Under the pieces are notes generated by a model. It searched no databases. It was not told where the DNA came from and saw nothing but the letters and a program-made list of their open reading frames with translations. A DNA stretch of 64,000 bases. Source: Antricoccus suffuscus (lineage in GTDB: Bacteria > Actinomycetota > Actinomycetes > Mycobacteriales > Antricoccaceae). Positions 1 to 64,000 of the stretch are shown one piece after another. How positions within the stretch are numbered: position 1 is the stretch's first letter; each line of letters begins with the position of its first letter. The translations under genes and the position numbers were made by a program. The stretch covers positions 1 through 64,000 of the forward strand of contig NZ_PVUE01000001.1 in assembly GCF_003003235.1 (NCBI RefSeq), written 5' to 3'.

Positions 1-90
1 GTGCGGTGAAAGTCGCACGCCGGGTTCGGAAGGCGGCCTGGGGAAACGGGCCCGGAGTAATTCAGGAACCGCGCCCCAGGCCGACCTAAC
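1..90 (+). mobile_element. 3' end of a group II intron (domains V and VI)
   Basis: Bases 1-18 form a 7-bp hairpin capped by a GAAA tetraloop (8-11). This is the distal half of domain V; its basal 5' strand with the catalytic triad lies before the window. Bases 32-43 pair with 74-86 in a 12-bp stem interrupted only by an unpaired A84, seven bases from the end, which is the expected domain VI branch-point adenosine. The intron would end at ...CTAAC (85-90), obeying the 3' AY rule. The next base opens an in-frame HNH exon. The reverse transcriptase/maturase gene, if present, lies upstream. Structure is seen directly; splicing competence is inferred. Confidence 0.85.
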
Positions 91-297
91 CACGTCACCG
101 CGTGGCGGGACGGTGGGCCGACGGATATTGATGATCTGACTCTGGTGTGTGGGTATCACCACCGCGCGTTCGAGGACCGGGACTGGGAATCGGTGATGAT
201 CGGTGGCCTGCCGCATTGGCGGCCACCCGCGTGGATCGACCAGGCCAGGACACCGGTACTGCATCACCGCATCACCCTCGCCAACAGACGCGAATAA
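91..297 (+). pseudogene. 3' exon of a 13E12/DUF222-type HNH endonuclease gene interrupted by the intron
   Basis: The frame from base 91 reads HVTAWRDGGPTDIDDLTL, then VCGYHH and a tail ending in ...LANRRE before TAA at 295-297. That is the HNH domain and C-terminus of the DUF222/13E12 repeat family common in actinobacteria. The reading frame begins exactly at the predicted intron 3' splice site, so the intron lies inside the HNH motif, just before its second His. The 5' exon is outside the window. If the intron splices, the gene is functional; if not, it is a disrupted gene. These HNH proteins occur in many copies and often travel with mobile DNA. Confidence 0.8.
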
Positions 298-425
298 GCC
301 AGCGACCGGCATCGATCCAAGCTAGTACGCAAAGTCCTCGATCAACCAATTGTCGATCATTCTTAGACGCATGCCCAGTGAGCCTATTGCGACGTACTCT
401 CGGACACTTGCCAGACCCGCATGAG
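298..425. other. Non-coding spacer
   Basis: Between the HNH stop codon and the yqgE-like remnant I see no convincing gene, hairpin or promoter. Short open frames crossing it lack family features and overlap the HNH exon or the TetR gene out of frame. Confidence 0.5.
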
Positions 426-500
426 CCCTTTAGCGATTTTTGCGATCGGTCGCGATGATGGGCAGCGGTTCGGAACGATGGGTCGAGGGCTCTTTTCAGG
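426..500 (+). repeat. Remnant copy of the yqgE promoter and first codons
   Basis: This stretch closely matches 6341-6425, the promoter and first codons of the intact yqgE gene. Shared blocks include TTAGCGATTTT, GCGATCGG, GCGATGAT, CGGAACGATGGGTCG and GGCTC. The copy here lacks about 11 bases around the GTG start and has point changes, so it cannot start YqgE. The TetR gene on the other strand takes its stop codon from the last bases of the copy, which places a recombination junction near 495-500. The two copies point the same way and enclose about 5.9 kb of accessory genes. Confidence 0.75.
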
Positions 501-1098
501 ACTTGACAGCCCTTGCGCCGGCCGGTGCCGCTGCCGTGGGGATGGCGTTGTCGATGAGGACGGCCGCGATGGCGGCGGCGGTGGTGAACGCTTCGGTGTT
601 GAGGACTCGGCCGCGGGCTGAGGCGCCGTCCAGGAGCAGCGCCAGTTGCTCGCCGAGCTGTTCGGGGTTGGTGGCTCCAGCCTCGCGTGCGGTGTCGGTG
701 AGTCGGGCGGCAAAGTCGTTTTTGTAGTTGCGAGCGTGTACACGTGCTGGATGGCCCGGGTCCTGGATTTCCACGGCCGCCCCGATGAATGGGCACAGGG
801 GCGCGCGCATGTCGAATACGGCGAGGAGGCGCTCGCGAGGTGTGAGGTCGGTGCGGTCGAAGACCTCGGGCAGGATGTCGGGATCGAATCGGCGTAGGCA
901 TTCGGCGACCAGCTCGTCTTTGCCGGTGAAGTGTTGGTAGAGCGTGCGCTTGGACACCTCAGCCGCCGCGCAGAGCTGGTCGATGCCGGTGCCGTTGATG
1001 CCTTGATCGCGGAACAGTTGTTGTGACGCGCTGAGGATGCGTTCGCGCGCGCCCCTGCCGCGGCGCAGGCCCCGCGGCCCCTTCTCCAATGCTGTCAT
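496..1098 (-). CDS. TetR/AcrR family transcriptional regulator
   Basis: 200 aa. The N-terminal helix-turn-helix (about residues 18-65) contains ILSASQQLFRDQGINGTGID followed by VSKRTLYQHFTGKDEL, the standard TetR recognition helix region. The C-terminal half is a ligand/dimerisation domain of the type seen in regulators of redox or electrophile responses. The ATG at 1098 is chosen because the HTH starts soon after it; the frame upstream runs into the divergent gene. It faces the NAD(P)-reductase gene across a 127-bp gap with two similar operator-like sites, so it probably represses that gene and itself. The last codons and stop fall in the yqgE-like remnant, so the native C-terminus may have been altered. 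Confidence 0.85.
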   Translation of the reverse strand: MTALEKGPRGLRRGRGARERILSASQQLFRDQGINGTGIDQLCAAAEVSKRTLYQHFTGKDELVAECLRRFDPDILPEVFDRTDLTPRERLLAVFDMRAPLCPFIGAAVEIQDPGHPARVHARNYKNDFAARLTDTAREAGATNPEQLGEQLALLLDGASARGRVLNTEAFTTAAAIAAVLIDNAIPTAAAPAGARAVKS

Positions 1099-1120
1099 TA
1101 CCCCAGCGTAGCCCACTTGG

Positions 1121-1190
1121 GTACCGATCGGTGTGCATAGCTTGCGCACCGCATGCCGTGCTGTTACGTTAAGTACGCAGATCGGTGTAC
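1121..1190. promoter_or_regulatory. Divergent promoter region with paired operator-like sites
   Basis: Two related motifs lie between the divergent TetR and reductase genes. At 1121-1136 is GTACCGATCGGTGTGC with a perfect ACCGATCGGT palindrome. At 1173-1190 is GTACGCAGATCGGTGTAC, sharing GATCGGTGTRC. Their position fits autoregulation by the TetR protein; binding is inferred. Confidence 0.5.
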
Positions 1191-1225
1191 TTAGCACCGA
1201 CATCGCGAATGAATGGACACCCGTC

Positions 1226-1843
1226 ATGACCACAATCAGCATCATCGGCTCGGGCAACATGGCCGGCGCCATCGGCACCCGGGCGGCGAAGCACGGCCAC
1301 ACCGTCGAGATCATGAGCCGCAACACCGCCAAGGCTCAAGCCCTCGCCGACCAAATCGGTAAGGGAGCCACCGTCGGCACGTACGGCGCAACGCCGGCGG
1401 GTGACATCGTCATCGTGGCCGTCCTGTACGCCGGCGCGGTTGACGCGGTTGCGCAGTACGGGGATGCGCTGGCCGGGAAGATCCTCGTCGACATCACCAA
1501 TCCGTTCAACGCCGACGCCAGCGGACTCGTGACTACCTCGGGCAACTCGGTGTCCGAGCAGATCGCCGCCGCCGCTCCCAAGGACGCGCACGTGGTGAAG
1601 GCACTGAACACGATCTTCGGCGGCGTCCTTGCTGCAGACAAACCAATGGACGTGTTCCTCGCAGGCGACAGCGCCGAGGCGAAGGCACGCGTCGCCGCGT
1701 TTCTGGAGAGCTTGGACCTGCGGGCGCTCGACGCAGGAGGGCTCGAGATGGCCCACGGCCTTGAATGGGCCGGCATCGTCCTGGTGGGCGTGGCACGCAG
1801 CGGCGCCGGGTTCGAGATCGCCTTGAGCGCCGCAGCCATCTGA
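1226..1843 (+). CDS. NAD(P)-binding F420-oxidoreductase-like Rossmann protein
   Basis: 205 aa. It begins TISIIGSGNMAGAIGTRAAK, the dinucleotide-binding GxGNMA loop of the NADP/F420 oxidoreductase (PF03807) and Npun-type dinucleotide-binding family. Further on are DIVIVAV and LVDITNPFN, typical of this fold, and a C-terminal LEMAHGLEWAG segment. It is cytosolic and probably a small NAD(P)H-dependent reductase; the substrate is not evident. The ATG at 1226 puts the nucleotide loop at residues 6-13; an earlier ATG in frame would add residues overlapping the operator region. It is transcribed divergently from the TetR gene, its likely regulator. Confidence 0.82.
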   Translation: MTTISIIGSGNMAGAIGTRAAKHGHTVEIMSRNTAKAQALADQIGKGATVGTYGATPAGDIVIVAVLYAGAVDAVAQYGDALAGKILVDITNPFNADASGLVTTSGNSVSEQIAAAAPKDAHVVKALNTIFGGVLAADKPMDVFLAGDSAEAKARVAAFLESLDLRALDAGGLEMAHGLEWAGIVLVGVARSGAGFEIALSAAAI

Positions 1844-1961
1844 AAATTCTCTCCCGGCTAAACATAGCCGCGGTCGTACTCGTCAACCGACTCCGCCGGC
1901 GGACGGTAAGCGCGAGATCTCATCGCGCTCCAAGGCGAACCTCGACTGGCACTTTGCCTGG

Positions 1962-2369
1962 TCAGCCGGCGCGGTTGGCGGCGTTGTACTGCTCGTCGCT
2001 AACCGGTTCCAGCCACGTGGTGGCATCGGCGGCCGGGGTTTCGTTGAGGATCGCGTAGTGGCACATCATGTTGTCGGCGGTGCCGCCGTGCCAGTGTTCC
2101 TCCCCGGCTGGGGTCCACACTGTGTCCCCGGCGCGCATGCGGATCACGGTGCCATCGCGGGTGGCGACCAGACCGATGCCATCGGTGCAATGCAGCAGCT
2201 GGCCGTTGGTGTGGGAGTGCCAGTGCGTGCGGGCGCCCGGCGTGAACCGGACTAGAGCGGTGACCAGGCGGGATGTGCCATCGCCGGTGAAAAGGGGGTT
2301 CATATAGACGTCGCCGGTGAAGTTCTTGGCGGGCGTCTTCACCGTCGCGGCGGCCGGTCGAAGTTCCAT
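1962..2369 (-). CDS. Cupin domain protein
   Basis: 135 aa, a single small beta-barrel cupin. Motif 1 reads THWHSHTNGQLLH (residues 48-60) with His, His and Gln metal ligands; motif 2 is TPAGEEHWHGG (residues 87-96) with the closing His. These short quercetin-dioxygenase-like cupins are often annotated as carboxymuconolactone decarboxylase-associated or detoxification proteins, but the reaction cannot be told from sequence. It is the last gene of a minus-strand run with a zinc dehydrogenase, an aldo-keto reductase and a DUF2255 protein. The ATG at 2369 is preceded by GGAGCACC on the coding strand, a good ribosome site. Confidence 0.82.
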   Translation of the reverse strand: MELRPAAATVKTPAKNFTGDVYMNPLFTGDGTSRLVTALVRFTPGARTHWHSHTNGQLLHCTDGIGLVATRDGTVIRMRAGDTVWTPAGEEHWHGGTADNMMCHYAILNETPAADATTWLEPVSDEQYNAANRAG

Positions 2370-2406
2370 GGTGGTGCTCCTATTCAGCGAATTGTTGCAG
2401 GTTGAT

Positions 2407-2796
2407 TCAGGCGGGATCGAGCCGTAGCGTGGTGCGCCGCGCCTCCGTGCTCGTGATCCGCTCGGTCGGGCCCGGCCACTGGCCGTACTTGATTCGGTAC
2501 GCGGCGTCGAGCGTGTCGTCCAGGGCGTTGTCCGGCGTGTGGTCGGCTTCGACGAAGGACACGTCTCGCTGCAGACCACTGGCGCTGATCATGCCTTGAT
2601 GCCGGGCTTGCACGCCTCGATACCAGGTCGCGTCCGGGCCATTTACCGACCGGACGTACAGAGCATCGTCGTGGCGTACGACCCACACGATTCGGGCGGG
2701 ACGTAGAGTGCCGTCCCTACGTCGGGACGCGATCTTGATTTCGGTGTCGTCGACGGCGGCGAGCTCGGCGGCGGTCCACCGGTTGCCCTCAGGCAT
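2407..2796 (-). CDS. DUF2255 family protein
   Basis: 129 aa. It carries the DUF2255 pattern: WTAAELAAVDDTEIKIASRR, then RIVWVVRHDDALYVRSVNG and WYRGVQARHQGMIS, ending in a D..YR.KYG helix. The family has a split-barrel-like fold and is frequently linked to short-chain and aldo-keto reductases; its function is unknown. The ATG at 2796 overlaps the stop of the upstream aldo-keto reductase by 8 bases, so the two are translationally coupled. No membrane segment or signal peptide is seen. Confidence 0.8.
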   Translation of the reverse strand: MPEGNRWTAAELAAVDDTEIKIASRRRDGTLRPARIVWVVRHDDALYVRSVNGPDATWYRGVQARHQGMISASGLQRDVSFVEADHTPDNALDDTLDAAYRIKYGQWPGPTERITSTEARRTTLRLDPA

Positions 2797-3673
2797 CGGG
2801 GATCTCGCGTCCGAAGTCTTCGAGCGTGACGGCTTCCGGTTCGGGGCCGCCACGGATGCCTGTGTCTAACTTGTCGAGTGCGTCGAGTTGCTCGCCGGTG
2901 AGGTCGAAGTCGAAGACGGCGAAGTTCTCGGTGATTCGGGCGGGCTTGGTGGACTTCGGAATCACCGAACGCCCGCGCTGCAACTGCCAGCGCAACATGA
3001 CCTGCGCGGGCGTCTTACCGTGCTGCTCGCCGATGGCGGTGATGGTCTGGTCGTTGAAGGTGCTGCGCGTGGTGCCGTCGCCGCGGTAGGAGGTGATGCC
3101 ACCAATAGGTGACCACGCCTGCGTGAGGATCTGGTGTTCGGCGTCCGCGGCCTGTACGTCGGGTTGGGTGAAGTACGGGTGCAGCTCGATCTGGTTGATC
3201 GCGGGCACGATCGACGTCGCATCCAGCAGGTCCCGTAAGTGTGTGCGCATGAAGTTGCTGACACCGATCGCGCGGACACGGCCATCAGCGAGAAGCTTCT
3301 CGAGGGCTCGGTAAGCGCCGATCGTACGGTCGAACGCGCTGGGAAGCGCCTGGTGCAAGATCAGCAGGTCGATCTGCTCGACGCCGAGCTTGCCGGCGCT
3401 CTTGTCGAACGCATGCAGCGTCTCTTCGTAGCCGTAGTCGGAGATCCACACCTTGGTCTCGATGAACATCTCCGAGCGATCGACGCCCGAGCGGCGGATT
3501 GCCTCGCCAACCTCGCGTTCGTTTCCATAAGCGGCCGCGGTATCGACGTGCCGGTAACCGGTGGCGATCGCGGCTTCGACTGCCTTCGTGGTTTCCTGCG
3601 GCGGGGTCTGAAAGACACCGAGACCGATCGCCGGGATTTCCACGCTGTTGTTCAGGGTGAATGTGGGGATCAT
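2789..3673 (-). CDS. Aldo/keto reductase
   Basis: 294 aa, NADPH-dependent aldo-keto reductase of the 2,5-diketo-gluconate reductase type. The catalytic tetrad is visible: D44 and Y49 in RHVDTAAAYGNE, K74 in IETKVW, and H107 in LLILHQ. GVSNF and IPKSTKPARITEN, which bind the cofactor 2'-phosphate, are also present. It is cytosolic and reduces aldehydes or ketones; the substrate is unknown. The ATG at 3673 has GGAG nine bases upstream and is preferred to the ATG at 3688. It follows the zinc dehydrogenase gene and precedes the DUF2255 and cupin genes in one apparent operon. Confidence 0.9.
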   Translation of the reverse strand: MIPTFTLNNSVEIPAIGLGVFQTPPQETTKAVEAAIATGYRHVDTAAAYGNEREVGEAIRRSGVDRSEMFIETKVWISDYGYEETLHAFDKSAGKLGVEQIDLLILHQALPSAFDRTIGAYRALEKLLADGRVRAIGVSNFMRTHLRDLLDATSIVPAINQIELHPYFTQPDVQAADAEHQILTQAWSPIGGITSYRGDGTTRSTFNDQTITAIGEQHGKTPAQVMLRWQLQRGRSVIPKSTKPARITENFAVFDFDLTGEQLDALDKLDTGIRGGPEPEAVTLEDFGREIPDA

Positions 3674-3764
3674 AATGTGCAGCTCCATATCTAGTGAGTG
3701 CTCTGTGCGATGCCGCCGGCGAGATGCGCGGCCTTTACGGTGATGGGTTTGGTGGATGGCGTTG

Positions 3765-4796
3765 TCATGGCGTGACCGCGACCTTCAGTGCTTGCCGGTC
3801 TGCCATCGCCTGATAGCCGGCGGGTACGCCCGCGAGATCGACGGTGCGATCGAAGACCTTGCCTGGCTCAATCGTGCCGTCCAGGACGTCGGGCAACAGC
3901 TGCTCGAGATAGGCGCGGGCAGGTGCGACCCCGCCGGTAAGCGTGAGGTTGCGCGCGATCATGTCCATGCCGATCGGTCCCTCGGTGTACTGCGGGACTC
4001 CGACGCGACTGACGTATCCGCCGTCGCGGACCGCGCCGAATGCGGTCTCAAGGGCATCCGCGTGACCGACGCACTCAAGGACGGCGTCGACACCATTCCC
4101 GCCGGTCAGGTCCCGGACTAGTGCGGTGGCCTCGCTGCCGCGTTCGGTGACGACATCGGTGGCCCCGAACTCACGTCCCACGTCAGTGCGCACCGTGTGC
4201 CGTCCGATCAGGATGATGCGCTCGGCGCCAAGGCGACGCGCGGCGAGCACTGCGGACAAGCCGACCGCGCCATCGCCGACGACGGCGACCGTGCTGCCGT
4301 TGCCGACGTGGCCGCAGACGGCGGCGTGATGGCCGGTACAGAACACGTCGGTAAGGGTGAGCAGAGATGGCATCAGCGACGAGTCCGGCGCGACGTTGAG
4401 CTTGACGAGAGTCCCTGCCGCCTGCGGAACTCGGACTGCCTCGCCCTGGCCTCCGTCGTTGGCGTGGCCGTAGCCGCCACCGTGTCGGCACGAGGAGGTC
4501 AGGCCGCGGCGACAGTAGTCACACGTGTTGTCCTGCCATAGGAACGGGGAGATCACCAGGTCACCGCGCTGCAGCGTAGTGATGGCCGAGCCGAGGTCTT
4601 CGACGACGCCGATGAACTCGTGACCCATGCGCTGCGGTGCGGAATCGGCAGGTTTGGAGCCGTACGGCCACAAGTCACTGCCGCAGATCGCGGCACCGGT
4701 GACGCGGACGACCGCATCGGTAGGGGCGTCGATCGAGGCGTCGGGGACGTGCTCGATTCGGACGTCGCCGGCGCCGTACATAACGGTGGCTCGCAT
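3765..4796 (-). CDS. Zinc-dependent alcohol dehydrogenase (MDR family)
   Basis: 343 aa, medium-chain dehydrogenase. Catalytic zinc ligands are C38 in AAICGSDLWPYG and H59-E60 in GHEFIG. In the structural zinc loop I see only three of the usual four cysteines (TCDYCRRGLTSSC), so that site may be degenerate. The Rossmann loop VAVVGDGAVGLSAVLAARR follows. The family oxidises or reduces alcohols and aldehydes with NAD(P). It heads a minus-strand operon with the aldo-keto reductase, DUF2255 and cupin genes, and lies 90 bp downstream of the MmyB-type regulator, which is on the same strand and may control it. Confidence 0.9.
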   Translation of the reverse strand: MRATVMYGAGDVRIEHVPDASIDAPTDAVVRVTGAAICGSDLWPYGSKPADSAPQRMGHEFIGVVEDLGSAITTLQRGDLVISPFLWQDNTCDYCRRGLTSSCRHGGGYGHANDGGQGEAVRVPQAAGTLVKLNVAPDSSLMPSLLTLTDVFCTGHHAAVCGHVGNGSTVAVVGDGAVGLSAVLAARRLGAERIILIGRHTVRTDVGREFGATDVVTERGSEATALVRDLTGGNGVDAVLECVGHADALETAFGAVRDGGYVSRVGVPQYTEGPIGMDMIARNLTLTGGVAPARAYLEQLLPDVLDGTIEPGKVFDRTVDLAGVPAGYQAMADRQALKVAVTP

Positions 4797-4886
4797 GTAG
4801 TCAGGTCTCCTTAGGAGTTGTTTGGGATCGCTGATTCACCCGCCGTGCCAGGGACAACGGCGGTGGGATGGGCAGGAAGGGCAGGT

Positions 4887-5762
4887 TCAGCGTCGGGGCG
4901 CGTCGTCTCCGGCGGGTTCGGGGACAGTGACGGCGAGGCTGCCTAGTAGCTTCAGCCGCTCCTCGGTCGGGCTCCCCGGCTCGGCGGTGTAGGCGAACAT
5001 GTGCCACTCGGGGTTCGCGGGCAGGTCCATCGCCTCGTACACCAGCTCAAGGTCACCGACTGCGGGATGGTTGATCCGCTTGATTCCGGTGCGATGGTGC
5101 CGCACGTTGTGCGCGGCCCAGCGCTGCTGAAACGCGTCGCTGCGGGTGACCAGTTCACCGATCAGGTCAGTCAGCGCCTTGTCACGGGGATTCTGCCCGG
5201 CGTACCCGCGCAGGGTGGCGACAATATCGTCCGCCCCTTTGTCCCAGTCCGGGAAGAAGTTCCGCGCCGCCGGGTTGAAGAACATGAACCGTGCGGTGTT
5301 CGCCTGGTTCGACGAATCCTCTAGCAGTGGCGCGTACATCGCCCGGCCGAGCGGATTCGCGGCGAGGAAGTTCATCCGCCGGTCGCGTACCCACACCGGC
5401 GCGCCAATAACCGCGTCGAGGAACCGCTGCAGGCTCGGGCGCATTCCCCGCTCGGCGGGTCGCCGCCGCGAGGCCGGTTGCGGGCCCGCGGCGCGGGCGA
5501 GATCGTTCAAGTGCTCGGTCTCGGCCTCGTCTAGGTGCAGCGCCCGAGCCAGGCTGTCGAGAATCTCCGCTGACACGCCAGCGAGGTCGCCGCGTTCCAT
5601 CTTGGCGTAGTAGTCGACGCTGACCGCAGCCAGCATCGCGACCTCCTCACGCCGCAGCCCCGGCACTCGCCGCCGGCCGCCGCCAATGATGCCCGCCTGC
5701 TCGGGGGTGATCCGATCGCGCCGGCTCCGCAGGAACTGCGCCACGTCGTTCGTCTGGTCCAT
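4887..5762 (-). CDS. XRE-family regulator with MmyB-like ligand-binding domain
   Basis: 291 aa. The N-terminal helix-turn-helix (about residues 8-65) has RRRVPGLRREEVAMLAAVS and VDYYAKMERGD, diagnostic for MmyB/MltR-type regulators. The rest is the MmyB-like domain with VWVRDRRMNFLAANPLGRAMY, a PAS-related fold that may bind a lipid or small ligand. The family controls adjacent dehydrogenase and SDR genes in actinobacteria. The ATG at 5762 places the HTH at the normal distance from the N-terminus. It diverges from the flavodoxin fragment and sits upstream of the redox operon on the same strand. Confidence 0.88.
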   Translation of the reverse strand: MDQTNDVAQFLRSRRDRITPEQAGIIGGGRRRVPGLRREEVAMLAAVSVDYYAKMERGDLAGVSAEILDSLARALHLDEAETEHLNDLARAAGPQPASRRRPAERGMRPSLQRFLDAVIGAPVWVRDRRMNFLAANPLGRAMYAPLLEDSSNQANTARFMFFNPAARNFFPDWDKGADDIVATLRGYAGQNPRDKALTDLIGELVTRSDAFQQRWAAHNVRHHRTGIKRINHPAVGDLELVYEAMDLPANPEWHMFAYTAEPGSPTEERLKLLGSLAVTVPEPAGDDAPRR

Positions 5763-5863
5763 GACGTCAACGGTAAGCCGGAGGTCTCGAATCTGGGGCG
5801 TACTGGCAGTACACGGATCAGCGGTCACTTCCACCGCCAGAAGGATCGCGATGCACTTGGAGC

Positions 5864-6289
5864 ATGCCTTCAGCAGTCCTCACCCCACACGGCTCTAGGT
5901 TCACCAAGCCCGCGCCGTTGCACACCGGGAAAGTCCTCGTGATCGTGCGCAACCAGCAAGAGCAGAACGCCGACGCGCGACCGACGATAGCGGCAAAGGT
6001 GCCTGACACGAGCGGCTACGACACGGTGCTAATTGGCAGCCCAGTTTGGAACATGCGAGCGCCCATGACCATGTCCGCCTTCGTTGAAAGCGCGGACCTC
6101 ACCGGGAAATCGATCCTGCCGTTCGTTACCTACGCCGTCAGCGGTCTGAGCGGCACTGACGACGATTATCGTGCGGCACTCCCAAACGTTGATGTCGGCG
6201 ACGGTCTGGCGATCCGCGGTGAGATCGTGGCAGATGCTGGCCTAGAACGCGACGAATGGCTGAAAGCTAATGCACTTGCGGTGCGGTAA
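5864..6289 (+). pseudogene. Flavodoxin-like protein, N-terminally truncated
   Basis: 141 codons. From about residue 50 it matches flavodoxins: YDTVLIGSPVWNMRAPMTM, a second loop near LPFVTYAVSG, and a C-terminal helix with ADAGLERDEWL. The first beta strand and the phosphate-binding (S/T)xTGNT loop are missing. The first 35-45 residues do not look like a flavodoxin start and run straight into the middle of the fold. Without the FMN phosphate loop it probably cannot bind flavin normally, so I call it a 5'-truncated remnant. It lies at the inner edge of the accessory stretch, just before yqgE. Confidence 0.6.
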
Positions 6290-6340
6290 GCGACGGGGCG
6301 TCACGCTCACTGTCTTCGCGGGTGGTTAGGCAGCCGAACG

Positions 6341-6425
6341 CCCTTAGCGATTTTCGCGATCGGCTGCGATGATAGTCAGGTGGCAAGCAACGAGTCGGAA
6401 CGATGGGTCGGAGGCTCCTATCCGG
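6341..6425 (+). repeat. yqgE promoter/5' region, partner of the remnant at 426-500
   Basis: This is the parental copy of the duplicated block: TTAGCGATTTTCGCGATCGG, the GTG start at 6380 and the first codons of yqgE. It is intact here and serves the real gene. The alignment with 426-500 is direct and collinear apart from a short deletion there. Confidence 0.72.
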
Positions 6426-7003
6426 ACGCTCAGTCTCTGACGCGACCGGAGGTCGGGCGCCTCCTCGTTGCCATGCCCACGCTCGGCGATCCGACGTTCG
6501 ACCACACCGTCGTCTACCTGGTGTCGGCGTACGACGCGGGCTTTCAGGGCGTCATCATCAACGAGTCGACCCGCGAAGACGTGATGTCCGCCGTACCGGA
6601 ATGGTGGCAGCTTGCGGCGATGCCGCGCATGGTGCACCGAGGCGGGCCGTGCGAACCTGATCTGGTGATGTGCCTGGGCCTTGGCCGGCAGGATCTCGAG
6701 CTGGACAACGTCGTAGCTGTCCACGACTACCGGTCTCAGACGCTGTATCGACTGGAAGGTGACGTCGACCCGGCGTACGTCGACGGAAAACTCGCCGGAG
6801 TGCGACTGTTCCGGGGGTACGCCGGCTGGAGCTTCTCTCAGTTGGAGTACGAGATCGCCGAGGGCGCGTGGTTGTGCGTACCAAGCGAACTGAACGACGT
6901 GATCTCTGCGCAGTCGGCGGGCCTGTGGCGCGGCGTACTGGCCCGCCAGCAAGGGCACTCGGCGTTTCTGCGTAGCTGCCCAGCCAATCCCGAGCGCAAC
7001 TAA
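6380..7003 (+). CDS. YqgE/AlgH family protein (UPF0301)
   Basis: 207 aa. It shows the YqgE core: GRLLVAMPTLGDPTFDHTVV near residues 28-48, then GVIINESTRED, VHRGGPCEPD, GVRLFRGYAGWSFSQLEYE and a final EGAWLCVPSE. The family is conserved in bacteria, folds into a barrel resembling a lipid- or nucleotide-binding domain, and has no firmly established activity. The GTG at 6380 is chosen because homology begins soon after it. The gene is complete and probably part of the core chromosome. Its 5' end is duplicated, in broken form, at 426-500. Confidence 0.9.
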   Translation: MASNESERWVGGSYPDAQSLTRPEVGRLLVAMPTLGDPTFDHTVVYLVSAYDAGFQGVIINESTREDVMSAVPEWWQLAAMPRMVHRGGPCEPDLVMCLGLGRQDLELDNVVAVHDYRSQTLYRLEGDVDPAYVDGKLAGVRLFRGYAGWSFSQLEYEIAEGAWLCVPSELNDVISAQSAGLWRGVLARQQGHSAFLRSCPANPERN

Positions 7004-7140
7004 CCACGATCCGTCCCGTAATCGTCGGGCCGGGTACTGAGCTTGGATGTTTCCGATCCCGATTCCTGGGTACGGCGTTATCTAGTGCGCCGTGATTGCG
7101 CTCCACCGAGCGCGCGTCGCACCTCAGCGAGGAGGTTCAC

Positions 7141-7734
7141 ATGAAGTGGTGGGTTTGGGTAATCATCGCGGTAGTCGTGGTGTTGATCATCATCGGCATC
7201 GCTGTCTCGGCGGCCAAGTCGGCCAAACGTAAGGCGAAGGAACGTGCGGTCATCGAGCATCGAGAGCGTGTCGAGGCCGAAAAGCGGCAACGTCAGAAGG
7301 CCTCGGAACTGCGTGAGGATGCCCATCAGGAGGCCGTGGAGGTAAAGCGCCGCGAGGCAGCGGCAGCCGAGGCGCAGGCAAATGCCGAGCAGGCCCGGCT
7401 CGAGGCCGAGAAGCAGGAGCGGATCGCCCGTCAGCACGGCCAACAGGCTCAGACGGTACGCGGTGGTGTCGAGGAGAAACTGGCGAAGGCCGACAGCGTT
7501 GACCCAGATATCGACGCAAATGGCAACCGCAACGCGGTGAACGACCCGATCGCGCCGGATATGCCGCGCTCGACCGGCAACGCGGAGGCGGCAGACGTGC
7601 GGAATGCTGAGCGTCCCGCGATGGACCCTCGTGGTACCGAAGGGCGCCGCGGCGACCCCCGGACCGCTGATCCGCACGGAGTCGATCCCGATGTAGTCGA
7701 TCCCCGGCTCGACGATCCGCGGCCGGAGCGCTAA
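7141..7734 (+). CDS. Single-pass membrane protein with coiled coil and Asp/Pro-rich tail
   Basis: 197 aa. Residues 2-24 form one strong membrane anchor (WWVWVIIAVVVVLIIIGIAV). About residues 28-110 are a highly charged helix (REAAAAEAQANAEQARLEAE), predicted coiled coil. The last 80 residues are low-complexity, rich in D, P and R, with repeating D-P units (VDPDVVDPRLDDPRPE). The ATG at 7141 has a strong GAGGAGG ribosome site. Similar proteins are common hypotheticals in actinobacteria. No enzyme motif is visible; a structural or envelope-associated role is only a guess. The tail is probably cytosolic because positive charges follow the anchor. Confidence 0.75.
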   Translation: MKWWVWVIIAVVVVLIIIGIAVSAAKSAKRKAKERAVIEHRERVEAEKRQRQKASELREDAHQEAVEVKRREAAAAEAQANAEQARLEAEKQERIARQHGQQAQTVRGGVEEKLAKADSVDPDIDANGNRNAVNDPIAPDMPRSTGNAEAADVRNAERPAMDPRGTEGRRGDPRTADPHGVDPDVVDPRLDDPRPER

Positions 7735-8008
7735 ACCGGAGGCGTTGCGCGCGGCGCGGAGATTGTGCGTGGTGGATGACCAACGTACTCATAGGATGCT
7801 GAGCGTGTGATACTGCTCCTATGCATTGCCGCGCCGGCGTGCTGTCTTCAAAGGGTTTCCTCGGAGTGGGGGCTCGGAGCTAGTTCACGCACTGGCTGTC
7901 CGGCTCAGCGGCATGCTGACCGTTGCGCTCGCGGTTGTTACATCGCGCGGCAATGGTGAAGGTTACTGGCACGACCTACGGCAATCTGTTGACACAAGGA
8001 GACCACTG
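7735..8008. other. Intergenic region before the acyl-CoA dehydrogenase
   Basis: 274 bp without a supported gene. The reading frame of the dehydrogenase stays open upstream to 7826, but those codons show no family similarity and precede a good AAGGAGA ribosome site at about 7996-8002. The promoter of the dehydrogenase probably lies here, though no clear -35/-10 pair stands out. Confidence 0.5.
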
Positions 8009-9292
8009 ATGGCGTACGAGTTCACCCAGCAGGGCAAGGATCTGCTCGAGCAGGTCAAGGCATACATGGACGAGTTCATCTACCCGAAGGTGGACGAATA
8101 CCACGCGGAGGCCGAGCGGCTGGGCCACAGTGGTTTCCCGGCGATCCTCGACGATATGAAGAAGGCCGCACGCGAACGTGGTCTGTGGAACTTGTTCATC
8201 CCGCACCTGAATCCCGGCGCGCCCGGCACGAAGCTGTCGAACGTCGACTACGCCCCGATCTCCGAGGAGCTCGGCAAGGTCGGTTTCGCCTCGCAGGCGC
8301 TCAACTGTGCAGCCCCGGACACCGGCAACATGGAAATCCTGAACATGTACGGCTCCGATCGGGTCAAGAAGGACTGGCTCGACCCGTTGCTGGAGGGCGA
8401 GATCCGCTCGGCATTCTCGATGACCGAGCCGGCGGTCGCGTCGTCTGATGCCACCAATATCGGTCTGCGGATCGAGCGTGATGGTGACGAGTACGTCCTC
8501 AATGGCACGAAGTGGTTCTCCTCCGGCGCGATGCGCGAGAACTGCCGAGTGCTCGTCGTGATGGGCAAGACTGACCCGTCCGCGTCGCGTCATCTGCAGC
8601 AGTCGATGATCGTCGTGCCCAAAGACACCCCTGGTATCTCGATCGGGCGCCAGCCGCACGTGTTCGGCTTCGACCACGGTGGCGGCCACCCGGAGATCCA
8701 CTACGAAAATGTTCGGGTCCCTGCCGAAAACCTGCTCGGCGAGCCGGGCAGCGGATTTGCGATCTCCCAGGCGCGTCTTGGTCCAGGACGCATCCACCAT
8801 TGCATGCGCTCGATCGGCGTTGCCGAGCGTGCGTTGGAGTTGATGGTGAAGCGTTCGTTGGAGCGCGAGACGTTCGGCACCAGCGTTGCGCAGAAAGGCA
8901 TCATCCAGGACTGGATCGCCGAGGCCCGCATCAATATCGACATGCATCGCGAGTACGTGTTGCGTACGGCGCACTTGATGGACACCGTGGGCAACAAGTC
9001 CGCGGCCGCCGAGATCTCAGGGATCAAGGTTGCTGTGCCGCGCATGGCGCTGAAGATCATCGATGACGCGATCCAGGTGTTTGGTGCCGCGGGCGTCACT
9101 CAGTTCGCGCCGCTGGCCGAGATGTATGCCAGCATGCGCACCCTGCGGATCGCCGACGGTCCGGACGAGGTTCACAAGATGACGATCGCCCGCCGCGAGA
9201 TCCTCAAGTACGACGGCACCTTCCGCATCAACCCGACAGTGGGCTCGCGCAAGAAGGAGTCCGGCGACGAAGTGCCAGTCATGCGCCCGTAA
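8009..9292 (+). CDS. Acyl-CoA dehydrogenase
   Basis: 427 aa FAD enzyme introducing a 2,3 double bond into an acyl-CoA. FAD and substrate motifs are seen in AFSMTEPAVASSDATNI (residues about 135-151) and in the C-terminal VFGAAGVTQFAPLAEMYASM and RTLRIADGPDEVHKMTIAR. The last segments are typical of the ACAD10/11 and bacterial FadE clade rather than short-chain enzymes. The ATG at 8009 follows AAGGAGA closely and begins at the family N-terminus. It stands alone on the plus strand with the GltB-like gene converging on it. Chain-length preference cannot be read from sequence. Confidence 0.92.
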   Translation: MAYEFTQQGKDLLEQVKAYMDEFIYPKVDEYHAEAERLGHSGFPAILDDMKKAARERGLWNLFIPHLNPGAPGTKLSNVDYAPISEELGKVGFASQALNCAAPDTGNMEILNMYGSDRVKKDWLDPLLEGEIRSAFSMTEPAVASSDATNIGLRIERDGDEYVLNGTKWFSSGAMRENCRVLVVMGKTDPSASRHLQQSMIVVPKDTPGISIGRQPHVFGFDHGGGHPEIHYENVRVPAENLLGEPGSGFAISQARLGPGRIHHCMRSIGVAERALELMVKRSLERETFGTSVAQKGIIQDWIAEARINIDMHREYVLRTAHLMDTVGNKSAAAEISGIKVAVPRMALKIIDDAIQVFGAAGVTQFAPLAEMYASMRTLRIADGPDEVHKMTIARREILKYDGTFRINPTVGSRKKESGDEVPVMRP

Positions 9293-9323
9293 CGCTTCAC
9301 CCACCGGCCTGTCTCGCGCAAAT

Positions 9324-10880
9324 CTAGTCGCTGTCTGGCCCCGACCCGCCCTGAGGTGCTTCCGCATGCATTAGTGCGGTGATCCGGGCGCGGTCGGCGT
9401 CGGACGGACGGCCCCACTCCGCGTCGTACCTGTAGATCTCTTGCAGTGGTACGCCGCTCTCCTGGCCGTCCATGATCTCGATGTCGTCGGTCGTGATGAG
9501 CGACGGATGCAGTACGCCGCAGGCCTCGGAGACTTTAATGAGGTCGCGGCGCAGCGTCTTGAGGTAGTTCGCGGCACGCACCGACTTCAGTGCCGGGTCG
9601 AGTCCGCGGGTCAGCCACGGATGTTGAGTGGCCACCCCGGTCGGACATCTGTCGGTGTGGCATTTTTGTGCCTGGATGCAGCCGATCGACAGCATCGCCT
9701 CGCGGGCGACGTTAACCATGTCGACACCGAGGGCAAACGCGACCAATGCATTTTCCGGTACGCCGAGCTTGCCCGACCCTATGAATGTGACCCGGTCCGT
9801 CAGTCCCGCCTGCGCAAAAAGCGTATATATACGGCTGAATCCTACTCGGAAGGGCAACGCGACACTGTCGCTAAAGGTAAGCGGTGCCGCGCCGGTTCCG
9901 CCCTCGCCGCCGTCGATCGTGATGAAGTCGACGCCGCGCTGGCCGTCGGCCATCCTCTCGACGAGTTCCTCCCAGAAGGCCGAATGCCCTACCGCAGACT
10001 TGATCCCGACCGGAAGTCCTGTCTCGGCCGCGATGTGTTCGACCCAGTCGAGCAGTTCGTCGACATTGCCGAACTCGGCATGCCGTGATGGGCTCGCGCA
10101 ATCCTCCCCTGCCGGGATGCCGCGGATGTCAGCGATCTGCGCGTTTACCTTGGCCCCGGGCAGCAGTCCACCTAACCCGGGTTTCGCGCCCTGGCTGAGC
10201 TTGATCTCGATCGCCTTGACCGGAGCGTCTTCCACGAGCCGCTTGAGTCGCGCCAGGTCGAACCGGCCGTGCTCGTCGCGGCAGCCGAAGTACGCCGTAC
10301 CGATCTGGAAAATGAGATCGCCGCCGTTGCGGTGGTACGGCGACAGCCCGCCCTCACCGGTGTTCTGCATACATCCAGCGAGTGCCGCGCCGCGGTTGAG
10401 AGCGGTGATCGCCTGAGGTGAAAGGGATCCGAAGCTCATTGCCGAAATGTTGACGAGCGAGGAGGGGCGGAAGGCCTTGGCGCGATTGCGTGGCCCGCCG
10501 AGGATCTTCGCCGATGGGACCGCGACGTCGTCGGCGGAATGCGGTCGGGACGGTGGTACGACGTCTGAGAATGTCCGGTGCTTGATGATCGGATAGCCCT
10601 GCAGATATTCGATATCGTTGTCGGTGCCAAATCCGAAGTAGTTGTTCTCCAGCTTCGCCGACGCGTAGATCCACCGTCGTTGGTCGCGGCTGAACGGGCG
10701 TTCCTCGTCATTGTTGGTGGTGATGTACTGGCGGAGCTCCGGGCCGATCGACTCCAGCAAGTAGCGGCCGTGGCCGACCACCGGATAGTTGCGCAGTAGC
10801 GCGTGTTTTCGCTGTACGAGGTCGCGTGCGGCGATCGCACCGGCGGCGGCGATGGGCAAAGCAAGAGTCCACTTCTTCAT
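9324..10880 (-). CDS. FMN-binding glutamate synthase-family protein (GltB-like, membrane-anchored)
   Basis: 518 aa, a stand-alone version of the FMN/3Fe-4S synthase domain of glutamate synthase. Motifs include SAMSFGSLSPQAITALNRGA, NTGEGGLSPYH, GAKPGLGGLLPG, TIDGGEGGTGAAPL and the cluster ligands in CIQAQKCHTDRCPTGVATQ. The amidotransferase domain is absent, so it cannot be a complete GltB. Residues 4-20 form a hydrophobic segment that could anchor it. Such proteins are widespread with unclear substrates, possibly amine or lipid oxidoreductases. It is transcribed toward the acyl-CoA dehydrogenase and away from acylphosphatase. Confidence 0.9.
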   Translation of the reverse strand: MKKWTLALPIAAAGAIAARDLVQRKHALLRNYPVVGHGRYLLESIGPELRQYITTNNDEERPFSRDQRRWIYASAKLENNYFGFGTDNDIEYLQGYPIIKHRTFSDVVPPSRPHSADDVAVPSAKILGGPRNRAKAFRPSSLVNISAMSFGSLSPQAITALNRGAALAGCMQNTGEGGLSPYHRNGGDLIFQIGTAYFGCRDEHGRFDLARLKRLVEDAPVKAIEIKLSQGAKPGLGGLLPGAKVNAQIADIRGIPAGEDCASPSRHAEFGNVDELLDWVEHIAAETGLPVGIKSAVGHSAFWEELVERMADGQRGVDFITIDGGEGGTGAAPLTFSDSVALPFRVGFSRIYTLFAQAGLTDRVTFIGSGKLGVPENALVAFALGVDMVNVAREAMLSIGCIQAQKCHTDRCPTGVATQHPWLTRGLDPALKSVRAANYLKTLRRDLIKVSEACGVLHPSLITTDDIEIMDGQESGVPLQEIYRYDAEWGRPSDADRARITALMHAEAPQGGSGPDSD

Positions 10881-10981
10881 GGCCCCAGTCCTACCAGCCC
10901 TTGTACGTCGGCGTACGCGTTGGCCATGATTAGGCGACGTAGTTCACGAAATGCGTAGTTCACGAAAAGAGTGCCAGCCCG

Positions 10982-11248
10982 ATGATTCGAAGACGCGTAA
11001 TCGTGACCGGCCGGGTCCAGGGTGTTTTCTACCGGGATACCTGCCGCCGGATGGCCGGCGAGTACGGCGTCAACGGCTGGGTGCGCAATAACGCGGACGG
11101 TGCGGTCGAGGCGGTTTTCGAAGGTGAGCGAGACGCGGTCGATGCGATGTGTCAGTGGTGCGCGAGCGGTCCGGCGTACGCCGACGTCCAGCATGTGGAG
11201 ATCGCCGAGGAACCGGTCGAGCACGAGACGCGGTTTGAAATCCGGTGA
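10982..11248 (+). CDS. acyP: Acylphosphatase
   Basis: 88 aa, the usual length. It hydrolyses carboxyl-phosphate bonds such as acetyl phosphate. The active-site loop [12 protein letters not shown] (residues 8-19) gives the substrate-binding arginine R18, and [17 protein letters not shown] gives the catalytic asparagine N36. Gly and Val positions of the ferredoxin-like fold are conserved. It is cytosolic. It lies between the GltB-like gene (divergent) and the Rv2466c-like gene (same strand, 52 bp downstream), and may be co-transcribed with the mycothiol-related genes that follow. Confidence 0.93.
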
Positions 11249-11300
11249 TCCACGCCGCCCAGAATGGACGGCCGGGCAAAGACGTGGGAACGTGTGCTTT

Positions 11301-12005
11301 ATGAGTACTCACATGCCGACCGAGGTCGACTTCCACTTCGACCCGATGTGCCCGTTTGCCTACCAGACTGCGGTCTGGATCAGGGACGTACGTCGCCAGA
11401 CGGGCTTAAAGATCAACTGGCACTTCTTCAGTCTCGAAGAGGTCAACCTCGCAGAGGGTAAGAAGCATCCGTGGGAACGTGACTGGTCGTATGGTTGGTC
11501 GCTCATGCGGATCGGCGTCGCGCTGCGCCGCACGGATCCGGAGCTACTCGACGCCTGGTATGCCCGTATCGGCAAGGATCTGCACGAGGACGCTGGTACG
11601 CCGCACGCCCCGGACCGCGCCCGCGAACTCCTCGCCGAGATCGGCGCCCCAACCGCGATCTTCGACGATGCGCTTGCCGACCCGACCACGCATGACGAGA
11701 TCAAGGCCGATCATCAAAGGGTTATTGACGCTGGCGGGTTCGGCGTACCGACGTTGTTCTTCGCCGACGGTCAGGCCCTATTCGGCCCGGTGCTCGTGGA
11801 TCCTCCTCGCGACGATGCTGCCCTGCGGCTATGGGATCTCACGACCGGCATGCTCGAGTTTCCCCACGTGTATGAGCTCCAACGTCCCAAGGGTCCAGCG
11901 GACAGGGATCGGATCAGCGACGTACTTCAGCCCTATATCAAGGGTCGTGACTGGATCAGCATCAATCGTGGCAAGGTCGTCGAACTCGAGGAGAAACCCG
12001 CATGA
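11301..12005 (+). CDS. DsbA-fold, Rv2466c-like mycothiol-dependent nitroreductase family protein
   Basis: 234 aa thioredoxin-fold protein of the DsbA/2-hydroxychromene-carboxylate isomerase group. The N-terminal [13 protein letters not shown], the cis-proline region [23 protein letters not shown] and the end [11 protein letters not shown] match the mycobacterial Rv2466c family. In that family the active site is CPWC; here it is CPFA (C17), so the second cysteine is missing and only a monothiol mechanism is possible. Its stop overlaps the next start (ATGA), coupling it to the mycothiol-dependent DinB-like gene. The pathway link to mycothiol is inferred from family and neighbours. Confidence 0.8.
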
Positions 12006-12823
12006 GCTTGGATCCCACACTCGCCAAAGACCGCGTGCTGTCGGCATATTTCGAGGAGTACGCCGCACTGACGGACCTCTTCGCCGGGCTAAACGCCGCG
12101 GATTGGAAACGTCCGAGCCCATTGCCAGGGTGGGATGTTCAAGCAGTCGCGTCCCACATCATGGGCACCGAGCTAATGCTTCTAGGCGAAAAGTCCTCTG
12201 TTAAAGAGATTTCGGCGGAGCGGCCGCATATTCACAACGAGATCGGTGCCCGCAACGAGCTTTGGGTGGAGAGTTTCAAAGGCGACTCCGGCGAGCAGAT
12301 GTGCGCGCGGTGGGCCGATATCGTCGATCGGCGTACGGCCGTGATGAGCGCGATGACTGACGAGGAATGGCACCGCCCGTCATGGACTCCAGCCGGGGAG
12401 GGTACTTACAGCCGGTTTATGCGGATCCGGGTCTACGACTGTTGGCTGCACGAGTGCGACATCCGCGACGCGCTCGGCGTACTGGCCGTCGAATACGGCG
12501 CGCCGATGAACGTTGCGCTCGACGAGATCGCGACCGGCCTCGGCTACATCGTCGGTAGGAAAGCGAAGGCGCCGGACGGGAGTTCGGTGACGATCTCACT
12601 CGGTGACCCGGTGGAGCGGGTCTTCCATGTGAAGGTCGACGGTCGGGCCGCGGTCGTCGACGAACTCCCCGACCCGAAGACGACACTACGGATGCCGGTG
12701 GGGACGTTTGCTCGACTGACCGGTGGACGCGGCGACGTCGACCCGCTGTTGGCCGACGTACAGGTCGACGGCGATCACGACCTGGGCATGCAGATCGCCC
12801 GCAACATGGCCTTCACCGTCTAG
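12002..12823 (+). CDS. Maleylpyruvate isomerase-family mycothiol-dependent enzyme (DinB-like)
   Basis: 273 aa. The N-terminal DinB/MDMPI four-helix domain has the metal-binding His at H52 ([11 protein letters not shown]) and [13 protein letters not shown] around residues 147-159, carrying the second metal-binding cluster. The C-terminal 90 residues are an SCP2-like sterol-carrier fold ending in [16 protein letters not shown]. Members use mycothiol as thiol cofactor in isomerisation or transfer reactions; the substrate here is unknown. It overlaps the DsbA-fold gene and precedes mshB by 2 bp, so three consecutive genes concern mycothiol chemistry. Confidence 0.88.
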
Positions 12824-12825
12824 GC

Positions 12826-13725
12826 GTGGCCGAGAAGGACAGCGCGCCGACCGCGAACCGGCGCTTGATCTCTATACACGCCCATCCTGACGACGAGTCG
12901 CTCAACAACGGCATCACGCTGCCGAAGTACGCCGCAGAAGGTGCGCACACCACGCTCGTCACCTGCACCCTCGGCGAGGAGGGCGAGATCGTCGTACCGG
13001 ATCTCGAGTTGCTGTCGGTTCACCACGCGGACCAGCTCGGTGGCTATCGCACTGGCGAGCTAGCGAAGGCCTGCACGGCGCTCGGCGTGACCGAGCACCA
13101 TTACCTGGGCGGCATCGGACGTTATCGCGACAGCGGCATGATGGGTGAGCCGACCAACAGCGATCCGAGATCCTTCTGGCAGGCCAACCTCGACGAGGCG
13201 GCGTCGTACCTCGTGCCGATCATCCGCCGCAACCGCCCGCAGGTCATGTTGGCCTACAACGACTTCGGCGGCTACGGCCATCCCGACCACATCAAGGCGC
13301 ACCGGGTGGCGCTGCGCGCGCGTGAACTGGCCGCGGATTCGGCGTACCGGCGCGAGATGGGTACGCCGTGGCAGATCGCGAAGGTCTATTTCGCGGGGCT
13401 TCCGCGCACTGTGCTCGCCGAGCGGATCGCGGTGCTCGCGAAGGCCGGCGTACCGGATGCCTTTGGTGTCAGCGATGCGGGCGATGCGCCGTTCGCGGTC
13501 GACGACAAACGCATCACCACAGTGATGGAGGGCGTGGAGTACGTCGATGCGCGACTTGCAGCGATGCGCGCACACCGCTCGCAGTTGCCGGCCGATGAGC
13601 CGGAGTTTCTGCTGTACGACGTACTCGGTCCCCAGGCAATCGATCGCGACTACTTCGAGTTGGCGATCGGCGTGCCCGGCGGCGCAGATCGGCCGGAATC
13701 CGACCTTTTTGCGGGTCTCGACTAG
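12826..13725 (+). CDS. mshB: MshB-type mycothiol deacetylase (PIG-L/LmbE family)
   Basis: 299 aa zinc deacetylase. The zinc motif AHPDDE is at residues 19-24 and a second metal site lies in FGGYGHPDHIKAH near residue 150. GEEGEIVVPDLE and GIGRYRDSGMMG match MshB rather than the mycothiol-conjugate amidase Mca. It removes acetate from GlcNAc-Ins in the second step of mycothiol synthesis, in the cytosol. The GTG at 12826 follows the upstream stop by two bases. It converges on mshA, which makes GlcNAc-Ins-phosphate. Confusion with Mca remains possible, but the neighbourhood favours MshB. Confidence 0.88.
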   Translation: MAEKDSAPTANRRLISIHAHPDDESLNNGITLPKYAAEGAHTTLVTCTLGEEGEIVVPDLELLSVHHADQLGGYRTGELAKACTALGVTEHHYLGGIGRYRDSGMMGEPTNSDPRSFWQANLDEAASYLVPIIRRNRPQVMLAYNDFGGYGHPDHIKAHRVALRARELAADSAYRREMGTPWQIAKVYFAGLPRTVLAERIAVLAKAGVPDAFGVSDAGDAPFAVDDKRITTVMEGVEYVDARLAAMRAHRSQLPADEPEFLLYDVLGPQAIDRDYFELAIGVPGGADRPESDLFAGLD

Positions 13726-13735
13726 CCTCAATCGG

Positions 13736-14995
13736 CTAGAGTCGCCGCAAACCTACGGCGGCGCAGTACGCCTCGATCATCGCTGATGCCGTGTTGTCCC
13801 AGCTAAAACCGGCGGCGTGCCCGGCGGCGGCGCGTTCCATCTGTAGCCGGCGCGGTTGATCGTCGAGCACCGAACCGATTGCCGCAGCCCAGTCCTCGGG
13901 CGCGTGCCCGTCGACCAGTACGCCGGTCCGCTCCCGCAGCACGGCGTGCCGCAGGCCGCCGACGTCGGTCGCCACGACCGCGCGACCACACGCCTGTGCC
14001 TCCATCGCAACCAGTCCGAACGACTCGTTGTATGACGGTACGGCGACCAGATCGCTTGCGCAGTACCAGGACTGCAGCTCATCGCGTGGCACGTGCCGCG
14101 CAAACGTCACGACGTCCGGACGATCAGGTACGCCGGACAGCCCGAGTTCGCGTGCAAGTTCGGGTAGCGTCGCGGCCCACTGCGGTTGAGGACCGCTGGG
14201 GCTGCCCAGGATCAGCACTTTCAGTGGTCGTGTCGGGTCTGCTCTGAGCAGCTCGGCCGTGGCACGGATGAGCACGTCGGGAGCCTTGAGCGGCTGGACT
14301 CGCCCGACGAACAACACGATCTGGGCGTCCGGGTCGAGTTCAAGACGCTCACGAGACGCCGGCCGATTGCACGGATGAAACACGTGGAGATCGACGCCGG
14401 GATGCACAATCGCGATCTGGCTGGGCGCGGCGTGATAGTGCCTGCGCAGTTCGCGCGCCTCCTCTGGTGTGTTTGCGGTCAAGACGCTCGCGGCCGCGAC
14501 TATCGCCTTTTCAGCGTCCTCGCGCTCATCGGTCTCGGGCCGATGACCGTCGGCGCGGGTCGCGTTTTTGACGGCGGCCATCGTGTGCATGGTGTGCACG
14601 AGAGGGAGTTCAGTGCTCGCTAGCTCCAACCCGACAGCGCCAGACAGCCAATAGTGCGAGTGGATCAGGTCGTAGTCGCGCATTCGGCCGGCAATTGCGT
14701 TCGCGAATCGGCCGACGAGCCGCGGCATGGCTTCCTTCTCGATCGACTCGGGCGGCCCGGCATCGACGTGGATCACGCGCACACCCTCGGCCATGTCGAC
14801 GATTTCCGGTGTCGTGTCGTCCCTGCGGCGGGTGAAGATGTCGACCTCGATACCCCGTGACCCAAGGCGCTCGGAGACCTCGCGCACGAAGACGTTCAGC
14901 CCGCCGGCGTCGCCTGCGCCCGGCATCTCCAAGGGAGATGTGTGCATGGCGAGCATCGCAACCCGGCTCGGGAATCGACCTTCGTATGCTGTCAC
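13736..14995 (-). CDS. mshA: D-inositol-3-phosphate glycosyltransferase MshA
   Basis: 419 aa GT-B (GT4) enzyme starting mycothiol synthesis by joining UDP-GlcNAc and inositol 3-phosphate. Markers are RVAMLAMHTSPLEMPG and GDAGGLNVFVREVSERLG at the N-terminus, LIHSHYWLSGAVG, HTMHTMAAVKN, and the donor-binding ESFGLVAMEAQACG with its E-x7-E pattern. The frame is open to 15127, but homology begins at VTAYEGRFPSRVA, so the GTG at 14995 is chosen. It is convergent with mshB (10-bp gap), an unusual layout as msh genes are often scattered. Confidence 0.92.
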   Translation of the reverse strand: MTAYEGRFPSRVAMLAMHTSPLEMPGAGDAGGLNVFVREVSERLGSRGIEVDIFTRRRDDTTPEIVDMAEGVRVIHVDAGPPESIEKEAMPRLVGRFANAIAGRMRDYDLIHSHYWLSGAVGLELASTELPLVHTMHTMAAVKNATRADGHRPETDEREDAEKAIVAAASVLTANTPEEARELRRHYHAAPSQIAIVHPGVDLHVFHPCNRPASRERLELDPDAQIVLFVGRVQPLKAPDVLIRATAELLRADPTRPLKVLILGSPSGPQPQWAATLPELARELGLSGVPDRPDVVTFARHVPRDELQSWYCASDLVAVPSYNESFGLVAMEAQACGRAVVATDVGGLRHAVLRERTGVLVDGHAPEDWAAAIGSVLDDQPRRLQMERAAAGHAAGFSWDNTASAMIEAYCAAVGLRRL

Positions 14996-15115
14996 GTGTC
15001 CATCATTCCCTGACCGGTCGGCGTACCTCGAATAAGGTCGTCGGTTTCGTGCGCGATTGCGACCGGTTCGTACGACGTCATTCGATTGGGCTGGGGAGCC
15101 TGGCAGAATCTGGGC

Positions 15116-15619
15116 ATGGCAGCACACCCGCGAGAGTTGTTATTGATGCGGCACGCGAAGTCCGGCTACCCCGACGGTGTCGACGATTTCGACCGACCGC
15201 TGTCCGAGCGTGGCCGACGGGAAGGGCCGCTGGCCGGCGAGTGGATTAGGGGTCAAGTCGGCGAGGTTGACGCGGTGCTGTGCTCCGGTGCGGCGCGCAC
15301 CCGCGAGACTCTGCAGGTTGCTGGAATCGACGCGCCAACGACGTACGCCGACGAGATCTATGAAGCGACCGCGGGCGAGATCCTCGCGCAGATTGCCCAG
15401 ACTGCGGGCGACGTACGACGCTTGCTGGTGGTTGGTCATGCGCCGGGAATCCCGTCGACAGTCGCCGCGCTGGCAACCGACGACAGCGACGCCGAGGCGC
15501 TGCGAGCGGTGCGCGCCAAGTTTCCGACGTCCGCGATCGCCGTACTCGAGTTCGACGGAGGCTGGCCTGATCTGGCAGCGGTGGGCGCGAGGTTGACCTA
15601 CTTCGAGGTGCCGCGGTGA
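15116..15619 (+). CDS. SixA-like histidine phosphatase
   Basis: 167 aa branch of the histidine phosphatase superfamily. The catalytic RHAKSGYP motif is near residues 11-18, CSGAARTRETLQ carries the second arginine, and LLVVGHAPGIPSTVA the second histidine. SixA removes phosphate from phosphohistidine; the substrate of actinobacterial members is unknown. The ATG at 15116 is preferred over 15086, which would add ten residues without homology. It is divergent from mshA with a 120-bp gap. Confidence 0.88.
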   Translation: MAAHPRELLLMRHAKSGYPDGVDDFDRPLSERGRREGPLAGEWIRGQVGEVDAVLCSGAARTRETLQVAGIDAPTTYADEIYEATAGEILAQIAQTAGDVRRLLVVGHAPGIPSTVAALATDDSDAEALRAVRAKFPTSAIAVLEFDGGWPDLAAVGARLTYFEVPR

Positions 15620-15773
15620 GGAACGCCGTCATTTTCCTGCAGTTGCCGCGCGGCTCCGCCGCTAAAGTGACCAATTCCGTCCCGGTGCGTGCTTAAGACT
15701 CGCGTTGCTGGGTACGGGTTGAGATGCGACCGGCGGATTGCCCGCCGGCTGAACATTGACCTTGGGAGTCGTG

Positions 15774-16076
15774 ATGATGGGAAAGGTTCTGGTAGCCGGT
15801 GCTGCGGCCGCCGGCTACGTGCTTGGTTCGCGTGCCGGACGGGCTCGCTACGAGCAGATCGTGTCAACAGCGCGCAAGGTACGACGTGACCCGCGTGTGA
15901 AGGAAGCGACACACGTCGCTCGCGGTGTCGCCCAAGATGCGGCGATCCAGGCGGAAAAGAAGCTTGCCGAAGCCGTCGACGTCGCCCGCGAGAAGGCGCC
16001 CGAGGTGCAGGAGAAGCTGGCTGACGCGGCCAAGAAGACCCTCGGCCATGGGGACGGTTCCGGCGCGCATGGCTGA
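15774..16076 (+). CDS. Small YtxH-like membrane-associated protein
   Basis: 100 aa. A short hydrophobic start (GKVLVAGAAAAGYVLGSRAG) is followed by a long charged helix (residues 25-95) rich in A, E, K and R, as in YtxH/DUF883-type stress proteins and common before BrkB-family genes in actinobacteria. The ATG at 15774 follows GGGAG. Its stop overlaps the BrkB start by 8 bases, so the two are coupled. The molecular role is unknown. Confidence 0.75.
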   Translation: MMGKVLVAGAAAAGYVLGSRAGRARYEQIVSTARKVRRDPRVKEATHVARGVAQDAAIQAEKKLAEAVDVAREKAPEVQEKLADAAKKTLGHGDGSGAHG

Positions 16077-17133
16077 CCAAACGGTGACCGGTACAGCAGA
16101 CACCCGTGCCGCTGAAGGCCATGGACCGAAGCCGCAATCACCGACGGACATCACCAAACCGTCCTGGAAGTTTGTGCTGCGCAAGACGATCCGTGAGTAC
16201 ATCAAAGACGGTTGCATGGATCTTGCCGCCGGCCTGACCTATCGGTCCGTGCTGGCGATCTTTCCCGCGCTCTTAGCTACGTTGTCTTTGCTGGGCATCT
16301 TTGGTCAGGGCCAGAAGACGGTCGACACACTCATGGGCATCCTGTCCGATCTTGGCGCGTCGGGGACGGCCGACACGATCGAGCCGGTGCTGAGCTCCCT
16401 GGTGAAAGGGCCCGGTGCCGGGCTGGCGCTGATCATCGGTCTTGTAGTCGCGTTGTGGTCGGCGTCGGGCTATGTGGCCGCCTTCGGTCGCGCGATGAAC
16501 ACCATTTACGGCATTCGTGAGGGGCGACCGATCTGGAAGCTGCGGCCGGCGATGATGGTCGTGACAATTTTCGTGGTCGTGCTGTGTGCCGCCGTCGCGA
16601 TTGCGTTGATCGTCAGCGGGCCGGCCGCGAGGGCCATCGGTAATGCACTCGGGCTCGGGTCGACGGCGGTGATGGTCTGGAACATCGCCAAATGGCCGGT
16701 GATCTTGCTGGTCGTCGTACTAATCGTTGCGATCCTCTATTACACGACACCAAACCTGAAGCAGCCGAAGTTCAAGTGGGTCAGCATCGGCGCATTTGTC
16801 GCGATCATCGTCTGGGTGCTCGCATCGGCCGGATTCGCCTTCTACGTCACCAACTTCGGCAACTACAACAAGACCTACGGCTCGCTCGGTGGCGTGATTG
16901 TCTTCCTCCTCTGGCTCTGGATCACCAACCTCGTGTTGCTGTTCGGTGCCGAGCTCGATGCCGAGATCGAACGTGGCCGCGAGTTGCAAGCGGGGTTGGC
17001 CGCTGAGAAGCGGTTGCGCTTGCCGTTGCGCGATACCCGCACGATCGAGAAGGCCGAAAAGCAGGAAGCGGAGGACCTCGCTCGCGCCCGCGCCCTGCGT
17101 GGGAGCGCCGGCGAGACCGACGAACCTCACTAA
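16069..17133 (+). CDS. YihY/BrkB family inner membrane protein
   Basis: 354 aa with six predicted membrane segments between about residues 65 and 305. Family marks are AAGLTYRSVLAIFPALLATL, GYVAAFGRAMNTIYGIREG near residue 140, and FKWVSIGAFVAIIVWVLAS. The charged C-terminal tail (EIERGRELQAG and beyond) is cytosolic. The family was once annotated as tRNA-processing RNase BN or serum-resistance BrkB; its true function is unsettled, possibly transport. It is coupled to the preceding YtxH-like gene. Confidence 0.9.
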   Translation: MADQTVTGTADTRAAEGHGPKPQSPTDITKPSWKFVLRKTIREYIKDGCMDLAAGLTYRSVLAIFPALLATLSLLGIFGQGQKTVDTLMGILSDLGASGTADTIEPVLSSLVKGPGAGLALIIGLVVALWSASGYVAAFGRAMNTIYGIREGRPIWKLRPAMMVVTIFVVVLCAAVAIALIVSGPAARAIGNALGLGSTAVMVWNIAKWPVILLVVVLIVAILYYTTPNLKQPKFKWVSIGAFVAIIVWVLASAGFAFYVTNFGNYNKTYGSLGGVIVFLLWLWITNLVLLFGAELDAEIERGRELQAGLAAEKRLRLPLRDTRTIEKAEKQEAEDLARARALRGSAGETDEPH

Positions 17134-17214
17134 CCGGCCCCATCACAAGATCCGCCACTGCCGCGCGGTGCGCACAGTCGGCACCGCCCTGCTTGTCACG
17201 CCAGACTCCCGCTA

Positions 17215-17240
17215 GTCACGCCAAATAAGGCAGCACAAGG
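17215..17240. repeat. 26-bp direct repeat, copy 1
   Basis: It begins GTCACGCCAAATAAGGCAGC and is identical over all 26 bases to 18191-18216, in the same orientation. The first nine bases also occur at about 17195. The two full copies lie 976 bp apart and bracket the HTH/Clp_N gene pair with its promoter and terminator. Possible meanings are a cassette boundary, a recombination scar or a paired regulatory site. Confidence 0.85.
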
Positions 17241-17264
17241 AGGAGTCCGGCGCGACAAGGGACC

Positions 17265-17313
17265 GCCCTGTCAACCATGGTTGACAGGGCTGCGGTTGTC
17301 AATGTAGGTTGAC
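17265..17313 (+). promoter_or_regulatory. Promoter with 26-bp perfect palindrome and second operator copy
   Basis: 17265-17290 is a perfect palindrome centred on CCATGG with half-site TGTCAAC. A second, less perfect copy, TGTCAATGTAGGTTGAC, lies at 17298-17314. A -35-like TTGACA (17281-17286) and a -10-like TAGGTT (17305-17310) overlap the sites, so a bound protein would block RNA polymerase. The start point would fall near 17317, the A of the ATG, suggesting a leaderless mRNA. The neighbouring HTH protein is the obvious candidate to bind. Sites are seen; regulation is inferred. Confidence 0.7.
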
Positions 17314-17316
17314 GGC

Positions 17317-17526
17317 ATGGATCAGACAGCACAGCTTGCGGTGGCTGCAGGCGATGGCGACCCCCGCAAGGGTTTACGTGCCGTCGCTGCGCTGCGTCGC
17401 CTCATCGAACACCTCGAGCGGGCGCAGGTCCTCAGCGCCCGGCGGATGGGATGGTCGTGGCAGGAGATTGCGGTCGAACTCGGCATCAGCCGGCAAGCCG
17501 TCCACAAGAAGTACTCCGGAGGCTAG
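17317..17526 (+). CDS. Small helix-turn-helix DNA-binding protein
   Basis: 69 aa. The C-terminal half holds a helix-turn-helix (SWQEIAVELGISRQAVHKKY, residues 47-66), and the first half is a helical stretch with RAVAALRRLIEHLERAQV. Small HTH proteins of this form are typically paired with a Clp N-domain gene in actinobacteria. The ATG coincides with the likely transcription start, so translation may be leaderless. It ends 2 bp before the Clp_N gene. It probably autoregulates through the palindromes just upstream. Confidence 0.82.
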   Translation: MDQTAQLAVAAGDGDPRKGLRAVAALRRLIEHLERAQVLSARRMGWSWQEIAVELGISRQAVHKKYSGG

Positions 17527-17528
17527 AA

Positions 17529-18065
17529 ATGTTCGAACGTTTCACCAAACCGGCCCGCGAAGTTGTCGTCGGCGCTGTCGCGGTCGCGGAGAAAAGGGGT
17601 TTGCAGCAGGTCACCGAAGAGGACGTACTAGTTGCGCTCCTGACCTCGGTGGATCTGCCGGCCGATCTCGGGCTCGATAAGTCGACCGTCGCCGGCGTAC
17701 TGGACGACATCGATACGTCTCGACGCCGAGCCGGGCTCAGTGATATCGACGCGGATGCGCTTGCCAGCGTCGGTATCGACCTCGACGCAGTGGTGGACCA
17801 GATCGAAGCCAACCTCGGTGCCGGTGCGCTTGGCGACCAGTCAACGCGGCGCAAGCCGAAGAAGCACGTGCCGTTCACTGACGGATGCAAGGCGACGCTC
17901 GCGGGCGCGCTGCGACAGGCGGTGATGCGCACGGACAACGAGATCCGCCGCGAACATCTGCTGCTCGGTCTCATGATGCGGCGTACGCCGGTCGCCGACA
18001 CGCTCGCTAAACACGGCGTCACCGTTGCCACGGTGTACGACGCCCTCGATCGCCATTCCGCCTGA
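17529..18065 (+). CDS. Clp N-terminal (Clp_N) domain protein without ATPase
   Basis: 178 aa. It starts MFERFTKPAREVVVGAVAVA, the Clp_N repeat also found at the N-terminus of ClpC and ClpA, and repeats the motif near residues 115-165 (FTDGCKATLAGALRQAV, then IRREHLLLGLMMR). There are no AAA+ Walker motifs, so it cannot unfold proteins alone. Stand-alone Clp_N proteins may act as adaptors or substrate scavengers for ClpC. The gene follows the HTH gene after 2 bp and is followed by a strong hairpin, making a compact two-gene unit. The adaptor role is an inference. Confidence 0.85.
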   Translation: MFERFTKPAREVVVGAVAVAEKRGLQQVTEEDVLVALLTSVDLPADLGLDKSTVAGVLDDIDTSRRRAGLSDIDADALASVGIDLDAVVDQIEANLGAGALGDQSTRRKPKKHVPFTDGCKATLAGALRQAVMRTDNEIRREHLLLGLMMRRTPVADTLAKHGVTVATVYDALDRHSA

Positions 18066-18066
18066 G

Positions 18067-18108
18067 CGTCGCCGCGCTCGATCACCGCTCGGGCTGAGCG
18101 CGGCGGCG
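18067..18108 (+). terminator. Strong GC-rich hairpin after the Clp_N gene
   Basis: 18067-18079 pairs with 18096-18108 in a 13-bp stem (one T-G wobble), closing a 16-nt loop. It starts one base after the stop codon. No T-run follows, as is common for actinobacterial terminators. Confidence 0.65.
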
Positions 18109-18190
18109 GGCAACGTCTGCTCAGACACGGCTATGCGCCGCGCGGCCACGGCAGGTCTCCGGGCGAGCTGCGACTTCTTGTCTCACCTTT

Positions 18191-18216
18191 GTCACGCCAA
18201 ATAAGGCAGCACAAGG
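18191..18216. repeat. 26-bp direct repeat, copy 2
   Basis: Identical to 17215-17240; the similarity fades into an imperfect purine-rich continuation in both copies. It marks the right side of the HTH/Clp_N cassette. Confidence 0.85.
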
Positions 18217-18476
18217 GGGAGGTTCGGGTGACCAGGTAGCGAATCGCTGGACCGAGGGCGTGTCGGCTGGCGCGTAGGTGACGCATGTTGTTGAATGCTT
18301 CTAGAGCCGGTGCGATGACTTGGGGAAGAAGCCATCGCACCGGCACTTTTATGCCCATAGCGCGGCCGCAAATCCCCAATCCATCGCCGCGAAGGTTCGC
18401 GTAATGTCGACGTCATGCGAGTGACGATGACGGGTATGCAGGGCAACGACCTAGAGGCAACTGCACCGGGACTGAC
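18217..18476. other. Non-coding stretch with a terminator-like hairpin
   Basis: 260 bp without a supported gene. 18306-18317 (GCCGGTGCGATG) pairs perfectly with 18333-18344, a 12-bp stem with a 15-nt loop followed by ACTTTTAT. That resembles an intrinsic terminator on the plus strand, yet no gene ends nearby. A minus-strand open frame across here has no recognisable family and may be a transposase or recombinase remnant; I cannot support that further. Confidence 0.5.
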
Positions 18477-19334
18477 ATGGGGATAACACAATCCTGGCAG
18501 GTCGGCGACGTCACGATTACCAGCGTGCCCGAGATCGCGATGAGCGGGTTCGGCAGCTGGCTGCTGCCGGACGTCACGCCGACCGTGATTGACGAGCATG
18601 ACTGGCTCGGTGACTTCGTTGACACGAACGGCGAACTGATCGGAATGGTGCAGTCGTTCGCGATCGATACGGCCGGGACCAAGGTGCTCGTCGATACCGG
18701 GCTGGGCAACGACAAAAGCATTCCGCGCCCCGAGTGGAACGACCTGCACACGCCGTTCCTCGAGGACCTCACCGACGCAGGATTCGCGCCCCGGGACGTC
18801 GACATCGTCTTCATGACACACCTGCACATGGACCACATGGGCTGGAACACCCGACTCGACGGCGACGCTTGGGTCCCGACGTTTACGGAGGCGCGCTACC
18901 TGACGGCGCGGCCCGAATACGACTACTGGACGACTACCGATCTCCCGCCGGAACGCCGGATTATGTATACCCAGTCCATCGACCCGGTGTACGACGCTGG
19001 CCTGCTCGATCTCATCGACGTACCCCAGCGCCTCGAGATCGCGCCGGACGTCTTCGTCGTACCGACGCCCGGACACACCCCAGGTCACAGTTCGATTCTG
19101 GTCGAGAGTCAGGGCGCGACGGCGATTATCACCGGTGACTGCATGCATCACCCGGCTCAAATCGCCGACGTCGGCATCTGCGCGGCCGTCGACTTCGATG
19201 CGCAACAGGCCGTGCGCACCCGCAGAAAACTGCTCGCCGATCTGGACGGTACTGACGGGCTACTGATCGGCAGCCATTTCGCGCGCCCGACCGCCGGCCG
19301 GATAGCCGGCAACACGTTCGTCACCGGGGCATAA
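18477..19334 (+). CDS. MBL-fold metallo-hydrolase
   Basis: 285 aa. The metal-binding motif THLHMDHMGW (about residues 119-128) is complete; VPTPGHTPGHSSILVE and AIITGDCMHHP supply the later His and Asp ligands, and LIGSHFARP the final His. The fold and spacing match the metallo-beta-lactamase family of quorum-quenching lactonases and related esterases. It is cytosolic, without a signal peptide. Substrate unknown. It lies between the two repeat-bounded cassettes and ends just before the first 48-bp hairpin repeat. Confidence 0.87.
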   Translation: MGITQSWQVGDVTITSVPEIAMSGFGSWLLPDVTPTVIDEHDWLGDFVDTNGELIGMVQSFAIDTAGTKVLVDTGLGNDKSIPRPEWNDLHTPFLEDLTDAGFAPRDVDIVFMTHLHMDHMGWNTRLDGDAWVPTFTEARYLTARPEYDYWTTTDLPPERRIMYTQSIDPVYDAGLLDLIDVPQRLEIAPDVFVVPTPGHTPGHSSILVESQGATAIITGDCMHHPAQIADVGICAAVDFDAQQAVRTRRKLLADLDGTDGLLIGSHFARPTAGRIAGNTFVTGA

Positions 19335-19350
19335 CCGCCCGAGCCGCCCC

Positions 19351-19398
19351 TTAGGTGAAACAGATCGACTCAACGGTGAGTCATTCTGTTGCACCTAA
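19351..19398. repeat. 48-bp hairpin repeat, copy 1
   Basis: An imperfect palindrome with arms TTAGGTG/CACCTAA, AACAGA/TCTGTT and GACTCA/TGAGTC and a 4-nt ACGG loop, interrupted by a 1x1 and a 2x2 mismatch. A second copy lies at 20484-20531 in the same orientation. The pair brackets the AbiEi-N/DUF559 gene. It could also act as a bidirectional terminator for the convergent MBL gene. Confidence 0.85.
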
Positions 19399-19435
19399 CG
19401 TCAGGTATCCGCGCACTTACGGGACGATCCCGAAT

Positions 19436-20386
19436 CTAGGCGACGACCGCAGCGCATCGACCGCAGCGCGGTACCTCGCCACGCCAGCCGCGCGCGATGA
19501 GGACCGCGATGATCTCCGCGGCCACGCCGCACGGGTCGGTAGCGATCTCATGCCACCCGTAACGGAGCGTCGTCACCCCCACCCGCGCGTTGCGATTGTC
19601 GCGTCGCCGGTCCCGAAATTCCCGGCCGATGTGAGCTTCGCGCCCGTCTAGCTCAACGACGAGCCCATACTCTCGAAAGTACAGATCGACCCATCCGCCC
19701 TTGGCGTTTGCCGTCACCTGCCGCTTGCCCGTCGGTAGTCCGTGCGCCCGCTCGACGTCGTGCAAGAAGAGCATCTCCAGTGAGCTGTCGGCCCCTGAGC
19801 GCGCATCGGCGACGATTGCCTCGATGAGCCGCCGGTTTGGAAGCCGTTCGCGTCGCTCTGCCGCGGTCGCGAGTGCATAACCCGAGGTCAGCCGCTTCTG
19901 AAGGGCGCCAGTAATGAGCGCTACGACCTCGCCACGCGAGCTCTTTGCGCACACGTCGATGACGGTGTCCGCGACAGAGGTGCACAGTAAATGGTGGCTG
20001 GTCTGCCCGCGCCGTACGAGGGGATTCACCCGCCGATAGAGCGCAAACGTACGACGTCTAGGCGCGCGCGATTTTGGTACGACGACCTCGACCGGCAGGT
20101 CTTCGGCGTCGATCAGTCCGTACAGTCGCGCCGCCGTACCTCCCGCAACCATCGCGTCCTCGCCGCCGCAGAGGTACGCCGCCCACACGTACGCGCGCCA
20201 CGGGATCGTGCCGGCACCGGCAAAGAAGATCCCGTAGTCGACCCGGGCCCAGACTCCGTCTCGCACGAGTTGTGAACGGCGACGGAGCGAGACGTCGTGT
20301 TCGCGGATCTGTTCGGCCGTCAGAATCCCGCACTGCTCGGCTGCCAGGCGGTGCAAACTCACTGGGATCGCGCTGCGTGTGGTCAT
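19436..20386 (-). CDS. AbiEi N-terminal domain plus DUF559 (PD-(D/E)XK-like) protein
   Basis: 316 aa. The first 55 residues (LAAEQCGILTAEQIREHDVS, then LVRDGVWARVDYGIF) form the winged-helix domain found at the N-terminus of AbiEi-type antitoxins. The C-terminal part, residues 205-310, is a DUF559/Vsr-like fold: GWVDLYFREYGLVVELDG and the following H-x3-R-x3-D-R-R-R-D-N carry the presumed nuclease core. Such proteins abound in actinobacteria with unknown role. No AbiEii toxin gene lies beside it, so an abortive-infection assignment is not supported. It is bounded by hairpin repeats. Confidence 0.8.
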   Translation of the reverse strand: MTTRSAIPVSLHRLAAEQCGILTAEQIREHDVSLRRRSQLVRDGVWARVDYGIFFAGAGTIPWRAYVWAAYLCGGEDAMVAGGTAARLYGLIDAEDLPVEVVVPKSRAPRRRTFALYRRVNPLVRRGQTSHHLLCTSVADTVIDVCAKSSRGEVVALITGALQKRLTSGYALATAAERRERLPNRRLIEAIVADARSGADSSLEMLFLHDVERAHGLPTGKRQVTANAKGGWVDLYFREYGLVVELDGREAHIGREFRDRRRDNRNARVGVTTLRYGWHEIATDPCGVAAEIIAVLIARGWRGEVPRCGRCAAVVA

Positions 20387-20483
20387 GTCGAAACGGTCGC
20401 AGGTGCGGACATCGATAGGTACGGTTGCCGCGGATCTGTTGATAACGGCCGAAGGCTGTGGGCGATCGTTTGACAGCGCGCGT

Positions 20484-20531
20484 CTTAGGTGAAACAGATC
20501 GACTCAACGGTGAGTCAATCTGTTGCACTTA
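20484..20531. repeat. 48-bp hairpin repeat, copy 2
   Basis: Same structure and orientation as 19351-19398. The right outer arm reads CACTTAA instead of CACCTAA, turning a G-C pair into G-U, so the stem is kept. It lies between the AbiEi/DUF559 gene start and the end of the second crcB gene. Confidence 0.85.
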
Positions 20532-20543
20532 ACGCCCGCGCTC

Positions 20544-20909
20544 TCAGATGCTCGTGAGCCAGAGGCCGAGGGCGCCGGCGCTGACCGCAAGTAGCGTCGT
20601 GCCGAGTGAGTTGACCAGCGCGTAGCCGTATCGGCGTTGTTGCAGCAGCCGCACGGTCTCGAACGACGCCGTACTAAACGTCGTATAACCACCGCAAAAC
20701 CCGGTGCCGATAATCAGCTCGAGTTCGGTAGGGGCGCCACGGAAGAGAGTCAGGCCGAGCATCAGCCCCAGCAGCAGCGAACCGGTGACGTTGATGAGGA
20801 CGGTCGGCCACGGAAAGGTCGCCGCCCATCGAGCGCGCGAAGCCCCGTCGAGCACAAAACGCACGACGGCACCGAGACCGCCGGCGAGTGCGACGTAAAG
20901 CGCGATCAT
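20544..20909 (-). CDS. crcB: Fluoride channel CrcB/Fluc (second subunit)
   Basis: 121 aa with four membrane helices. It carries the Fluc signatures GGLGAVVRF, LINVTGSLLLGLMLG with the pore-lining Asn, and GTGFCGGYTTFSTASFE with the TTFS phenylalanine-box region. Fluc dimers export fluoride across the inner membrane; tandem paralogues commonly form heterodimers. Its ATG overlaps the stop of the first crcB (ATGA), so both are read from the same mRNA behind the fluoride riboswitch. Confidence 0.93.
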   Translation of the reverse strand: MIALYVALAGGLGAVVRFVLDGASRARWAATFPWPTVLINVTGSLLLGLMLGLTLFRGAPTELELIIGTGFCGGYTTFSTASFETVRLLQQRRYGYALVNSLGTTLLAVSAGALGLWLTSI

Positions 20910-21346
20910 GAGCGGACCCGCGTAGCAAAGGCGATTCCGGCGTACGCCGCCACGACCCCTGCGATCAGAGTGCCCACGCCGTACGCCGCACCGAGCCACG
21001 CCGAACCGCCGCGGATCAGCAGGTCGATCTCGACGGCGAAGGTGCTGTACGTCGTGAGCCCCCCGCAGAATCCGGTGCCGCACAGCAATCGGATTCGGGT
21101 GCCGGCAATGGAGTTCGACCGCGACAAGGCCTCAAGGAGTACGCCGAGGACCAGGGCGCCGATCACGTTGACCACGAACGTCGCAACCGGCCAACCGGTG
21201 CTGTGCGGAACGAGCTGGCCAGCGCCGTACCGCAGCAGCGTGCCGAGGCACCCGCCGACGAATACGGCGAGCAGATGGATGGGGATCAGATGAATCGGGC
21301 GCGCGCCGCCAGCATCGGGATCGAGCGGTAGTTCCTCGTGGCTGAT
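20906..21346 (-). CDS. crcB: Fluoride channel CrcB/Fluc (first subunit), start codon unusual
   Basis: About 146 aa with four membrane helices and Fluc motifs: FVGGCLGTLLRYGAG, VVNVIGALVLGVLLE and GTGFCGGLTTYSTFAVE. No ATG, GTG or TTG occurs in frame downstream of the fluoride riboswitch before the first helix. The only good ribosome site is AGGGAGG, placing ATC at 21346 (or GTC at 21349) at the ideal distance. TTG codons at 21424 and 21502 are in frame but lie in or before the riboswitch. I give the ATC position with low certainty of start; the gene itself is certain. Confidence 0.85.
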   Translation of the reverse strand: MSHEELPLDPDAGGARPIHLIPIHLLAVFVGGCLGTLLRYGAGQLVPHSTGWPVATFVVNVIGALVLGVLLEALSRSNSIAGTRIRLLCGTGFCGGLTTYSTFAVEIDLLIRGGSAWLGAAYGVGTLIAGVVAAYAGIAFATRVRS

Positions 21347-21369
21347 GACAGGCCTCCCTAATCGTGAAC

Positions 21370-21453
21370 GAGAGGAACCATCAGCCGGTCGGGGCGGTTC
21401 AGACGAATGGTGATATGCGAGCAAACCATGCGTCAGGGCGGAGATCCATCGCC
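21370..21453 (-). ncRNA. Fluoride (crcB) riboswitch
   Basis: On the minus strand the leader reads GGCGATGGATCTCCGCC (5' stem and conserved AUGG), a variable hairpin, AACCGCC, and then GGCTGATGGTTCCTCTCG at the 3' side. These match the crcB-motif consensus GGNGAUGG...UCNCC and CUGAUGRCUCCU. It ends about 20 bases before the AGGGAGG ribosome site of crcB. It should switch on expression of both crcB genes when fluoride is present. Confidence 0.85.
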
Positions 21454-21616
21454 GCTCTCCACGATACAGACCAATGTGAGCAGTTCGGCAATCAGCCGCC
21501 AAAAAGCAGTCGTCAACTGGGCCGGAAAGGTCGCGCCAGCGCCCAGACGCCGTCAGATCGCACGGAAATGTTGGTCACGAACTGGTAACGTCGGCCCCCG
21601 CCCGACGACCTAGGGA

Positions 21617-22873
21617 GTGACTGCCGCAGTGACCTTGGCGCCTACACGTGGCGACCGCGATACCGTCGCGGGGGCTTCAGCAACCCACGTCGACACAGAT
21701 CAAAGCACACTCACCAAAGACCAGAGCACACTCGACAAGGGCCAAAGCCCAGGCACGAATCAGTCCACACCAGCGAAGCAGAAGCCGCGCCTGCACAGCC
21801 TCGACCTGCTGCGGTTCATCGCCGCGCTCGCGGTCGTGCTTTATCACTACACGTACGCCGGCCACCGGTTTGGTTCGCAGGATGTCGACTACCCGGGCTG
21901 GTGGAACGCGGTCAGTCGCTATGGCTACCTCGGCGTCGAACTGTTCTTCCTGATCAGCGGTTTTGTCGTCTTTATGAGTGCGTGGGGCCGCCGCCCGACG
22001 ACGTTCGCGATCTCTCGTGTGACCAGGCTCTATCCGGCGTACTGGCTCGGCATCCTGCTCACGAGCGCGGTCGTGGTGATGTTCGGCCAGGGCGCATCGG
22101 ACACCCTGGACCCGTCGCACATCACCTGGGGCCGTTTTGCAACCAACCTGACAATGGGCCAGGCTTACGCCAAGGTTGAACCGATCGATGGCGTCTATTG
22201 GACCTTGGCTTGCGAGGTCGCGTTCTACCTCTTGGTCCTGGCGTTGACGTACGTCGGAATCACCCGCCGTAGTGCGCTCGCATTCATGTGGGGCTGGCTC
22301 GCGCTCAGTATCGTCGCGCGCGTCGCCCACCCTCGGGGTGACCTTGGATTCTGGGTCGATCGGATCCTCATCCCGGACTGGAGTTACTTCTTCATCGCGG
22401 GTATGGCGTTCTTCCTGTGGCGCAAGTTCGGCCGCTCGGCAAACCTGGCCGCGGTCATCGTCGTGAGTTACGTGTGCGCGGTGTTCGCGGAGATCCGGCA
22501 GGCGCATTTCGTCACCAGCATCACGGGTAGCCCTGTCAGCCCGGTCGTCGCATCGCTGATCGTCGCGATTGCGTTCGTGCTCATCTGGCTTATCGCCGAC
22601 GGCCGGTTGACGAAGCTGTCGCATCCGTCGTTCGGCACGCTTGGTGCGCTGACCTACCCGCTGTACCTCTTGCACGCGGTCATCGGCTACATCATCTTCA
22701 ACGCGTTGGACGACGTACTGAACCGCTGGCTGCTCCTCGGGCTGGTGCTTGGTTTGATGCTCGCCTCCGCCTGGCTCATCACGACGTACGTCGAACGACC
22801 ACTGCACCCACGCTTGCGCGACGTGCTGACCAAAGCGGATGTTTTAGTACGCCGCAGATTGGGTAGCAAATAG
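21617..22873 (+). CDS. Acyltransferase 3 family membrane protein
   Basis: 418 aa. The family marks are LDLLRFIAALAVVLYHYTYA (residues 56-75) with the conserved RFxAAxxVVxxH pattern, ELFFLISGFVVFMSA, and FAISRVTRLYPAYWLG. About ten membrane helices span residues 60-400. OafA-type members O-acylate surface carbohydrates or lipids. The first 55 residues are cytosolic, Thr/Ser/Gln-rich, and contain a degenerate 7-residue tandem repeat (DQSTLTK, DQSTLDK, GQSPGTN). The GTG at 21617 is used; a GTG 12 bases later has better ribosome-site spacing. Confidence 0.88.
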   Translation: MTAAVTLAPTRGDRDTVAGASATHVDTDQSTLTKDQSTLDKGQSPGTNQSTPAKQKPRLHSLDLLRFIAALAVVLYHYTYAGHRFGSQDVDYPGWWNAVSRYGYLGVELFFLISGFVVFMSAWGRRPTTFAISRVTRLYPAYWLGILLTSAVVVMFGQGASDTLDPSHITWGRFATNLTMGQAYAKVEPIDGVYWTLACEVAFYLLVLALTYVGITRRSALAFMWGWLALSIVARVAHPRGDLGFWVDRILIPDWSYFFIAGMAFFLWRKFGRSANLAAVIVVSYVCAVFAEIRQAHFVTSITGSPVSPVVASLIVAIAFVLIWLIADGRLTKLSHPSFGTLGALTYPLYLLHAVIGYIIFNALDDVLNRWLLLGLVLGLMLASAWLITTYVERPLHPRLRDVLTKADVLVRRRLGSK

Positions 22874-22900
22874 GCACGTCGGAGTGAAGCAGCCCGCTTG

Positions 22901-23650
22901 TCAGACGGGCCGGGCGGCCGGATCCTTCCCAACCGAGGGATCTTGCCCCCTGGCAGGTGCCGCACGATGGTTATTGACAACCTCGGCAGCCACCTGCGTG
23001 AGCTTGATGTTTAAGTCCTGGGACGTGCGGCGCAGCATCTCGAACGCGTCGTCGTCGCTGATCTTGTGGAAGGCCATCAACAGACCGATAGCCTTGCCGA
23101 TCTCACGGTTGCTTGTGAGCCCCGCACGCAGCGTATTGGCCGCTTCGTTGCGGCTCGCGGCGATCAACGCGACGGATGTGAACGCGGCGAGTACGGCGGC
23201 CTCGTTGACCGATTGAGCGGTGAGCGCGTGCGGCGTATCGGAGAAGAGGTTGAGCGCGCCGACCTTGCGGTTATCCACAAGGACTCGGAACCCGGCCATG
23301 CCGCGCACCGGCGTACGTTCGAGCACCCGGGCGCTGAGTAGCGGCCATACCTGGGACTGGGTCAGGTCGGCGTCGATTTGCGGGGCGTCATCGACTATCG
23401 CATCGACACACGGTCCGGCGCCGATCTCGCGCTCCATTTCATCGACTAGCCGGGCGACATCGTCACTGGAAGCGGCCGTGATCAGGCGCTCTTGCTGACG
23501 CAGCATGAGACTGGCGTGATCGCAGCCGGTGACGAGCCGCGGCGCCGCGTCGCAGACCGCTTGGTAGATCTCCTCATACGTGTCAGATCCGTAGACCAGA
23601 TTCGACAGTTCGAGGAAGGCGCTGGGCGTCGTACGTGGTTCGTTGTCCAT
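22901..23650 (-). CDS. GAF-ANTAR domain regulator
   Basis: 249 aa. An N-terminal GAF sensor (residues about 12-165, with GCDHASLMLRQQ and GAGPCVDAIVDDAPQIDADL) is followed by an ANTAR RNA-binding domain (residues 172-232, with REIGKAIGLLMAFHKISDDD then AFEMLRRTSQDLN). ANTAR proteins act as transcription antitermination factors, responding to signals sensed by GAF. No target hairpins were identified. It diverges from the CsbD gene and converges on the acyltransferase. Confidence 0.9.
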   Translation of the reverse strand: MDNEPRTTPSAFLELSNLVYGSDTYEEIYQAVCDAAPRLVTGCDHASLMLRQQERLITAASSDDVARLVDEMEREIGAGPCVDAIVDDAPQIDADLTQSQVWPLLSARVLERTPVRGMAGFRVLVDNRKVGALNLFSDTPHALTAQSVNEAAVLAAFTSVALIAASRNEAANTLRAGLTSNREIGKAIGLLMAFHKISDDDAFEMLRRTSQDLNIKLTQVAAEVVNNHRAAPARGQDPSVGKDPAARPV

Positions 23651-23749
23651 AGCTTTTGCCGCGTGAAGCGGGCGTCTCCCTCAACTGATAACCGTAAGAA
23701 TGAGCACCTATCTGCTGAAGCGCCACACTTCAATTATCTCACGGTTACT

Positions 23750-23775
23750 GTTTAAAGAAGCGTTGTACCGGGCAC
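23750..23775 (+). promoter_or_regulatory. Possible SigB/SigF-type stress promoter for csbD
   Basis: GTTT (23750-23753) is followed after 16 bases by GGGCAC (23770-23775), close to the GTTT-N15-17-GGGTAT pattern of actinobacterial general-stress sigma factors. It lies 38 bases before the CsbD start. CsbD-type genes are typical members of that regulon. Tentative. Confidence 0.4.
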
Positions 23776-23812
23776 AGGTACGACGTACGCACCACAACCT
23801 GAGGAGACGATC

Positions 23813-24013
23813 ATGGGTTTGTTTGATAAGGCCAAGGATAAGGCGCAGGAGCTCGCCGGCAAGGGCAAGCAGGGAGTCGGCAAGGCGACCAACAACGAAA
23901 GCCTCGAGGCCGAGGGCCACAAGGACGAGGCCGCAGGCAAGCTCAAGGGCACCGGTGAAGACCTCAAGGACAAGGCCGCCGAGAAGTTCAACGACATCAA
24001 GGACGGCGACTAG
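23813..24013 (+). CDS. CsbD family stress-response protein
   Basis: 66 aa, the normal length. Sequence is almost entirely charged helix: FDKAKDKAQELAGKGKQGVG, then EAEGHKDEAAGKLKGTGEDL and a final KFNDIKDGD. CsbD proteins are general-stress proteins of unknown mechanism, soluble and abundant. GAGGAGACGATC precedes the ATG. It diverges from the GAF-ANTAR gene. Confidence 0.92.
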   Translation: MGLFDKAKDKAQELAGKGKQGVGKATNNESLEAEGHKDEAAGKLKGTGEDLKDKAAEKFNDIKDGD

Positions 24014-24060
24014 TCGCCAGGTCGGGTACGGCGTCCTCTGTAGCAGTAAGGAGTCGGCTC

Positions 24061-24162
24061 ATGGCTGATCCAATCGCGGCCGGCGACGAGATCGCGAGGC
24101 CGGATCGCCTTGAGCCGGGCTCCCCGATTGACGATATCGACGCGCCGCGTCTGACCGAATAA
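24061..24162 (+). CDS. Possible 33-residue acidic protein
   Basis: 33 codons: MADPIAAGDEIARPDRLEPG and then SPIDDIDAPRLTE. AAGGAG lies 8 bases before the ATG, a strong ribosome site, and the frame follows csbD by 47 bp on the same strand. I recognise no family. The acidic, proline-containing sequence could be a small disordered protein. Only the ribosome site and gene spacing support it. Confidence 0.4.
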   Translation: MADPIAAGDEIARPDRLEPGSPIDDIDAPRLTE

Positions 24163-24244
24163 CTGAGGGTGCACACGACGTCCCGGCCGCGCCCGAGATG
24201 TCGACACCCGGGAACGGCTCGGCCACGGGGTTCGTCGCAGGCGA

Positions 24245-24724
24245 ATGGACGTTGAGGGGGCGACACCGCGACTTACCGATCGCGATCTAGCGGATCGTTA
24301 TGCCAGGCTTTATGGCCCGTTCGCGGTGGTGATGCTGCTGCTGACGTTCTTCCCCTATATGCGGTCCGGCGAACCCAAGGGTGGCATCACCCCGCACGAA
24401 TTCGGCAGCCTGTGGCGGGAGGCGTTCGGCCCGGGCGGCGACAACGAGGTGGCCACATTTGGGGCGGCGCTGTTCGTTGCGGCGATCGTGCTGGTACTTA
24501 TCGCGACCTTTGTCCCGCCACCCCCAGTTCTCACCGCGACTATCGCGGTTCTCGCGCTGATCATCGTGGTCATGGTCTGGACCAGGCCGGGCTTCTACAA
24601 CACTCCAGCGCTGACCGACGCCGGTATCGCCGACATCGCCATCGGGTACGCGCTCGTCGTACTCACGATCACCCACACGATCCACACGGTGCTGCGACGA
24701 AGCGCCCGCGGTGATCGCGATTGA
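24245..24724 (+). CDS. Hypothetical membrane protein
   Basis: 159 aa with three to four membrane helices: FAVVMLLLTFFPYM (about 26-39), TFGAALFVAAIVLVLIATFV, LTATIAVLALIIVVMVW and IAIGYALVVLTITHTIHTVL. A polar loop of about 30 residues (GEPKGGITPHEFGSLWREAF) follows the first helix. No family recognised. The frame starts with ATG at 24245 after a short spacer from the small ORF. It lies ahead of the flavin monooxygenase by about 65 bp. Confidence 0.7.
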   Translation: MDVEGATPRLTDRDLADRYARLYGPFAVVMLLLTFFPYMRSGEPKGGITPHEFGSLWREAFGPGGDNEVATFGAALFVAAIVLVLIATFVPPPPVLTATIAVLALIIVVMVWTRPGFYNTPALTDAGIADIAIGYALVVLTITHTIHTVLRRSARGDRD

Positions 24725-24790
24725 CGTGCCCCGGTAGCCATTGGACCCGGTCTCGGTAGAGACTGGGAAGAAATGGTCGATGGAGAAGGT

Positions 24791-26635
24791 ATGCCGATGT
24801 CGATAGATACCCGCAACGCAACCGACGAGCAGCTCACGAGCGACTGGCTGGGCAACTTGTCAGCCGCGTTTAGCAGCGCGGATCCGCACGCGCTCGCGGG
24901 CCTCTTCCTCGACGATGCCTACTGGCGCGATGCGCTGGCGCTCACGTGGAGTCTGCACACGTTCTACGGCGTCGACCAAATCGTCCCGGCGCTCCAGCAC
25001 GGGCTGTCCGAGACCAAGATCCTCGACGTACGTCCGGCCTCCGATCCCTCGCCGCGTCGGGTACGCCGCGCAGGTGTCGACGTCATCGAGTCGTTCTTCG
25101 AGTTTGAGACCGGTGTCGGCCGCGGCCGCGGAGTCGTGCGCTTCAAGGCCGACGAGCCGACCCGGGCCTGGACGCTGCTCACTGCGCTGGAGGAGCTCAC
25201 CGGGTTCGAGGAGCCGATCGGTGAGCGGCGCTCGAGCGGCAGCAACTTCTCGCGGGTCTTCAACGGACCTAATTGGCTCGACTCGCGCGTGCAGGAGCAA
25301 CGGTACGACGATCGCGATCCAGTTGTGCTCGTCGTCGGTGGCGGTCAAGCCGGTCTTGCCGTTGCGGCGCGGCTCAAGATGCTCGGTATCGACACGCTGA
25401 TCGTCGACCGGATGCAGCGTATCGGCGACAACTGGCGCAAGCGTTATCACTCCTTGGCTCTGCACAACGAGACCTGGGTCAACCATCTGCCCTACATGCC
25501 GTTTCCCGACAACTGGCCGACGTACATCCCCAAGGACAAGCTAGCCAACTGGTTCGAGGCGTACGCCGAGAGCATGGAGCTCAACTTCTGGACCGACACG
25601 GAGTTCAAGACGGGCGAGTACGACGAGGCCACCCAGACGTGGTCGGTGGTGCTCGAGCGGTCCGACGATACCCGGGTGATGCATCCGAGGCACGTCATCA
25701 TGGCGACCGGGGTCAGCGGGATCCCCAGTATTCCGGCGATCCCGGGGCTCGATGACTTCGGCGGCACGGTCATCCACTCCAGCCAGTTCGACAGCGGAGC
25801 GCCGTACGCCGGTCAGAAGGTGCTTGTCGTCGGCTCCGGCACCAGCGGTCACGATGTCGCGCAGGATCTGCACAGCCACGGCGCCGAGGTGAGCATCATG
25901 CAGCGCGGCTCGACGCTGGTCGTCAACGTCGGGCCGGACGGCGCGGGCAAGGCGTACGCGCTGTACGACGAGCCACTTTCCACTGATGACTGCGATCTGC
26001 TCACAGTCGCGTCGCCGTACCCGCTGACCCAGCGTTCGCATCAGCTCATGACAGAGGACATCATCGGCATCGAGCGCGACCAGATCGAGGGGCTGCGCCG
26101 AGCGGGGTTCCGGATGGGCTTCGGCGAGGACAACACTGGATTCCAGCTGATGTACCTGCGCCGCGGCGGTGGCTATTACCTCAACGTCGGTTGTACGCCG
26201 TACATCATCGACGGCCAGATCAAGATCCTGCAGTACGACGACTTCGCGCGCTTTGATCGCGACGGGATAGTGCTCAACGGTGGCGAGACTCGCGACTTTG
26301 ACGTCGTCGTGCTCGCCACCGGCTATTGGCCGCAGCAGGAGCTGGTACGCCGCCAGTTCGGTGACGAGATCGCCGACCGCGTGGGTCCGGTCTGGGGTCT
26401 GGACGATGAAGGCGAGATGCGCAACATGTGGCAGCGCACCGCGCAGGACGGAATGTGGTTTACCGCAGGCAGTCTGGCGCAATGTCGGATCTTCTCGGCG
26501 TACCTCGCGTTGCAGATCAAGGCGATCGAGGAAGGCCTGATGCCGAAGTCCCGGCCGGTCGATGAACCGACCGGTGCGGTCCGCCCGCACGATCTCTCAC
26601 CGGCTGACGCCGTCATAACCCCCCTCGTGGGTTGA
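24791..26635 (+). CDS. NTF2-like / flavin-containing monooxygenase fusion
   Basis: 614 aa. Residues 1-145 form an NTF2/SnoaL-like domain (LGNLSAAFSSADPHALAGLF then DDAYWRDALALTW). Residues about 178-600 are an FMO-type flavoprotein: FAD loop LVVGGGQAGLAVAARL, FMO fingerprint FGGTVIHSSQF, and NADPH loop VLVVGSGTSGHDVAQDL; DVVVLATGYWPQ closes the FAD site. It probably hydroxylates or inserts oxygen into an unknown substrate. ATGs at 24773, 24791 and 24797 are in frame; GGAGAAGGT just before 24791 decides the start. Predicted cytosolic. Confidence 0.88.
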   Translation: MPMSIDTRNATDEQLTSDWLGNLSAAFSSADPHALAGLFLDDAYWRDALALTWSLHTFYGVDQIVPALQHGLSETKILDVRPASDPSPRRVRRAGVDVIESFFEFETGVGRGRGVVRFKADEPTRAWTLLTALEELTGFEEPIGERRSSGSNFSRVFNGPNWLDSRVQEQRYDDRDPVVLVVGGGQAGLAVAARLKMLGIDTLIVDRMQRIGDNWRKRYHSLALHNETWVNHLPYMPFPDNWPTYIPKDKLANWFEAYAESMELNFWTDTEFKTGEYDEATQTWSVVLERSDDTRVMHPRHVIMATGVSGIPSIPAIPGLDDFGGTVIHSSQFDSGAPYAGQKVLVVGSGTSGHDVAQDLHSHGAEVSIMQRGSTLVVNVGPDGAGKAYALYDEPLSTDDCDLLTVASPYPLTQRSHQLMTEDIIGIERDQIEGLRRAGFRMGFGEDNTGFQLMYLRRGGGYYLNVGCTPYIIDGQIKILQYDDFARFDRDGIVLNGGETRDFDVVVLATGYWPQQELVRRQFGDEIADRVGPVWGLDDEGEMRNMWQRTAQDGMWFTAGSLAQCRIFSAYLALQIKAIEEGLMPKSRPVDEPTGAVRPHDLSPADAVITPLVG

Positions 26636-26767
26636 GCGGGCCAGCGACTTGCTCGAGCGAGCGCTGGGAGTCGAGGGCATCTCAAACGCGATCTTAAGAT
26701 CCCCGCGCTGGAAAGGCCGCACTTGTAGGCGCGCGCCGCTGCGCTCTCGCGGGTCCACCCAGGACCA
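26636..26767. other. Intergenic spacer
   Basis: No gene, repeat or clear hairpin seen between the convergent monooxygenase gene and the degenerate nitroreductase-like gene. Short frames here only extend their neighbours. Confidence 0.5.
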
Positions 26768-27189
26768 TCAGCCGTCCGAGAAGGTCACCCTCGCCAGCGG
26801 ACTGTGTGCGACCCACTCGTCGAGGACGGCTAGCGGCCATGGACCGTCCGGGTCGTGGCGGCGGTTGAACTCTTCCACTAATGCGGCGAGAATTCGTCGC
26901 CGCTGCGCTGGTTCGACGATGACCGTCGCGGATGCAGGCAAGTCCGCCACGACGCCGTGCTTGAGGTGAAACACACGAACTCTGGTTGCGTGCTGAGGTT
27001 CGCGAGCCAATCACGCTGCTTGGGTGCAGGTATCCCGCTCAGGTAAATGTCGTCGTCGAAGCGATAGAAGACGATCTCGATTCGCCGCGATTTACCGCTT
27101 CGACGCCCCACGGTGGTGATGTCGATCGTGCGGTCCTCCAGTGTGGATGAGGAATCGATGGCCAACTTGCGACGGACGCCCTCGTTCAT
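26768..27189 (-). pseudogene. Deazaflavin (F420)-dependent nitroreductase-like gene, frameshifted
   Basis: From the ATG at 27189 the frame encodes RTIDITTVGRRSGKSRRIEI, VFYRFDDDIYLSGIPAPKQRDW and LANLSTQPEFV, then diverges. The next frame resumes HLKHGVVADLPASATVIVEP and continues to a stop at 26768. Joined, they give one F420-dependent Ddn-type split-barrel protein of about 140 residues. A one-base insertion or two-base deletion near 26972 breaks it. The ATG overlaps the SDR stop (ATGA), so the pair was once coupled. A sequencing error is possible. Confidence 0.75.
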
Positions 27190-28106
27190 CTGATGTCCGC
27201 GACGTCCCGCGTCGACCTTCGCCGTACGGGCCCCGCGACAGCAGCGGGATCGAGTGCCGCGCTGCTGGCACTCGGGCCGAATTGTGCCCAGGCCCATTCG
27301 TCGTACTCGGGCTCCGAAGTGGAGTGCCGCATGTGAGTGCGCTCGGCTTGGTCGCCGCCGACCGCATAGCGTAGCCGCCGCGAATCATCGGTCGCCGCTT
27401 CGAGGATGACCTGCGCGACGTCGGCGGAGGAGGCCAGAGGTCGGTCGGTGACGGCCTCGAAGGAGGCCATTCGCTGATTCACGTAGTCCTGGTACACGTC
27501 CGGGATCTCGCGCGTGGCGGCGGTCTCCAAGATTCTCTGCACGAAGCCGGTGGTGGGTACAAAGCCGGGCTCGACGACGCGTACCGAGATGCCCTGGGGC
27601 GCCACCTCGTAGCGGATCGTCTCGCTCAGGTTGTCCAGTGCGGCCTTGCTGGCGTTGTAAGCGGCCATGAGGGGCTCGGGCACGATCGCAGATCCGGCGG
27701 TGACGTTGACGATGGTCCCGCCGCCGCGCATGCGCAGGTGTGGGATGACCTGCCGCATGAGCGTCATGGGTCCGAAGCAGTTGGTGCTGAACAAGAGACG
27801 GACGTCCTCCGCAGTGGTGGTCTCGAAGGGCTGAAACATGCCGAAACCGGCAACGTTCACTAGCGCGTCGACGCCCCCGAAATGGGCGGCCGCGGTCTGT
27901 AGGCTGGCCGCGGTGGCTTCCGAATCCGTTACATCGAGCGGGATTACGAGCATGCGGTTGGTATCTCGGTTCCCGACGGCGCGGAAGTCCTCGATCGAGC
28001 TCTCGCGCATCGTCGCGACTACGTTCCAACCGACAGCGTGAAACGCGGCCACTGTCGACTTGCCGAAGCCGGAAGAGCTACCCGTGATGAACACAGTGTT
28101 AGTCAT
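27186..28106 (-). CDS. Short-chain dehydrogenase/reductase
   Basis: 306 aa. The cofactor loop TGSSSGFGKSTVAAFHAVG starts at residue 8, NVAGFG marks the NAG motif, and YNASKAALDNLSETI holds the catalytic Tyr and Lys. Several actinobacterial oxidoreductases of this length act on ketones or sugars; substrate unknown. The gene diverges from the AraC regulator at 28216 and is coupled at its 3' end to the frameshifted F420-type gene. A 109-bp divergent promoter region is shared with araC. Confidence 0.9.
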   Translation of the reverse strand: MTNTVFITGSSSGFGKSTVAAFHAVGWNVVATMRESSIEDFRAVGNRDTNRMLVIPLDVTDSEATAASLQTAAAHFGGVDALVNVAGFGMFQPFETTTAEDVRLLFSTNCFGPMTLMRQVIPHLRMRGGGTIVNVTAGSAIVPEPLMAAYNASKAALDNLSETIRYEVAPQGISVRVVEPGFVPTTGFVQRILETAATREIPDVYQDYVNQRMASFEAVTDRPLASSADVAQVILEAATDDSRRLRYAVGGDQAERTHMRHSTSEPEYDEWAWAQFGPSASSAALDPAAVAGPVRRRSTRDVADIR

Positions 28107-28215
28107 CGCGAAGTCCTTTCGTGTAGGTGAATCACTCTCGACATTAGAGGCCTCCCGCCGTACGATCTATAGCTCAGCGTCCGCATTCAACTACATATCG
28201 TCCAGAAAGGGCTCG

Positions 28216-29166
28216 ATGGATCCCCTAACCCAGCTGGTAGAACTGCTCCGTCCGCGCTCTTTCCTGCGAAAAGACCTCATCGGGAGGGGCTCCTGGGAAT
28301 GGCGTTTCCCTGCGGTATCCGGAGTTGTGTTCGGCCGCGCAATTAGCGGACGCTGTCGTTTTGAGCTACCGGGAATGGGCGAGCGCGACGTAGAGCAAGG
28401 CGACTACCTGCTCCTGACCAACCCCGCACCCTGGAGTCTGCGTGGTGGCACGGGCAAGACGGTTCCCGTGGACTTCGCCACGGCATACGCGACTATGACA
28501 ACCGACGAGTTGGTCGGGAAGGAGCCTCAGCGGCAGCCGACGAGTGAGCGGATGGGCGAGGATGTGACCCGGATGGTTGCCGGACACTTCGAGTTCGACC
28601 CGGTCAACGCCGGGCTGCTCGCGTCGCTGCTGTCGCCGGTTATCCATCTTCCTGCCGCGCGGTGCGGCGAGCGCGACTTGCTCACCAGAGTGTTGGACAT
28701 GATCGACGCGGAGGCTTCGTCCCAGCAGCCTGGTCGGCAAATTGTGCTGTCCCGGCTGCTCGAGATCATGTTGGTCGAACTACTACGCACACCGCAACTC
28801 GTCGCGAGCCGGCGCGGCATGCTCAACGGGCTCACCGACCCGCCGGTGGCGGCAGCGCTGCGTGCATTCCACTCCAACATCCACAAGCATTGGTCGGTCG
28901 CCTCGATGGCCGAACAGGCCCACCTGTCGCGGTCGGCCTTCTCCGAGCGTTTCGCCACGGTCGTCGGACAGCCTCCTATGACCTACGCCCTGAACTGGCG
29001 GATGGCCGTTGCGCGCGACGCGCTGATCACTGGCCGCAAGAACATCGAGCAGGTGGCAACCGCGACCGGATACGGCTCGGCCAGTGCCTTTAGCATCGCC
29101 TTCTCTCGAACGGTTGGGGTTTCTCCGGCACGCTACGTGCGCGAATCGCTCGCCGCTAACAAGTAG
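28216..29166 (+). CDS. AraC family regulator
   Basis: 316 aa. The N-terminal part is a cupin-like AraC_binding_2 domain (RFELPGMGERDVEQGDYLLL), and the C-terminus (about residues 220-310) carries two HTH units: WSVASMAEQAHLSRSAFSER and IEQVATATGYGSASAFSIAF followed by FSRTVGVSPARYVR. The ATG at 28216 follows AGAAAGGG. It is divergent from the SDR, its likely target. It converges on the ABC transporter ATPase gene, overlapping it by 11 bases at the 3' end. Confidence 0.88.
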   Translation: MDPLTQLVELLRPRSFLRKDLIGRGSWEWRFPAVSGVVFGRAISGRCRFELPGMGERDVEQGDYLLLTNPAPWSLRGGTGKTVPVDFATAYATMTTDELVGKEPQRQPTSERMGEDVTRMVAGHFEFDPVNAGLLASLLSPVIHLPAARCGERDLLTRVLDMIDAEASSQQPGRQIVLSRLLEIMLVELLRTPQLVASRRGMLNGLTDPPVAAALRAFHSNIHKHWSVASMAEQAHLSRSAFSERFATVVGQPPMTYALNWRMAVARDALITGRKNIEQVATATGYGSASAFSIAFSRTVGVSPARYVRESLAANK

Positions 29167-31282
29167 CCGACGCCTCTTCGGCTGCAGCGGTCCCGAACTC
29201 GGGCTCGCCCACATTCGGGAAGTGACACGCTACTTGCTGACCGGTGCCGACCTCCCGCAACATCGGCTCGATTTCCGCGCAGATGTCCTGTGCCTTCGAG
29301 CAGCGAGTCCGGAAGCGGCACCCCGACGGCGGATTCACCGGTGACGGCAGGTCTCCGGTGATGCGTCCGGCGTGACTCTCCAGCGACCGCGACGGATCGG
29401 GCACCGGCACCGATGCCAGTAGCGCAGTGGTGTAGGGATGGGCGGGAGTCTTGTAGAGCACGTCGGGGCTCGCCACCTCGCAGAGTTTGCCGAGGTACAT
29501 CACCGCGACGCGGTCACTCACATTCTTGACGACCGCCAAGTCGTGGGCAATGAACAGCAAGGTCAGGCCGTAGCGACCCTTCATGTCCTCCAGCAGGTTG
29601 AGGATCTGCGCCTGCACGGAGACATCCAGTGCGGAGACGGGCTCGTCGCAGATGATGAGCTCGGGATCGAGCATGAGCGCGCGGGCGATGGAGATACGTT
29701 GGCACTGACCGCCGGAGAATTCGTGTGGCCGGCGTTCGGCGTGGGCCTCGAAGTCGAGGCCCACGGCGTCCATAACCTCTTTGAGCTTGGCGCGCTGCGC
29801 GTCTTTGTCTGCCAGCCCCAGTGCCTTACCCCAAATCTTCAGGGGTTCGGTGATGATCTCGCCGACCCTGCGGCGCGGGTTCAGCGACGAGATCGGATCC
29901 TGGAAGATCATCTGCATCCGCGGCCTGATCTCACGGAGTTGGCCGGCCGACAGGGTGCTCAGATCGGTGCCCTCGAAGCTCACCTTGCCGGACGTGGGGC
30001 GCGGTATGGCCATGATCGCCCGTCCGGTGGTGGACTTGCCGCAACCGGACTCGCCGACCAGCCCGAGTGTCACTCCCCGGTCCAGGTCGAAGCTGATGTC
30101 CGAGACGGCATGGACCTTTTTGCCACGCCCGGCCGGAAACTCCACCACCAGGTGCTCGACTCGCAAGAGGGGCTCGGCGCTCGGCGTGTCGGTGGCCAGC
30201 GCGGCTGTCTCGGCGCGGACCGGCCGGACCGTATCCGCCTTCGCTGGACCGCTCACGAGTGATTTACCAGCGCCCGCGCTGCCGACGGGGAACCAGCAGC
30301 GATACAGGTGTCCCGGCTCGGACTCGACGAGTGGTGGCATTTCTTCGCGGCAGCGGTCCTGGGCGTAGGAGCATCGGGCTGCGAAGCGGCAGCCCTTCGG
30401 TGGGTGGACAAGGTCCGGTGGCCGCCCCGGAATGGCCTCCAGCCGGGTGTGGCTGGCGGCCTCTAGGAGCGGGATCGAGGTGAGTAGCGCCTCGGTGTAG
30501 GGCATCTGCACGTCGCGGAACAACGCCTCGGTCGGGGCCTGCTCGACGACCTGCCCGGCGTACATCACCACAATGTCGTCGGTGCGGCCGGCGACGACGC
30601 CGAGGTCGTGAGTCACGAGGATCATGGCCATGTGCCGCTCGCGCTGGGCCGCGCCAAGCAGGTCGAGGATCTGTGCTTGCACGGTGACGTCGAGAGCCGT
30701 CGTCGGCTCGTCGGCGAGCAACAGCTTTGGGTTGCACGCCAGCGCGATCGCGATCGTGACCCGCTGGCGCATGCCGCCCGACAGCTGGTGCGGATAGTCC
30801 CGCGCGCGCTTGGCAGGCTCGGGTATGCCGACCGACCGCAGCAGCTCTACGGCCGTCGCGTCAGCCTCGTGGCGGTTCTGGCCCAGGTGCTTGCGCAGGG
30901 ACTCGGTAATCTGCCGGCCGACCCGCAAGACGGGGTTCAGCGACGTCATCGGGTCCTGTAGGACCATCGAGATCTCGGGCCCCCACACGTGCTGAAGCTG
31001 GTCAGGACCGAGCTCGCTCAGGTTTCGGCCGTCGAAGCGCACAGTCCCGGAGCGCTCCACGGACCCGCTGGGTAGCAGGCTCATCACGGCGCGGGAGAGG
31101 ACCGTCTTGCCCGAACCCGATTCCCCCACGACGCCGAGTGTGCGGCCGCGTTCCAGGGTGAACGAGACGTGGTCCACGGCGCGCACTAGCCCGCGTCGAG
31201 TCGGGAATCCGATGCTGAGGTCCTCGACCTCAAGCAACGGCCCGTCGTGCTCCGGCTCGGGCTTCACGGAGTCAGTGGTCAC
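29156..31282 (-). CDS. Fused dipeptide/nickel-type ABC transporter ATPases (DppD-DppF-like)
   Basis: 708 aa with two complete ATPase modules. First: Walker [12 protein letters not shown], signature LSGGMRQRV, Walker [13 protein letters not shown]. Second: [36 protein letters not shown]. Each is followed by an oligopeptide/dipeptide C-terminal domain with Cys clusters ([28 protein letters not shown]). The GTG at 31282 overlaps the preceding permease. These proteins energise uptake of peptides, nickel or related solutes by the downstream permease pair. Confidence 0.93.
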
Positions 31283-32235
31283 AGCTTGGCCTCCCGGACA
31301 TCGAACAGGGCGCGGAGTCGGTCGCCGACGAAGTTGAGCGACAGCACGGTCAGGAACAGGGCGATCGACGGCCACAGGCAGATAAAGGGGTCGTTCGACA
31401 GGTAGGTCTTGCCTTCGGCCACGATCCCTCCCCACGTAGCGGTCGGCAGGGGGACTGACAGCGCTAGGAATGACAGCGCGGCCTCGGCCAGGATCGAAAC
31501 CGCTACGAACACCAGCGAGTAGGAGATGACGATCGGCACCACGTTGGGAAGGATCTCGCGGAACAGCACGCGCCGTCTGGTGGCGCCAACCCCGTTGGCG
31601 GCGGTGACGAACTCAAGGTCCGCGAATGACACAGTCGTGCCCCGAACCACCCGGAAGATCGGCGCGATCGACAACACGCCGACGGCGAGGGTGATGTAGA
31701 GCAGGTCCTGGCCGAGGAAGGCCACGACCGCTAGCAGCAGAATGAGCGCCGGAAACGCTAGGGCGACGTTCGCGATAGCGGACAGGATCGTGTCGGTCTT
31801 GCCCCGGACGTAGCCGGCGATGAGCCCCATCAGTCCGCCGACGAGTACGCCGATTGCGATGGAACCGAAACCCACGACAAGCGAGACCCGGGCACCGTAG
31901 ACCACCCTTGAGAACAAGTCCCGTCCCAGGGTGTCTGTGCCGAGCAGGTGGTGGATGCTCGGCAGCTCGAACGGGACCGCGCCCGGCGGAGTGACGTTCG
32001 GCGGCTGGAGGGGCAGCAGCGGTGCGAAGATCGCGCCGAACACAATCAAGATCAACCAGCCGGCACAGACCCAGAAGAACCAGCCCAGCCGCCGCTTAGC
32101 CTTCGCCGCAGCGGGCGACACCTCGGCGCTGGCCCCCACGCCCGCGACCTCCGCAGGAACCGCGGCGCCGAAGCCGCCCACGATAACGTCAACGTCGTTG
32201 TGAGCGCTGTCTGGAAGAGTCTCGTCAGCGGGCAC
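31279..32235 (-). CDS. ABC transporter permease (DppC-like)
   Basis: 318 aa with an N-terminal cytosolic tail (about 45 residues), a first helix LGWFFWVCAGWLILIVFGAI, then LLGTDTLGRDLFSRVVYGAR (the OppC/DppC motif) and five further helices. The BPD transport loop EILPNVVPIVISYSLVF is the ATPase contact. It overlaps both neighbours: its start shares 11 bases with the other permease, its stop with the ATPase start. Solute unknown. Confidence 0.93.
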   Translation of the reverse strand: MPADETLPDSAHNDVDVIVGGFGAAVPAEVAGVGASAEVSPAAAKAKRRLGWFFWVCAGWLILIVFGAIFAPLLPLQPPNVTPPGAVPFELPSIHHLLGTDTLGRDLFSRVVYGARVSLVVGFGSIAIGVLVGGLMGLIAGYVRGKTDTILSAIANVALAFPALILLLAVVAFLGQDLLYITLAVGVLSIAPIFRVVRGTTVSFADLEFVTAANGVGATRRRVLFREILPNVVPIVISYSLVFVAVSILAEAALSFLALSVPLPTATWGGIVAEGKTYLSNDPFICLWPSIALFLTVLSLNFVGDRLRALFDVREAKL

Positions 32236-33175
32236 GTTCCACCCTCACACGCGGGTCGGCGACGCCGTACAGGACGTCTACCAAGAAGTTGACGAGGACG
32301 TATCCCGTCGCAGCGACGAGCACCACACCCTGCACGGTGAGGTAATCGCGCTGGCCGATAGCCGTGACGATCAAGGTGCCGATCCCGGGCAGCGCGAAGA
32401 CGGACTCCACCACGAGCGCCCCACCGATGAGAGCACCGATGTTGAGACCTGCAACGGTGAGCAGGCTGAAGGTGGAGGGCCGTAGCGCATGTCGCAGTAA
32501 GATCCACCGTTGCGACATGCCCTTGGCGCGCGCCATCGTGATGAAGTCTTGCTGCAATGTGTTGATCATGTCGCTGCGCAGCACCCGCAGATAGACGGCA
32601 ACCGAGCCGAGGCCGAGGGTCACCGACGGCAGCACCATGGTCTTCAGGTTCTGCAGTGGGTCGGTGGTCAGCGGTGTGTAGCCCGTGGCGGGGAAGATCT
32701 GCCATTTCACCGCGAAGATGTAGACGAGCAGCACGCCGAGCATGAAGCCGGGAATGGCCAGCAGCGCAAAGGCACCGCCGGTGCTCAGGCGGTCAAGCAG
32801 CGAGCCCGGTCTTCGCGCGGACAGGACTGCCAGCGGAATGGACACCGCGAACGCGATGATCTGCGACAGCACGAGTAGTTCGAGGGTGACCGGCAGTCGC
32901 TGGCCCAGTTGGGTGGTGACGTCCTCTTTGGTCGTCGCGGACTTGCCGAGGTCACCCTGTACGACGTTGCTGAGGTAGTGCCCGTAGCGCACCAGGATGT
33001 TTTCGTCGAGGCCGAGGCGCGCGTGCTCTTGCGCGATTGCTTGCGGTGTGGCGCCGGGTCCGAGCACGGCCAGCGCAGGGTCACCCGGCAGCAGGCTCGT
33101 CAGGTAGAACGACGCGAACGTGACGACGAGCAGTACCGGGATGAGCATGAGGAACCGCTTGACGAGGAAACGCAC
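32225..33175 (-). CDS. ABC transporter permease (DppB-like)
   Basis: 316 aa with six membrane helices. It starts MRFLVKRFLMLIPVLLVVTF, the typical DppB start, and has GPGATPQAIAQEHARLGLDE in the large periplasmic loop and the coupling loop LRHALRPSTFSLLTVAG. It forms the transmembrane channel with the DppC-like partner. It lies 18 bases downstream of the binding-protein gene and overlaps the next permease by 11 bases. Confidence 0.93.
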   Translation of the reverse strand: MRFLVKRFLMLIPVLLVVTFASFYLTSLLPGDPALAVLGPGATPQAIAQEHARLGLDENILVRYGHYLSNVVQGDLGKSATTKEDVTTQLGQRLPVTLELLVLSQIIAFAVSIPLAVLSARRPGSLLDRLSTGGAFALLAIPGFMLGVLLVYIFAVKWQIFPATGYTPLTTDPLQNLKTMVLPSVTLGLGSVAVYLRVLRSDMINTLQQDFITMARAKGMSQRWILLRHALRPSTFSLLTVAGLNIGALIGGALVVESVFALPGIGTLIVTAIGQRDYLTVQGVVLVAATGYVLVNFLVDVLYGVADPRVRVERAR

Positions 33176-33193
33176 GGGGAAGGCGGCCCGATC

Positions 33194-34843
33194 TCAGGCG
33201 TTGAGCCAGGTTGAGGTCGGATAGAACAGTCCCCCGGCGAAGCTTAGAGCCTTCTTTCCATCGGGCAGGTTCTGTCCGTTGAAGTTTTGGACCTTCTTCG
33301 CCGCGAAGCACCCCCAGATCGTGCGGCTGGTGAATAGGTAGGGCAGGTCGACAGCGAAGCGCTCGTTGACCTTTTGGTAAGCGGCGAGCCGGTCGGCCTT
33401 GTTGAGGCTGGTCCGGCCTTTCTGAAGCGCTGTCTCGACTTCCGGATCCATGTTCCGGGCGAAGTTCAGGGCCGATTTCCCGATCGGCGCGGCGGTAAGC
33501 GGACTCCACCAGACGTAGTTGGCGTCGGGGTTTGCCGCGTTGAACGAACGCCATCCGGTGGTCTGATAATCACCCAGGACCGCGTTAGTAATCAGTTGGA
33601 CCTGCTCGACCTGCTTGATTTTGACGGTGATGCCGATGGCCTCCCACTGCTGCTGAACGAACTGGGCGGTCTCGCCGTTGCGCGGGTTGTTGGTCGTGGC
33701 GTATTCGATGACGGGCTTGCCTTTTTCCTTGGTGTACTCCTGCACGAGACTCTTGGCCTTGCCCTGGTCGTAGCGGGGGAAGCCTTTCGCGCTCGCGTCG
33801 TAGTCCTTGTTACCCGGGAACAGGCCATAGGCTGGCTCGTAGAGGCCGAAGTTGTGCACCTTCTGGTACGTCGCGTTGTCGAAGCCGTACGAGATCGCCT
33901 GACGGATCCGCAGGTCGCTCACCACCGGAGCCATGAGGTTGATCATCACCATGTTCATGCTCGGCTCGCCAGTGGTGCTTCCCTTGTCGGTGAGGTACTG
34001 CACCTCCGACTTGTCCTTCAAGTCTCGGAGGTTGATCGAGTCGCTGGAGTGCATGATGTCGATCGTCCCGGCGAGCAGCGAGTTCTCGCGACTGGTGGGG
34101 TCCGAGATCGTCTGGTACTCGACGCGGTCGACGTAGGGCAGCCCCTTCTGCCAGTAGTTCTTGTTGGCGTTGGCGTAGAAATGCGAGCCCGGGACCCATT
34201 CGTCGAAGACGAATGGACCGGTGCCGATTGGTGTGAGGCCCCCGGCGGGGGTCGCGATGGTTTTCGGTGAGGGGACATAGCCGAGCTGGCCGGTCAGATA
34301 CGTGGGGAACGCGGGCCATGGCGTTTTGGTCTTCATCACTACGGTCATGGCATCAGTGGCGGTCACCGAGGCCAGGTTGAGCAGTGCCGGCGCGGTCAGC
34401 GGCGCCTTCTGCACCGCCTGCAGCGCGCCGACCACCTCCGCGGAAGTGAGCGGGGTGTTGTCGTGGAACATGATGCCGTCGCGCAGCTTCACCGTGAACT
34501 CGGTGAAGTCAGCGTTGGGCGTCATGGACTTGCACAGGTAAGGCTGCGCGTCACCGTTGGCGTCGAGAGCCATGAGCGGATCGAACACTGTGGACGCGTA
34601 CATGAGGCCAGCGGTGTCGAACTGGCCGGTAGGCGGAGCAAAGCTGTTGAAGTCGGACTCGAGGCCCATCTTCAGCGTGCCGCCCTTCTTCGGGGTCTTG
34701 GTGGTCCGGCCAGAGACCTCACTGCCGGTGCCGCTGGAGGCATTGGGAGCAGCGGTGCCACCGCACGCGACGGCGACGCCGCTGACGAGGAGGAACCCGG
34801 CGCCTACCGAAAGAAACTGCCGCCTGTTGAAGTCATGCACCAT
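33194..34843 (-). CDS. Extracellular solute-binding lipoprotein, family 5
   Basis: 549 aa. The N-terminal signal NRRQFLSVGAGFLLVSGVAV leads to a lipobox with C28 (ACGG), and the twin arginine suggests Tat export. The mature part is an SBP_bac_5 protein with an HDNTPLTSAEVVGAL motif (typical F.DGxPxTAxDV). It captures a peptide or other solute outside the membrane for the permease pair. The ATG at 34843 has GGGG upstream. First gene of the four-gene operon. Confidence 0.93.
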   Translation of the reverse strand: MVHDFNRRQFLSVGAGFLLVSGVAVACGGTAAPNASSGTGSEVSGRTTKTPKKGGTLKMGLESDFNSFAPPTGQFDTAGLMYASTVFDPLMALDANGDAQPYLCKSMTPNADFTEFTVKLRDGIMFHDNTPLTSAEVVGALQAVQKAPLTAPALLNLASVTATDAMTVVMKTKTPWPAFPTYLTGQLGYVPSPKTIATPAGGLTPIGTGPFVFDEWVPGSHFYANANKNYWQKGLPYVDRVEYQTISDPTSRENSLLAGTIDIMHSSDSINLRDLKDKSEVQYLTDKGSTTGEPSMNMVMINLMAPVVSDLRIRQAISYGFDNATYQKVHNFGLYEPAYGLFPGNKDYDASAKGFPRYDQGKAKSLVQEYTKEKGKPVIEYATTNNPRNGETAQFVQQQWEAIGITVKIKQVEQVQLITNAVLGDYQTTGWRSFNAANPDANYVWWSPLTAAPIGKSALNFARNMDPEVETALQKGRTSLNKADRLAAYQKVNERFAVDLPYLFTSRTIWGCFAAKKVQNFNGQNLPDGKKALSFAGGLFYPTSTWLNA

Positions 34844-35021
34844 GCGAGCCCCCATTAATGTGAGATTAGGTACACAACGGTTTAGCATCGAATGCTCAAG
34901 AGCACAACGGCGACGGACCGATTGCGACCAACAGGAGACCTTGGACTAACAGCGCCTAAGCCACAATTCGCGGTCCCGGGATCACGAAATCTGCACCTGA
35001 AATGCACATATATGCTCGGGG

Positions 35022-36728
35022 TTAATTCTGCAGGTACTGGTGCACAAACTGCACCGCGACCGAGCCCTCGCCGACCGCGGACGCTACCCGTTTGACCGAT
35101 CTGGCGCGCACGTCGCCGACGGCGAACACCCCGGGAACGCTGGTCTCGTACAGGTAGGGATCGCGCTCGCCGTCTGGTGTGGCAAATCGACGGTCCCCGA
35201 GTGCGGGGCCGGTGAGCACGAACCCGCGCCGGTCGGTCGCTATCTGCGGCGGCAGCCATCCGGTGTGTGGCGACGCGCCGATGAAGATAAACATCGCGGA
35301 CGCGGCCAACTCGGTGGTCTCGCCACCGTCCGCGTCCGAAACGGTGATGGTATCGATACGGTCGGTGCCGGTTACCTTCTGCACCTGTGCGCGGCATCGG
35401 ACCTCGATGTTGGGTCGTGCCTCGATTTGTTCGATCAGGTACGCCGACATCTTGTCGCCGAGCGATGCAGACCGGCACAGGATCGTAACTTTGGCGGCGT
35501 ACTCGGAGAAGAACACGGCTGCCTGACCCGCAGAGTTGGCGCCGCCGACCACGACGATTTGCTCGCCGACGACGGTGTCGCGCTCGCTGAGTGCCGCACC
35601 GTAGAAGATTCCGCGGCCTTCCAGATCGCTGGCGCCGGGCACATCCAGACTGTTGTAGTCGACACCACTGGCCAAGATCATGGCCCCGCAGGTGATCGCG
35701 GATCCATCGGCCAGATCGAGCCGGGGGTACGGTCCGCTCACGTCGAGGTTGGTCACGGTCGCGGGTGCGAGTACTTCGACCTGAAAGCGCCGCGCCTGGG
35801 TGACCGCTCGTCGGGCCAGGTCGCCGCCGGCGATTCCGTTCGGAAATCCGAGGTAGTTCTCGATCCGGGACGACTGTCCCGCCTGACCGCCCGGCGCCGA
35901 CTGCTCGAGACACACCGTCGACAAACCCTCACTGGCCCCGTAGACCGCGGCGGCCAGTCCGGCCGGCCCGGCCCCAACGACCGCGAGGTCGAAGACGGTG
36001 GTGTCGGAGCGCGTCTTTTGACCGAGTGCCGCGGCCAGGGTCGCGACGTCCGGGCAGACGAGGCGCTGACCGTCGGGAGTCACGACGAGTGGAAGTGCCG
36101 CGTCGTCGGTTGCCGAATGCAGGCGTCTGGCCTCCGGGCTTGACGCGACGTCGAGCCACTGCATGGGTATCTGGTTACGCTGCAGGAAGTCCCGTACCGC
36201 GTGGCTTGCGGCGGAGAATTTGGTCCCCACGACCCGCGTCACGTCACGGGACGGCTGTTGGTTTGCGTGCCAGTCCTCGAGCAGATCGTCGAGGACCGGA
36301 TACAACCGCTCCTCGGGTGGCTCCCACGGCTTGAGGATGTAGTAGTCGAGGTGGAGGTCGTTGATCGCGCCGATCGCGACCTCGGTGTCGGCGTACGCGG
36401 TCAGCAGCACGGCGCGTACGTCGACGAACAACTCGCGGGCCGACTTCAGGACCTCGAACCCAGACACGTCGGGCATGCGTTGGTCCGATACGACGAGCGC
36501 CAGCGGCGAGGACCTCAGCTTGAGCTCTTTGAGTAGCTCGATCGCCTCGGCGCCGCCGGAGGCGACCATGATCCGATAGTGCTGGCCGTATTGGCGGCGC
36601 AGGTCGCCACGTACGGCGCTCAGTACGGCGGGATCGTCGTCGACCGCGACGATGATGGGGCGGTCCGAGCCACGAGCGGAGTTCTGGTCGGCACCCGACT
36701 CAGCGGCGTTGCTCGAGGGGGCGGTCAC
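35022..36728 (-). CDS. Receiver / glutaredoxin-like / thioredoxin reductase-like fusion protein
   Basis: 568 aa. Residues 24-150 form a receiver domain with phosphoacceptor D82 (VVSDQRMPDVSG) and LKPWEPP. Residues about 162-240 look glutaredoxin-like (AVRDFLQRNQIPMQWLDVAS). Residues 245-565 match thioredoxin reductase: FDLAVVGAGPAGLAAAVYGA, GGQAGQSSRIENYLGFP, VVVGGANSAGQAAVF and VFAVGDVR. The CXXC expected around residues 376-382 is replaced by FYGAALSE, so dithiol exchange is impossible. The GTG at 36728 overlaps the kinase stop (GTGA). Output may be a redox reaction gated by phosphorylation. Confidence 0.88.
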   Translation of the reverse strand: MTAPSSNAAESGADQNSARGSDRPIIVAVDDDPAVLSAVRGDLRRQYGQHYRIMVASGGAEAIELLKELKLRSSPLALVVSDQRMPDVSGFEVLKSARELFVDVRAVLLTAYADTEVAIGAINDLHLDYYILKPWEPPEERLYPVLDDLLEDWHANQQPSRDVTRVVGTKFSAASHAVRDFLQRNQIPMQWLDVASSPEARRLHSATDDAALPLVVTPDGQRLVCPDVATLAAALGQKTRSDTTVFDLAVVGAGPAGLAAAVYGASEGLSTVCLEQSAPGGQAGQSSRIENYLGFPNGIAGGDLARRAVTQARRFQVEVLAPATVTNLDVSGPYPRLDLADGSAITCGAMILASGVDYNSLDVPGASDLEGRGIFYGAALSERDTVVGEQIVVVGGANSAGQAAVFFSEYAAKVTILCRSASLGDKMSAYLIEQIEARPNIEVRCRAQVQKVTGTDRIDTITVSDADGGETTELAASAMFIFIGASPHTGWLPPQIATDRRGFVLTGPALGDRRFATPDGERDPYLYETSVPGVFAVGDVRARSVKRVASAVGEGSVAVQFVHQYLQN

Positions 36729-38548
36729 TGGGCCTCCACTTCCGTCCCTGTCGTGTCGCGTCGCAGCGGTATTCGCACCCGAAACACTGTGCGACCCGGA
36801 TCGGAGGTGACGTCTATCCGGCCGCCAGAACCGCGCACGATGTTGAACACGATGTTGAGTCCGAGGCCCGTCCCCTGACCCGGGAGTTTGGTGGTGAAGA
36901 ACGGGTCGAACACCTTGTCCAGCAGGCTCGGATCGATCCCGGGGCCGTCGTCCTCGATCATCACCGTGACCCACTCGTCGTCGGCGGAGGTGCTGATGAC
37001 CAGGTGTCCGGAGGCGCCCATGGCGTCAACGGCGTTGTCGATCAAGTTGGTCCACACTTGGTTCAGCTCGCTCCCTAAGGCCTCGATCCGCGGGATGTCC
37101 TGTCCATATCGTCGGTCGACTGCGACGCCCCGCTTGAGCTTCGCTTGGAGCATGACGAGTGTGTTGTCGAGACCTTCGTGTACGTCGACCTCCTGCACCG
37201 GCGCCTGATCCATGAAGCTGTAGTCCTTCAGAGCCTTCACGATTTCGGATATCTGCCCTGACCCGTGCCCAATCTGCGCCAACAAGGCGAAGGCGGTAAA
37301 TGAGTTGGTCATTAACGACAACGCCGACGCGAGTTTCTCGGGAGCGAAATCGCCAGCGATCTTGTCCAGATCGCCGATGTCCAGGTCCAGGCTGACGATC
37401 GGCCCGGCGAGCTCCCACGGTGCCGCAACTCCGCGCGCATCAAGCCAGTCTTCGACGTCGCTCTCGCGGTCGCTTCGGGACATCGCGTCCAGCGTGTCGG
37501 GCATTGTTGCTCGGCGTGTGCCGTGTTCCACGAGTTCCGCTAGGCGGGCGGCATCGTTGCCGGTGAGGCCCTGCGCGGCGAGGTCGAAGAATTTGTTGCA
37601 GGTCTCGGACAGCGCGTCCCGAAGTAGCACCGCACCGCGCTGAGCCGCGGCCGCCGGGTTGTTGAGCTCGTGCGCCATACCGGCGCTGAGTCGGCCAAGC
37701 GTGGCGAGCTTCTCGCTCTGCACCAGGGCGGCGGTTCGTTCTGCGACATCTTGTTCGAGCTGCAACTGGTACTGCGCGGTCAGCGCCTCGGCTTCCTTAC
37801 GATCTGTGATGTCCCGGAAGAACGTGTGCGTTGCCATGAACACGCCGTCCCGGAACCGGCCGGTGGCGTTTCCTTCAACCGGGAACTTGCGGCCGTCCTT
37901 GGCGACAAACGTGACTTCGACCGAGTCGATGGTCATGCCGCTCATGATCTGGCCGATGATCACGGTGCAGTGGTCGTGAAACTCTTCGTCCACGATGTCG
38001 AACAGGGTGAGGCCCGGTAGCTCCTCGGGACTGTAGCCGAGGTGGTCGTGCCAGGCCTTGTTCACGAACTGGAAATGACCGTCGGGACTGATGCTCTGGA
38101 TAATGTCGTGCGAGGACTCGATCAGATCGGCATAGCGACGCTCGCTCTCGCGGCCGTCCTCTTCGGCGATGCGCTGCCGTGTGAGGTCGCGCGCGACGGC
38201 GTAGTACCGACCCGTGGTGGCAATCGCGACAGCGGTCCAGGAGAGCCAGCGTGTTGCCCCGTCGCGGTCCATGAAGCGGTTTTCAAAACGGGTGATGTCC
38301 TGGCCGTTTCGGCCAGCCTCCAGTTGCGCCGCAGTGGATTCGACATCGTCCGGCTGAACGAAATCGAGTAATGGGCGCCACAACAGATCTTTACAGTCGT
38401 AGCCGAGCAGATCCGTCCAGCCGTCGGACAGTTCCTCGAAATACCCGTCAAAATTTGCGACGCACGCGAGATCGACCGTCAAATCGAGAAGCCGTCGCGA
38501 CACCTCGTCAGGCCAACCAAACCCCGTTACGTTTGCCTGTGAATCCAC
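36725..38548 (-). CDS. PAS-PAS sensor histidine kinase
   Basis: 607 aa without membrane helices, so probably a cytosolic sensor. PAS 1 spans about residues 20-125, PAS 2 about 135-255 with EVTFVAKDGRKFPVEGNATG. The dimerisation helix has phosphoacceptor H293 in GMAHELNNPAAAAQRGAVLL; N box LNQVWTNLIDNAVDAMG, G1 EDDGPGID and G2 GTGLGLNIV follow. It is coupled to the receiver/reductase fusion and is presumably its phosphodonor. The signal sensed by the PAS domains is not evident. Confidence 0.92.
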   Translation of the reverse strand: MDSQANVTGFGWPDEVSRRLLDLTVDLACVANFDGYFEELSDGWTDLLGYDCKDLLWRPLLDFVQPDDVESTAAQLEAGRNGQDITRFENRFMDRDGATRWLSWTAVAIATTGRYYAVARDLTRQRIAEEDGRESERRYADLIESSHDIIQSISPDGHFQFVNKAWHDHLGYSPEELPGLTLFDIVDEEFHDHCTVIIGQIMSGMTIDSVEVTFVAKDGRKFPVEGNATGRFRDGVFMATHTFFRDITDRKEAEALTAQYQLQLEQDVAERTAALVQSEKLATLGRLSAGMAHELNNPAAAAQRGAVLLRDALSETCNKFFDLAAQGLTGNDAARLAELVEHGTRRATMPDTLDAMSRSDRESDVEDWLDARGVAAPWELAGPIVSLDLDIGDLDKIAGDFAPEKLASALSLMTNSFTAFALLAQIGHGSGQISEIVKALKDYSFMDQAPVQEVDVHEGLDNTLVMLQAKLKRGVAVDRRYGQDIPRIEALGSELNQVWTNLIDNAVDAMGASGHLVISTSADDEWVTVMIEDDGPGIDPSLLDKVFDPFFTTKLPGQGTGLGLNIVFNIVRGSGGRIDVTSDPGRTVFRVRIPLRRDTTGTEVEAQ

Positions 38549-38610
38549 GGCGCCCCCGCCTCAGTTCGTTCCCCAGGGCCTCATCGTACTTCCGGACCCT
38601 TACGTTCCGC

Positions 38611-39402
38611 TTACATGTCGCGGAAGGCCGGCTTACGCCGCTCGGGAAACGCCGCGACCGCGTCCTTGTGATCCTGCGTCATCAACCCGAGGACCTGCGA
38701 GCGCATCTCGATCTCCATGTGCTCGCGGAACCCGCCACCGATGCTGGCGTTGAGGAGTTCTTTTGCCATCCGTACGCCGAACGGAGCGTTAGAGGCGATC
38801 TCGGCTGCCATCGCCTTCGCCTCGGCCAGCGGGTCGTCGACGATCTTGTTGAGAAAGCCGAGCTTCTCGGCGCGCTCGGCGTCGAGTACGCCGCCGGTGT
38901 AGAACAATTCGGCTGCCGCGGTCTGGCCGATGAGACGGGGCAGCAGCCACGACAGGCCCAGATCACCTGGCGTCATGCCGATCCGGACGAACACGGCGTT
39001 GAACTTCGCATCCGGTGCAGCGATTCGGATATCCGACGCCGAAGCGAAAGCGAAGCCGGCGCCGACGGAGTGTCCTTGCAGCGCCACGACGATCGGCTGC
39101 GGGATCTCACGCATCGTCAGGATCAGGTTGGTTGACGCCCGGAGACGTTCGAGCCTGCGTTGGACCGCGCCCGGTCCGTCGCTGTCACCGATCGGCGACT
39201 TGAGGTCCATACCGGAGCAGAAGGACTTGCCGGCGCCGTTCAACACCACGGCACGGCACTCGTAGTCGGTGCGCAGGGACTCGAACGCGGCGATCAGCCC
39301 TTCGTGGATCTGCGGCGTGAGGGAGTTATGGCGCTCTGGGTTGTTGAGCGTGATGATCGTGACGGCGCCCTCGCGCTCGACTAGTACGGCGTTCTCAGTC
39401 AT
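38611..39402 (-). CDS. Enoyl-CoA hydratase/isomerase family protein
   Basis: 263 aa crotonase fold. The oxyanion-hole segments are GKSFCSGMDLKSPIGD (residues 58-73) and VVALQGHSVGAGFAFASASD. The position of the second catalytic Glu of hydratases, in RIGMTPGDLGLSWLLPRLIG, appears to be Asp-Leu-Gly, so isomerase or hydrolase activity is possible. The ATG at 39402 is used; the frame is open further up. It is the last gene of the long minus-strand catabolic operon, 67 bp after the FMN oxidase gene. Confidence 0.87.
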   Translation of the reverse strand: MTENAVLVEREGAVTIITLNNPERHNSLTPQIHEGLIAAFESLRTDYECRAVVLNGAGKSFCSGMDLKSPIGDSDGPGAVQRRLERLRASTNLILTMREIPQPIVVALQGHSVGAGFAFASASDIRIAAPDAKFNAVFVRIGMTPGDLGLSWLLPRLIGQTAAAELFYTGGVLDAERAEKLGFLNKIVDDPLAEAKAMAAEIASNAPFGVRMAKELLNASIGGGFREHMEIEMRSQVLGLMTQDHKDAVAAFPERRKPAFRDM

Positions 39403-39469
39403 CGGGTCCTCTACTTTGTGGATGAGTGCGGGCCAGCCAGACCTTGGCCGTGCCCGCATGCTGGTCATG

Positions 39470-40708
39470 TCAAGTGCTAAGGGGCGACCGGTCCCGCGTC
39501 GCCCTCAGCGACACCTGAGCCGGTCCGATATCGCCGATGGTCGGCGTGCCGAGCAGGGTCATCGTGCGCCGCAGTTCCGCGCGGTAGATGTCAATGACTT
39601 TGCGTACGCCACGCTCGCCAGCCATCATCAGCCCGAATAGGTATGGCCGGCCGATCATGACGGCGCGGGCTCCGAGGCCGACGGCCGCCGCGATGTCCGA
39701 TCCGGTGCGAAAGCCGGAGTCGACGTACACCTCGGCGCGGTCACCGACGGCCTCGGCAACGGCAGGCAGTACCGCCAGCGGGGAGCGGGTGCGGTCGAGT
39801 TGGCGACCGCCGTGATTTGACACGACCACCGCAGCGGCGCCGGCATCGACGCTGTCGCGAGCGTCGGCGACATTCATCAGTCCTTTGACGATGACCGGGC
39901 CGTCCCAGTTCTCCCGCAGCCAGGCGATGTCGGCGGGGCGGATGTTGCTTTCCACGACCGCGCCGGTGTTGGTCCAGCGTCGGTCGCCCGCGTCGGTCAG
40001 GGTGGCGAAGCGAAGCGGATCGTGGGTGATCAGGTCGACGACCCATCGCGGGTTGACTGCCATGTCGAGCAATGCCCGCGCGGTGAGGTTTGGCGGGACG
40101 TCGAAGCCGTTGTGGAAGTCTCGGCGTCGGTGCCCGGCCACGGGCGTGTCGACGGTGAGCATCAGGGCCTCGTAACCGGCGTCGCGCGCCTGCGCAAGGT
40201 GCCCGAGGGTGATCTCGCGGTCGCGCATCAGGTAGACCTGAAACCAGTTGCGCCCGCCGGCCGCGACCTTCCCAACCTCGCCGATCGAGGTCGTCGCGAA
40301 CGTGGACAGGCAGTAAGGTACGCCGGCATCGCGACCCGCTCGCGCGACCGAACCCTCTCCCTCGTGATGACTGAGGCGAGTGAAACCGGTCGGCGCGAGG
40401 ATCAGCGGCAACGGAGCGGGTCGGCCGAGGATCTCGGTCGAGGTGTCGGGCTTATGGACCTGCCCGAATGCGCGTGGCGTGAAGCGGACACTGTCGAGTT
40501 CGCGTCGATTCTCGGCCAGCGAGACTTCGTATTCGGCCGCTCCGGTGACGAACTCCCACACCGAACGCGGCACGCGGCGTTTCGCGAGGCGTTCGACGTC
40601 GACCATGGCCTGGGACTTCGCGAGCCGGCGGGCCTCGCCGCGTCGTTCGGGAACGCGCACTCGCAGGTAGGGCTTGATTTCCGACGGCGAGGGGATACGA
40701 CGTGTCAT
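39470..40708 (-). CDS. FMN-dependent alpha-hydroxy acid oxidase/dehydrogenase
   Basis: 412 aa of the L-lactate dehydrogenase/glycolate oxidase family. FMN and active-site motifs are VWEFVTGAAEYEVSLAENR, ILAPTGFTRLSHHEGE, WFQVYLMRD, LTVDTPVAGHRRRD and the catalytic SNHGGRQLD, then YVDSGFRTGSDIAAAVGLGA. It oxidises a 2-hydroxy acid to a 2-keto acid. The usual N-terminal region is extended by about 30 residues. It lies between the SDR and the enoyl-CoA hydratase in the operon, a notable position for such an enzyme. Confidence 0.92.
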   Translation of the reverse strand: MTRRIPSPSEIKPYLRVRVPERRGEARRLAKSQAMVDVERLAKRRVPRSVWEFVTGAAEYEVSLAENRRELDSVRFTPRAFGQVHKPDTSTEILGRPAPLPLILAPTGFTRLSHHEGEGSVARAGRDAGVPYCLSTFATTSIGEVGKVAAGGRNWFQVYLMRDREITLGHLAQARDAGYEALMLTVDTPVAGHRRRDFHNGFDVPPNLTARALLDMAVNPRWVVDLITHDPLRFATLTDAGDRRWTNTGAVVESNIRPADIAWLRENWDGPVIVKGLMNVADARDSVDAGAAAVVVSNHGGRQLDRTRSPLAVLPAVAEAVGDRAEVYVDSGFRTGSDIAAAVGLGARAVMIGRPYLFGLMMAGERGVRKVIDIYRAELRRTMTLLGTPTIGDIGPAQVSLRATRDRSPLST

Positions 40709-40713
40709 CGCGC

Positions 40714-41493
40714 TTACACCACCATCGACAGGCCGCCGTCGACGTTGAGCGCCGTACCGGTCAGGTAGCTCGCCCGCGAGGAAAGCAAGAATGCCGCAAC
40801 ATCGGCGAACTCCTCGGTGCGACCGACGCGGCCGAGCGGGATGCGCATCTGTTCGGCGCGGTTGGCCTCCCACTCCTCGACGTCGGCACCGGTCGCGGCC
40901 GCGCCACGCACCCACTGGTCGCTGTGTACGAATCCGATCAACAGCGCGTTCACCCGAATCCGGTCGGCGGCGAGATCCCGGGACAGTCCGTTTGTGAGCG
41001 CCAGGCCGGCCGCGCGATACACCGAGCTCGGCATTGACTTGTTGGGCTGGAAGCGCGCGTAGATGCTCAGCACGTTCAGGACCGCGGGCGCATCGCTCTT
41101 GCGCAGCAGCGGCAGGCTTTGCCGGATACCACGTATCTTCGCGAGCAACTTGAGTTCGAAGTCCATCTGCCACTCGTCGTCGGTGGTCGTCTCGAAGCCG
41201 CTACCTGTGTGGAAGCCAGCGTTGTTGACCAGCCCGTCCAACCGGCCCCATTCGCGTTCGGCCGTATCAATCGCGCTTTGGAGGTCGTCGGCGTTGCGGA
41301 CGTCGGCGGGCACGGTCAGCACCTGTGTCCCGGCGGCGCTCAGGTCGTGGGCCGCGGCGTCGAGCTTGTCCGCGTTGCGGCCGACCAGGAGCACATTCGC
41401 TCCCTCCTTGACCAGGGTGTGGGCGAGGCCGAGCCCAAGGCCGGACGATCCTCCCGTGATGAGTACATTGCGTCCTGCGAGCTCGAGATCCAC
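40714..41493 (-). CDS. Short-chain dehydrogenase/reductase
   Basis: 259 aa. TGGSSGLGLGLAHTLV (Rossmann), LVNNAGFHTGSG and the active site SIYARFQPNKSMPSSVYRAA with Ser and Tyr, but the usual YxxxK Lys is not apparent: after Y comes RAAGLAL, so catalysis may be altered. C-terminal SSRASYLTGTALNVDGGLS is typical. It may reduce or oxidise a keto or hydroxy intermediate. It precedes the FMN oxidase by 5 bp. Confidence 0.88.
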   Translation of the reverse strand: MDLELAGRNVLITGGSSGLGLGLAHTLVKEGANVLLVGRNADKLDAAAHDLSAAGTQVLTVPADVRNADDLQSAIDTAEREWGRLDGLVNNAGFHTGSGFETTTDDEWQMDFELKLLAKIRGIRQSLPLLRKSDAPAVLNVLSIYARFQPNKSMPSSVYRAAGLALTNGLSRDLAADRIRVNALLIGFVHSDQWVRGAAATGADVEEWEANRAEQMRIPLGRVGRTEEFADVAAFLLSSRASYLTGTALNVDGGLSMVV

Positions 41494-41589
41494 GGGTTCT
41501 CCTCTGTTCCGGTTGCTGTTCCTGAACGATACCGATGCTGCGCCGTGGCCAGCACGGAATGTCGCGGTGCACCCTCCGGTCGGCCGGCC

Positions 41590-43119
41590 CTACTTCGGCT
41601 GGGTCGCCGTCATGTAGCGCTCGCGTAGCCGCCGTTTGAACAGTTTTCCGGTGTCGTCGCGGGGTAGCGCCTCGTCGAACACGATCGCTCTGGGCGTCTT
41701 GTATTTCGCCAGGTGTCCGGCTACGTACTCGCGTACCTGCTGCGCGGTGAGCGACACGCCGGGCTCTAGTTCGATGTGTGCCACGAGTTTCTCGCCCATG
41801 TCCTCATCCGGTACGCCGAAGACCGCGACGTCGGCGATGCCGTCCATCATGTGCAGGCAGGCCTCGATTTCGGCGGGATAGATATTCACGCCACCGGAAA
41901 TGACCATGTCCTTGGCTCGGTCGGTGAGATAGAGGTAGCCACCTTCGTCGAGGTAGCCCATGTCGCCCACGGTGATGTAGCCGTCGACCTCGATCTCGGC
42001 GCGCGCCTCGGGAAGCCCTATATAGGTGAAGTTCGCCGTACCCGGGCGTGGCTTGAGGTAGATGACTCCTTGCTCGCCGGCCGGAAGTGTCGCACCGTCG
42101 ACATCGAGGATTCGTACGCCGCAGCCATCCATCGCGCGTCCGACGGTACCTGGATGAGCGAGCGCCTCCGCGCTGCTGCATTTGACGATCGCACCGGATT
42201 CGGTGCCGCCGTAATACTCGTTGATGACCGGTCCTAGCCAGCCGATCATCTGTTCCTTGAGATCTGCAGGACACTGCGAGCCGGCGTGAATGATCGACTT
42301 GATGCTCGACACGTCGTATGACGCGCGCACCTCGTCCGGTAGCGCGAGGAGCCGGCGAAACATCGTGGGCACCATCTGCAGATGCTCCAGGTGTTCGCGC
42401 TGAATCAGCTCGAGGAGTTCTTGCGGATTGAACTTATGCAGCAGATACAGGTCCATGCCGAGGGCGGTCGCCACGAGTGCGTGGTTATTGGGTGCCGCGT
42501 GATAGAGGGGCGCGGTGACCATGGTGCTCATAGTGGCGTCGAGAGCGAGAGTCTCCAATGCGAGTCTGATCCGACGCTCCGCGCCCTCGGGACCCGATGG
42601 ATCGCGCAGCACACCCTTCGCTTTGCCGGTGGTGCCCGACGTGTAGATCACGCTCTGCGGTGGGGCCGTCGAGGTCGCCGCCGCGGCCTCGTGGGCATCG
42701 ATCAAGGCTTCGAACTCGGGGTGCGCGCCGGTGAGCGTCTGTGGCTCGAGTCCATATGCGTCCACGATGTACGGCGGAGTCGCGACCTCGACCAGCGGCA
42801 CACCGGTGGGAAGCCGGTCACGGACCGCGGGCAGCAGGTCAGTGTGCGCAAAAGCAAGGCGGCATTCGCTGTCGCTCAGGACATGCGCGAGGTCATCGCC
42901 GGTCCAGTGCCAGTTGATCGGGACCGGTACGGCGCCGATCGATGCGCCAGCTAGCGTCGCCTCGATATATTCGACGTCGTTGCGCATGACGATCGCGAAT
43001 CGGTCCGCCGGACCGAGACCGAGCTCGCGAAGCCCGCTCGCCAGCCGCGCCGCGCGGGCGCGTATCTCGGAGTAGGCGCGGACTTTTGTGCCGCAGTGGA
43101 TCGACTTCTCTTGCGTCAT
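41590..43119 (-). CDS. Acyl-CoA ligase (AMP-forming)
   Basis: 509 aa of the ANL superfamily. The AMP-binding motif is IYTSGTTGKAKGVLRDP, with NEYYGGTESG (A5) and YLYLTDRAKDMVISGG (A8). The C-terminal Lys-bearing LPRDDTGKLFKRRLRE is present (A10). It activates a carboxylic acid as CoA thioester. Its start overlaps the previous ligase stop by one base (TGATG). The substrate is unknown but should be an aromatic or branched acid, as the operon carries a second ligase. Confidence 0.9.
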   Translation of the reverse strand: MTQEKSIHCGTKVRAYSEIRARAARLASGLRELGLGPADRFAIVMRNDVEYIEATLAGASIGAVPVPINWHWTGDDLAHVLSDSECRLAFAHTDLLPAVRDRLPTGVPLVEVATPPYIVDAYGLEPQTLTGAHPEFEALIDAHEAAAATSTAPPQSVIYTSGTTGKAKGVLRDPSGPEGAERRIRLALETLALDATMSTMVTAPLYHAAPNNHALVATALGMDLYLLHKFNPQELLELIQREHLEHLQMVPTMFRRLLALPDEVRASYDVSSIKSIIHAGSQCPADLKEQMIGWLGPVINEYYGGTESGAIVKCSSAEALAHPGTVGRAMDGCGVRILDVDGATLPAGEQGVIYLKPRPGTANFTYIGLPEARAEIEVDGYITVGDMGYLDEGGYLYLTDRAKDMVISGGVNIYPAEIEACLHMMDGIADVAVFGVPDEDMGEKLVAHIELEPGVSLTAQQVREYVAGHLAKYKTPRAIVFDEALPRDDTGKLFKRRLRERYMTATQPK

Positions 43120-44684
43120 CAGGAGGTCCCTTTTGTGGAGTCGGCGGCATCGGTCTCGTGGCTCGCGCGTAGTTCGCGTTTGAGGATCTTGCCGACTGCT
43201 GAGACGGGGAGCGCGTCGGTGAAGAAGACAGTGCGCGGCGCTTTGTAGCGGGCTATATGCGCGCCGCAGTGCTCTCGCAGCTCCCCAGCGGTCACTTGCG
43301 CGCCGGGCCGCAGCACGACGACGGCGTGCACACGTTCGCCCCAGTCGTCGTCGGGTACGCCGATCACCGCGCACGAGGCGACCGCGGGGTGCAGCGCGAG
43401 AACTTTCTCAACTTCGGCGCTGTAGACGTTTTCGCCACCGGACACGATCATGTCCTTGAGCCGGTCGACGACGTAGAGGTAGCCGCTGCGATCGAAGTAG
43501 CCGACGTCGCCTGTGTGCATCCAGCCGCCGCGGAGTGCTTCTGCAGTCTCTGCGGGTTTGTTCCAGTACCCCAGCATCAGGTTGCCGCCTCGGACGACGA
43601 TCTCACCGATCTCGCCGACCGGGAGTTCTTTATCGACGGTGTCTACGACGCGCACTTCCGCGTGCGCCGCGGCCCGACCGGCGGACTTAAGTCGTTCGGG
43701 ATGGTCCCGGTCGAGGTGGTCTTCCGGAGTCAGGACGGTGGCCACCGGACCGAGTTCGGTCATCCCGTATCGCTGGCACAGCTGGATCCCTGGCAGCAGA
43801 CGCTGCACATCCCGCAGAGTCGTCTGCGAGATCGGTGAGGCGCCGTAGCCGAGACGGACCAGGGTTGAAATGTCGACGCCGGTCTCCTCGACGTACGCCA
43901 CGAGTCGCTGGATCATCGTTGGCACAAGAGTTGTCGCGGTTATTCGGTGCTTTTGGATCGCCTCGACGAGCGTCGGGACGTCGAAGTCGCCGAGTACGAC
44001 GTGAGTCGATCCCAGCTGGACCTGCTGCAGTGCCGATGCCAACGCGGCCAAGTGGTAGAGCGGCGAGACGTGTAAGAAACGCTCCGGCATGTTTGCCATC
44101 CCGGCAGTGACGAGGGTGCCGAGACCGGAAACGAGGAGTTGCTCGGGGCTGATCATGACGCCTTTAGGCGTGCCGGTCGTGCCGCCGGTGTAGAGGATCG
44201 CGGCGAGCGCCTTGCCGCCGAGTCTGCAGTCTTCGACCGGCGCGCTGCCGGAGATGAGCTGCTCATAGTCGACGAATCCGTCCGGAGCCGGATCGCTGCC
44301 ACAGAAGACAAGTGAGCGCAAGTCGCCCGCCGTCTCCCGCAGCTCCCGAGCCCTCGCGGTGCCGGACTCGCCGACGATCAGCAGGCCGATCCCGGCGTCG
44401 TTGATTTGGTAGGTCATTTCCTCACGGCTCCACCGTGAGTTGACCGGCGCGAAAACGTAGCCGCCCCAGAGGCAGGCGAGCACGTATTCGAGGTAGCGCG
44501 GAGAGTTGGTCGCGAGCATCCCGATCCGGTCACCCGGACTCGCGCCGAGCCCGGCTAGACCGGAGGCAAGCCGGGCCACCCGCTCGGCTAGTTCGGTGAA
44601 GGTGATCTCCCGCGCGCCGTCGACTATCGCGATCCCATCGGGGTCACGTTGGATGCTGCGGTGTAGTCCTGCGGTGAGGTGCAT
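43119..44684 (-). CDS. Acyl-CoA ligase (AMP-forming), second
   Basis: 521 aa ANL enzyme: ILYTGGTTGTPKGVMISPEQ (A3), QRYGMTELGPVATVL (A5), GYLYVVDRLKDMIVSGGENV (A8) and LPVSAVGKILKRELR (A10) with the catalytic Lys. It resembles long- or medium-chain fatty acid CoA ligases more than the other copy does. It follows the acyl-CoA dehydrogenase by 32 bp and abuts the first ligase. Two tandem ligases suggest two substrates or a starter and a later intermediate. Confidence 0.9.
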   Translation of the reverse strand: MHLTAGLHRSIQRDPDGIAIVDGAREITFTELAERVARLASGLAGLGASPGDRIGMLATNSPRYLEYVLACLWGGYVFAPVNSRWSREEMTYQINDAGIGLLIVGESGTARARELRETAGDLRSLVFCGSDPAPDGFVDYEQLISGSAPVEDCRLGGKALAAILYTGGTTGTPKGVMISPEQLLVSGLGTLVTAGMANMPERFLHVSPLYHLAALASALQQVQLGSTHVVLGDFDVPTLVEAIQKHRITATTLVPTMIQRLVAYVEETGVDISTLVRLGYGASPISQTTLRDVQRLLPGIQLCQRYGMTELGPVATVLTPEDHLDRDHPERLKSAGRAAAHAEVRVVDTVDKELPVGEIGEIVVRGGNLMLGYWNKPAETAEALRGGWMHTGDVGYFDRSGYLYVVDRLKDMIVSGGENVYSAEVEKVLALHPAVASCAVIGVPDDDWGERVHAVVVLRPGAQVTAGELREHCGAHIARYKAPRTVFFTDALPVSAVGKILKRELRASHETDAADSTKGTS

Positions 44685-44716
44685 GCGGCCTCCTAATCGA
44701 CGGCGGGCGTGGAGAA

Positions 44717-45868
44717 CTAGAGGGTGCGGGCGATGAGTTCCTTCTGGATCTCGTTGGCTCCGCCGTAAATGCGCTGTGCCCGCGCGTCCGCGTAAAGACG
44801 GGCAATCGGGTATTCACGCATATATCCGTAGCCGCCGAACATCTGCAAGCACTTGTCAATGACCTTGCACTGCACGTCGGTGAGCCACCACTTGCACATA
44901 GCAGCACCGGCCGTGTCGAGTTCGCCGCGGAGGTGCTGCTCCATGCAGTTGTCCAGGAAGACCCGCGCGACCCGCGAGAGGGTGGCACACTCTGCCAGCT
45001 CAAACCGGGTGTTTTGCATGTCAATGAGCTTCTTGCCGAACACCTCGCGCTCCTTGACGTACGCCGTGGTCACCGCGACGGCGCGTTCGATGGCGCCCAC
45101 CGCGCTGATCCCGATGATCAGGCGCTCTTGGCGCAGCTGGCTCATCATCATCGCGAAACCGGCGCCCTCGTCGCCCAGCAGGCGTTCGGCGGGCACACGG
45201 ACGTCGCTGAAGAACATCTCCGAGGTATCCGCGCCGTGCTGCCCGATTTTGTCGAGCACCTTGCCGACCGAGAATCCCGGGCAGTCGGCCGTCTCGACAA
45301 TGATCAGCGAGATCCCGTGTGCGCCGGCCGTTGCGTCGGTTTTCGCGGCCACCACCACGAGGTCGGCAGAGGACCCGTTGGTAATGAAGATCTTCGAGCC
45401 GTTGATGATGTACTCGTCGCCTTCACGCACCGCCGTCGTGCGGATCGCCTTGAGGTCCGAGCCCGCGGAGGGCTCGGTCATCGCGATCGCCGCGACCATC
45501 TCGCCGGTCGCCATCTTCGGCAGCCACCGCTTCTTCTGCTCTTCGGTGCCGTAGCCGAGGATGTAGTGCGCGACAATGCCGCTGTGCACCGAGTTGCCCC
45601 ACGACCGATCGCCGGTGCGGGCGTAGGCCTGCTGAATCGCCGCTTGGTGGCGGAAGTCGCCGCCACCCCCGCCGTACTCCTCGGGAATCGACGCGCACAG
45701 CAGCCCGAGTTTGCCTGCGGCTAGCCAGAACTCGCGATCGACGTGCTGCTGCTCTTCCCAGCGTGGGGACTGCGCAGCGATCTCTTTGCTTAAGAACTCG
45801 TCGGCGAGCTGGTACAGATCCGCGACGTCGCCGGTGACCCAGGACGAGCTGGGGTACGCCGTACTCAT
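44717..45868 (-). CDS. Acyl-CoA dehydrogenase
   Basis: 383 aa with typical FadE motifs: VAAIAMTEPSAGSDLKAIRT (FAD/substrate loop), YIINGSKIFITNGSSADLVV, and the C-terminal FGGYGYMREYPIARLYADAR. The FadE C-terminal segment RIYGGANEIQKELIARTL is present. It makes an alpha-beta double bond using FAD, with electrons passed to ETF. It overlaps the MaoC gene at its 5' end (ATGA) and feeds the hydratase step. Confidence 0.93.
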   Translation of the reverse strand: MSTAYPSSSWVTGDVADLYQLADEFLSKEIAAQSPRWEEQQHVDREFWLAAGKLGLLCASIPEEYGGGGGDFRHQAAIQQAYARTGDRSWGNSVHSGIVAHYILGYGTEEQKKRWLPKMATGEMVAAIAMTEPSAGSDLKAIRTTAVREGDEYIINGSKIFITNGSSADLVVVAAKTDATAGAHGISLIIVETADCPGFSVGKVLDKIGQHGADTSEMFFSDVRVPAERLLGDEGAGFAMMMSQLRQERLIIGISAVGAIERAVAVTTAYVKEREVFGKKLIDMQNTRFELAECATLSRVARVFLDNCMEQHLRGELDTAGAAMCKWWLTDVQCKVIDKCLQMFGGYGYMREYPIARLYADARAQRIYGGANEIQKELIARTL

Positions 45869-46281
45869 GCGACCGGTACGACGAACTGCGCGCCGCCATC
45901 GAGAGTCACGGTGCCGTCGGCCAACTGCACCTTGAGCGTGAGGTCGGCTATGCGCTCGCCGTTTTCCTCGCGTACGGCGGTGACCGTGCCGCTGCAGGTC
46001 GGTGCGCCGTGTACCGGTGTGATCGAGGTGAACCGCACGCGGAAGTTGCGCAGCGAGCCCTGCGGCGCCAGGTCGGTCAGATAGCGGCCGAGGTAACCCA
46101 TCGACAGCATGCCGTGAGCGAAGACGTCGTCGAGTCCGGCGCTCTTCGCGTTGTCCAGATCGATGTGGATCGGGTTGTGGTCTCCCGACGCACCGGCAAA
46201 CAGCGCGAGCGTCGTACGCGAGATTGGTGGGATCGTCAGCGGCGGAAGGTCCTGCCCCTCGACGAATGTGGTGACGGTCAT
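45865..46281 (-). CDS. MaoC-like hydratase (hot-dog fold), C-terminal half type
   Basis: 138 aa. FAGASGDHNPIHIDLDNAKS (residues 29-48) carries the catalytic Asp-His of the R-hydratase motif, and VFAHGMLSMGYLGRYL follows. It probably hydrates an enoyl-CoA as half of a heterodimer with the following MaoC-N partner. Its stop and start overlap with both neighbours (ATGA), showing tight coupling. Confidence 0.9.
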   Translation of the reverse strand: MTVTTFVEGQDLPPLTIPPISRTTLALFAGASGDHNPIHIDLDNAKSAGLDDVFAHGMLSMGYLGRYLTDLAPQGSLRNFRVRFTSITPVHGAPTCSGTVTAVREENGERIADLTLKVQLADGTVTLDGGAQFVVPVA

Positions 46282-46733
46282 GAGGTCAGCTCCATTTGGC
46301 GCGAGATCAGCACGTTCTTGAGGACGGCGATCGGCTCGCCATCACGACTGACCTCGGTCTGGCGGACCAGGAATCGCATCGCCCCGCCCTTCTTCTCGTA
46401 GTAGTCGACGTACTTGCCGGTGAAGTCGAGCTTCTGACCGGCAAAGGCCATCGACGAGTAGCTGAACTCCTGCTCGCCGTGCAGCACCGAGCGCATATCG
46501 ATGCCAAGCTCGGTCAGGATTCCGCGCGGATCGGGGCGTCGCAGCTCCAGCGTGAACAGGAACGTCGGCGGCACCGGCAGGTCCGGATAGCCGGCGGCGT
46601 GTGCTGCGTCAAGGTCAAAGTACGTCGGGTCGGTCTGGCCGAGCACCTGGGCAAAAAAGGCCAGCTGCCCGCGTTCGGGAATGGCCGAGAAGCTCGGCAG
46701 TTCCCGCCCGATGACGCTGCTTGGGTCGGTCAT
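46278..46733 (-). CDS. MaoC-N (FAS1-like dehydratase) domain protein
   Basis: 151 aa, the N-terminal hot-dog partner of heteromeric hydratases. Markers are FFAQVLGQTDPTYFDLDAAH, YPDLPVPPTFLFTLELRRP and the LHGEQEFSYSSMAFAGQKLD segment. It lacks the catalytic Asp-His motif, which the partner supplies. The pair resembles actinobacterial steroid or branched-acid hydratases. It follows the SDR gene by 48 bp in the operon. Confidence 0.9.
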   Translation of the reverse strand: MTDPSSVIGRELPSFSAIPERGQLAFFAQVLGQTDPTYFDLDAAHAAGYPDLPVPPTFLFTLELRRPDPRGILTELGIDMRSVLHGEQEFSYSSMAFAGQKLDFTGKYVDYYEKKGGAMRFLVRQTEVSRDGEPIAVLKNVLISRQMELTS

Positions 46734-46781
46734 GAGGTCCCTTTCATTGCGACATCATTTCGTCGGTGTGACGCGCGACGA

Positions 46782-47687
46782 TTAGCTGGCCACGCCGGAG
46801 AACTCCGGAGGACCGGCCGGGATATGGGCGAGCGCTTCAGCGATCTCATGCACTTGCCACTGCCGATCGAGGTCGTGCGCCTCTTGCTCGACCCAGCCCT
46901 GCTGCCACCCGATATGCCCGCCGAACACGCCGAAGACCTGCCCGGAAACCTTGTTGCCCGCAAGAGCAAGCCACGCTACAAGTGGGGAGATGTTCTCGGG
47001 TGACCACTTGTCAAAACCGCTGGTGCCGTCGGCGTTGATCCGGTCGCCCAGGCCCGGTGTCGCTTCGGTCAGGCGGGTGCGTGCGATCGGGGCGATGGCG
47101 TTGACACGCACGCCATACCGCTCGAGCTCGCGGGCGTGGATCACGGTCATGATGGCGATCCCGGCCTTGGCGGCGGCGTAGTTGGTCTGTCCCGGGTTTC
47201 CGCGCAGCCCGGAGCCGGACGAGGTGTTGATGATCGCGGCATCGACCGGCGTGCCGGCCTTGGCCATATCCCGCCAGTACGCCGCGGCGTGCCGTGACGG
47301 GCAGAAGTGCCCCTTGAGGTGGACGTCGATGACCGAGTCGAACTCGGCTTCGGACATGTTGACGAGCATCCGGTCGCGCAGGATGCCGGCGTTGTTGACC
47401 AGAATGTCGAGCTTGCCGTAGGTATCGACGGCCAGGTCCACCATCTCTTTAGCGGTGTTCCAGTCCGAGACGCTGCCGACGTGAGCGGTGGCCTCGCCGC
47501 CGCGCGCCTTGATCTCACGGACGACCTCCGCGGCTGGGCCGGCGTCGTCGCCGCTGCCGTCGGAGCCGGCGCCGTTGTCATTGACGACGACGTTGGCGCC
47601 GAGGTCGGCAAACATGATCGCGTGTTCGCGACCTAGGCCGCGACCGGCTCCGGTGATTAGCGCGGTGCGCCCTTCCAATGTGGTCAT
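46782..47687 (-). CDS. Short-chain dehydrogenase (3-hydroxyacyl-CoA type)
   Basis: 301 aa. TGAGRGLGREHAIMFADLGA is the NAD-binding loop, with LDILVNNAGILRDRM and YAAAKAGIAIMTVI (catalytic Tyr and Lys). The long C-terminal part with GNKVSGQVFGVFGGHIGWQQ is typical of the MFE-2/HSD17B4-like 3-hydroxyacyl-CoA dehydrogenase type. It is the first gene of the nine-gene operon (47687 to 38611), transcribed away from the double TetR. Confidence 0.9.
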   Translation of the reverse strand: MTTLEGRTALITGAGRGLGREHAIMFADLGANVVVNDNGAGSDGSGDDAGPAAEVVREIKARGGEATAHVGSVSDWNTAKEMVDLAVDTYGKLDILVNNAGILRDRMLVNMSEAEFDSVIDVHLKGHFCPSRHAAAYWRDMAKAGTPVDAAIINTSSGSGLRGNPGQTNYAAAKAGIAIMTVIHARELERYGVRVNAIAPIARTRLTEATPGLGDRINADGTSGFDKWSPENISPLVAWLALAGNKVSGQVFGVFGGHIGWQQGWVEQEAHDLDRQWQVHEIAEALAHIPAGPPEFSGVAS

Positions 47688-47827
47688 ACGTTCATTCTCC
47701 GATCGGGTGTGGCGCCGAAGTTGGGCGCCAGGGTGCTCAGTTTTGGGATTTGAAGGCGATACAAAGACGTTTCGAGTCTGGATGCGACGGTAAACCAGAT
47801 AGTGCAAAATAGTCAATATGCGTTAAC
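47688..47827. promoter_or_regulatory. Divergent promoter region of the catabolic operon
   Basis: 140 bp between the operon and the double TetR gene. It is AT-richer than its surroundings, with CAAAATAGTCAATATGCG and GTTAACATG near 47803-47829. Such a region fits a TetR operator and two promoters, but I cannot pick out exact palindromic half-sites with confidence. Confidence 0.45.
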
Positions 47828-49003
47828 ATGAGAATCGTGACTACGCCCGATCTCAGACAGCGATCCGCTCCGACGAGCCGTAGCGAAGAGCGGCGACGTG
47901 AGGTGCAAGCGGCCGCCGCCCGGCTAATCAGACGGCGGGGGTTCGACGGTGTCGGTATTGACGATATCGGTGCAGAGATCGGGGTGAGCGGGCCAGCCGT
48001 TTATCGCTACTTTCCGAGCAAACAAGCAATTCTGACGCGGATCATCACAGATTTCCGCAGCGCGGTGGCGGCGGGAGCGACCAGCATGTCGCCGTACGCC
48101 GCTCTCGCCGGCGCGGTGTTCGACGACCCCGACAGCGCTGTCGTCGCACTTCGCCAGTTGCGCAGCCTGGACGACCCCGCGTCGATTCCCATCCTGACGG
48201 GTGACGTCCGCACGCTCATGGACACGCTGGCAGCCAGTCCGGATATCGACACTCGGTTAAGCAGTGAGGCACTCCGCGTGCGCGGTGCCATGGGTGCGCT
48301 TGTGCATACCGGGCTCGCCCGCGCCGGTACCCAGGCCGCCAGGGCCAGGATCGCCCGCGCCATCACGCCGGTGCTGGGCAGCGTCGTACTCGGTCCTCCT
48401 GACCACACACTTCTCAAGCCGGACCCCGAGGTCATGACGCATGCGACGCGGCGCGAGGCGATTCTTGCCGCTGCGCTGCGACTGTTCCGGGTTCGCAGCT
48501 TCCACGGCGTATCACTGCGTGACATCGGAGCCGAGGTCGGCATCACGGCCTCCGCGGTGAGCCGCCACTTCGACAGCAAGGAGTCGTTGCTGGCGGTCAT
48601 GTATGACCGGGCCGCGGCGCAGATCGCCGGCGGTGTCGCGACGGCGCTGCGTCGTTCAAGCAATGCCGAGGAGGCGGTCGTTGAGCTGGTACGCCGATAC
48701 GTCGATATGGCGATCGACTATCGCGATCTGATCGCTATCTACTCGACGGAGATGCATTTCCTGGCGGCGGAATACTTGGACCTTCGCCGCCGCAACCAGC
48801 GCATGTATATCGACGAACTCGCGCACGTCGTGCGCATCGCACAATCTCAGATGAGCCAGGCGGAGGCGCGAATCCGGGCTGGCGCGTCGTTCGCCGTCGT
48901 CAACGAGGTGATCATGCACGACGGCCTGGTACGCCGCCGCAACCTGCCGCAGGAGTTAGCTACGTTGGCCTTGTGCGTCGTACGCGAGCCAACTGCCGGA
49001 TAG
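47828..49003 (+). CDS. Tandem TetR/AcrR-domain regulator
   Basis: 391 aa with two full TetR modules. The first HTH is at residues about 42-66 (DDIGAEIGVSGPAVYRYFPS), the second at about 227-252 (RDIGAEVGITASAVSRHFDS), each followed by a helical domain. The two HTHs are nearly alike, suggesting an internal duplication or gene fusion. It may bind one palindrome as a monomer. Divergence from the catabolic operon makes it the likely repressor. ATG at 47828 is used. The inducer is presumably an acyl-CoA from the pathway. Confidence 0.88.
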   Translation: MRIVTTPDLRQRSAPTSRSEERRREVQAAAARLIRRRGFDGVGIDDIGAEIGVSGPAVYRYFPSKQAILTRIITDFRSAVAAGATSMSPYAALAGAVFDDPDSAVVALRQLRSLDDPASIPILTGDVRTLMDTLAASPDIDTRLSSEALRVRGAMGALVHTGLARAGTQAARARIARAITPVLGSVVLGPPDHTLLKPDPEVMTHATRREAILAAALRLFRVRSFHGVSLRDIGAEVGITASAVSRHFDSKESLLAVMYDRAAAQIAGGVATALRRSSNAEEAVVELVRRYVDMAIDYRDLIAIYSTEMHFLAAEYLDLRRRNQRMYIDELAHVVRIAQSQMSQAEARIRAGASFAVVNEVIMHDGLVRRRNLPQELATLALCVVREPTAG

Positions 49004-49057
49004 CCGATCCGGAACGACGATCGGATCAAGAAACATCGACACAAGGACAGTGCGTCA

Positions 49058-49453
49058 GTGAGTAGTCCCAACAACACCACATTTCCAATCAAGGACTTTC
49101 TGGAGTTCACGATCGAGCGTGGTGAATCCAGCGCGACGGCCAGCCTCGAACTCAGTGAGCGCCACATGAATCCGAATGCTGTTGCCCATGGATCAGTCGC
49201 GTTCGCGCTAATGGACACGGCGATGGGCGCGGCCGCGATGGCGGTTGTCCCCGATGGCAGCATATGCACCACGATCGAGATCCAAACACGTTTTCACCGA
49301 GCCGCGCAGAGTGGCTCGCTCACAGCAGAAGCGACCATCCTCACCGCCGGGCGCCGGATTGTGCACCTCCAGGCAAGAACCGTCGATTCCGACGATCGGC
49401 TCGTTGCCAGCGCGACCGGAAGTTTCGCTGTGATCGCTCGCGCGAGGGAATGA
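49058..49453 (+). CDS. PaaI-type thioesterase
   Basis: 131 aa hot-dog fold. HMNPNAVAHGSVAFALMDTA (residues about 34-53) carries the HGG-like catalytic motif with Asn and Asp, and CTTIEIQTRFHRAAQSGSLT the substrate-binding segment. It hydrolyses acyl- or arylacyl-CoA thioesters. The GTG at 49058 is used. It is 54 bp downstream of the TetR gene and on the same strand, so probably co-transcribed and possibly used to recycle CoA in the neighbouring pathway. Confidence 0.88.
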   Translation: MSSPNNTTFPIKDFLEFTIERGESSATASLELSERHMNPNAVAHGSVAFALMDTAMGAAAMAVVPDGSICTTIEIQTRFHRAAQSGSLTAEATILTAGRRIVHLQARTVDSDDRLVASATGSFAVIARARE

Positions 49454-49605
49454 TTGCGAAGACTTCCACCGGCGCTTGCCTGAAACATCATGGTCACTGA
49501 CTCGCCGCCATAGATCCCAGCGTCGGTCGGCAGGCATTGACAGCGAACGGTAAACGGCTTCAAGTGGAGCGTCGGTGTTGAACGGCACGATCGGCGCAGA
49601 CCGCA
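49454..49605. other. Spacer
   Basis: No supported gene. It separates the thioesterase from the LivK-like fragment; open frames across it have no recognisable motif. Confidence 0.5.
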
Positions 49606-50141
49606 TTAGTTGTTCAGCGCGTTCCTGGCAGGCGTTTGCAGCATGGCGGGGGCGAACGACGGATTGTTGCCGAGCGGCGGGATATGCTCGAGTCCTTGGG
49701 CCTCCATCTGCGTTGCTACAGCACCGGTCCGCCCTCTGAGATGGTGGCTTCACGCCCGCGCTCTTGAGGCTCGCCACGGCCGCGGACATGTCCGCCTCAT
49801 CGGCGGGAGTATTTGCTTCCACACTGGTCATGTCGTGGTCCTTGGCGTAGGCCTTCGAACCGAGAAGCCCGTCGTCGCCGTACTCACTGTTGATGTAAAC
49901 GTGACCGTTCTTGTCGCCGTCCTGGATCAAACCCTGCTTCTGCAGGTACGCCAGGCCGTTGAGTATCTCGATCGAGTGCGTCGATCCGACGGTGAGGATG
50001 GCCGGCGCCGCGAAATCGCTGCTCGCCCACGAGCCGGGGATGGACAGCATGTCGTTGGAGATGATCGAGGACTTCAGCGCCGCGACCATCGGCGCGCCCA
50101 GCACGTGAACCATTCCTCCCACGTTGTCTTCATCGCACCGA
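49606..50141 (-). pseudogene. Fragment of a branched-chain amino acid ABC binding protein (LivK-like)
   Basis: The minus strand encodes VHVLGAPMVAALKSSIISND, then TVGSTHSIEILNGLAYLQKQ and a Y.NSEYGDDGLLG segment ending ...ASLKSAGVK. After a frameshift near 49745 a second frame reads ATQMEAQGLEHIPPLGNNPS and stops at 49606. Together they match the middle of a periplasmic LivK/Leu-Ile-Val binding protein. N- and C-terminal parts are gone. Likely a decayed remnant. Confidence 0.72.
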
Positions 50142-50256
50142 GGTGATCGTGGAATCCGTGACGCCGTAGCCGGTCCTTGCCGTCCCGCTGCCGATCCTTC
50201 ACCGGTACATGCTCGCGGCTATGTCAGACCCGTCGTTTACGCTGTCCGCATCGTAC
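50142..50256. other. Spacer
   Basis: No supported gene. Open frames on the plus strand here overlap the PIN remnant antisense and have no family features. Confidence 0.5.
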
Positions 50257-51034
50257 CTAAAACCCGTACCGCAAATGATCCCGTTGAGGGTGCTCTATTC
50301 GGCGCGGTTCAGGCAGGTTGTCACTGCGCGGTTCCCGCGCCCCGAATACCACATAGACCTCGCCAGCTACGCAGACACCAGTCAGCACGTCGCCGTTTGA
50401 GCGGCAACCCTTTAGCCGCCGAAGGGCGCGGCGCGCGGCATCCCTGAGCTCAGGTATTCGTCCCGAGCGTTTCAGATCATCAAGTTCCCCGAGAACCACT
50501 GGAGGGACGTGAACCAGGTAACGCGACCCAACCGTGCGGTGTACGCCGCGGCGTCGGGGTTGTCGATTAGGGCGTTCGTGTCGATCACGAGCCGAACGTC
50601 GTAGTCGTCGGTCGGCAGTAGTTCCTTTGCCGAGTGCAGCACCTCGAACGTTTGCCGAAGTTGGTCAACCATGTTCTGGGTGCTTGCCGTCAGGGAGTGA
50701 TCATTGCGCGCTTCGCGCAGCAGCCAGCGTTCGATGTGGGCGAATGCGTCTCTATGCCGTCCGGCGACCTCGGGAGTCGGATGCAGAAAGAGTAACTCGA
50801 ACCTCACTTGCCAGCCACGGATGTCACGAAGCAGTGACATCCGGTCGCCTCCAACGCGGGGTCGCTTGCCTTCCACGAATAATCGGCCGCACCGATGAAG
50901 TAGGTGCCGACGGGGCGGTTCGGGTTGCTGTAGTACGTCTCGGAGTGTTCGACGACATCCACATAGCGTTCCTCTATCTGGCCGAGCTCGCCGAGCAAGG
51001 CTTCGATATACGATGATTCGGGAACCACAGTCAT
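50257..51034 (-). pseudogene. PIN-domain gene with two frameshifts
   Basis: Three frames together make one protein. From 51034: VPESSYIEALLGELGQIEER and VGTYFIGAADYSWKASDPAL; after a shift near 50845: RDIRGWQVRFELLFLHPTPE and LVIDTNALIDNPDAAAYTAR, the PIN core with its first Asp; after a shift near 50520: VVLGELDDLKRSGRIPELRD. It ends by about 50310, so the last third with further acidic residues is lost. PIN proteins are usually RNases; this copy is broken. Confidence 0.8.
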
Positions 51035-51324
51035 AGCAGTGAGATTACGTTCAGACGCAGATCCTGCTGGCAGGCGTGCCTGTAACGGTCGGCGGCTCGA
51101 GGTTCAATTGGGCAGTTCGTTCGAGCTTGGTGTGCCCGGGGCAGCAGACTGGGTGGTTCTGGCGCGGCAGGCGCTGTCTGTCGTGAGTGGGGAGGTAGAT
51201 GAGAACAAGTCCGGTGTTATGGACATGGATGTCCGGGGTGGTGCATGGGGTTGCGGGACGTCAGGCCATGGTCGTCGCTTCGCCACGGAGGCACCGGCAG
51301 AACTCCCGGGGTTCGACCTTGCCA
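51035..51324. other. Spacer before the toxin-antitoxin pair
   Basis: About 290 bases with no supported gene. A short plus-strand frame from 51039 lacks family features and a good start. Nothing else stands out except the operator described separately at the right end. Confidence 0.5.
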
Positions 51325-51352
51325 ATAACGTACGACATAGCGTACGCTTTGT
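51325..51352. promoter_or_regulatory. Operator-like inverted repeat before the antitoxin
   Basis: CGTACGACATAGCGTACG is an inverted repeat with half-sites CGTACG, overlapping the likely promoter 10-30 bases before the antitoxin start. TA antitoxins of the YefM type typically bind such sites to repress their own operon. Confidence 0.5.
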
Positions 51353-51367
51353 CGTGAGGTGGAAGAT

Positions 51368-51610
51368 ATGACTGCGGTGAGTGCGACATCGGCTCGGTCG
51401 AACCTGTACCGGCTGATCGACCAGGTCAATGATGAGTCTGAGCCGCTGACCATCACGGGGCAGCGAGGCAATGCGGTGCTGATTGGTGAGGCGGACTGGC
51501 GGGCGATCCAAGAGACCCTGTTCTTGGAGTCGGTGCCGGGGTTTGCAGGGTCGATCCGTCAGGCGCGGGCCGAGGGTGTTGAGGACGCCTCGACGAGTCT
51601 CGACTGGTGA
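51368..51610 (+). CDS. YefM/Phd-family antitoxin
   Basis: 80 aa. SATSARSNLYRLIDQVNDES and EPLTITGQRGNAVLIGEADW are the YefM/PhdF DNA-binding N-terminal domain; the C-terminal ASTSLDW tail should wrap the toxin. It both represses the operon and neutralises the toxin. ATG at 51368 has GGAAGAT just upstream; a GTG nine bases earlier is also in frame. It overlaps the toxin start (GTGA). Confidence 0.9.
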   Translation: MTAVSATSARSNLYRLIDQVNDESEPLTITGQRGNAVLIGEADWRAIQETLFLESVPGFAGSIRQARAEGVEDASTSLDW

Positions 51611-51870
51611 GTGACTGGACGCTGGTCTATTCACGTCAAGCGCAAAAGGACGCGAAAAAACTTGCCTCGTCGGGCTTGAAGTCGCGAGCTCAGAGACTTC
51701 TGGACGTACTGGCTGCGGATCCGTTCGGTGTGCCTCCGCGGCACGAGAAGCTGGTGGGCGATCTGGCGGGCTGCTATTCGCGGCGGATCAACATTCAGCA
51801 CCGGCTGGTGTACGAGGTTTTCCCCGATCGCCGTGTGGTGCATGTGTTGCGCATGTGGACCCACTACTAG
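51607..51870 (+). CDS. YoeB/Txe-family toxin (mRNA interferase)
   Basis: 87 aa. WTLVYSRQAQKDAKKLASSG is the RelE-fold N-terminus and GDLAGCYSRRINIQHRLVYE and VVHVLRMWTHY carry the YoeB signatures with R, H and the terminal Tyr that cut mRNA on the ribosome. The GTG start overlaps the antitoxin stop (GTGA). Both genes are complete, in contrast to the decayed neighbours. Confidence 0.92.
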   Translation: MSDWTLVYSRQAQKDAKKLASSGLKSRAQRLLDVLAADPFGVPPRHEKLVGDLAGCYSRRINIQHRLVYEVFPDRRVVHVLRMWTHY

Positions 51871-52204
51871 TGACTGTCCTCAGGCGATCCGCGCGCCCGT
51901 GACTCCGCACTCGCCATACGTCACTGTGACAAAATAGGGCGACAAAGGTTACTACTGACTGCGCGGCGCGGCGCAGTCAATTCCCGGAACGACCGAACTG
52001 GACCTCGCGGCATAGCTGATCCGCGATCGGAACGCCGCCTCTGGTGCCGGGATAGTTGCTTGTCGCAGAAGTGGCCGGTAGTGTTCAAAACGAACTTGAG
52101 GTCGGCTCATTTATATGCTCTGACCTGCTATGATGACAGAATACAAATTATTCAGCGTCGGCCATGGAAGGTCTGAGTACGCGGGAATTTGCTGGCTGGC
52201 GCGG
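51871..52204. other. AT-richer spacer
   Basis: 334 bases without a supported gene. 52090-52150 is AT-rich (ATTTATATGCTC, ATACAAATTATT), unlike the rest of the window, and may be foreign DNA or an att region. Nothing else is identified. Confidence 0.45.
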
Positions 52205-52361
52205 TCATTGTTTACGCGGTAAGTCATGTACGACTTGGTGGAGGGGGAGCGCGTTGGCGGCGGCGCGGACGTGCCGACCGGCGGCTTTGGTGTAGATCTG
52301 AGTAGAGCTCAGTGAGGCGTGTCCGAGGAGGTCTTGGACGACTGTGGCACTTTCGCCGATA
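52205..52361 (-). pseudogene. C-terminal end of a tyrosine recombinase (XerC/integrase)
   Basis: The minus strand encodes GESATVVQDLLGHASLSSTQ then IYTKAAGRHVRAAANALPLH and ends ...VVHDLPRKQ with stop at 52205. LLGHASLSSTQIYT holds the LGH-x-x-x-x-x-T-x-x-Y motif with catalytic His and Tyr. Only the last 50 residues remain; upstream the frame leaves the family. It marks a former mobile element here. Confidence 0.75.
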
Positions 52362-52608
52362 TCGTCAGACTCAGGGCCCTAATCAACAGCAACTCCACAA
52401 GCCCGAGTTGGCCGAATGCGGCCATCAGCGACATCAGCACAACGATCGCAAGTATGAAAGCCAACACGCCAATCATCGGCGTCGGCCACGATTTCAACCG
52501 CGTCGCAAGCAACATACCTCTGCGCGCTGGCTGCAGGTTTAATGTCGACGGCGGCGACATCGTGGTCCGTTCCACGATCCGAGCGATCGCCGCAAGAAGC
52601 TGCGACAA
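52309..52608 (-). CDS. Possible small membrane protein overlapping the integrase remnant
   Basis: 99 codons: SWPTPMIGVLAFILAIVVLM and SLMAAFGQLGLVELLLIRAL suggest two membrane helices. The last 20 residues lie antisense to, or in another frame of, the integrase tail, so the C-terminus is suspect. No family recognised. It could be a fragment of a membrane protein fused to mobile DNA. Confidence 0.3.
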   Translation of the reverse strand: MSQLLAAIARIVERTTMSPPSTLNLQPARRGMLLATRLKSWPTPMIGVLAFILAIVVLMSLMAAFGQLGLVELLLIRALSLTISAKVPQSSKTSSDTPH

Positions 52609-52769
52609 CGAAGCGTTCGCGGAACGGGCAGCATGTCAAACATGACCCATCCAGGCCGAGCAGCTAGATAGCCCACGACCGCGACGACTACCCGCCGCCG
52701 CCCAACTCATCGACCGTGGCCGGACGGCGCGGCGGCGACACCGTCCTCGATTACAAACGCTGGCACCTG

Positions 52770-53522
52770 CTAGCTGGCGTGGGTGTCCCAGATAGGGGAA
52801 TTGACGACACCGTGCCATCGCCGCCATACCGGCGCGAGTTGATTCCATGCGGTGTGCGCATCCGTCGCGATGCAGCGTGCTAGCGCACCTGGGCCTGCGA
52901 GGGACGTCTCGTGCACGCACTCCGATGGCGGCCGACAAACGCCCAGCAGGGCAACGGTGCCCAATACCCGCGCCGACCCCAGAATTCCGGGCGCACTCCG
53001 GCGTAACGGCTCGCGCAGGTCCAAGTCCTCCACGAGCAGCGGTACGCTGGCCAGCGACGCCTCCAGCATCGACCGAACGCAGCCGCCGACCTCGTTGTGT
53101 CGGCCGAGCACGAGCAGTTCGCGCAGCAGCATCGAGGCCCCGTCGGCGAGCTCGATCTCGGTACGCCGCAAAACGTCCGCTCCGCCGGCAACCACAAACG
53201 GCGCTGCCGCCCAGGTGACGTGCGCGTCGTCGCCGACCCGGACGCACGCGGACCATGACGCCTGCCCGCCACGGGCGTTGTAGGCGACCATCCCGGACGG
53301 TTCGACCAGTTCCAGACTCACGCCGGGCCCGACGTCGATATCGATGCGCAGGTCGTCACCGGCGAGCAGGGTCGCGCTGGAACTCACGAAGGCGACGCTC
53401 ACGTGATGACCGTCGGCACGCAGCAGACGCGGTCGCACGAAGTCGCTGCCGTCGAGCGCCACGATGCGCACCCGATCGCTATCGCGCTCGACCGCAATCC
53501 GGGCCGCGCGCGGTCGGCTCAT
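52770..53522 (-). CDS. ureD: Urease accessory protein UreD
   Basis: 250 aa. UreD (UreH) marks: LRRTEIELADGASMLLREL, a typical VEPSGMVAYNARGGQAS segment and LVEDLDLREPLRRSAPGIL. It scaffolds nickel delivery to apo-urease with UreF and UreG. It is the last gene of the operon, overlapping ureG by four bases. Shorter and more divergent than most UreD, as in other actinobacteria. Confidence 0.82.
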   Translation of the reverse strand: MSRPRAARIAVERDSDRVRIVALDGSDFVRPRLLRADGHHVSVAFVSSSATLLAGDDLRIDIDVGPGVSLELVEPSGMVAYNARGGQASWSACVRVGDDAHVTWAAAPFVVAGGADVLRRTEIELADGASMLLRELLVLGRHNEVGGCVRSMLEASLASVPLLVEDLDLREPLRRSAPGILGSARVLGTVALLGVCRPPSECVHETSLAGPGALARCIATDAHTAWNQLAPVWRRWHGVVNSPIWDTHAS

Positions 53523-54229
53523 CCGGTCGCGTGTTCGTGGCCGTGCGAATGCGGCGCCATCGGCCCGGGGTCCTGCGGCACGCTGCGACCCTCGCCGTAC
53601 GCCGTCCGCACCGAGCGGACCCAGTCACAAAGCGCGTCGACGGACTCCGGCACGTGCCGTGACAGTGCGATGACCGGCAGGCCCGCTCGGACGTCGCCGG
53701 CGTCGCGGAGCATCTGCTCGACGTCGACCTCGACGTACGGCGCGAGGTCGGTCTTGTTGATGATCAGCAGGTCGGCTCGTTCGATCCCGGGACCGCCTTT
53801 GCGCGCGACGTCCCCACCGCCGGCGACATCGATGCAGAAGATCTGCGCGTCGACGAGGGCCGGGCTGAACGTCGCGGTCAGGTTGTCCCCGCCGCTCTCG
53901 ATGAGCATCAGATCGAGCGGCGCGAACTGCTCCTCGAGGTCTTCAACCGCGATCAGGTTGGCGGTGACGTCGTCGCGGATCGCGGTGTGCGGGCAGGCGC
54001 CCGTCTCGACGGCCTTGATGCGGTCGACCGGGAGTACGCCGGCCGCCTTGAGCAGGCGCGCGTCCTCGTCGGTGTAGATGTCGTTGGTGACGACCGCGAT
54101 CTGCAGTTCTTCGGACAACCGCGTGCACAGAGTCGCGATGAGCGTGCTCTTGCCGGTACCGACGGGGCCCGCGATCCCCAGCCGCAAGGGCCGGCTCGGC
54201 GCTGGATGGGTGTGCGTGTGGTCAGGCAA
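53519..54229 (-). CDS. ureG: Urease accessory GTPase UreG
   Basis: 236 aa SIMIBI GTPase. P-loop GIAGPVGTGKSTLIATLC near residues 19-36; DIYTDEDARLLKAAGVLP and TGACPHTAIRDD with the CPH nickel-binding motif; ESGGDNLTATFSPAL and INKTDLAPYVE (NKxD). N-terminal TPDHTHTHPAPSR is His-rich and may bind nickel. It overlaps ureF and ureD. Confidence 0.95.
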   Translation of the reverse strand: MPDHTHTHPAPSRPLRLGIAGPVGTGKSTLIATLCTRLSEELQIAVVTNDIYTDEDARLLKAAGVLPVDRIKAVETGACPHTAIRDDVTANLIAVEDLEEQFAPLDLMLIESGGDNLTATFSPALVDAQIFCIDVAGGGDVARKGGPGIERADLLIINKTDLAPYVEVDVEQMLRDAGDVRAGLPVIALSRHVPESVDALCDWVRSVRTAYGEGRSVPQDPGPMAPHSHGHEHATG

Positions 54230-54875
54230 CGAAGATCCTCCTTGTGCGGGCGGAATGGTCCAACGACCATTGTTCGATCAACGGCGCGGTGAGCGCCGGC
54301 AGCTGCTGCGGCCTGCTGGTGGCGACGGCCAGCAAGACCGATTCCTCGACAATCGGCGCGGATTCGAGCACCCAACGGGCGGCATCAGCGGGATCGACCG
54401 GCAGCAGTTTGAGCGCCGCCGCGGCCACGGTCTGCGCGTCGTCGTACAGGCTGATCCGGGCGATCTGCCGCTCCTCAAGCTCGAGAATGGCACCGATCGC
54501 GCCGAGCGCAATCGGCCTCAGCGGCGCGGATGGAAGCGCCTCGAGCATGTGAGTGGCGTGGTGTTCTGGCCACAACCGTCGCGCCAGCCGAGTCAGCCCG
54601 CGACCGAGCGAGGTCGAGGCGGCCCGCAGCGGCTCGCTGGGGATGCGGGCGAGCAGTGCCGCCTGGAGGTCCGCCAGACCGTCCGAGCGTCGCGCGAGTA
54701 CGGCGGCGGAAGCGTCGACCAGCCCAACGGTCTGCAGGCGTGCCCGCATGTACGCCGGCACGTCACCGAGGTCGAGTCCCGCGGCTAATGCCGGCTCAAG
54801 GCCGCCGGAGTGTGCGTAACCGCCGGTGGGCAGGCGACCGTCGGCAAGCAGCAGCGCCCCGATCCCGGCGTACAT
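54222..54875 (-). CDS. ureF: Urease accessory protein UreF
   Basis: 217 aa helical protein. LLADGRLPTGGYAHSGGLEP (residues 8-27) is the UreF signature, followed by LARRLWPEHHATHMLEALPS and LDHSARTRRIFVA at the end. It links UreG to the UreD-urease complex. It lies 11 bases after ureC and overlaps ureG by 8 bases. Confidence 0.9.
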   Translation of the reverse strand: MYAGIGALLLADGRLPTGGYAHSGGLEPALAAGLDLGDVPAYMRARLQTVGLVDASAAVLARRSDGLADLQAALLARIPSEPLRAASTSLGRGLTRLARRLWPEHHATHMLEALPSAPLRPIALGAIGAILELEERQIARISLYDDAQTVAAAALKLLPVDPADAARWVLESAPIVEESVLLAVATSRPQQLPALTAPLIEQWSLDHSARTRRIFVA

Positions 54876-54885
54876 CAGGCCCCGA

Positions 54886-56595
54886 TCAAAACAGCGTGTA
54901 GCGCTGAGCCAGCGGCACGGTGTCGACCGGATCGGGATTCACCGTCTCGCCGTCGATGCTGATCGCGAACGTCTCGGGGTCGACCTCGATCTGCGGCAGC
55001 GCGGTGTTGTTGGGCATGTCGGCCTTGGTCAGGTCGCGGGTGGGCCGTACGGCGGTGAGCCGCCTAGTCAGCCCGAGCCGGCCGGCCAGGCCGTCCTCGA
55101 TGGCCATCGGAGAGACGAAACTCGTTGACAGGTGCGGCGCCGACCCCACCGAACCGGGCAATGCCGGTCGCAGCAGCACCGGCTGCGGCATGGGCACCGC
55201 CCCGTTGGGATCACCGAGTGGCGCGAAAACGATAGCGCCGCCCTTGATCACCGCGGACGGGCGAATGCCGAAGAACGCCGGATCCCACAGCACCAGGTCG
55301 GCCAGCTTGCCCGGTTCGACCGAGCCGACCTCGTGGTCGATGCCGTGTGCTACCGCGGGACAGATCGTGTATTTCGCGACGTACCTGCGGGCCCGCTCGT
55401 TATCGGCCGGCAGGCTGGAATCGAGCGATCCGCGGCGCGCCTTCATCACGTGCGCGACCTGCCAGGTCCGGCAGACCAGCTCACCGATCCGACCCATGGC
55501 CTGGGCGTCCGAGGACGTGATCGACAGCGCGCCGATGTCCTGCAGGATGTCCTCGGCGGCGATCGTCGTCGACCGGATCCGGGACTCGGCAAAGGCGAGA
55601 TCTTCCGGGACGCGGGGATTGAGATGATGTACGACGAGCAGCATGTCCAAGTGCTCGGCCACGGTGTTGACCGTGTGCGGCAACGTAGGGTTCGTCGAGG
55701 CGGGTAGCACATTCGGCTCGCTGGCGACGACGATGATGTCCGGCGCGTGCCCGCCGCCCGCGCCCTCCGAATGGAAGACGTGGATCCCGCGGCCGGCGAT
55801 CGCATCGAGCGTGTGCTGCACGTAGCCAGTCTCGTTGAGGCTGTCGGCGTGCAGCGCCACTTGCAGTCCGAATTCATCGGCCGCCCGCAGCGCCGTGTCA
55901 ATAGCCGCAGGAGTTGCGCCCCAGTCCTCGTGCACCTTGTAGCCGCCAGCCCCGGCCAGTGCCTCTTGCCGGAGCGCCTCGTCGCTGACCGTGCTTCCCT
56001 TGCCGAACAAAATGACGTTCAACGGGAGGTGATCCAGCGCCCGGTGCATCATCGTCAGGGACCACTCTCCGGGCGTCACTGTGGTCGCCTTCGAGCCCTC
56101 CGTCGGCCCGGTGCCGCCGCCGGCCACCGTCGTCGTACCGGTCGCCAATGCCTCATGCATCTCGATCTCGCTGAGGAAGTGGACGTGCGTGTCGATCGCG
56201 CCAGCGGTGAGAATCCGACCCTCTCCGGCGATGACGTCGGTGCTGGGCCCGATGTGCATATCGGGGTGTACGCCGTCCATCACGTCGGGGTTGCCGGACT
56301 TGCCGACGGCAACGATCCGGCCGTCCCGAACACCCACGTCCCCGCGCACGATGCCCCAGTGATCCAGTACCACCACGTTGGTGATGACCAGGTCAAGCGC
56401 GCCTTGGTCGCGGGTCGTCAGGCCCTGCCCCATCGACTCGCGGATGCTCTTTCCGCCACCGAAGACGGACTCGTTGCCGCCGATAGTCAGGTCCTGCTCG
56501 ACCTGGATCCACAGGTCGGTATCCCCGAGCCTGACCTGGTCGCCGACCGTCGGACCGTACAGTTGGACATATTCGCGATGCGAAATCGGGCTCAT
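54886..56595 (-). CDS. ureC: Urease alpha subunit UreC
   Basis: 569 aa, nearly the standard 567-570. Nickel ligands are in [16 protein letters not shown] (HxH), the carbamylated lysine in [16 protein letters not shown], and two His in [10 protein letters not shown] and [32 protein letters not shown] carries the mobile flap. Hydrolyses urea to ammonia and carbamate. It overlaps ureB by four bases. Confidence 0.97.
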
Positions 56596-57068
56596 GACGA
56601 TCTCCCGTGGTCGGGGTCGTGGTCGGCGGGCGCCGTGGCGTCCGGGTCATTATGTGGGCGTTCATCGCTGAGCCGGGCGCGCACGGTCGATGCTCGCGAC
56701 GGGTCGCTGACCGTCGTACCGGGCGTGCCGAACGGCACCACCGGCTTGGGTTCACGTTGATACGTCGCCAGGTTACGGCCGCGCACCTGCAAGCCCGGCA
56801 CCAGACCGCGCCCGCCTAGGGCGACTAGGTCGACGGTCCGGCTGACACCTGGCTCGAAGCGCACCGACGTACCGGCCGGAACAGCAAGCCGGAAACCCTG
56901 ACATTGTTCACGGTCGAAGCTCAACGCCGGGTTCGCGTCCGGCAGGTGCAGGTGTGAGCCGATTTGGATCGGGCGGTCACCGGCATTGACGATGACCAGT
57001 GAGCGGTGCTCATGTTCGGTGTTCAACTCGAGTGGCTCGTCGCTGGAGCGCACCTCTCCCGGGATCAT
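56592..57068 (-). CDS. ureB: Urease beta subunit UreB
   Basis: 158 aa. [20 protein letters not shown] and [20 protein letters not shown] are the UreB core; it structurally supports the trimer. It is longer than usual by about 50 residues at the C-terminus ([20 protein letters not shown]), a charged His/Asp-rich tail that might bind metal. It overlaps both ureA and ureC (ATGA). Confidence 0.94.
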
Positions 57069-57367
57069 TGGATCGGCGCCGTGATCGTGACGAGCTTGCG
57101 CCCATCCGGGAAGGTGGCCTCTACCTGGACGTCGGAAATCATCTCCGGCACTCCTTCCATGACTTCGGCACGGCTGAGTACGCGCCGGCCATCGTTCATC
57201 AGGTCGGCGACCCGTGCACCTTCGCGGGCGCGTTCGAGCACCCAGCACGACAGCAAGGCGACTGCCTCGGGATAGTTCAGTACAACGCCGCGCTCTCGCC
57301 GATCCCGTGCGACCATACCGGCGACACTCAGCAGCAATTTTTCAGTGTCGGAAGGGGTCAGGTACAT
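57065..57367 (-). CDS. ureA: Urease gamma subunit UreA
   Basis: 100 aa, the standard size. [40 protein letters not shown] and [20 protein letters not shown] are conserved. First gene of the ureABCFGD operon; its upstream region (57368-57469) probably contains the promoter. Its stop overlaps ureB. Confidence 0.95.
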
Positions 57368-57667
57368 GGCGGAACCTCCCGTTCGATCAAACGTTGTTTC
57401 AGGACTCTATCGCCTTGCGTGTACCGAACGCGCCCGTCCCCGGGTCAGATGGGTGGAACGGGCCGCTCATTAGCCGGTCTGCTGGATCTGCCCGAGCATG
57501 TCCTGGAGTCGCTGCTCGTCCTCGGTGCCGGTGAGCGGCGCGGAGCCGATGGTGACCCGGCGACATCGCCCCAGTCATGGGTGTTTCACCGAACTCCTAC
57601 CCATGAACCGGATCTCAAAGAACCTGCCGGTAAGGGCATCAAGTCGCCGGCGCATGGTGTGGTGTGC
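57368..57667. other. Intergenic region with a short coding remnant
   Basis: 300 bases between ureA and the acyl-CoA dehydrogenase. On the minus strand 57470-57560 encodes TIGSAPLTGTEDEQRLQDML and a stop, looking like the C-terminus of an unknown protein; upstream of it the frame is broken. No other gene seen. The ureA promoter should lie near 57400. Confidence 0.45.
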
Positions 57668-58900
57668 CTATAGCGCCGCGTCTCCTCGGAGCAGTTGCAG
57701 TGCAATTGCTCGTCGTTGAATCTCGGCAGTTCCGTCCGGTATGCGCACGATGCGGGCAAGCCGCCAGGCCTCTTCGATCCGCAGTTCGTTGGTAAGCCCC
57801 ATCGCCCCATGTATCTGAATGGCTGAATCGGTGACCCGGCCAAGCATTTCCGTCGTGAGTGCCTTGACGATGGAGGTCTCCTTACGGGTCGGCTGTCCCG
57901 ATTCGACCATCCATGCTGTCCGGGCGACGGCGGATTTGGCGGCGTAGATGTCGATTGCCATTTCTGCAAGCTTGGCTTGAATCATCTGATGCTGGGCGAT
58001 CGGTACGTCGAACGTTTCGCGCTGCTGCGCATAATCGAGCGAGAGGTCGAGTGCCCACTGTGCGAGCCCGACGCACATCCCAGACATCGACAGCCGTCCC
58101 TTGCTTATTCCTAGCAATGCAAGGGTTAGTCCGCGATTGGGCGTACCGATTATGTGGTCGTCAGGGACCCGGAGTTCGTCGATGCTGACTATTCCCACGT
58201 TCGAACCCGCTTGCCCTAGCAGCGGGATGATGCCGGTGCATTCGAAGCCTTCCGATCGGGTGTCGACGAAGAATGCTGTGATTCCGCCGCGTCGCGCCCG
58301 TGCGGCCTCGGGATCCGTTATCGCGAACAGGATACAGAAGTCGGCGTAGGCAGCGTTCGTGATCCATTGCTTCGAGCCATTGATGACCCACTCGTCGCCG
58401 TCCTTGACGGCGGTCGTTCTCATGCGCTGCGGGTCCGAACCCGCGCCGGCCTCGGACAGCCCAAAACACAAGGTGGACTCTCCGGAAACGATCGCTGCGA
58501 TGTGCCGATCGCGCAGATGGGGCTGCAGTTCGAGGAGCAGGGGGGTCGCGCCGTTGGTGAACACCGACGGGATGACGACCTCGTGGATCAGTGTTCGGGG
58601 CGGACCGTAGGTGTGATTCAGGCGCTCCTGGATATGCGCGAGCGCACCTTCGCCGAGTCCGCCACCACCGAGAGAGGGGTCGCCGAACAGAGTATAGAAC
58701 CCAGCATCGGCGGAGGCTTTGCGCACCGTCCTTTGGAGATCTCGCACCGCGGGAACGAGAATTCCGCGCTCGTCGGTGCGGGTGCGTTCGGTAGCTAGTA
58801 GGTCGGAGTGTGCGTTTTCCAGTGGCACGACAAATCGATCGATAAAGCTGATCAGACCGTCGGCGATATCTCGTGTATCAGCGGGTATTTCGAAGTTCAC
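57668..58900 (-). CDS. Acyl-CoA dehydrogenase
   Basis: 410 aa. CFGLSEAGAGSDPQRMRTTA (FAD/substrate loop), WVINGSKQWITNAAYADFCI and the C-terminal GAMGLTNELRIEEAWRLARI and RIPDGTAEIQRRAIA. It is probably a branched- or long-chain enzyme. Third gene of an operon following another acyl-CoA dehydrogenase (93-bp gap). ATG at 58900. Confidence 0.92.
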   Translation of the reverse strand: MNFEIPADTRDIADGLISFIDRFVVPLENAHSDLLATERTRTDERGILVPAVRDLQRTVRKASADAGFYTLFGDPSLGGGGLGEGALAHIQERLNHTYGPPRTLIHEVVIPSVFTNGATPLLLELQPHLRDRHIAAIVSGESTLCFGLSEAGAGSDPQRMRTTAVKDGDEWVINGSKQWITNAAYADFCILFAITDPEAARARRGGITAFFVDTRSEGFECTGIIPLLGQAGSNVGIVSIDELRVPDDHIIGTPNRGLTLALLGISKGRLSMSGMCVGLAQWALDLSLDYAQQRETFDVPIAQHQMIQAKLAEMAIDIYAAKSAVARTAWMVESGQPTRKETSIVKALTTEMLGRVTDSAIQIHGAMGLTNELRIEEAWRLARIVRIPDGTAEIQRRAIALQLLRGDAAL

Positions 58901-58993
58901 GTACGTCTCTTCTCTGGTTTCGTTGGAACATACGGGCGCCCTTGTCCTCGTACGTGTAGCGCGCTTCGGTGCGCTCTACTTTCTCCGGTCCGG

Positions 58994-60181
58994 TTATGAC
59001 GCCCGCCGCTGGCTAATCCGCATACCGGTGACCTCGGCACCGATCATGTTGCGAAGAATGTCGACGGACCCGCCCGCGATCGCCATTCCCCGCACGTCGC
59101 GGAAGTTCCGCTCGAGGGGATGCTCGGTGAGGTATCCCTTGTGACCGAGCATGCCGATTGCTTCGTTGCAGACCTTGATGGCCGTTTCGTTACAGAGCAG
59201 TTTTGCCATAGCGGTTTCTCGAATCGGCGGAAACCCGTCGACGTCCGATCCCGCTGCGCGCCACAGCATCAATCTTGCGGCATCGAGCGAGACCGCCATA
59301 TCGGCAATCCGCCATTGCATTCCCTGGAACTCGGCAATGGGTCGACCGAATTGCTCGCGGTTCTTTGCATACTCGACGGCGTACTCGAAGGCCGATTGGG
59401 CGACGCCGAGCGTCATTGCGGCATTGCCGCACCTCTCCGGATTGAACTGCTTGACCAGGAAGGCGGCGCCGTTGTTGGATTCTGGGTCTGGCGCCAGAAC
59501 GACGTCATCGTTGTCGATGAAGATGTCGCTGAATCGCAGCACGGTCTCGTTGATGCCTCGGCTTCCCATCTTCTTCTCGATGGAAACTACCTCGAAACCT
59601 GGGTCGTCTTTCTCAACGAGAACCGCGCCGATTCCGCGTGGCCCCACGGTGCCGGGAGCGCGACAGAAGACCAGGATCGTGTCAGAGTGGTCGCCGCTGG
59701 TGATATGCGACTTCTCGCCGGAGAGTTGAAAACCTCCGTCGACCGGCGTCAGCGTCGTCTGTAGCGCGAGACCGTCAGAACCGGCTTGCGGCTCGGTCAT
59801 GGCGATAGCGAATGAGTGAGATCCGTCGGCTACTCCGGGTAGGTACTTCGCGCGTTGCTGCGGCGTGCCGATCTCGGCGATCACTCGGGACGGTCCGTTG
59901 AGATTCCCTTGCAGCATCATCGCCGTGGCCATGCACCCGTGCGCGACTCCCTCGATCGCCAGACTTGCTTCAAGCACGCCCTTACCTTGGCCGCCGTACT
60001 CTTCCGATACGCACATTCCGATAAACCCGTGTTCTTTGAGCACGGCCAGGGAACGTTCGGGGTAGGTCGCAGTCTCATCCCATTGCGCGGCGTACGGCGC
60101 GAACTCGGTACGCCCGAGCTCAATAGCCCGCTCGCGCAACTCGAGTTGTTCTACGGTGAGCGTCGTTGCGTTGGTGGTCAT
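58994..60181 (-). CDS. Acyl-CoA dehydrogenase
   Basis: 395 aa. SFAIAMTEPQAGSDGLALQT, FQLSGEKSHITSGDHSDTIL and the C-terminal IGMLGHKGYLTEHPLERNFR and DVRGMAIAGGSVDILRNMIG. The ATG at 60181 overlaps the CoA-ligase stop (ATGA). The two dehydrogenases may form a heteromer or act on successive intermediates after CoA activation by the ligase. Confidence 0.92.
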   Translation of the reverse strand: MTTNATTLTVEQLELRERAIELGRTEFAPYAAQWDETATYPERSLAVLKEHGFIGMCVSEEYGGQGKGVLEASLAIEGVAHGCMATAMMLQGNLNGPSRVIAEIGTPQQRAKYLPGVADGSHSFAIAMTEPQAGSDGLALQTTLTPVDGGFQLSGEKSHITSGDHSDTILVFCRAPGTVGPRGIGAVLVEKDDPGFEVVSIEKKMGSRGINETVLRFSDIFIDNDDVVLAPDPESNNGAAFLVKQFNPERCGNAAMTLGVAQSAFEYAVEYAKNREQFGRPIAEFQGMQWRIADMAVSLDAARLMLWRAAGSDVDGFPPIRETAMAKLLCNETAIKVCNEAIGMLGHKGYLTEHPLERNFRDVRGMAIAGGSVDILRNMIGAEVTGMRISQRRAS

Positions 60182-62376
60182 ACTTCCCTTTCACTAGATC
60201 TGCGGGCGGGTGCGTCATCGGACGGCGCGAGAATCGCCAGCGCGTCAACCGCGCAGGTTCGGCCGCTGGAGGTATCGACGAGGACAGGATTGATGTCGAC
60301 ATCGGCCAGTCGATCGCCAAAATCGTTTGCCAGCCACGAGAGACGACTCACCAGGTCTCCCAAGGCCGGAAGATCAGCGCCAGGTCGTCCGCGTCCCGGG
60401 GTGAGTGCCGCGGCGACCTTCAGTGAGCGAATCATTGATTCGGCGTACTCGCCGCTGATGGGGGCGAGCGCCGCACAGCTGTCTTGCACTGATTCGACCA
60501 GCACTCCACCACTACCGACGACCACGGATGGTCCGAAACTCGGGTCGTTGGTGAACCCGACGATCAGCTCGACATCTCCGTGCACCATCGGCTGCAGTAG
60601 CACCGCGACGTCTGACAGTCCGTGTTCCTCGCCGAGCGCCAGCACCCGTCGCGCCGAGTCCTGAACCTCATCGGCGGCCACGTTGAGTTCGACCGCCCCG
60701 ATGTCGGACTTGTGCACGAGCTGATGCGAAACCAGCTTGATCGCGAACGGTCCATCAAACGCGGCCGCTGCCGATGCCGCATCCTCCGCGTTCTTAGCCT
60801 TTCTAGCTGCCGCAGTCGGGATGCCGTACATCGAGATGATCTGGCTGGATTCCCATTCGCTGAGCTGGGTGCGCCCCCGTGCCACTGCCTTGTCGATAAT
60901 TGCCGCGACACCAACCTGATCGATCCCGTCCGGCCGAGTTGGTGGTGGCGCGCTACGCCACTGTGAATAGTCACATAGACGGGCAAGCGCGGCAGCTGCT
61001 CGATGCGGATCGCTAAAGCACGGAATTCCGCGTTCGTCGAGAATTTGTTGTGATCGTCCAGATCCTCCAGTCCAGACCACGATGATGAGTTTGTCCGCAT
61101 CGGCGTGCACGCGGGTGATTGACTCGATCAGCGCGTCCGCGACCGATTCGCCGCATCCGAGTAGGACAGCAATGTGGTCAGTCCCGGGATGCTCCAGCGC
61201 AATTCTCATGCCGGCTTCGAGCATCGGAGGATTCAGGTACATCTGAGCGCCCAGATCGACGGGATTGTGCACCGACGCCGGTCTGGGTTCGATTGCCGCC
61301 AGACGCTCCGACCACTCGTCCTCCCACTCGGCCATTGTGAGGCCGAGTTCGGCTACTGCATCGGCCATCACTACTCCGCAACCGCCAGAGATCGAGAAAC
61401 TGGTGACGCGCCGCCCGGCAGGTCGCGCGCCGGTGCCGAATATCTTCGCGGCATCGAGCATTTCCTCGACACCGTTCACCCGCACGACGCCGAGTTCACG
61501 AACGACCCCGTCGAAGATCTGATCCGAGCCAGACAACGATGCCGTATGCGTGGCCGCCGCACGTGCTCCCACGAGCGATCGGCCCGACTTGACCGCGATG
61601 ATCGGCTTGTCGAGTTCGCGCGCTGTCGTGAACGCGCTGATGAGCTCGGAGCCATTCGAAACGCCTTCGAGGTAGGTCAGCAGGATCTGCACGTCGTCGC
61701 TGTGAGCGAGTGCTGTCAGGATCTCGCCGGTACTAAGCTCGAGCTCATTTCCAGTAGCGATGTAATGACTCCAGCCGATGCCATGGCGCGTTCCGGCGTT
61801 AAAAATGAAGCTTCCAAACGCTCCACTTTGGCTGACGAACGCCGTGGGACCGTACCGGAGTTCGTCGAGGTCATCTAGGGCAGAGGTGAATGTGGCTGTC
61901 ACGCGGTCTCGGGTGCTGATCATGCCAAGGCAGTTGGGGCCGAGGACGGTCATCTCGCTCTCCCGAATCGCTGCCCGAAGCCGCTGCTCGGTGAGTCGTC
62001 CTAGGTCGGTGCCGGTTTCAGAAAAGCCGCTCGCCGCGACGATCGCCGTGTCGATGCCGATTGCCGCACATTCTCGAATCGCATCAGGAACGGCTTCGGC
62101 CGGGAGCACAATCATCGCCAGATCAACGGGGCCGGGGATGCCCGCGATACGCGCGATAGCGGGGATGCCCTGAACTTCGGTGCGCGTTGGGTTGATCGGA
62201 TACACCGGACCGCGAAATCCGAAGCGTTTCAGGTAGTCCAGCGGGCGACCAGACATCTTTAGCGGATCATTTGACGCTCCGACCACCGCCACCGAGCCTG
62301 GGTACAGCAGATGGCGAAGACTTGCTCGCACCGCGTCGGACGCGCCCTGTCGATTGCCATTCGTCCCCAGCGTCAC
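60178..62376 (-). CDS. ADP-forming acyl-CoA ligase (acetate-CoA ligase family)
   Basis: 732 aa. N-terminal CoA-binding Rossmann domain (LYPGSVAVVGASNDPLKMSG near residues 26-45), a middle ligase-CoA domain (ISGGCGVVMADAVAELG near 330-346) and a C-terminal ATP-grasp domain (about 490-720; DGPFAIKLVSHQLVHKSDIG). It activates an acid with CoA and ATP giving ADP, an alternative to AMP-forming ligases. It starts the three-gene operon and diverges from a LysR gene. Confidence 0.92.
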   Translation of the reverse strand: MTLGTNGNRQGASDAVRASLRHLLYPGSVAVVGASNDPLKMSGRPLDYLKRFGFRGPVYPINPTRTEVQGIPAIARIAGIPGPVDLAMIVLPAEAVPDAIRECAAIGIDTAIVAASGFSETGTDLGRLTEQRLRAAIRESEMTVLGPNCLGMISTRDRVTATFTSALDDLDELRYGPTAFVSQSGAFGSFIFNAGTRHGIGWSHYIATGNELELSTGEILTALAHSDDVQILLTYLEGVSNGSELISAFTTARELDKPIIAVKSGRSLVGARAAATHTASLSGSDQIFDGVVRELGVVRVNGVEEMLDAAKIFGTGARPAGRRVTSFSISGGCGVVMADAVAELGLTMAEWEDEWSERLAAIEPRPASVHNPVDLGAQMYLNPPMLEAGMRIALEHPGTDHIAVLLGCGESVADALIESITRVHADADKLIIVVWTGGSGRSQQILDERGIPCFSDPHRAAAALARLCDYSQWRSAPPPTRPDGIDQVGVAAIIDKAVARGRTQLSEWESSQIISMYGIPTAAARKAKNAEDAASAAAAFDGPFAIKLVSHQLVHKSDIGAVELNVAADEVQDSARRVLALGEEHGLSDVAVLLQPMVHGDVELIVGFTNDPSFGPSVVVGSGGVLVESVQDSCAALAPISGEYAESMIRSLKVAAALTPGRGRPGADLPALGDLVSRLSWLANDFGDRLADVDINPVLVDTSSGRTCAVDALAILAPSDDAPARRSSEREV

Positions 62377-62407
62377 CGGCCAGCTCCCTCAAGTGATGGT
62401 CTTCGTT

Positions 62408-62453
62408 ATTGGATCCATCCCAGAGTAGAGGCGTGGATTATCACGCGTCCAAT
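62408..62453. promoter_or_regulatory. Divergent promoter with an ATTGGA/TCCAAT inverted repeat
   Basis: ATTGGA (62408-62413) and TCCAAT (62448-62453) form an inverted repeat with a 34-base spacer between the LysR and CoA-ligase genes. A LysR tetramer could bridge both sites. The distance and placement fit; binding is inferred. Confidence 0.45.
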
Positions 62454-62508
62454 ACTGAAGCGCAGCGCGACTATGTATGATCAGCGACATAATGGAAGGG
62501 AGTGGTAG

Positions 62509-63435
62509 GTGGAACTTCGCCACCTCGTGGCCTTCGTGGCAGTTGCCGAGGAACTAAGCTTTCGCAAAGCCGCTGAGCGGCTCCAGGTCTCACAACCACC
62601 GCTTTCCCAACAGATCAAACGACTGGAGAGGGATGTCGGCGCGCGCCTGTTGGATCGCGACACTCGTCGGGTCGAACTTACCGCCGCCGGCAGCGCATTC
62701 CTGATCGAGGCCAACCGCGCTCTCGACGCGGCGCGGGCGGCGAAGATGCGCGCGCGCCAAGCCGCTCAAGGCGATATCGGATCCATCGATCTCGGGTTCA
62801 ACGGCCCCGGCAACTCGCACGCGCTCATCCACCTCACGCAGCGGGTACGTACGCGCCTACCCGGTGTTGCCATCGAACTGGTTGGGCCGTACTACAGCGG
62901 CGAGATCGTCGACCTTCTGCGCCGTCGCCGCATCGATTGCGGCTTTGTTCGACTGCCGATCGACCTTCACGACTTGCAAGTCCTCGAAGTGGCCCGAGAC
63001 CAGCTGTATCTCGCCGTCCCGGCGGATCATCGACTTGCCAATCGCGACGAGGTGTCGATCGAAGATATCGCCGACGAAGCTGTTGTGAGCGTGCCGCACG
63101 ATCGGGGGTCGGCCGCGGCAGTCGCGATCGACAACGCCTACCTCGCGCACGGAGTGACGGCGCGCCTCAAACGGATCGCTCCAGACATGCACACTCTCAT
63201 GTTGCTCGTCGCATCGGGCGTCGGGTCCGGTTTCATCCTCGGCACTGCCGCACACCTCATGCTTCCTGGTGTCAAACTGATACGGGTACCCGACATCCCG
63301 CCTATTCCGCTGCTTATCGCCTGGCACGCTGAAAACACCAACCCAACGCTCGCACGTGTGATCGACCTGATCGACGGGTCAATCGGAACCCCGCTCCAGA
63401 CCGATCCCGCTTCGCTGAGCTATCAATCGGAATGA
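62509..63435 (+). CDS. LysR family regulator
   Basis: 308 aa. VAEELSFRKAAERLQVSQPP and LSQQIKRLERDVGARLLDRD are the N-terminal winged HTH, followed by a periplasmic-binding-like inducer domain. The GTG at 62509 gives the standard LysR start (ELRHLVAFVAVAEE). Divergent from the acyl-CoA operon, so probably its regulator. The inducer may be an acyl-CoA or carboxylate. Confidence 0.92.
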   Translation: MELRHLVAFVAVAEELSFRKAAERLQVSQPPLSQQIKRLERDVGARLLDRDTRRVELTAAGSAFLIEANRALDAARAAKMRARQAAQGDIGSIDLGFNGPGNSHALIHLTQRVRTRLPGVAIELVGPYYSGEIVDLLRRRRIDCGFVRLPIDLHDLQVLEVARDQLYLAVPADHRLANRDEVSIEDIADEAVVSVPHDRGSAAAVAIDNAYLAHGVTARLKRIAPDMHTLMLLVASGVGSGFILGTAAHLMLPGVKLIRVPDIPPIPLLIAWHAENTNPTLARVIDLIDGSIGTPLQTDPASLSYQSE

Positions 63436-63505
63436 AGAATTACCGCACGACGGTTGAAATTCCGGGTCTTGATCTGTGCATGTCTACTGGATGGAGGGCC
63501 CAGCG

Positions 63506-64000
63506 ATGGAGCTGCGTCATCTTCGCTACTTCCTGGCTGTAGCCGAGGAACTACATTTCAACCGTGCCGCGCAACGCCTGCAAATCCAGCAGCCGCCGTT
63601 GAGTCAGCAGATCCGCCAGCTTGAGACCGAGCTCGGTGTGGATCTTTTTGTGCGTACGACGCGAAGCGTCCGGCTTACTGAGGCGGGCAGGACATTCATG
63701 GAACATGCGTATGAGGCGATTGAGGTAGTCGAGCGGGCTCGTAAGGCGGCGGTGATGGCGGCGCAGGGTCTGACCGGGAAGCTTCGAGTCGGGTTTACGG
63801 GATCGGCGACGTACGCGCTGCTCCCGTTGGTCGCCAAGAGGTTCAAGGAGGCCTACCCGAACGCCGCGTTGGAGGCGCGGGGTGAACTGATCACCTCCGC
63901 GCAGGTGGCCGCGCTACTGTCCCGGCAGCTCGACGTCGCGTTTGGCCGACTCCTCGCCCCGGTCCCGGAGTTGGAGTTGCGTGTGGTCCGCCGCGAGCGG
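63506..64000 (+). CDS. LysR family regulator (partial, cut by window end)
   Basis: 165 codons to the edge. MELRHLRYFLAVAEELHFNR and AAQRLQIQQPPLSQQIRQLE are the HTH; QGLTGKLRVGFTGSATYALL begins the inducer domain. ATG at 63506 has GGAGGG seven bases upstream; ATG at 63491 is also in frame. Paralogue of the preceding LysR, 70 bp downstream. Its target is outside the window. Confidence 0.92.
   Translation, partial: MELRHLRYFLAVAEELHFNRAAQRLQIQQPPLSQQIRQLETELGVDLFVRTTRSVRLTEAGRTFMEHAYEAIEVVERARKAAVMAAQGLTGKLRVGFTGSATYALLPLVAKRFKEAYPNAALEARGELITSAQVAALLSRQLDVAFGRLLAPVPELELRVVRRER

Follow-up and report, generated by a model that had tools for sequence, protein, structure and literature searches.

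A group II intron within the HNH motif of several DUF222 family genes in the genome of Antricoccus suffuscus

The window analysed here, the first 64 kb (64,000 nucleotides) of contig C1 of the Antricoccus suffuscus draft genome (43 contigs, 4.68 Mb), opens at contig base 1 in the middle of an element that leads directly into the last codons of a DUF222-type HNH gene. What is this element, and how did it come to lie in the catalytic motif of such a gene? The first-pass annotation had read it as a group II intron that would splice to a seamless HNH, and had proposed that it silences or depends on its DNA-cutting host gene. Our analysis bears out the anatomy: the intron does lie exactly within the HNH motif of a DUF222 gene and the spliced frame would be uninterrupted. 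The motif restored in the window copy would be H-D-H rather than the canonical H-N-H, and the functional coupling is at most a possibility.

Positions 1-90 are the 3′ end of a group II intron, as had been observed. According to a search with the Rfam model RF00029 (group II intron domains V and VI), the segment matches model positions 10-77 with 34.7 bits (E=2e-5 on 300 bases). The contig start, which cuts off the 5′ side of domain V, explains both why the match begins only at model position 10 and why the score stays under the 40-bit gathering score; relatives with a complete domain V reach 46-62 bits. Only the 3′ part of domain V lies in the window. The complete domains V of the relatives, in which the domain pairs, can be aligned with both the GTGCGG/TCGCAC hairpin and the 3′ strand GCCGGGTTC. 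Domain VI folds with z-scores of -3.4 and -4.0, and none of 200 shuffled sequences was equally good. Its 12-pair stem contains a single bulge, A84, which is the seventh base counted from the intron end C90, exactly as the first-pass annotation described it, and the position of this A is invariant across 14 introns. The intron ends in ...UAAC, which fits the AY ending of group II introns.

We aligned the intron end of the window with 13 related intron ends. Across these 14 sequences, 97.8% of the pair cells in domains V and VI are paired, with two-sided changes at 18 pairs versus 10.3 in shuffles; in helix 3, the domain VI stem, 99.4% of the cells are paired and 8 of the 12 pairs show a two-sided change. 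Sliding the alignment by 1-3 columns cuts pairing to 25-44%, a control biased in favour of the structure, since it was chosen on the same sequences, although the margin is nonetheless large. Elsewhere in the window (56157-56447, plus strand) there is a match to the Rfam family 5_ureB_sRNA with 64.8 bits, which is probably conserved urease coding sequence in antisense and not an sRNA.

Table 1. Features of the intron and its host gene in the window, intron 5′ ends elsewhere in the genome, and host genes of related introns.
Feature	Position	Strand	Remark
Domain V, 3′ part	1..27	+	First bases off the contig; RF00029 match truncated 5′
Domain VI	32..86	+	12-bp stem (32-43 with 74-83 and 85-86) and upper stem-loop; from fold
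Bulged A, presumed branch point	84..84	+	Left unpaired by the fold, with paired segments on both sides
Intron tail TAAC at the 3′ end (AY ending), 3′ splice site 90/91	87..90	+	From empty sites and intron termini
3′ exon, C-terminal part of DUF222-type HNH gene	91..297	+	68 codons and TAA
Intron 5′ end	C4:1-89	-	Identical 89 nt
Intron 5′ end	C19:1-89	-	Identical 89 nt
Intron 5′ end	C7:213156-213244	+	Identical 89 nt
Related intron L090, Mycolicibacter			ISL3 transposase host gene
Related intron L045, Rhodococcus			IS256 transposase host gene
Related intron L228			IS1634 transposase host gene; junction LVLYDVT^TLYFE
Related intron L048, Rhodococcus			IS1380 transposase host gene

The 3′ exon reads HVTAWRDGGPTDIDDLTLVCGYHHR... 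from position 91, with its stop codon at 295-297. Its first codon, CAC at 91-93, is the HNH histidine in frame, in agreement with the initial assignment: on this part of the gene alone, the Pfam HNH profile matches from position 18 to 43 of 47 with 19.4 bits. An uninterrupted paralog carries both domains, DUF222 and HNH (the latter at 27.2 bits). The DUF222 domain lies upstream of HNH, and it is found with 104.9 bits in the interrupted 5′ exon on C7; the interrupted genes on C4 and C19 likewise exceed the DUF222 cut-off. At the HNH asparagine position the window copy reads DIDDL (Asp) and the occupied copy on C34 DLNKL (Lys), while those on C31 and C8 read DIDNL and keep the Asn. Replacement of the Asn by Asp or Lys suggests that these two of the four occupied genes would have weak or no nuclease activity.

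Because the window starts at contig base 1, the 5′ part of the intron was sought elsewhere in the genome. Four identical (100%) 90-nt intron 3′ ends were found, all at contig ends (C1, C31, C8 and C34), and each runs into a different DUF222 3′ exon. These exons are 60-96.5% identical to one another, the upper value being that of the C31 and C8 pair, and the flanks past the stop codon are unrelated (23-26%), so that the occupied copies represent independent loci. Against four 3′ ends, three 5′ ends were recovered, again at contig ends and identical over 89 nt (GAGCGCCGTGAGGCGC...). All three start with GAGCG, which deviates from the group II consensus GUGYG at position 2, and upstream of each lies, in the same frame, a different DUF222 5′ exon with WCQIH or WCDIH at its end, so an in-frame 5′ exon of the expected family exists in three paralogs. 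The 5′ exons on C4, C19 and C7 are candidates for the one that belongs to the window gene.

The insertion site is defined by six paralogs in which it is empty and uninterrupted, IH^HV (TGGTGYNNNRTCCAYCAC; for example TGGTGCCAAATCCAC^CACGTC). Joining 5′ and 3′ exons gives the empty site exactly, with a junction ambiguity of at most 2 bases: the six paralogs place the junction within 2 nt of 90/91, and the intron termini then fix the exact point. The insertion is always at WC(Q/D)IH^HV, where it separates the two HNH-motif histidine codons. Together with the RF00029 match, this comparison with intron-free alleles establishes the placement of a group II intron exactly inside the motif. Without splicing, the reading frame would end 23 codons into the intron.

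The assembly lacks the body of the intron, and with it the EBS sequences and any reverse transcriptase. Where the exons are diverged, the contig ends have exactly 95 nt in common, on the 5′ and 3′ sides alike, the pattern expected of one repeat that a short-read assembler has collapsed. A search of the genome for a group II reverse transcriptase found none, and RF00029 gave no match in it at E<=0.001, which is consistent with all domain V copies being cut by contig ends. The reverse transcriptase on C3 was considered as that of the intron and rejected, since it is retron-like by NCBIfam (C3:118937-119587 of genome G000, minus strand; L036:1213-2520; best match retron St85 with 147 bits, below the cut-off). 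DUF222 genes lie at or next to the breaks of many contigs in the draft (ends of C2, C4, C6, C7, C16, C19, C22, C25 and C27), and therefore the DUF222 family, besides the intron, fragments the assembly. On C25 (50728-50853, minus strand) the terminal stretch of a DUF222 gene is tandemly duplicated just past its stop codon. The situation is a warning that introns of this kind may be hidden at contig ends in short-read assemblies.

Plasmids of Rhodococcus and Streptomyces, and genomes of the same order, carry homologous intron ends. Where the whole body is present, the intron mostly measures about 2.0-2.2 kb; an 827-nt member of the lineage (L232) lies in another genome. A reverse transcriptase is seen in the lineage, though not in the A. 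suffuscus assembly: an RT/maturase was confirmed in L090, L045 and, from Streptomyces, L047. Four relatives (L090, L045, L228 and L048; about 2.1-2.2 kb, with homologous 5′ and 3′ ends, the 3′ ends 74-82% identical where measured) interrupt transposase genes that, with the flanks joined, read in sense and in frame across the junction (Table 1). Further 5′ junctions lie in IS3 (WYNNRR^) and IS30 (WEGDL^) transposase genes and, by eye, in an IS5-like one, while other related introns sit outside recognisable genes; insertion into transposase genes is a frequent habit of the lineage and no rule. The intron of the window differs in its host, since none of the related introns inspected, among the matches listed, has a DUF222 host gene. 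A broad pattern run over genome contigs gave at least 120 stretches, with no DUF222 insertion among the matches listed and read. The 5′-junction pattern, applied to 395 genomes of the class, was found in A. suffuscus and in G283 only, in the latter without intron or DUF222 context, and none of 8 pattern matches in viral contigs had the GAGGTG signature of the intron. Three introns of the lineage in genome G138 (L222, L223 and L224) occupy paralogous open reading frames at RWWNG(V/A/S)^WGR; this target gene has no Pfam match. Four intron 5′ ends at IS3, IS5-like and IS30 transposase motifs (L217, L226, L229 and L230) have no recognisable domain V within ~3 kb downstream, and perhaps belong to truncated or interrupted introns.

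How did identical introns come to occupy the same point in different genes? Very probably, a mobile group II intron has retrohomed into at least four dispersed members of the DUF222/HNH family in one genome, always at the same site. The insertions are precise and in frame, the intron ends are identical across different paralogs, and empty alleles exist; the best reading is that retrohoming into this conserved catalytic-motif DNA was recent and repeated. Precise insertion is favoured over segmental duplication because the exons already differ from each other a few bases away from the junctions. That the element is a chance hairpin at a contig edge has practically no probability: the Rfam score of the window alone does lie under the gathering cut-off, but the same sequence stands at four loci, with matching 5′ ends at three, RT-bearing relatives exist, and the empty-site comparison and the covariation refute the idea. 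A dead relic, in which one interrupted DUF222 gene was copied among paralogs by gene conversion or duplication with no recent retrohoming, is improbable as well. Such copying has a precedent in the DUF222-like REP13E12 paralogs of Mycobacterium tuberculosis, which are gene-conversion hotspots and convert often (PMC13061034), and the close similarity of the C31 and C8 exons and the lack of a group II reverse transcriptase in the searched genome would fit it. However, identity among the other occupied exons is only 60-82% all the way to the junction, in contrast to 100% for the intron ends. Gene conversion would bring exon sequence along in its tracts, and only about 5-6 nt are common at the junction among the diverged copies.

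With retrohoming as the preferred explanation, the following route can be proposed. The intron RNA would pair through EBS-IBS contacts with the conserved DNA around TGGTGCNANATCCAC/CACGT and reverse-splice into the DUF222/HNH target, using its reverse transcriptase. Excision from the mRNA would keep the frame of the host gene, and the ribonucleoprotein could then find the HNH-motif DNA of other paralogs and retrohome there. With its conserved catalytic-motif DNA, a multicopy gene would thereby offer a renewable, non-essential target.

Such a placement resembles that of Ll.LtrB and Ef.PcfG, which likewise occupy a fixed point in a catalytic-histidine motif (HIHN-H / HLHN-H), in their case of relaxases, and also invade the same position in related genes of a mobile-element DNA-cutting enzyme (PMC5072309, PMC6003770). 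The likeness noted here concerns the insertion site and the type of host enzyme; the host there is a relaxase on conjugative elements, whereas here several DUF222/HNH paralogs are occupied in one genome. RmInt1 similarly homes into a mobile gene, the transposase gene of ISRm2011-2, whose expression then hinges on splicing; it splices poorly and may restrain its insertion sequence (PMC4238363). It differs in being a class D intron in an element of the IS630-Tc1 family, the target here being an HNH-type gene. By analogy with Ll.LtrB and RmInt1, lower expression of the DUF222/HNH host genes would be a likely side effect of the intron.

Could the intron and its host genes form a coupled regulatory pair, in which the intron, once excised, would target the HNH mRNA again and curb the nuclease, while nicks made by the nuclease would stimulate mobility? 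This would add to the retrohoming explanation and is not its opposite. Ll.LtrB offers the precedent: it reduces relaxase mRNA by reopening the spliced exons through re-targeting (PMC6003770), and relaxase nicks stimulate its retrotransposition (PMC4256276). The geometry is similar here, with the intron in the catalytic-histidine motif of an enzyme of DNA-cutting type. Against it, the HNH Asn is replaced by Asp or Lys in two of the four occupied 3′ exons, and nuclease activity could come from the uninterrupted paralogs anyway; we consider this coupling unlikely. The host gene is likewise at most a putative homing-type nuclease, the term used in the first-pass annotation, and its window copy lacks the canonical HNH Asn. 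There is likewise a small chance, argued from the same analogy, that intron and family are functional partners at large, with HNH nicks or breaks favouring spread and the intron restraining the family through the spliced mRNA. If true, a relationship like that of Ll.LtrB and its relaxase would have arisen a second time, independently, and here with an HNH enzyme.

In the literature library searched, no paper joins "group II intron" with "DUF222" or "13E12", and therefore DUF222/HNH appears to be a host gene family newly recorded for group II introns. The system is a fresh, clean example of a known intron habit and no novel kind of system. Relaxases and transposases were already known as intron hosts, and an HNH-type gene now joins them; the case also indicates that multicopy catalytic-motif DNA can act as a safe and renewable intron target. 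Six empty copies beside at least four occupied ones in a single genome make the DUF222 family of A. suffuscus a natural system in which to test retrohoming and the effects of the intron on host-gene expression.
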